Of a stretch of 18,744 bases of DNA, positions 1-18,744 are shown in pieces. The DNA comes from Kouleothrix aurantiaca. Lineage in GTDB: Bacteria; Chloroflexota; Chloroflexia; Chloroflexales; Roseiflexaceae. The position numbers and the translations under genes were made by a program. The notes below the pieces were generated by a model. That model was given only the letters and a program-made list of their open reading frames with translations, searched no databases and was not told the origin of the DNA. How positions within the stretch are numbered: the first letter of the stretch is position 1; each line of letters starts with the position of its first letter. The stretch spans positions 1 through 18,744 of the forward strand of contig LJCR01000014.1 of NCBI GenBank assembly GCA_001399705.1, in the 5' to 3' direction.

Positions 1-2
1 GG

Positions 3-95
3 AGGAACACCCCCGGCGCGCACGACTGGCTGGCCGCCGAGACACCGGCTACACCGCGCCGAGCCGGTCGACGGAAAGGGCGTGACGAGTCATGA
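3..95 (+). CDS. 3' end of an unidentified upstream gene (partial)
   Basis: An open frame enters from the left edge and ends at TGA 93-95, giving about 30 residues that include GAHDWLAAETPATP and a basic tail. Its stop overlaps the ATG of the next gene as ATGA (92-95), the usual arrangement for translationally coupled genes, which is why I prefer it. A second frame (2-85, ending TGA 83-85) is also open and could instead be the real end. No family can be named from so short a tail. Confidence 0.45.
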   Translation, partial: RNTPGAHDWLAAETPATPRRAGRRKGRDES

Positions 96-1882
96 GCGAC
101 GGTGGGGTGAACCATCCTCAGCAACCAGCTGCATCCGCATCACTGGGTGCGGCGTGGCCGCAGAACCGGCTCGCCGGCCTCCTAGACGAGGCCGAGGCGA
201 TCGCCCATCTCCTCGCCTCAACGATCGCGGAGCACCAGGACCGACGCACGGTCGATGGGCACACCGGGAGCATCCTCATCACCGATCTGCGCGATGGTAT
301 CGCATTGCTGGTGCGCGCGACCACCGTGGCGCTGTGGCTTGACGCTCCCGGTGATGGTCACGGGGACGCGGCCGCGTTTCCGTCGTTGCTGGATGCGCGT
401 GCGCAGGCCGGCGCGCTGCTCCACCCCGATCGTTGGCAGAGTCAGGTTGAACTGCTGGCCGGTCGCCTCGTAGCGAACCAGGCGCTGCAGGGCGATAACC
501 GCACAGCGCTGCTAGAGCTCGCGGGGGAGCTCGCGCGCCAGCTGGAGCAAGTAGGGCAGGCCATCGAGGCGCGTGTGGCCGGGCCACAGCGCGCGAACAC
601 GGCCTGGGCCGTGGAACGGCTCCTGACTGAGCTGGAAGGACTGGAGCAGGCCGACCAGCCCCAGCCCGTACCGATCCCGCTCCTGCCGCCATGGCCCGAG
701 ACGATGTGGCGGATCGCGCCCGATGGCCCTGCCGCGACCGCGACGATTATCGCAGTCGGACGGCAGGCCGCGTGTGATCTCGATCGCGCGCTGCGGCGGG
801 TGCGGCAGGAACCGGCCAGTGCTCCGGCGTATGCGCAGCAGCTCGTGTCGCCGATCGACCGCTCGCTCGATGCCATCCGCCGGGCGCGGGTCGTCTCCGG
901 CGTGCTCGGATTCCTCATCCACCGCGCACGGTATGCGCTTCCGTCCATCACCCCGGTCCCGCTGGTGACGATTGCGCCGTGGGCGATTGCCGGCAGTCCA
1001 CTCCCGACCCTGGAGCAGACGCGGAAGGCGCTCGTCGCGCAACTCATGGCCACCGTTCCCGCCAGCCAGCAGCGCCGGCACACACAGCGCGTGGCCGCGG
1101 GTCTTCGGCGTCTTCTGGCCGCGCTAGAGGAGGCACTGGCCGATATTGATCACCAGGGACGGGCATGCGCCGATAACCAGCTCCGCGCCGAGCGCGAGGC
1201 GGACGCGGCGCTTGCCTCGCTCACCCATGGCGCCGCCGCCGATCCTCGCCCGGAGCCGCCGTGGCGCGACGACGATCAGCGGGCTCAGGCATACCGGCGG
1301 AGGCTCGTCACCTTCGCGCAGGGTCTGTGGGGGCGCGTGCTGCGCATCCAGGACGGCGAGACGTGCCTGGTGTTGGTCCGAGAAGCCCTCGACGCGCGCC
1401 GCTGGGTGCTGCTGCGCGAGGCGGTGCTTCGCCAGCTCGCCGATCTGCGGGAGGCTGGCGAGCGACCCACGCTGGAGGAGTTGCGTCCACGCTGGCAGGC
1501 CCGCACCTGGTGGGTCTGGAATGAGATCGAGGGCGATTCGCTCTTCTCGGATGCCGTCAGCGCCGCAGCCCGCCCGGTGCGCATCCGTGCGCTGCACGAC
1601 CTGATCCGCGCCGATTTGGTGGCGGTCTGTGAGCGGACGGTCGAATCGATCAGCGAGGCGCTACGGGATGCGGTGGTCGCGGAGCAGCGCCTGCGGCGCC
1701 ACAGCCTGGATCCCGTGCCATGGGGACAAGCGGCGCGGGCAGTCTTGGCCGAGATGAGCGCGCAGGAGCGACCGACGCCGCCCACTGTCTGCTGTGATTG
1801 TGGCCGGCCCACGAACAACGGCGCCTATCAGTGCCGGCGGTGCGATCGCATCGAGGAGCGCCGGTATCTAGCCGGCACGTAG
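92..1882 (+). CDS. Uncharacterised 596-residue protein with C-terminal Cys4 zinc ribbon
   Basis: I do not recognise the family. The protein is 596 residues, soluble, and rich in Ala, Arg and Leu, with long amphipathic helical stretches and no membrane segment or signal peptide. The only clear motif is at the very end: Cys567-x2-Cys570 and Cys581-x2-Cys584 (CDCGRP then CRRC), a zinc-ribbon or treble-clef arrangement that often binds nucleic acid or protein. Start ATG 92 overlaps the stop of the preceding open frame by ATGA, suggesting coupling; a weak purine tract (GGAAAGGG, 73-80) lies upstream. Codon use is GC-rich like the neighbours, supporting a real gene. It is followed by a 9-bp hairpin at 1908-1929. 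Function is unknown; a DNA- or RNA-associated role would be a guess from the zinc ribbon alone. Confidence 0.75.
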   Translation: MSDGGVNHPQQPAASASLGAAWPQNRLAGLLDEAEAIAHLLASTIAEHQDRRTVDGHTGSILITDLRDGIALLVRATTVALWLDAPGDGHGDAAAFPSLLDARAQAGALLHPDRWQSQVELLAGRLVANQALQGDNRTALLELAGELARQLEQVGQAIEARVAGPQRANTAWAVERLLTELEGLEQADQPQPVPIPLLPPWPETMWRIAPDGPAATATIIAVGRQAACDLDRALRRVRQEPASAPAYAQQLVSPIDRSLDAIRRARVVSGVLGFLIHRARYALPSITPVPLVTIAPWAIAGSPLPTLEQTRKALVAQLMATVPASQQRRHTQRVAAGLRRLLAALEEALADIDHQGRACADNQLRAEREADAALASLTHGAAADPRPEPPWRDDDQRAQAYRRRLVTFAQGLWGRVLRIQDGETCLVLVREALDARRWVLLREAVLRQLADLREAGERPTLEELRPRWQARTWWVWNEIEGDSLFSDAVSAAARPVRIRALHDLIRADLVAVCERTVESISEALRDAVVAEQRLRRHSLDPVPWGQAARAVLAEMSAQERPTPPTVCCDCGRPTNNGAYQCRRCDRIEERRYLAGT

Positions 1883-1907
1883 TGCGGCCACGCCGGCCAG
1901 ACCAGGA

Positions 1908-1929
1908 TCGCCGATCCACCGATCGGCGA
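1908..1929. terminator. Perfect 9-bp hairpin downstream of the zinc-ribbon gene
   Basis: TCGCCGATC (1908-1916) and GATCGGCGA (1921-1929) are exact reverse complements around a CACC loop, 26 bases after the stop at 1882. There is no following T run, so it is not a classical intrinsic terminator on the + strand; it may still end or stabilise the transcript. Confidence 0.4.
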
Positions 1930-2239
1930 GGAGCCGGTGGAGGAGCGGCCTACGGATCTCCTGAAGCTTCGGCCGGTGCGGGAGCTAGTCCAGCGCCTGC
2001 GCCGCCGGCATTTACGCGATCATCGATGCGCTGAGCCGGCAGCATTGGAGGTTTTCCTGGAGTAGCCAATGGTACCCGGCTGCGGAGCGCTGTGTGTAAC
2101 GGCGCTCCGCCTCCGATGAGGCGCAGCAGATACCTGTCCCCAAGCACCACGACTGGATCAGGTAGCATCGGTTAGTCGGCATAACGAATGGGCGATCAGT
2201 GGGGTTGGAATCAGGATGAGTAATGCGATCAGATCTGCG
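1930..2239. other. Gene-free stretch, no recognisable content
   Basis: A short + strand frame here reads EEPVEERPTDLLKLRPVREL and continues to a stop near 2070, which looks protein-like, but it has no convincing start or RBS and ends after about 45 codons. The rest resembles no gene I can name. It probably contains the outer, unrecognisable part of the decayed IS3 element next to it. Confidence 0.4.
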
Positions 2240-2703
2240 GTCAGCCCGAGCTACGCCATCGGGGATGGCACGGGGGTATGCAGTGTGCACATAGCAACCC
2301 GGCCGCTGGACTGCGCACGTCACAGATCGGGAAGGGATACTGAAAGGTCGACCACGGGATCTGTACCAGCTCCCACGCGCGGGTGACAACCCACACTCGA
2401 CCAGGAATCGGACCGTATCGCGCCGCTCGACGAGCGTTAGGCTTTTCGCCAGCAACTCCTTGAGCGCGTCTGCCTCGAGTTGCACTCTGCCAGGAGCCGC
2501 TTGAGGCGGCCACTCTCCTTTGCGAGAGCCTTGAGACGCTGTGCCTCGGCCATGGTCATGCCTCCGAACTGCTTCTACCAATGGTAGAAGGTCGTCTCAC
2601 TGGTGCTGTGTGCCCAACAGCTCGCGCTGATCGACTGCTCGTCACGCTCGGCTTGCTCCAAGATCTTGATGATCTGCTCGGCCGAAAACTGGAGGTTTTT
2701 CAT
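2240..2703 (-). pseudogene. Decayed IS3-family element: orfA with stop and frameshift, start of orfB
   Basis: Reading the minus strand from ATG 2703-2701, after a GGGAGGA ribosome-binding site, gives the typical IS3 OrfA helix-turn-helix start (MKNLQFSAEQIIKILEQAER, then SETTFYHW). A TAG at 2577-2575 interrupts it where the family normally has Arg in YRWR. Past the stop it continues as KQFGGMTMAEAQRLKALAKE then RLKRLLAE, and a frameshift near 2490 moves the expected tail (LEADALKELLAKS) into another frame. That is followed by an OrfB-like start, VERRDTVRFLVE, with later pieces in a third frame (ELVQIPWSTFQY). No DDE catalytic core can be found, so the element is truncated. It is dead and now forms the upstream flank of the orphan rpoA. 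Confidence 0.8.
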
Positions 2704-2843
2704 GGCTGTCCTCCCGTTCCTGGGCTGACTCTACCGCATCAAACTGCTAGATTTCGGGAGTCATATCATCCACTGCAGCCTCGAGCATTCGGGCAGCTTT
2801 CAAGCGTCATCCAGATCCTGGACCGGGCACGCGGCGTGCTGCA

Positions 2844-2852
2844 TGGTATCAT
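2844..2852 (+). promoter_or_regulatory. Possible extended -10 promoter for the orphan rpoA
   Basis: TGGTATCAT is an extended -10 element (TGn + TATCAT) about 47 bases before ATG 2899. No good -35 lies 16-18 bases upstream, as extended -10 promoters allow. The site is centred in a small inverted repeat, GCATG-GTAT-CATGC (2841-2854). Weak evidence. Confidence 0.3.
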
Positions 2853-2898
2853 GCAAGTTCCACCATTCCTGCAGCACTCTGGACGGGAGAAGGAGCCT

Positions 2899-3873
2899 AT
2901 GACGATGCTTGACATAGTGCCGACGATCACGGTGGTGAGCGCCGGCGAACAATACGGCCGCTTTCAGATCGCGCCGCTGGAGGAAGGCCACGCCGCCGCG
3001 CTCGGGAACGCTCTCCGGCGGGTGCTGCTCTCGTCGATCCCGGGCGCCGCGGTCACCAAAATCAACATCGAGGGCGTGTACCACGAGTTTTCGACGATCC
3101 CTGGGGTCCGCGAGGACGTGCCCGAGCTGGTGCTGAACGTCAAAGGATTGCGGTTTCGGTGCTATGCCGAGCGGCCGGTGCGGGTCGCGCTGGTGCGCCA
3201 CGGGGCCGGCCCGGTCCGCGCCAGCGACATCGACACGCCATCGAATATCGAGGTGGTCAACCCCAACCACTACCTCTGCTCGCTCGACTCGGATGATGCC
3301 GAGCTGTCGATCGAGCTGACCATTGAGCGCGGGCGGGGCGCGCTGCTCGCCGACATGCGCGACGCGCCGCTGCCGATCGGCGAGATCGCGGTCGACGCGA
3401 TCTTCACGCCGATCCCCAAGGTGAATATGGTCGTTGAGCGCCTGGCATCCGCCGGCGAGCTGGCCGCACATGCGGCGGTGCTGCTCGAAATCTGGACCGA
3501 CGGCTCGCTCAAGCCAGGCGACGCCCTCTCCTACGCGGCGCAGCTCCTAGCCCAGTACGCGCAGGCGATCGCCAGCTTCGACCAGTCGGCGGTCGCGGTC
3601 AAGGAGCCGCACGCTCCAGGCGCGGCTATACCTGCGGAGATTTACGATTTGCCGATCGACATCCTGGATTTGACGACGCGCACCTACAACGCCTTGAAGC
3701 GCGCCGACATCACTAAGATCGGCCAGATCCTGGGAAAGGACGACAAGGCCTTGGCCAGCATTCGCAACTTCGGTGCGAAATCGGTCGAAGAGATCAAAGA
3801 CAAGCTGCGTGAACGCGGCTATGGCAACGTCGAGCAGACGCCTGAGCCGGGGCTGGAGCTGGCGGCAGGCTGA
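2899..3873 (+). CDS. rpoA: RNA polymerase alpha subunit (orphan copy)
   Basis: This is a 324-residue alpha subunit, close to the usual 310-330. The NTD dimerisation signature is plain (HAAALGNALRRVLLSSIPGA, then HEFSTIPGVREDV), followed by ERGRG and GEIAVDAIFTPIPKVN. The CTD helix-hairpin-helix region is also complete (LTTRTYNALKRADI, then IRNFGAKSVEEIKDKL), including the Arg that normally contacts UP-element DNA. ATG 2899 is chosen because the family's N-terminus begins just after it and GGGAGAAGGAG precedes it at a good distance; the frame stays open further upstream to 2581 only over relic DNA. Unusually, no ribosomal protein genes flank it: an IS3 relic lies upstream and a DUF192 lipoprotein downstream. 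Some conserved positions differ, for example VNMVVE where VNYRVE is usual. It may be a second, divergent alpha, or the sole copy relocated. Confidence 0.93.
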   Translation: MTMLDIVPTITVVSAGEQYGRFQIAPLEEGHAAALGNALRRVLLSSIPGAAVTKINIEGVYHEFSTIPGVREDVPELVLNVKGLRFRCYAERPVRVALVRHGAGPVRASDIDTPSNIEVVNPNHYLCSLDSDDAELSIELTIERGRGALLADMRDAPLPIGEIAVDAIFTPIPKVNMVVERLASAGELAAHAAVLLEIWTDGSLKPGDALSYAAQLLAQYAQAIASFDQSAVAVKEPHAPGAAIPAEIYDLPIDILDLTTRTYNALKRADITKIGQILGKDDKALASIRNFGAKSVEEIKDKLRERGYGNVEQTPEPGLELAAG

Positions 3874-4121
3874 GGAGGCGCATCGTCACGTGCTGCAGCC
3901 TGGCCCGTACACGGATCGTCGTCGAGGATCCAGACCTGGTCACGTTCGTGCGGCGCCTGGAGCACCAGGCCGATGCATTAGCGCTGAGCCGGGGGCGACA
4001 GGCCCTGCTCAACGTGCGGCTGCGGGACCTGGAGGCATGGAGTCTCCAGCAACTCGAGGCAGTCGCGGATACGCGCGACGGCCTGGTGATTCTGATGATC
4101 GCGCTAAAGAAAAGGAGCGTG
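3874..4121 (+). other. Spacer between rpoA and the DUF192 gene, open in the DUF192 frame
   Basis: The frame of the DUF192 gene stays open back to the rpoA stop and encodes plausible residues (IVVEDPDLVTFVRRLEHQAD and on to LVILMIALKKRSV). The only early start is GTG 3948, without a good ribosome-binding site, and reading from there would bury the lipoprotein signal 58 residues inside the product. I read it as a spacer or the end of an eroded small gene that lost its stop and start, not as part of the lipoprotein. Confidence 0.4.
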
Positions 4122-4598
4122 ATGGCCCGTCAACACTGGTGGACCTGGTCCCTCGGGCTTTGTTTGCTGCTCATCTTGGCAGCCTGCGGCGGGCCGGCCA
4201 GCCCGCCACCGCCAGGACCGGTGATTCCGCTCATGGTCGGCGGCCAGACTGTAAGCGTCGAGGTCGCGGCGACCAACTCGCAGCGCCAGCGCGGGCTCAT
4301 GGGCAGGACCAGCATCCCGGACAATGAGGGCATGCTGTTTGTGTATAAAGTGGATCAGCCGGGGCTCTGGTACTGGATGAAAGATACGCCCACGCCGCTC
4401 TCCATCGCGTTTATCGGCAGCAACAAGCGGATCATCAATATGGCTGATATGCAGCCGATGGACGACAAGACGCACTACACTACCGCGGCGCCCTGCCGCT
4501 ACGTCCTGGAGCTGAATGCGGGCTGGTTCGCCCGCCACGGCGTCAAGCCCGGCGACCAGGTCGAGTTTACCCTCCCGCCCGACCTCAACGTCGATTGA
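4122..4598 (+). CDS. DUF192-family lipoprotein
   Basis: The predicted product is 158 residues. The N-terminus is a lipoprotein signal: MARQHWW, a hydrophobic stretch (SLGLCLLLILAAC) and lipobox LAAC with Cys22 as the lipidated residue, followed by a Pro-rich linker. The rest is one DUF192 domain, recognised from RQRGLMGRTSIPDNEGMLFV, the WYWMKDTPTPLSIAFI core and YVLELNAGW, ending GVKPGDQVEF. ATG 4122 is chosen because AAAGGAG lies just upstream and it places the signal peptide at the N-terminus. DUF192 proteins are small extracytoplasmic beta-rich domains of unknown biochemical role, often met near metal or membrane stress genes. The location outside the membrane matches the DUF305 and thioredoxin lipoproteins downstream. 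Confidence 0.9.
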   Translation: MARQHWWTWSLGLCLLLILAACGGPASPPPPGPVIPLMVGGQTVSVEVAATNSQRQRGLMGRTSIPDNEGMLFVYKVDQPGLWYWMKDTPTPLSIAFIGSNKRIINMADMQPMDDKTHYTTAAPCRYVLELNAGWFARHGVKPGDQVEFTLPPDLNVD

Positions 4599-5029
4599 TG
4601 ACGGTGCGGAACGGCAATCCGGTGCTGCGGTCGGATCGGCCTGGCAGGTTGATAGGTGGGGAGCAAGAGTGCCCGATGTCGGATGGACGACCAGCCGCGA
4701 TCCGTGCAGAGCGTTGCTGCGCGGCGCGCCGGCACAAAGTCTCCCCTCGGCCGCGGCGGATGGACGCTGTTTGCAGCGTCCCCGCTCCTCTCACCGCTCT
4801 GCTGCTTTAGCCACGATGGGGCGCTGACAGGGTTTCGCGCCAATACAGGCTTGGGACAAGTGAAGTGAGATTCGTTCTCTGCGACACAGCGTTCCAGCCA
4901 CATGCGCGTAGGCAGTGATCTCATTCTTCTTGTCCATTGTGGTGCGTTACGCGCCCCCTGTATGAGTGTCACCGCCTCCACCGCTGTGTGCCCTATGCAC
5001 CGCTGACCCGACACCTCCGGGCCGTCTGC
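4599..5029. other. Gene-free stretch with one strong hairpin
   Basis: No coding region is supportable here. The stretch holds a perfect 8-bp hairpin, GGACGCTG (4762-4769) and CAGCGTCC (4774-4781) around TTTG, about 165 bases after the DUF192 stop and without a T run. The short open frames on both strands carry no recognisable domain. Next to the decayed transposase at 5030-5300, this is probably further mobile-element debris. Confidence 0.45.
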
Positions 5030-5300
5030 CCCCTGTTTCCTATCCTCCGCCAGCCCGACAGGCGCCGCGGGAAGAGGCACGGCCAGCAGATCTCCAACGG
5101 TCTAACGCCGGCTGGTCAGCCCGGCCGCCATCGCTGGGTTCCTTGGCACTAGCGCTGCCTCTGCCGCTTCCCACCCCGGTCAATCGGCTGCGCCAGCGCC
5201 TGTCGTAGCGACTCCTGCGGTTGCACAAACTGGTAGTACGCGCCCACCGCTCCAAGTGTATCAGCAACTGCGGCGCGTCCCCGTGCCGGCCTACTTCCGG
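5030..5300 (-). pseudogene. Decayed DDE-type transposase, C-terminal part
   Basis: The minus strand holds the C-terminus of a transposase broken across frames. One frame gives DAPQLLIHLERW, the next continues as AYYQFVQPQESLRQALAQPI and RGGKR, and a third gives PAMAAGLTSRR, a TAG where Trp is expected, then TVGDLLAVPLP. These blocks match the tail of a transposase type common in Chloroflexota and cyanobacteria (pattern: AYYxFxRPHxSLRxxLxxP, RGGKR, TPAMAAGLTxxxWxVxxLL). At least two frameshifts and one stop show that it is inactive. I cannot assign the IS family with certainty, and neither the N-terminal part nor the element ends are visible. Confidence 0.75.
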
Positions 5301-5373
5301 GGCGCTTGGGCCGGCTACATAGATCACACCATCTCCGGCTACGGTAAGCGCGGCCGAGGAGTGCCTGTTCCGA

Positions 5374-5533
5374 GTGGATCTCAACCCGCTGCTCTATGGT
5401 CGCGACGATCGCACAGTGCCGCTCGTCCACGGAGAGCGACTTCATGCGGCGCTGCCGCACAGCCAGCTTACGATACTCGATGGATGGGCACTATGCGGTG
5501 CTTCAGGAGGGAGTGACGGCCCTGCGCAGCTGA
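5374..5533 (+). pseudogene. Remnant of an alpha/beta hydrolase, C-terminal end
   Basis: The + strand reads NPLLYGRDDRTVPLVHGERL and ALPHSQLTILDG, the classic end of an alpha/beta hydrolase fold enzyme in which the GxDD Asp is the catalytic acid. A shift of one frame after DG (near 5485) brings in GHYAVLQEGVTALRS and a TGA at 5531, where GH carries the catalytic His. The nucleophile region and start are missing. The fragment abuts the decayed transposase, which may have removed the 5' part. Confidence 0.7.
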
Positions 5534-5774
5534 CTTACCGTACACGGTCTTCACGAGTCCAGCCGCTGAACTGAATGTCGCCTGAGCCTCCTTCATCCTC
5601 ACATGTAGCATATCCTGCATTGCTGCGTCAAAACACACAGATTCCCCGCCGTTCCTGCCCGCAATGCTCGTTCTTCCGGCTCTTGTTTGACGAGCCTATA
5701 GCTCGAACGTTACGCTTCTCACTCGTTCTGAGGGTTCATCAGAACAATGGATAGGGACTATGAGGAGCTGAAGG
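5534..5774 (+). promoter_or_regulatory. Leader of the DUF305-thioredoxin pair with a 7-bp inverted repeat
   Basis: There is no gene in this stretch. GTTCTGA (5725-5731) and TCAGAAC (5739-5745) are exact reverse complements around a 7-base loop, 30 bases before the DUF305 start, suitable for an operator or a leader hairpin. Upstream, CGAGC-CTATA-GCTCG (5689-5703) is a second small palindrome. A TTGACG-like -35 near 5687 with a poor -10 (TACGCT) is possible but unconvincing. Confidence 0.35.
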
Positions 5775-6467
5775 ATGAGGATTCGACGATTTACTCTTTT
5801 GGCTATGCTTGTGGGCACGCTGCTGCTCAGCGCGTGCGGTGCCGCGCAGCAGGCTGCCTCACCAGGAGCAACTGCGGCTGCATCCGCCCCAGCTGCAACC
5901 ACAGCCCAGGCTGCACCGACCGCCGCAGGTACCACGATGGATCACGGTGGGATGATGGCGACGGCCGCACCAGCGGCGAGCGCGACGGGTGGGATGGATC
6001 ACGGTGCGATGCCAACGGGCGAGAGCAACGCGCCCTATGACGCACAGTTCATCGACAGCATGATTGAGCACCACCAGGGCGCGATCGATATGGCGAATCA
6101 GGCGCTCAAGGAAGCGAGCAGGCCAGAACTGAAGACGCTGGCACAGAATATCATCACTGCCCAGGAGGCAGAGATCAAGCAGATGCAGGACTGGCGCAAG
6201 GCCTGGTATCCTGATCTGGCAGCGACTGGCGGCATGGATATGGATATGGGCGATATGGAAGTGAGCGGCGACACGACCGTGCCGTTCGACCAGCGCTTCA
6301 TCACAGCGATGATCGCCCATCACGAGGGTGCGATCGCCATGGCGAAGGACGCCGGGCAGAAGGCCGAGCATAGCGAGATCAAGACTCTGGCCCAGGCTAT
6401 CATCACCGCCCAGGAGTCCGAAATCACGCAGATGCAGCAGTGGCAGAAGGAATGGTTCGGCCAGTAG
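5775..6467 (+). CDS. DUF305-domain lipoprotein with two DUF305 repeats
   Basis: The product is 230 residues. Residues 1-21 form a lipoprotein signal ending in the lipobox LLSAC (Cys21). An Ala/Thr/Pro-rich linker follows with two Met/His motifs, MDHGGMM and MDHGAM. Then come two tandem DUF305 domains (about 87-147 and 168-229), each with the family core: FIDSMIEHHQGAIDMA and FITAMIAHHEGAIAMA, then ITAQEAEIKQMQ and ITAQESEITQMQ. DUF305 proteins are ferritin-like four-helix proteins often encoded near copper resistance genes; the paired His and Met residues fit extracytoplasmic copper or silver binding (inference). ATG 5775 follows GAGGAGCTGAAGG. The stop is 27 bases before the next gene, so the two are probably co-transcribed. 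The MDHxxM motifs recur in the linker of the P-type ATPase at 12378. Confidence 0.93.
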   Translation: MRIRRFTLLAMLVGTLLLSACGAAQQAASPGATAAASAPAATTAQAAPTAAGTTMDHGGMMATAAPAASATGGMDHGAMPTGESNAPYDAQFIDSMIEHHQGAIDMANQALKEASRPELKTLAQNIITAQEAEIKQMQDWRKAWYPDLAATGGMDMDMGDMEVSGDTTVPFDQRFITAMIAHHEGAIAMAKDAGQKAEHSEIKTLAQAIITAQESEITQMQQWQKEWFGQ

Positions 6468-6494
6468 GCTGCCCGACTGCTGAGGAGGTAGAGT

Positions 6495-6884
6495 ATGCGG
6501 GTGTCACTCATATCCATTGGCCTGCTGGCGCCGCTCCTGACCGTCATGCTCACCCTGCTGAGCGCGTGCGGCGGCAGCCAGCCGGCCGCATCGCTTGAGA
6601 CAGTCGATGGGCCAGCGCTGATCTTCTTCTACACCGATAACTGAGCGCCGTGAGCGCAAACCGCGCCCATCGTGGATGGGCTGGAGCAGACCTACGGCGA
6701 TCGCCTGCGCTTCGTCCGCGTCGATTTCAACTCTTCCGACGGCCAGGCGCTGGCCCAACGCTACAGTGTGCGCGCCCACCCGACGATCGTCGTTATCGAC
6801 CGCACCGGCGTCGCGCGCACCACGGTCTTCGGCGTACCAAAGCGCGAGGAACTGGAGCAGGCAATCGGCACTGTGCTGACCTGA
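6495..6884 (+). CDS. Thioredoxin-fold lipoprotein, predicted selenoprotein with a UxxU active site
   Basis: Read through two in-frame TGA codons (6642-6644 and 6651-6653), this frame gives a complete 129-residue thioredoxin-like lipoprotein. It has a hydrophobic signal with lipobox LSAC (Cys25), then beta strand ALIFFYTDN, Sec50-Ala-Pro-Sec53, AQTAPIVDGLE, RFVRVDFNSS, the cis-Pro loop VRAHPT (Pro96) and a terminal helix EELEQAIGTVL. The two TGA codons sit exactly where thioredoxins carry CxxC; Sec53 to Pro58 equals Cys35 to Pro40 of E. coli thioredoxin. The residue before Sec50 is Asn, not the usual Trp. ATG 6495 follows GAGGAGGT. A conventional gene caller would end the gene at 6644 or restart it at GTG 6672, losing the active site. 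A perfect hairpin after the second TGA fits a SECIS element. The alternative, a pseudogene with two nonsense changes, would need both hits to fall on the catalytic positions alone. Role (inference): extracytoplasmic thiol/selenol reductase or peroxide/metal defence, expressed with DUF305. Confidence 0.8.
6654..6690 (+). promoter_or_regulatory. Candidate bacterial SECIS hairpin
   Basis: GCCCATC (6665-6671) and GATGGGC (6675-6681) form a perfect 7-bp stem with loop GUG (6672-6674). CC (6661-6662) and GG (6683-6684) can extend it past a small internal loop. The loop begins with G, as bacterial SECIS elements require, and lies 18 bases after the second TGA and 27 after the first; both distances fall in the roughly 16-37 base range described for bacterial SECIS. 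The hairpin lies inside the coding region, as expected for bacteria. Confidence 0.65.
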
Positions 6885-6889
6885 TCGCT

Positions 6890-6945
6890 TGAGATGCGTT
6901 CGCTCCAGGTGTACATAACGAACGCGCACCTGGAGCGTCTTCTCA
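6890..6945 (+). terminator. Long inverted repeat after the thioredoxin gene
   Basis: CGCTCCAGGTG (6901-6911) and CACCTGGAGCG (6927-6937) are perfect 11-base reverse complements, flanked by TGAGA (6890-6894) and TCTCA (6941-6945), which also pair. The T content after the stem is modest, so it is a terminator or an RNA-stabilising hairpin. An alternative pairing, GCGTTCG (6896-6902) with CGAACGC (6919-6925), competes with the main stem. Confidence 0.5.
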
Positions 6946-7025
6946 CATGCTTTGGTGTCTGCCGTGGTGTCGCGCTAGCCGCGCGACCCGTGGCCAGCAC
7001 CGGTGCCTGCCCGATAAGGGGCCGT

Positions 7026-7676
7026 ATGTCCGCCGCGACGGCGACACGTATCATCGTTATTGCTCCGACCACACTCGCTCGTGAGGCGTGGCGGGCGCTG
7101 CTTTCCAACCAGCCGGATATCGTCGTCGTTGGCGCGGTGGCGGACACGCAGCACCTCGCCTCACTGCCAGCGCCGGCTCAGCCCGCGACACTGCTCCTCG
7201 ACGTCCCCACCCCGCATCCCGATCTGATTCGACGGTGCCGCGATACAATGCCCGGTGTGGGCACACTGGCGCTCGTCAGCTCGTTCGATTTGGCGACGCT
7301 GCTGCCGCTCCTGCAAGCAGGCGTGACTGGCTGTCTTTCCCGCGACGATTCAGTGAGTGCGCTGGTCCGCGCGCTCATCGCCGTGGGACGCGGCGAGCTC
7401 GTGTTGCCGCCAGCGATCGCCGCTCGCGCCCTCGCTGCGCTGGCGCGCGGCGAGATCAGTCAGCCAGAGCCAGCCGAGTCGCTGTCCGAGCGCGAGGTGA
7501 TGGTACTGGGCTTGCTCGCGCGGGGACTGACCAACAAAGATATCGCGCAGACCCTCATACTGAGCGTGCGCACCGTGGAGGCCCACCTGCGAAGCATCTT
7601 TGTCAAGATCGACGTTCGTTCTCGCACGGAGGCCGCGCTGTGGGCGGTGAGACAGGGGTATGGAGCCGGCCAGTAG
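7026..7676 (+). CDS. LuxR/NarL-type regulator with a degenerate receiver domain
   Basis: The product is 216 residues. The N-terminal half (about 8-125) has the layout of a response regulator receiver, but the acidic pair is absent (IVIAPTTLAREAW where IxxDDH is normal) and the conserved Lys of the GYLLK motif is replaced (GCLSRDD). An Asp remains at the usual phosphorylation strand (LLLDVP). The C-terminal half (about 150-212) is a clear LuxR/NarL helix-turn-helix: LSEREVMVLGLLARGLTNKD, then LSVRTVEAHLRSIFVKI. ATG 7026 follows AAGGGG; the open frame runs further upstream over the hairpin at 6890-6945 without family sequence. No histidine kinase is adjacent. It probably works without phosphorylation, or senses something else, and may control the surrounding genes (inference). 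Confidence 0.85.
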   Translation: MSAATATRIIVIAPTTLAREAWRALLSNQPDIVVVGAVADTQHLASLPAPAQPATLLLDVPTPHPDLIRRCRDTMPGVGTLALVSSFDLATLLPLLQAGVTGCLSRDDSVSALVRALIAVGRGELVLPPAIAARALAALARGEISQPEPAESLSEREVMVLGLLARGLTNKDIAQTLILSVRTVEAHLRSIFVKIDVRSRTEAALWAVRQGYGAGQ

Positions 7677-7690
7677 GTGAAATCACCTAG

Positions 7691-7712
7691 CGGTGGTTCG
7701 GTTGTTCCACCG
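7691..7712. terminator. Small hairpin between the regulator and the membrane protein gene
   Basis: CGGTGG (7691-7696) and CCACCG (7707-7712) form a 6-bp stem with a 10-base loop, 15 bases after the regulator stop. There is no T run; its function is uncertain. Confidence 0.3.
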
Positions 7713-7772
7713 TAGCGGCATCGGCCGAAGCGGAATACACTGCTGGCATACGAGTGGTATGTCAGAAAGGAC

Positions 7773-8843
7773 ATGACAATGATAAACCTGATTCAATCGC
7801 TCGAACGGCGGAGCTTGCCCCCGGCGGTGCAAGCCCAGCCAATCGGCGGGGTACGGTTCGACTGGACGATGGTCGTCCTCAGCGGCGCGCTGGTGGGCGG
7901 AGCGCACCTGGACGCCTGGGCGCACGAGCACGGCCGCGTGGACACCAGCTTCTTTACGCCGTGGCACGGCGTGCTGTATTCCGCGTTGCTGCTTGTCGGC
8001 GCATTTCTGATCATTGCCTTTCTGAGGAACGTTGCGCGCGGCTACGACTGGCGGCGCGCGCTGCCAGTGGGCTACGGACTCTCCCTGGTGGGAGTACTGG
8101 TGTTCGGCGCCGGCGGCATCGGTGACATGATCTGGCACGTCCTGTTTGGAGTAGAGAACGATCTCGAGGCGCTGCTCAGCCCAACGCACCTGCTGCTGGC
8201 GCTCGGCTGGGTGCTGATCGCCAGTGGGCCGCTGCGCGCGGCCTGGCAGCGTGCCGATGACGCGCCATCTGAGCTGGCAGCATTCCCCACGGTGTTCGCG
8301 CTGACGTTCATCCTGTCCACATTTACGTTCTTCACGGTCTACGCCAACCCGTTCACGCACGTGTTGTCGGCGGGGACCCAGCCGGAGGAGGGCGAATTCG
8401 TCAAGGCGCTGGGCGTCACGGCGTTTCTGATCCAGCCGGCGCTACTCATGGGCGTGGTGTTGCTGGCCCTGCGGCGTTGGATGCTGCCGTTCGGCAGCCT
8501 GACGCTGCTGCTCACGCTTAACACGGCGCTCCTGAGCGTAATGCATGACCTGTACATCTTTATTCCGGTCGCCGCGCTGGTAGGCCTGCTGGCCGACGGG
8601 CTGATTCGGGTCCTCCGACCTTCCATGGAGCGCTTGGCGGCGCTGCGCGTGTTCGCGTTCGCCGTGCCTGCGATGCTGTACACGTTCTACTTCGTGACAG
8701 TGCTGCTCACCGCCGGCATCGCATGGTCGACACATCTCTGGACGGGGGCGATCGCGCTGGCGGGGGTTGTCGGACTGCTGCTCAGCTACCTTGCAGCGCC
8801 GCCGCGCTATCCGACCACACAGTTCGCGGCGCCACGGTGGTAA
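7773..8843 (+). CDS. Polytopic membrane protein with conserved-looking His residues, unknown function
   Basis: The product is 356 residues with about nine or ten hydrophobic segments between residue 30 and the C-terminus. Striking His-containing motifs sit at membrane borders: GGAHLDAWAHEHGRVDTSFF followed by TPWHGVLY, then GDMIWHVLFG, SPTHLLLA, MHDLYIF and STHLW. I associate this pattern, especially the HLDxWAHxHG and TPWH blocks, with a widespread uncharacterised membrane family of Chloroflexota and Actinomycetota, without a known reaction. Paired His at membrane borders suggest metal or haem binding (inference). ATG 7773 follows GAAAGGACATGACA; an ATG one codon pair away makes no practical difference. 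The next gene starts 82 bases downstream on the same strand. Confidence 0.8.
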   Translation: MTMINLIQSLERRSLPPAVQAQPIGGVRFDWTMVVLSGALVGGAHLDAWAHEHGRVDTSFFTPWHGVLYSALLLVGAFLIIAFLRNVARGYDWRRALPVGYGLSLVGVLVFGAGGIGDMIWHVLFGVENDLEALLSPTHLLLALGWVLIASGPLRAAWQRADDAPSELAAFPTVFALTFILSTFTFFTVYANPFTHVLSAGTQPEEGEFVKALGVTAFLIQPALLMGVVLLALRRWMLPFGSLTLLLTLNTALLSVMHDLYIFIPVAALVGLLADGLIRVLRPSMERLAALRVFAFAVPAMLYTFYFVTVLLTAGIAWSTHLWTGAIALAGVVGLLLSYLAAPPRYPTTQFAAPRW

Positions 8844-8925
8844 CGGTACAGACTGGCGGTCGGACGTTTCGGGTGGATCGGATTGTCCGGCCGCACGGTG
8901 AAATGTTCACTGGAGGAGCGCGCCG

Positions 8926-9546
8926 ATGACGACCAGCGTGAATGTATCCGTGCCACCTACGCCAGTAGCTGTGCTTGGCACGCTGGCTGAGTTTCACCGC
9001 GAGCCGATACCCTACGATCTGGCCGCGCTTGTGCGGCTTGCGGTCACACTGCGGCCAGACCTGCTCTGCCTGGACATGACGACCGAGCAGTGGCTGCAGC
9101 GCACCTTTGATGATCTCCCGCCGGAGTACCGCGATGCGCTGCTGCCGCTGGCCGATCAGACCGACATTGTGGTCGTGCCGATCGCGGGCGACCGGCCACC
9201 GAAGGAGGCTGCTCCGCGAGGGTGGCGCGGGCGGGCCATTGCGCTGCTTCGGCGCTGGCTCGCCTTGCTTCAGCGCACCGCGCCCGGCCCCGATGCGGTG
9301 AACGCCGGGCCGCGCCACTTCCTCGCCGACCTGCTCTACGCGGCCATCGACACGCTCGCGGGCCGTGGGATGTGGGACGCGCAGCGCGCCCACGCCGATG
9401 TTCTCGTGCAACGTGTGCTGGAGACAGTAAGACGTGATCCAAACTGTCGCGTGCTGGTCGCGGTGAACGTGCGCTACTGCCACCGCATCCGCCGCGCTTT
9501 GCGCAGACATCCGGACGTGCGGGTCGTACACTATGCGGAACTCTAG
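8926..9546 (+). CDS. Uncharacterised 206-residue protein
   Basis: I do not recognise the family with confidence. It begins with a short beta strand (VAVLGTLAEFHREP) followed by LRPDLLCLDM and TTEQWLQRTFDDLPPEYRDAL, a layout reminiscent of TraB/ChaN-like proteins (GTxH, then PDxxxxE), but the key residues are not all present. A Pro/Arg linker precedes a helical C-terminal half. It has no signal peptide or membrane segment. ATG 8926 follows GGAGGAG at good distance. Its stop is 10 bases before the ICMT-like gene, so the two are translationally close and likely one operon with the membrane protein upstream. Confidence 0.75.
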   Translation: MTTSVNVSVPPTPVAVLGTLAEFHREPIPYDLAALVRLAVTLRPDLLCLDMTTEQWLQRTFDDLPPEYRDALLPLADQTDIVVVPIAGDRPPKEAAPRGWRGRAIALLRRWLALLQRTAPGPDAVNAGPRHFLADLLYAAIDTLAGRGMWDAQRAHADVLVQRVLETVRRDPNCRVLVAVNVRYCHRIRRALRRHPDVRVVHYAEL

Positions 9547-9556
9547 GAGCGAGGCG

Positions 9557-10150
9557 ATGAACGACGCAATCTTCCGAGGGAGCCTGGCGCTGGTCTCGGG
9601 CCTTCTGACCGTCATCCGGTTGTTCTATGGCTGGCGGGCGCGCCAGAGAGGCGGCAAGGTGATCGCGCGGCGAGCAAGCTGGGGCAGGACAGCGGTACTC
9701 TATTTGCTGGGCGGAGCGGCGGCGCTCGCATCGATCATGTACATCGTCGCGCCAAAACGCCTCGGCTGGGCCGCGCTGCGGCTGCCGGCCTGGGCGCGGT
9801 GGCTTGGCATTGGGCTTGGTGGCGTCACCGTGCACCTGTTTGGCTGGGTGCATCACACATTAGGCACGAATTGGTCGATGCCTGCGGAGATCAAGGAACG
9901 GCAGATGCTGATCACCAGCGGGCCGTACCGCTGGGTGCGCCACCCGATGTACACCACGATCTTCCTCTGGGCGGTAGCCTTCCTGCTGATGTCGGCGAAC
10001 TGGCTGGTTGGCGGGGCATGGTTTGGTCTCGGCCTGGTAGCCTCGGCCGTGGTCCATGTCGAAGAGGTGGCGCTGATCGATACCTTCGGCGAGGCGTACC
10101 GTGTGTACATGCGGCGTACCGGGCGGTTTCTGCCGCGCTTGCGGCCCTGA
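9557..10150 (+). CDS. Isoprenylcysteine carboxyl methyltransferase (ICMT)-like integral membrane methyltransferase
   Basis: The product is 197 residues with about four or five membrane segments. The C-terminal half has the ICMT/PEMT signature: GPYRWVRHPMYT near residue 120-135 and, later, the Glu-Glu of HVEEVALIDTFGEAYRVYM followed by RRTGRFLP. These residues form the SAM-binding site in the family. Bacterial members methylate small hydrophobic or lipid substrates of mostly unknown identity. ATG 9557 follows AGGAGCGAGG and lies 10 bases after the preceding stop; a split SAM methyltransferase gene begins 24 bases downstream. Two methyltransferases in a row suggest a lipid-modification pair, now broken by a TnpB element (inference). 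Confidence 0.88.
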   Translation: MNDAIFRGSLALVSGLLTVIRLFYGWRARQRGGKVIARRASWGRTAVLYLLGGAAALASIMYIVAPKRLGWAALRLPAWARWLGIGLGGVTVHLFGWVHHTLGTNWSMPAEIKERQMLITSGPYRWVRHPMYTTIFLWAVAFLLMSANWLVGGAWFGLGLVASAVVHVEEVALIDTFGEAYRVYMRRTGRFLPRLRP

Positions 10151-10174
10151 AGCGATGGCCTGGAGAGACAATCT

Positions 10175-10523
10175 GTGCATATCGAGCGAATCAAAAAGAA
10201 ATATCAGCGCAACGCGCGCTTCTACGATCTCGTCGAGTGGCCGTTTCGCATCCTGCGTGCTGCGGCGATCGACGAGTTACAGCTTCGTCCAGGTCATGTC
10301 GTCCTGGACCTCGGTTGTGGTACCGGGCTGAGTTTCGCCTTACTTGAGGACGCGGTTGGCCCCAGCGGGCAGATCGTCGCGGTGGATGTGAGCCCGGACA
10401 TGTTGGCGCGGGCATTGGAGAAATGTATTCGTCACAGGTGGACCAACATCAGCCTGATCGAGGCGGATGCCGAAACGATGGGCTTGCAGGCAGACTCAGT
10501 CGATCGGGTGCTCTGCTTCTATA
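10175..10523 (+). pseudogene. SAM-dependent methyltransferase, 5' part, split by a TnpB element
   Basis: From GTG 10175 (GGAGAG upstream), the frame encodes a class I methyltransferase: HVVLDLGCGTGLSFALLE (SAM-binding glycine loop), IVAVDVSPDML and SLIEADAETM, then DRVLCFY, after which the TnpB element begins. Joining base 10523 to 11906 restores FYTHDIMTSP in frame and gives a complete 220-residue protein (663 bases including the stop), so the gene was intact before the insertion. As it stands the frame would end at 10549 with a 124-residue fragment lacking the C-terminal half. It resembles UbiE/phospholipid N-methyltransferase-type enzymes; the substrate is unknown. Confidence 0.9.
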
Positions 10524-10543
10524 GTATCCCTGCGTCTAGCGTT

Positions 10544-11800
10544 TTATGACACCAGGGCAGGATTCGTGCGCTGGCGCTGCCGATTGGGCAAGACCAGCGG
10601 CACAGGCTGTACTACCCAGCCTCGACCCCCTGGCCCAAAGGCGTCGGGGGCTGCTTTGCGACCAATGTTGTACGAACCGTTTACGTCGGCATTGATGAGC
10701 CGGCCATCGCTGGCCCGAAACAAGCCGCGCGCAATCCGCTTGCCGGCGTAGTGCGCGTGATGCTGGACCGGCTCATTATCCAGGAAGCTGACCTTGGAGG
10801 TGTGAGCCTCTTCATGCACGAGTACGCAGATACCGACGATCTCTGCCTTGTAGGTGAGCATCGCGATGAAGCGGGCGTGCGGGATAAACACGAAGGTCTG
10901 GTTGGTGCGCCGCCCCAATCTGACTCGCTGCTTCCAGTTTGGGTTGTGGCCGATGACAAGCGTGCCAATGCGGTGTTGCACCAGCAAATTGATGATGGCA
11001 CGGCTGGCATTGTGGAGGTAGTCAGTAATTCGGCGGTTGCGCTTGTCGGTGATGGCATCCAGCCGGCGGCTGGTATGGCGATTCTGTTGAAGGCGGGCCT
11101 GAAGCTGCGCGCGGCGCTTGTTGTAGAACTGGTTCAACGCCTTGAGCGGTCGCCCGTTAATCAACCGCGGCACAAAGCCGGGCAGACTTGCAGTTAGCGC
11201 CGCGAGGTTGTTGACCCCAATATCGATGGCTGCCACCAGCGCGGGATCGAGCGGAGCGGGGGTGATCGGTTGCTGATAGACGACCTCGATAGTGTAGTGA
11301 GTGCCGTGCGGGACAATCCGCACTTGCTGCACGGCGGTCTGCCGTGTTTGCACCTGGATGGGGAGGCCGGACGGTTGAATGATGCCCTGCCGCAGCAGTG
11401 GACGGCTGATGGCCTGGATGGTATAGGTCAGCACGTTGCGGCCTTGCTTACCGAGGTATTTGGGGAGCCGGGGGCGTCCCAGAAAGCGCGATGGGTCAGC
11501 CTTCCAGGCGGACACTGCCGCGAAGTAGCTCTCCCAGGCCACGCGGACTTGTTTGAGTACCCATTGGGCGACCTTCGCGGGCAAAGCGCGATACGGCTCG
11601 GTTTGGCGCATCTGGTGGGCCAGTGCTGGGTAGTGGATGCGTTCAGCGCGAAAGATATAGGCTTGACGCACCACGTAGTTGGCCGCATTGTAGAGATTCT
11701 TCGAGGCGAACGCGGCGGCGTCGATCGCGGCAAAGCGCGGATCGTGCCGATCAATACGATGGTGTTCGACAAGACGCATCGCGAGACTCGTATCAATCAT
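10544..11800 (-). CDS. tnpB: TnpB, RNA-guided endonuclease of an IS200/IS605-type element
   Basis: The product is 418 residues from ATG 11800. The N-terminal region has the OrfB pattern (ASKNLYNAANYVVRQAYIF, then YPALAHQM), and the C-terminal half has the RuvC nuclease sites: AIDIGVNNLAAL (Asp), VHEEAHTSKVSFLD (Glu) and NADVNGSYNIGRK (Asp). The usual CxxC...CxxC zinc finger between the last two sites is absent; the protein has only one Cys. TnpB cuts DNA guided by an RNA from the element's right end, which promotes retention of the element. ATG 11800 is preferred over the longer ATG 11869 because a strong promoter (10-base scores TTGCAC, 17 bases, TATACT) lies between them. All three catalytic residues remain, so it may be active. 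Confidence 0.9.
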   Translation of the reverse strand: MIDTSLAMRLVEHHRIDRHDPRFAAIDAAAFASKNLYNAANYVVRQAYIFRAERIHYPALAHQMRQTEPYRALPAKVAQWVLKQVRVAWESYFAAVSAWKADPSRFLGRPRLPKYLGKQGRNVLTYTIQAISRPLLRQGIIQPSGLPIQVQTRQTAVQQVRIVPHGTHYTIEVVYQQPITPAPLDPALVAAIDIGVNNLAALTASLPGFVPRLINGRPLKALNQFYNKRRAQLQARLQQNRHTSRRLDAITDKRNRRITDYLHNASRAIINLLVQHRIGTLVIGHNPNWKQRVRLGRRTNQTFVFIPHARFIAMLTYKAEIVGICVLVHEEAHTSKVSFLDNEPVQHHAHYAGKRIARGLFRASDGRLINADVNGSYNIGRKAAPDAFGPGGRGWVVQPVPLVLPNRQRQRTNPALVS

Positions 11801-11822
11801 AGAACGGGTGTTCTCACTTGGA

Positions 11823-11851
11823 AGTATAGCAGAAGGGGTAGATTTGTGCAA
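11823..11851 (-). promoter_or_regulatory. Sigma-70-type promoter of tnpB
   Basis: On the minus strand, TTGCAC (11851-11846) and TATACT (11828-11823) are separated by exactly 17 bases, close to consensus. The -10 lies 22 bases before ATG 11800, giving a short leader. Confidence 0.65.
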
Positions 11852-11905
11852 CAGAACGCCAGAAAACACGATACAACGCTAGAAGTTCAAGAAACGGTTT
11901 CTATA

Positions 11906-12219
11906 CGCACGATATCATGACCTCGCCGCGCGCAGTCGCGCAGGCAGTCCGAGCATTGCGGCCCGACGGACGGTTCGTGGCAGGTGGCGGGAAATGCGCA
12001 CGCGGACTGCGTGGGGTTGTGCTGAATCTGATCACGCTCCTCTACTCGCTGCCCTATATTACAAACCTTGCGGACACGACACGCCCCTGGACGTATCTGG
12101 AACAGCTGCTCGGGCCGCTCGTAGTGCAGGAATGGCTATGGGGCAGCGCGTATCTCGCGCACGGCGTCAAACACCCATCCAGCTTGCAGGAACTTGACAG
12201 GGCGTATGCGCAGCCATGA
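11906..12219 (+). pseudogene. SAM-dependent methyltransferase, 3' part
   Basis: This continues the methyltransferase fragment that ends at 10523. It reads HDIMTSPRAVAQAVRALRPD then GRFVAGGGKCARG, followed by a hydrophobic C-terminus (LNLITLLYSLPYITNL, then WTYLEQLLGPLVVQEW) and a stop at 12217-12219. The frame rejoins the 5' part exactly when the element is removed, and no further mutation is visible, so the insertion looks recent. ATG 11917 could start a fragment, but it would lack the SAM site. Confidence 0.88.
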
Positions 12220-12313
12220 GTCTCCCTGCAGCGCTGAGCGCTTGATTATGTAGCAGAGATAGGAGCCGAACGAATGACAGCGCTTACTCAACCACGAACG
12301 ATACGAGCTGGGT

Positions 12314-12357
12314 TCAAAACACCGTTCTTCACCACTCGCTTGCGAGTGGCGGTTGTT
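12314..12357 (+). terminator. Intrinsic-terminator-like hairpin ahead of the copper ATPase gene
   Basis: CCACTCGC (12332-12339) and GCGAGTGG (12342-12349) form a perfect 8-bp stem around TT, followed by CGGTTGTTT; an A-rich arm upstream (AAAACACCG) partly pairs with this. It lies only 21 bases before the ATPase start, so it may end the methyltransferase transcript or act as a leader attenuator for the ATPase. I found no convincing promoter in 12220-12377. Confidence 0.55.
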
Positions 12358-12377
12358 TAAGATAGGGGGGAAAGAAG

Positions 12378-15017
12378 ATGGCACATCCGACATCACACGC
12401 GGAACACCATGGAACCTTTAAACTGGATGATATCTACTGCACCGAGTGCGCTGAGGCGGTCGAGCAGGCGCTGCGCAGCCAGCCGCACGTTACCAGCGTT
12501 CACCTCGACTGGGCCAACAACGTGGTCCACGTCGGCTACCACGCTGGGATGATCAGCGCCGAGGAGATCGAGCGCGTGATCGCCAGCACCGGCTGCGTGT
12601 GCGCACCAGCCGATGGCGCGCACGATCACGCCGGCCACGCACAGCCTTCGGAGGCGCGCCGGCTCCAGCGATTGCAGCATGCCGTCGACGTCCAGCCCAT
12701 CACTATGGGCACAAAGCACGATCGCATGCAGTACGAGCAGCCTGCGACTGACGCAGATCCCTCGCGCTGGGCAACACGCGCTGCTCCGACTGCGCCGGCG
12801 ATGGACCATCGCGCGCACACGGACATGGATCACCCGATGCCGAAGGAACATCCGATGGCTGGCAAGGAAGCTGCTCAAACGGTCGATCACGCGGCGATGG
12901 GCCACGATATGCGGGCGATGGATCATGCTGCAATGGGCCACGAGATGGTTGGGATGGACCACGCCGCAATGGGGCACGATATGTCCGACCCCGGTATGGC
13001 CGCGGCGATGGAGCGCGACATGCGAAACAAGTTCTTCATCGCGCTGCTGCTGACCATCCCGACCGTGCTCTACGCCCCGCTTGGCATGAACCTGTTCGGC
13101 GTGCGCCTGCCCACCTTTGGCCTGGATATGAACCTGATCATGCTCATATTGACCACGCCGATCGTATTCTACTGCGGCTGGATGTTCATCGCTGGCGCCT
13201 ACCAGTCGCTGCGGCGCGGCATGCTCAACATGAGCGTGTTAATCGCGACCGGTGTGCTGGCGGCCTACGTCTTCAGCGTGCTGATCACCTTCATCGGCGG
13301 CGAGTCGTTCTTCGAGGCCGCGGCGATGCTGATCACGTTCGTGCTGTTCGGTCACTGGATGGAGATGCGCTCGCGACGTGGAACGAATGAGGCACTGCGC
13401 GCGCTCTTTGATCTCGTGCCGCCGCAGGCAACCGTGTTGCGCGACGGGCAGGAGCTCACCATCCCCAGCAGCGAGGTGCAGGTTGACGAGATCGTAGTAC
13501 TCAAGCCCGGCGATAAGGTGCCGGTCGATGGCGAGGTGACTGAGGGCGAGACCAGCATCGACGAGGCGCTGGTCACGGGCGAGAGCGTGCCGGTCACCAA
13601 GCGACCCGGCGATGGGGTGATCGCTGGTTCGATCAACCGCAGCGGCAGCGTGCGCTTCCGTGCGACCAAGGTTGGCGCCGATACCACGCTGGCGCAGATT
13701 GTCGACCTGGTGCAGCGCGCGCAGAACTCGAAAGCGCCAGGGCAGCGACTGGCCGACCGTGCCGCGCAGTATCTGGTCATCCTGGCGGTCGGGTCGGGTG
13801 TCATTACCTTTCTCGCCTGGTACTTCTTCGGCGGCGCGGCGCTCATCACTGCGCTGACCTTCGCAATTTCCGCCGTCGTGATCGCTTGCCCCGACGCGCT
13901 TGGCCTGGCGACGCCGACGGCAGTTGCCGTCGGGACGGGCGTCGGCGCCAAGTACAACATTCTGATCAAGGATGCTGCGACACTCGAGAACGTCTCGGGA
14001 GTTACTGCGATCGTGCTGGACAAGACCGGCACGCTGACTGAGGGCAAGCCCGCGCTGACCGACGTAGTGACGGTGGGAGGCACGTCCGAACAGGAACTGC
14101 TGCACCTGGTCGCGTCGGCCGAGCAGGGCTCGGAGCACCCGCTGGCCGAAGCGATTGTCGCGGGCGCGCGCCAACGTGGGGTTAGGGTGGTCGACGCCAC
14201 ACAGTTCGAGTCTATCGCCGGCCACGGCATTCGTGCGACGGTGGACGGCCGCACGGTGCTGGCGGGCAACGCCAAGCTGATGCGTGACCAGGGCGTTGAC
14301 GCGGCGGCACTGGAGGCGCAGGCGGCCACACTGGCCGAGCAGGGCAAAACCCCAATGTACGTGGCAATTGATGGGCGAGCAGCCGGGCTGGTGGCAGTGG
14401 CGGACACGATTAAGCCGAGCGCACGCGAGACCATTCGGCGGCTCAAGGAGCAGGCGATCGAGGCGGTGATGATCACCGGCGACAATGCCCGTACTGCTGC
14501 CGCAGTCGCCCGCGAGCTGGGCATCGAGCGATTCTTCGCCGAGGTGCTGCCGGCCGACAAGGCCCGCCACGTTAAGGAGCTCCAGGCCGAAGGTAAGCGC
14601 GTGGCGATGGTGGGCGACGGCGTCAATGACGCGCCGGCGCTGGCGCAGGCCGACATCGGCATTGCGATCGGCGCCGGTACCGACGTGGCGATCGAGACGG
14701 CCAATGTGGTATTGATGAAAAGCGACCCGCTCGACATCATCCGCGCGATCATCCTCTCGAAGGCGACGGTGCGCAAGATGAAGCAGAACCTGTTCTGGGC
14801 GGCGATCTACAACGTGTTGGCGATCCCGGTGGCCGCCGGCGTGCTCTACCCGTCGCTAGGGGTCGCGCTGCGGCCCGAATGGTCTGCCCTGTTGATGTCG
14901 CTGTCGTCGATCATCGTGGCGGTGAATGCCGTCCTGCTCAAGCGGGTCGAAGGTGATCTCGGCGAGCCGAGCGCAGGCCGCCCTGCTGCGCCGCTCCAGC
15001 CTGCGCCCGCCGCTTGA
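12378..15017 (+). CDS. Copper-type P1B ATPase with a CPD ion motif and Met/His-rich linker
   Basis: The product is 879 residues. Order: one heavy-metal-associated domain (about 12-76; YCTEC with Cys21 and Cys24); a Met/His-rich linker (about 80-215) with repeated MDHAAMGHDM-like units; then the P-type core with eight expected membrane helices. Motifs seen: LVTGESVPVTK (TGES 400-403), CPD at 504-506 in VIACPDALGLATP, DKTGT with phosphorylated Asp548, SEHPLAEAI, MITGDN, and GDGVNDAP (746-753). The last membrane helices contain YN and MSLSS, the copper(I) exporter signature. CPC is replaced by CPD, and in copB-type pumps by CPH, so the exact metal is open. GGGGGGAAAGAAG precedes ATG 12378. Likely role: ATP-driven export of Cu(I) or a related soft metal across the cytoplasmic membrane. 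It is longer than typical CopA because of the linker. Confidence 0.93.
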   Translation: MAHPTSHAEHHGTFKLDDIYCTECAEAVEQALRSQPHVTSVHLDWANNVVHVGYHAGMISAEEIERVIASTGCVCAPADGAHDHAGHAQPSEARRLQRLQHAVDVQPITMGTKHDRMQYEQPATDADPSRWATRAAPTAPAMDHRAHTDMDHPMPKEHPMAGKEAAQTVDHAAMGHDMRAMDHAAMGHEMVGMDHAAMGHDMSDPGMAAAMERDMRNKFFIALLLTIPTVLYAPLGMNLFGVRLPTFGLDMNLIMLILTTPIVFYCGWMFIAGAYQSLRRGMLNMSVLIATGVLAAYVFSVLITFIGGESFFEAAAMLITFVLFGHWMEMRSRRGTNEALRALFDLVPPQATVLRDGQELTIPSSEVQVDEIVVLKPGDKVPVDGEVTEGETSIDEALVTGESVPVTKRPGDGVIAGSINRSGSVRFRATKVGADTTLAQIVDLVQRAQNSKAPGQRLADRAAQYLVILAVGSGVITFLAWYFFGGAALITALTFAISAVVIACPDALGLATPTAVAVGTGVGAKYNILIKDAATLENVSGVTAIVLDKTGTLTEGKPALTDVVTVGGTSEQELLHLVASAEQGSEHPLAEAIVAGARQRGVRVVDATQFESIAGHGIRATVDGRTVLAGNAKLMRDQGVDAAALEAQAATLAEQGKTPMYVAIDGRAAGLVAVADTIKPSARETIRRLKEQAIEAVMITGDNARTAAAVARELGIERFFAEVLPADKARHVKELQAEGKRVAMVGDGVNDAPALAQADIGIAIGAGTDVAIETANVVLMKSDPLDIIRAIILSKATVRKMKQNLFWAAIYNVLAIPVAAGVLYPSLGVALRPEWSALLMSLSSIIVAVNAVLLKRVEGDLGEPSAGRPAAPLQPAPAA

Positions 15018-15060
15018 TCCATATTGCTGTCCTTGTATCCTCCCGTTGCACAACCGCCTG

Positions 15061-15090
15061 CTGGCGAACGAACAGCGTGTTCGTTCGCCG
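15061..15090 (+). terminator. Strong hairpin between the ATPase and uppP
   Basis: GGCGAACGAAC (15063-15073) and GTTCGTTCGCC (15079-15089) are perfect 11-base reverse complements around AGCGT, extendable to 13 pairs with a G-U. It begins 45 bases after the ATPase stop and is followed by GGCTTCTTAT rather than a long T run. It probably terminates or protects the ATPase mRNA. Confidence 0.6.
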
Positions 15091-15111
15091 GCTTCTTATG
15101 AAGAGGCGCCG

Positions 15112-15921
15112 GTGGGTGACTGGTTCAACGTCGTCCTGCTCGGCATTGTCGAGGGACTGACCGAGTTCTTGCCGATTTCTTCGACCGCGCATCTCTTGAT
15201 TGTCGCAAAGATGCTGGGCTTTCGGAATGATGCTGGTGGTACCTTCGAGATCTTCATTCAGTCTGGTGCAATCCTCGCTGTGCTCGGCTTCTACGCCCGC
15301 GATCTGCTTGCGCAGGCGCGCACGCTCCCGCACGACGCAATGACGCGACGCTTCTGGACTGGTGCGCTGGTGGCATTCCTCCCGGCTGCGCTGGTCGGGA
15401 TGGTAATGCGCACATGGATTAAAGCGGTCCTGTTTGGATCGCCCATGGTGATTGCCGGTGCACTGATCGTTGGCGGGGTCATCCTGATCATCATTGAGCT
15501 ACTTCCCCGTCGCCTGGCCACGACTTCCAATCTGACCCATGTCTCGTTACGTCAGGCATTTGGTATCGGTGTGGCGCAGGTGTTCGCGCTCGTCCCTGGA
15601 ATATCGCGCTCCGGCGCGTCGATCGTCGGAGGATTATTGGCTGGGCTGGATCGCGCGACCGCGACGCGCTTCTCATTCTATCTCGCCATCCCCACGCTCG
15701 GCGCCGCGACCCTGCTTGATCTGGTGAGTAGCCTCGATCAGCTTGTGCCCGGCGACTTGGGTCGGCTGGTGCTGGGCGCGCTGGTTTCGCTGGTCGTCGC
15801 CTGGATGAGCATCGGCTGGCTGCTCCGCTATGTCGCGCACAATGGTTTCGTCGCGTTCGGCGTCTATCGTATTGTCGTGGGGGCGGTTGTGCTGGCGCTC
15901 GTGGCTCTGGGAAGGCTCTGA
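15112..15921 (+). CDS. uppP: Undecaprenyl-diphosphatase
   Basis: The product is 269 residues, the family's usual size. UppP (BacA family) dephosphorylates undecaprenyl pyrophosphate on the outer side of the membrane, recycling the lipid carrier for peptidoglycan synthesis and giving bacitracin tolerance. Both signatures are present: VEGLTEFLPISSTAHL (13-28) with the catalytic Glu residues, and PGISRSGASI (162-171) with the catalytic Arg. Seven or eight hydrophobic segments follow the family layout. GTG 15112 is chosen because the first membrane segment begins right after it and the length then matches; the frame stays open upstream only into the ATPase end. The purine tract AAGAGG (15101-15106) can serve as its RBS. 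The rest of the cell-wall pathway is not nearby. Confidence 0.95.
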   Translation: MGDWFNVVLLGIVEGLTEFLPISSTAHLLIVAKMLGFRNDAGGTFEIFIQSGAILAVLGFYARDLLAQARTLPHDAMTRRFWTGALVAFLPAALVGMVMRTWIKAVLFGSPMVIAGALIVGGVILIIIELLPRRLATTSNLTHVSLRQAFGIGVAQVFALVPGISRSGASIVGGLLAGLDRATATRFSFYLAIPTLGAATLLDLVSSLDQLVPGDLGRLVLGALVSLVVAWMSIGWLLRYVAHNGFVAFGVYRIVVGAVVLALVALGRL

Positions 15922-15960
15922 GTGGGGATCGTTGGCTCCTCAGCGCGCTGTGCCGCTGCA

Positions 15961-15989
15961 TTGACAATGAGTCGTATCTGCAATAAGAT
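15961..15989 (+). promoter_or_regulatory. Sigma-70 promoter of the NicO-like permease gene
   Basis: TTGACA (15961-15966), a 17-base spacer and TAAGAT (15984-15989) are near consensus. The predicted start near 15996 leaves a leader of about 115 bases before GTG 16111. Confidence 0.75.
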
Positions 15990-16032
15990 GCACCTAGGCT
16001 CATCCATATCGCAGGTGCGTTTCGCATTATTC

Positions 16033-16074
16033 TGTGGAGGCCACACACCGATAGCGCCAGGTGACTGCTGGCGC
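16033..16074 (+). promoter_or_regulatory. Structured leader of the NicO-like gene, possible metal or cobalamin switch
   Basis: Two hairpins lie in the leader: TGTGG-AGG-CCACA (16033-16045) and GCGCCAG-GTGACTG-CTGGCGC (16054-16074), both perfect. Ni/Co permease genes are often controlled by cobalamin or NiCo riboswitches, but I cannot match the conserved boxes of either, so this stays a structured leader of unknown type. Confidence 0.35.
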
Positions 16075-16110
16075 CCGTCGCTATGCAAATAAGGCACAAA
16101 GGAGGCTTAC

Positions 16111-16995
16111 GTGTTCGCAGGTCTTTTAGCCTTGATCGGGCTCGGCTTCGCGCTCGGATTGCGTCATGGTATCGATTGGGACCACATCGCTGCGATCACC
16201 GATATCACCAGTTCGACGGTAGCAAATACAGAAGCGGAGACCGACGGGCGGATGCTGGCCGCTGGCATCGGCGGGTCGAATGTGAGTATCGGAGTGCCCG
16301 TGAGCGCTCTCGGCTCAAAGTGGAGCGAGTCGCGACAGGGCCTTTTTCTGGCAACGTTGTATGCGCTTGGCCACGCCAGCGTCGTGACCCTCCTGGGGCT
16401 GCTGGCGATCTGGCTGGGTGCAATTCTCCCGACCTGGGTCGACCCGCTGATGGAGCGCGTCGTCGGAGTAACGCTTGTGGTGCTCGGCGCCTGGATCTTC
16501 TACTCGCTCTGGCGCTATGGGCGCTCCTTTCAACTGAAGAGCCGCTGGATGGTGGTGTTTGCGCTGCTGGGCCGCGGCTGGGCCATGCTGAAAAGTAAGA
16601 TCGCCGGCCAGCCACACGTTCACGATCACTCCCAGGAGATCGCACAATATGGCCCCAAAGCTGCCCTTGGCATCGGCATGATCCACGGCATCGGCGCGGA
16701 GACCGGCTCGCAAGCGCTCTTGCTGGCGGGTGCGGCTGGGGCCACATCAGCCGTCAGCGGCTCGCTGATGCTGCTGGCCTTCGTCGTCGGGCTGGTGATC
16801 TCGAATTCGCTGATCGCTGTCTTCTCGCTGGTTGGGTTTGTGTCTTCGAGTACCAAGCGGAACGTCTATGTTGTGATTGGCGTGCTGGCGGGGATCTTTA
16901 GCCTGGTGGTTGGCCTCCTCTTTCTCACCGGCCAGGGCGCCGAACTTCCTGACCTCCAGGCGCTCCTCGATCCCGTGTTTGGTGCAATTCGCTGA
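16111..16995 (+). CDS. NicO/NiCoT-like nickel or cobalt permease
   Basis: The product is 294 residues with about six or seven membrane segments. The hallmark is HxxxxDH in the first helix: RHGIDWDHIAAITD, with His19, Asp24 and His25, matching the NiCoT signature (usually HAVDADHI). A second conserved stretch, GMIHGIGAETGSQALLL, lies near residue 190. A His-rich cytoplasmic loop (HVHDHS) precedes it, consistent with metal handling. Bacterial members import or, in RcnA-like forms, export Ni or Co; the direction cannot be told from the sequence. GTG 16111 follows AAAGGAGG at a good distance. The gene has its own strong promoter and a structured leader, and converges on the Fur-family gene downstream. 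Confidence 0.9.
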   Translation: MFAGLLALIGLGFALGLRHGIDWDHIAAITDITSSTVANTEAETDGRMLAAGIGGSNVSIGVPVSALGSKWSESRQGLFLATLYALGHASVVTLLGLLAIWLGAILPTWVDPLMERVVGVTLVVLGAWIFYSLWRYGRSFQLKSRWMVVFALLGRGWAMLKSKIAGQPHVHDHSQEIAQYGPKAALGIGMIHGIGAETGSQALLLAGAAGATSAVSGSLMLLAFVVGLVISNSLIAVFSLVGFVSSSTKRNVYVVIGVLAGIFSLVVGLLFLTGQGAELPDLQALLDPVFGAIR

Positions 16996-17070
16996 CGACC
17001 ACGACGTATCGACCCAGGTAAACTAGAGGTTGCGCATACAACCCGCACCAATCCGCTCTGGTAGATGACC

Positions 17071-17110
17071 AACGCCATTGTGCATGCACGAACGCACGCA
17101 CAGTGGCGTT
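17071..17110. terminator. Bidirectional terminator-like inverted repeat between convergent genes
   Basis: AACGCCATTGTGC (17071-17083) and GCACAGTGGCGTT (17098-17110) pair over 13 bases with one wobble position, loop 17084-17097. It sits between the stops of the permease (16995) and the convergent Fur-family gene (17127), as expected for a shared terminator. Confidence 0.65.
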
Positions 17111-17126
17111 CGTCGTTTACCGTCGC

Positions 17127-17567
17127 TTATGATCTCTGGACCATCACTACGCGGCAAGCGGCGCAATGGCCGGGTATCGCCAGGTGTTCGAGCTGGATGG
17201 TGAAGCCGTAGCGCTCCTCGATAGTGGTCTTTAGCATCGCAAACACGTCATCAGGGATCTCGGTCTCCTGTTCGCATTCCTGGCAGATCAGGTGATGGTG
17301 ATGATCCCCTCGGTGGCGGTACTCGTAGCGCAGCCGGCCATCACCGATGTTGATCGGCGCGACCAGCCCGACCGCCTGAAGCCACTGCAGGCTCCGGTAG
17401 ACAGTCGCGATGTCGATGTAGGGCTGCTCCGGCACAATCGCGGCGTGAATTTCTTCAGCGGTCAGGTGCCGGGCGTTTGATTTGACCACCTGGAGGACCT
17501 GCAGGCGCTGGGGAGTCAGGCGATGCCCCTGCTGGCGTAGCAGCGTCGCTTCTTCAAGGTGTTCCAT
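17127..17567 (-). CDS. Fur-family metalloregulator
   Basis: The product is 146 residues, the family's usual length. The N-terminal winged helix reads GHRLTPQRLQVLQVVKSNAR, then DIATVYRSLQWLQAVGL (recognition region). The C-terminal half has the metal sites: the His cluster RGDHHHHLIC, then CQEC and a second pair CAAC, which form the structural zinc site. Fur, Zur, Nur and PerR all fit; with a Ni/Co-type permease and a copper pump nearby, a Nur- or Zur-like role is possible, but residues alone do not decide. It is transcribed toward the permease gene from its own promoter at 17636-17664. ATG 17567 has only a weak purine tract (AAGGAAC) upstream on the minus strand. Confidence 0.93.
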   Translation of the reverse strand: MEHLEEATLLRQQGHRLTPQRLQVLQVVKSNARHLTAEEIHAAIVPEQPYIDIATVYRSLQWLQAVGLVAPINIGDGRLRYEYRHRGDHHHHLICQECEQETEIPDDVFAMLKTTIEERYGFTIQLEHLAIPGHCAACRVVMVQRS

Positions 17568-17635
17568 GATATGTTCCTTCCAGCTGGCTCTTCTGTAGCG
17601 TTATCTCCACATGGGTCAGGAGTACAGATGGCTAT

Positions 17636-17664
17636 ATCGTAGAAGGAACGCCTCTCACTGTCAA
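17636..17664 (-). promoter_or_regulatory. Promoter of the Fur-family gene
   Basis: On the minus strand, TTGACA (17664-17659), a 17-base spacer and TACGAT (17641-17636) lie about 70 bases before ATG 17567. I see no clear Fur-box palindrome over it. Confidence 0.6.
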
Positions 17665-17754
17665 TAGGAGGTGATATCCACACCTGGCACCCTCGTTCTA
17701 CGCCGAACAGCAGACGTTCAAGGCTGCACCCACTTGAGTAGTTGCAAGACTTGC

Positions 17755-17783
17755 TTGACAACGAGACCGCGTCTGATTATAAT
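17755..17783 (+). promoter_or_regulatory. Consensus sigma-70 promoter of the glutaredoxin-thioredoxin reductase gene
   Basis: TTGACA (17755-17760), exactly 17 bases, then TATAAT (17778-17783): a perfect match to both hexamers. Such a strong promoter normally needs repression, which fits the palindrome right behind it. Confidence 0.85.
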
Positions 17784-17789
17784 GATCCC

Positions 17790-17808
17790 ACCCCCTATGG
17801 GAGGGGGT
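17790..17808 (+). promoter_or_regulatory. CsoR-family-like operator
   Basis: ACCCCCT (17790-17796) and AGGGGGT (17802-17808) are exact reverse complements around ATGGG. The G/C-tract palindrome resembles operators of CsoR/RcnR-family repressors (TACCC...GGGTA), and it covers the predicted transcription start. No CsoR-type gene is in the window, so the repressor would be encoded elsewhere. Confidence 0.6.
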
Positions 17809-17823
17809 AGCTAAGGAGCTGCT

Positions 17824-18644
17824 ATGATCGACCGCACGCTAACTGACTCGATCGTTGTGTACAGCACCGTCTGGTGCCCGGACTGCAAGCGCGCCAAGCG
17901 CTTCTTCGGCGAGCAGCGCGTGCCCTACGTCAATATTGATATCGAGCAGGACCCCGCAGCCATGGCATTTGTCCAGCAGATCAACCACGGCAAACGCATC
18001 ATCCCCACCATCGTCTTCCCAGACGGCTCCATCCTGGTCGAGCCGTCCAATGCCGAGCTGGCTGCGAAGCTGGGGTTGCAGACAAAGGCGCAGCGCAGCT
18101 TCTACGATGCCATTGTGATTGGCGGCGGCCCGGCCGGACTGACGGCGGCCTTGTACATGGCCCGCGAAGGGTTGGACACGCTTGTGATCGAGAAGGCCGG
18201 GCTCGGTGGGCAGGCCGGCATCACCCAGACGCTCGACAACTTCCCTGGCTTTGACGAGGGCATCTCCGGCACGGAGTTCGCCGAACGGCTAGGACGCCAG
18301 GCGCGACGCTTCGGCGTCGAGATCCTGCAGGCGCAGACCGTGACAAACATTGGGCGCGAGGGGCCGTACCTGAGCATCACGACTGGTGATGGCTCGAGCT
18401 ATGGCACCAAAGCCGGGCTGCTGGCGACCGGCGCACGCTATCGCACACTGGGTGTGCCAGGCGAAGAAGAGCTGATCGGCATCAACATCCACTTCTGCGC
18501 GACCTGTGACGGTGCATTCTACAAAGGTAAGAAAGTGCTCGTCGTCGGTGGGGGCAACAGCGGGCTCGAAGAAGGATTGTTTCTGACGAAGTTCGCGAAC
18601 CAGGTGGACATCGTAGAGTTCCAGCCGCACCTGAAGGCCTATAG
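17824..18644 (+). pseudogene. Glutaredoxin-thioredoxin reductase fusion, truncated by an IS3-family element
   Basis: The N-terminal 85 residues are a glutaredoxin-like domain (YSTVWCPDCKRAKRFF, Cys18 and Cys21; then RIIPTIVFPDGS). From about residue 92 a thioredoxin reductase follows: FAD motif GGGPAG (100-105), the redox pair CATC (225-228) and NADPH motif GGGNSG (242-247). Such a fusion would pass electrons from NADPH via FAD and CATC to its own glutaredoxin domain or to thioredoxins. Host coding stops at about residue 273 (EFQPHLKAY), where the IS begins; the frame then reads 14 foreign residues to TAG 18685. About 100 residues, including the rest of the NADPH domain and the C-terminal FAD part, are missing. 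ATG 17824 follows AAGGAG and a strong promoter. The truncated product is probably inactive. Confidence 0.88.
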
Positions 18645-18744
18645 TGGACCCAGAAATCTGTACAGTCAGACGGTCAGACTTCTGTAGAATAACAGTATGA
18701 AAAAGTCTTACACTGCCAGCTTCAAAGCCCAGGTCGTCCTAGAG
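18645..18744 (+). mobile_element. IS3-family element, left end (runs off the window)
   Basis: The homology of the reductase ends abruptly at TGGACCCAGAAATCTG, which begins with the TG typical of IS3-family ends. Two direct copies of GTCAGAC (18665-18671 and 18673-18679) lie within the end. An OrfA-like frame starts at 18697. The other end and the target duplication are outside the window. Confidence 0.8.
18697..18744 (+). CDS. IS3-family transposase OrfA, N-terminus only
   Basis: ATG 18697 opens MKKSYTASFKAQVVLE, the standard beginning of an IS3-family OrfA helix-turn-helix protein, cut by the window edge after 16 residues. It is distinct from the decayed copy at 2240-2703 (MKNLQFSAEQIIKIL), so two different IS3-type elements have visited this region. 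Confidence 0.8.
   Translation, partial: MKKSYTASFKAQVVLE

What the first reader, a model, noticed from the sequence alone, without database searches (positions are those of the whole stretch)
6495..6884. Thioredoxin lipoprotein with two in-frame TGA codons at the CxxC positions: a predicted UxxU selenoprotein
Seen: one frame from ATG 6495 to TGA 6884 interrupted only by TGA at 6642 and 6651, with full thioredoxin features on both sides (signal and lipobox, FFYTDN strand, Pro58, cis-Pro96, final helix). The two TGAs are spaced exactly as the CxxC cysteines. Known: selenocysteine commonly replaces catalytic Cys in thioredoxin-fold proteins, usually singly; UxxU is rare. Inference: a secreted, lipid-anchored di-selenol or selenenyl-selenide thioredoxin in a metal-stress locus. 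Standard annotation would miss it or call a 70-residue fragment.
Basis: partly seen in the sequence, partly recalled or inferred. Interest (0 to 1): 0.95.

Follow-up and report, generated by a model that had tools for sequence, protein, structure and literature searches.

The report
Thioredoxin with two predicted selenocysteines
This bacterial gene has two in-frame UGA codons exactly where thioredoxins carry their two catalytic cysteines, followed by a hairpin-forming sequence conserved in its relatives, so both codons are likely read as selenocysteine, giving a predicted membrane-anchored two-selenium thioredoxin; the only two protein-database matches found are tail fragments.

Summary
ATG 6495 to TGA 6884 is open except for TGA at 6642 and 6651, at the thioredoxin CxxC positions. 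It is not a damaged gene: 13 further Chloroflexota loci carry the same TGA pair and no other stop in the matched stretch (a second copy in the same MAG, 7 other genomes of the class, 4 more of the phylum, one named Anaerolineae MAG). A hairpin at a fixed place (window 6666-6680, loop GUG) has all five core pairs in 13 of 14 UxxU and 22 of 22 UxxC rows, but in 2 of 22 CxxC rows; four of the five show compensatory changes. The loop begins 27 nt after the first UGA and 18 nt after the second, both inside the published 16-37 nt range, so one SECIS could serve both. SelB is over cut-off in 10 of 12 UxxU genomes searched; the window's own fragmented MAG yields only a SelB C-terminal piece, no SelA, no tRNA-Sec. 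A search of 5.8 billion proteins gave two matches, both tails starting at the residue that the loop GTG encodes. Best reading: an exported lipoprotein thioredoxin with a UxxU site, predicted diselenide, possibly tied to copper handling. New variant of a known kind.

The parts
6495..6884 (+). UxxU thioredoxin lipoprotein gene, 129 residues with both internal TGAs read as an amino acid, stop TGA included in the coordinates
   Evidence: 13 homologous loci with the same two TGAs
6483..6489 (+). AGGAGGT, predicted ribosome-binding site, 5 nt before the ATG
   Evidence: sequence
6558..6569 (+). lipobox L-S-A-C (residues 22-25), predicted lipid attachment at Cys25
   Evidence: strict lipobox pattern in 10 of 14 UxxU N-termini, a looser PS51257-like pattern in 13 of 14 (patterns recalled; starts chosen by me)
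6642..6644 (+). first UGA, predicted Sec50, at the nucleophilic Cys position of CxxC
   Evidence: TGA at this column defines the 36 U-form rows
6651..6653 (+). second UGA, predicted Sec53, at the resolving Cys position
   Evidence: TGA in 14 and a Cys codon in 22 of the 36 U-form rows; in one genus G082 has TGA and G083 TGC here
6665..6681 (+). predicted bacterial SECIS hairpin GCCCATC-GTG-GATGGGC; core 6666-6680, loop 6672-6674; loop starts 27 nt after UGA1 and 18 nt after UGA2
6672..6884 (+). 70-aa ORF from the GTG in the hairpin loop; the two database proteins found are of this type
6777..6782 (+). His95 and cis-Pro96, expected to face the active site (His in 14 of 14, Pro in 13 of 14 rows of A1)
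   Evidence: that this Pro is cis follows from the thioredoxin family (recalled)
5775..6467 (+). DUF305 gene with a lipobox-like N-terminus 27 nt upstream, likely co-transcribed
   Evidence: lipobox by eye

Best explanation
The gene at 6495-6884 has two in-frame UGA codons in place of the two catalytic cysteine codons of a thioredoxin, followed by one conserved hairpin-forming sequence, and it is predicted to be translated with selenocysteine at both, giving a likely exported, lipid-anchored UxxU thioredoxin. Predicted mechanism of decoding: one SECIS hairpin (loop 27 nt after UGA1 and 18 nt after UGA2) would recruit SelB with Sec-tRNA twice in succession while the ribosome moves nine bases. 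Predicted mechanism of action: Sec50 would attack disulfides or oxidised thiols on the outer face of the membrane and Sec53 would resolve the intermediate, leaving a diselenide that a dedicated donor must reduce; its natural targets may be copper-handling or other exported thiol proteins. Shown here: the codons, their conservation, the hairpin sequence and its compensatory changes, purifying selection beyond the stops, thioredoxin homology, Sec machinery in most carriers searched. Inferred: insertion of Sec at both sites, lipid anchoring, the diselenide, the substrate.
For: Thirteen further loci with TGA at both columns and no other stop inside the match. Hairpin: five core pairs complete in 13 of 14 UxxU, 22 of 22 UxxC, 2 of 22 CxxC rows; loop CGT in 14 of 14, 21 of 22, 4 of 22. 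Covariation over the 36 U-form rows: 91.2% of cells paired, 21 cells with both sides changed, covariation score 0.308, each reached in 0 of 500 shuffles; slid versions pair 31-59%; the 22 CxxC rows pair 50.8%. RNAalifold returns the same 5-bp stem on its own, 4 of 5 pairs compensated. bSECIS rules (PMC13188914, section 5 read): met for both UGAs in the window. Synonymous divergence lowered from UGA1 through the hairpin in 6 of 7 pairs, dN/dS 0.12-0.22 after it in six of seven. SelB over cut-off in 10 of 12 UxxU genomes, SelA over cut-off in 7 of the 8 tested, tRNA-Sec at 56.7-74.3 bits in 9 of 12. Own genome: SelB C-terminal fragment, 55% identical to G029 SelB over residues 514-609. Same-genus genome G063: tRNA-Sec at 69.5 bits, anticodon UCA read by eye. 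In family f35, orthologues are CGSC in G462 and G191, which lack SelB over cut-off, and UGSC in G442, which has it.
Against: No SelA and no tRNA-Sec in the window's own MAG (one search had no positive control). G071 has SelA but no SelB over cut-off and no tRNA-Sec; G073 has no tRNA-Sec; among 10 UxxC carriers searched for SelB, G080 and G386 have none over cut-off. Some Sec users hold Cys forms (G171, G222, G292); further pair types are no more than in shuffles (313 of 500 as high), pairs with a two-sided change 7 of 500, the sixth pair (closing the 3-nt loop) is unpaired in 18 of 36; related rows can exceed such shuffles without structure, and the CxxC rows also show two-sided changes (10 of 500 shuffles as high). 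Synonymous shuffles of single sequences give p 0.010-0.53 over 22 U-form rows, because the peptide P-[IV]-V-[DN]-G itself favours the stem; in 1 of the 22 (G073) the minimum-energy fold is another one, and 3 of the 22 miss the -7.5 kcal/mol limit. Two CxxC rows (G292, G388) keep all five core pairs and one UxxU row (G424) breaks one. The bin has 7.5% contamination, so the second copy on C569 may come from another organism; that copy has Leu at the cis-Pro position. Nothing here measures selenium, and decoding of the second UGA rests on position and conservation alone.
Confidence: 0.9

Rival explanations
1. Only the first UGA is decoded as Sec; the second acts mostly as a stop, so the main product is a truncated lipopeptide and full-length UxxU protein is rare or regulatory.
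For: 22 of 36 U-form rows have TGA only at the first position; one hairpin must serve two codons; few families with two Sec are in the catalogue.
Against: 14 loci keep TGA at the second column, a 13-row group plus G082; sequence after it is under purifying selection; the second UGA lies 18 nt from the loop, inside the 16-37 nt range.
Confidence: 0.06
2. UGA is read as another amino acid (Cys by a suppressor tRNA, or Trp by a changed code), not as Sec.
For: SelA and tRNA-Sec were not found in the window's MAG; Cys stands at these sites in relatives.
Against: The gene and several homologues end in TGA; the SECIS-like hairpin goes with the UGA; Sec machinery is present in most carriers searched; Trp at both CxxC sites would be expected to abolish the active site (inference).
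Confidence: 0.03
3. Pseudogene or assembly error.
For: Draft MAG of 3843 contigs with 7.5% contamination.
Against: Same two TGAs in 13 other loci, 12 of them from other assemblies, no other stops inside the matches, dN/dS well below 1.
Confidence: 0.01

Closest known systems
Bacterial Sec-thioredoxin (PF00085, UxxC; PMC13188914 Table 1, read)
   Same: Same Pfam family, Sec at the first catalytic position
   Different: One Sec in the table, two TGAs here; here with a lipobox
Prx-like thiol:disulfide oxidoreductase (PF00578, UxxC or UxxU; same table)
   Same: Bacterial thioredoxin-like family with UxxU recorded
   Different: AhpC/TSA domain; PF00578 does not match the window protein at E 0.001, only 1 of 14 A1 rows
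Prx-like 2 UxxU sequences of the GOS survey (PMC2398784, passages read)
   Same: UxxU redox motif in marine microbial reads
   Different: Described there as of low similarity to SelP N-terminal region PF04592, not PF00085
Selenoprotein L (SelL) of aquatic animals (title via reference lists; paper not held; fold and SECIS place recalled)
   Same: Two Sec, a diselenide in a redox motif named in the title
   Different: Eukaryotic, SECIS in the 3' UTR, Prx-like fold (recalled); here bacterial, SECIS-like hairpin inside the coding frame
NF041115 metal-binding protein/putative mercuric reductase, UxxU (PMC13188914 Table 1)
   Same: UxxU, metal link
   Different: Different family; no NF041115 match among the 17 families (E up to 0.1)

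Membership tests
Bacterial selenoprotein gene (bSECIS model, PMC13188914 Fig. 2 legend) | 3-9 nt apical loop on a 4-16 bp upper stem | tested here: met
   7-bp stem with 3-nt loop in the window; five core pairs in 35 of 36 U-form rows
Bacterial selenoprotein gene (bSECIS model, PMC13188914 Fig. 2 legend) | G in the first two loop positions | tested here: met
   loop GTG, or CGTGA-type when the closing pair is open
Bacterial selenoprotein gene (bSECIS model, PMC13188914 Fig. 2 legend) | 16-37 nt between Sec-UGA and loop | tested here: met
   27 nt for UGA1, 18 nt for UGA2
Bacterial selenoprotein gene (bSECIS model, PMC13188914 Fig. 2 legend) | MFE <= -7.5 kcal/mol | tested here: met
   -15.8 for the 45 nt after UGA2 in the window; 3 of 22 U-form rows folded are weaker, -6.9 to -7.3
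Bacterial selenoprotein gene | SelA, SelB, tRNA-Sec in the organism | tested here: inconclusive
   own MAG: SelB C-terminal fragment only, no SelA, no tRNA-Sec; same-genus G063 has tRNA-Sec
Bacterial selenoprotein gene | selenium in the protein | not testable with these tools
   needs 75Se or mass spectrometry
Thioredoxin family PF00085 | match over Pfam gathering score | tested here: met
   45.9 bits against 23.5; 14 of 14 A1 rows match at E 0.001
Housekeeping thioredoxin (TIGR01068 equivalog) | score over the curated cut-off | tested here: not met
   52.6 bits against 96.8
Catalogued Sec-thioredoxin (UxxC) | single Sec, Cys at the second position | tested here: not met
   TGA at both positions
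Prx-like UxxU family PF00578 | AhpC/TSA domain | tested here: not met
   no match at E 0.001
Selenoprotein L | sequence kinship with SelL | not tested
   SelL sequence not fetched; comparison rests on recall and reference titles
Bacterial lipoprotein | lipobox after an N-terminal hydrophobic stretch | tested here: met
   LSAC; strict pattern in 10 of 14, loose in 13 of 14 UxxU rows; attachment itself not testable here

The most novel reading that the evidence does not exclude
A single in-frame bacterial SECIS hairpin drives two consecutive selenocysteine insertions nine bases apart, producing a natural diselenide thioredoxin on the outer face of Chloroflexota membranes that serves copper-handling proteins; the second Sec has been gained or lost at least twice (G082 UAPU against G083 UIPC in one genus) with the hairpin kept, because that hairpin already lies in range of both codons.
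Probability: 0.55. Interest if true: 0.8.

Novelty: new variant of a known kind. Interest (0 to 1): 0.66.

Why it matters
The catalogue read here lists PF00085 thioredoxin with one Sec; a two-Sec version spread over Chloroflexota that annotation hides would add a family of predicted diselenide enzymes. The UxxU/UxxC/CxxC series with one conserved hairpin makes a sharp question testable: can one bacterial SECIS serve two UGAs, and how far may the codon sit from it? A diselenide in a Grx-type peptide has a much lower potential (-381 mV) than the disulfide (-180 mV) (Besse et al. as cited in PMC10096412, passage read), so such a protein could be an unusually strong reductant, or one resistant to overoxidation, in an oxidising compartment (inference). 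It also suggests how gene callers turn a SECIS loop GTG into a false start.

Tried and rejected
Recoding as Cys or Trp, pseudogene and single-UGA decoding were weighed as rivals. C802:4713-5624, the top SelB hit in the own genome, was rejected: the contig reads rpsL-rpsG-fusA-tuf and the hit is EF-Tu (gene names by eye). The three tRNA-Sec hits in the own genome (34.4-35.9 bits) are tRNA-Leu, -Lys and -Tyr by ARAGORN. tRNA-Sec scores of 47-52 bits were not counted as Sec evidence, because control genomes that I recall as lacking Sec also pass the cut-off; the best hits of G462, G191 and G388 fall there. G215 shows '2 TGA' but its second TGA lies at the 3' end of the match; it was counted as UxxC. 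In one search minus-strand loci were read on the wrong strand; one search replaces it. Rfam found nothing in the window at gathering scores. The promoter/terminator scan found nothing.

Counts: one search uses 58 rows (14 UxxU, 22 UxxC, 22 CxxC). Dropped before the count: L105, L106, L107 and L123 (the same genes as rows already in) and L124 (G377, one TGA and one TAG), not examined. Matches listed without a fetched locus were not examined, and both lists were cut ('more matches are not listed'), so UxxU totals are lower bounds. SelA was not tested in G452, G424, G493 or G369. The SKYG78 genome was not searched for Sec machinery. One search returned 2 proteins among 31 candidates; it needs shared 5-residue words and looks only at proteins of 0.55-1.75 times the query's length. 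Neighbours were picked by eye, one to four per locus in most cases and more where copper-type genes were already suspected; G079 and most of C569 were read by eye only, so the copper count is not a fair sample.

Literature: nine searches; in their listings and in the passages I read I saw no report of a UxxU PF00085 thioredoxin or of this Chloroflexota family. Supplementary files and subscription papers were not searchable. PMC13188914: section 5 and parts 1-2 of 3 of section 7 read, other passages by find. PMC9312934, PMC2398784, PMC7539508, PMC10096412, PMC3473315 and PMC1794560: passages only. Other papers: search listings only.

Full report
What is there. The frame from ATG 6495 to TGA 6884 is interrupted only by TGA at 6642 and 6651. 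It starts 27 nt after a DUF305 gene (5775-6467) with AGGAGGT in front of it. With TGA read as an amino acid the product has 129 residues: hydrophobic N-terminus, lipobox LSAC, then a thioredoxin domain (PF00085, 45.9 bits, cut-off 23.5). An AF2 model from alignment A1 (9 UxxU and 5 UxxC rows) has block pLDDT 96-98 over that domain, and Foldseek's best matches are thioredoxins. The two TGAs fall on the two CxxC columns.

It is a family, not an accident. The own genome (G000, a MAG of 7.8 Mb in 3843 contigs, 83.5% complete, 7.5% contamination) has a second copy at C569:4211-4567, 67% identical, with the same two TGAs. Among 158 genomes of the class, UxxU loci were found in 8 (G000 twice, G004, G029, G071, G073, G077, G079, G082). 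Among 400 genomes drawn from the phylum, 4 more genomes have it (G369, G424, G452, G493). One named record, Anaerolineae MAG SKYG78 (JANWYT010000017.1), has it too. That makes 14 loci, each with the two TGAs and no other stop inside the match. The totals are lower bounds because the match lists were cut and only fetched loci were read. UxxC relatives are also common: 22 rows examined.

The hairpin. An ungapped alignment of 36 U-form loci shows a CCYRTCGTNRAYRGG-like stretch at a fixed place. All five core pairs form in 13 of 14 UxxU and 22 of 22 UxxC rows, against 2 of 22 CxxC rows. On the U-forms 91.2% of cells pair and 21 cells have both sides changed, each reached in 0 of 500 shuffles; sliding the partners gives 31-59%. 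On the CxxC rows 50.8% pair. RNAalifold unprompted returns the same five pairs, four of them compensated. The loop starts 27 nt after UGA1 and 18 nt after UGA2; the published bacterial range is 16-37 nt (PMC13188914 section 5). So one hairpin satisfies the rule for both codons. Synonymous change is lower in the 14 codons from UGA1 than before and after them in 6 of 7 pairs, the closest pair G071/G079 being the exception, and dN/dS after them is 0.12-0.22 in the six of seven pairs where it could be computed.

Against the hairpin. Synonymous shuffles of single sequences give p from 0.010 to 0.53 over 22 U-form rows, since the peptide itself favours the stem; in G073 the minimum-energy fold is a different one, and 3 of the 22 rows miss the -7.5 kcal/mol limit. 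Two of the five shuffle measures are weak: further pair types (313 of 500 as high) and pairs with a two-sided change (7 of 500). The sixth pair is open in 18 of 36 rows. Two CxxC rows keep the stem and one UxxU row breaks a pair. The case rests on the comparison across loci.

Machinery. SelB is over its cut-off in 10 of 12 UxxU genomes (not G000, G071) and in 8 of 10 UxxC genomes searched (not G080, G386). SelA is over cut-off in 7 of the 8 UxxU genomes tested (not G000). tRNA-Sec at 56.7-74.3 bits is in 9 of 12 UxxU genomes (not G000, G071, G073). In G000 the only piece is a SelB C-terminus at C3476:1-321, 45% identical to the G073 SelB end and 55% to G029 residues 514-609. The same-genus genome G063 has tRNA-Sec at 69.5 bits with a UCA anticodon read by eye. 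In family f35, G442 has UGSC and SelB, while the orthologues of G462 and G191 have CGSC, no SelB over cut-off and 3 and 2 of 6 stem pairs: this fits Sec-to-Cys exchange with loss of the system. The rule is not strict: G171, G222 and G292 have SelB over cut-off and hold CxxC forms.

Origin of the second Sec. In a tree of 58 rows (94 columns, many forks unresolved) the label UxxU needs two changes: 13 rows group together (85/88, weak) and G082 (UAPU) pairs with its same-genus relative G083 (UIPC) at 100/98. The second position therefore switches between UGA and a Cys codon while the hairpin stays.

What annotation does to it. In a search of 5.8 billion proteins with the read-through product, 2 of 31 candidates passed E 0.001; they are 85 and 77 aa long and both begin V-D-G-L-E-Q-T-Y-G, i.e. 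at the residue encoded here by the GTG in the hairpin loop.

How it may work. Export and lipid attachment are predicted from the lipobox. The active site would form a diselenide on oxidation; in a Grx-type peptide that bond has E0 -381 mV against -180 mV for the disulfide (PMC10096412 passage). A reductase role in an oxidising compartment, or protection against overoxidation, follows by inference. Context hints at copper: DUF305 next to the gene here and, in another family, in G082; a heavy-metal P-ATPase 5.5 kb downstream here and another about 0.4 kb upstream in G452 (copper inferred from His/Met-rich stretches); multicopper oxidase and DUF411 in G029; a cupredoxin in G493. That is 5 of 14 loci. 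The neighbours scanned at the other loci (G004, one gene in C569, G071, G077, G073, G369, G424, SKYG78) show none; G079 was read by eye only. Neighbours were picked by eye and unevenly, and no background rate was measured. In G493 the gene directly upstream is a membrane-anchored TlpA-like protein that itself has an in-frame TGA at UQPC, a possible electron donor or partner.

Comparison with the known. The 2026 catalogue (PMC13188914, Table 1 read) lists PF00085 thioredoxin only as UxxC with one Sec; UxxU is listed for PF00578 Prx-like proteins, NF041115 and FmdB. GOS reads contain UxxU Prx-like 2 sequences (PMC2398784). Animal SelL is the functional analogue (paper not held; recalled). I saw no PF00085 protein with UxxU, a lipobox and one SECIS for two UGAs in the searches listed under Tried and rejected. 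I file it as a new variant of a known kind.

Noticed in passing
L151:1-1124 (G493:C175), minus strand: Two adjacent predicted selenoprotein genes: a membrane-anchored TlpA-like protein with in-frame TGA (UQPC) directly upstream of the UxxU gene, and a cupredoxin gene (1216-1593) before both.
   Followed up: partly
G006 (single contig, 99% complete): tRNA-Sec at 70.9 bits but no SelA match: possibly a recently decayed Sec system or another Sec synthase.
   Followed up: no
L005:1501-1857 (second copy on C569): The cis-Pro position reads Leu (GHLTIV) in the second UxxU copy; unclear whether real or a base error.
   Followed up: no
window 17824-18687: Glutaredoxin-thioredoxin reductase fusion whose frame stops shortly before the contig end; possible donor for the UxxU protein, 11 kb away.
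   Followed up: partly
window 10175-12219: A transposase-like TnpB/OrfB ORF (10544-11869, minus strand; by eye) seems to sit inside a methyltransferase gene whose two ends lie at 10175-10549 and 11917-12219.
   Followed up: no
window 12378-15017: Heavy-metal P-type ATPase with CPD (VIACPDALGLATP) where CPC is usual (recalled), and His/Met-rich repeats after its HMA domain.
   Followed up: no
window 2581-3873: ORF whose later part reads like RNA polymerase alpha (by eye), beside a DUF192 gene and with no ribosomal protein gene noticed next to it.
   Followed up: no
window 6901-6937: 11-bp inverted repeat with a 15-nt loop just after the gene's stop, terminator-like but without a T run (one search lists no terminator).
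   Followed up: partly
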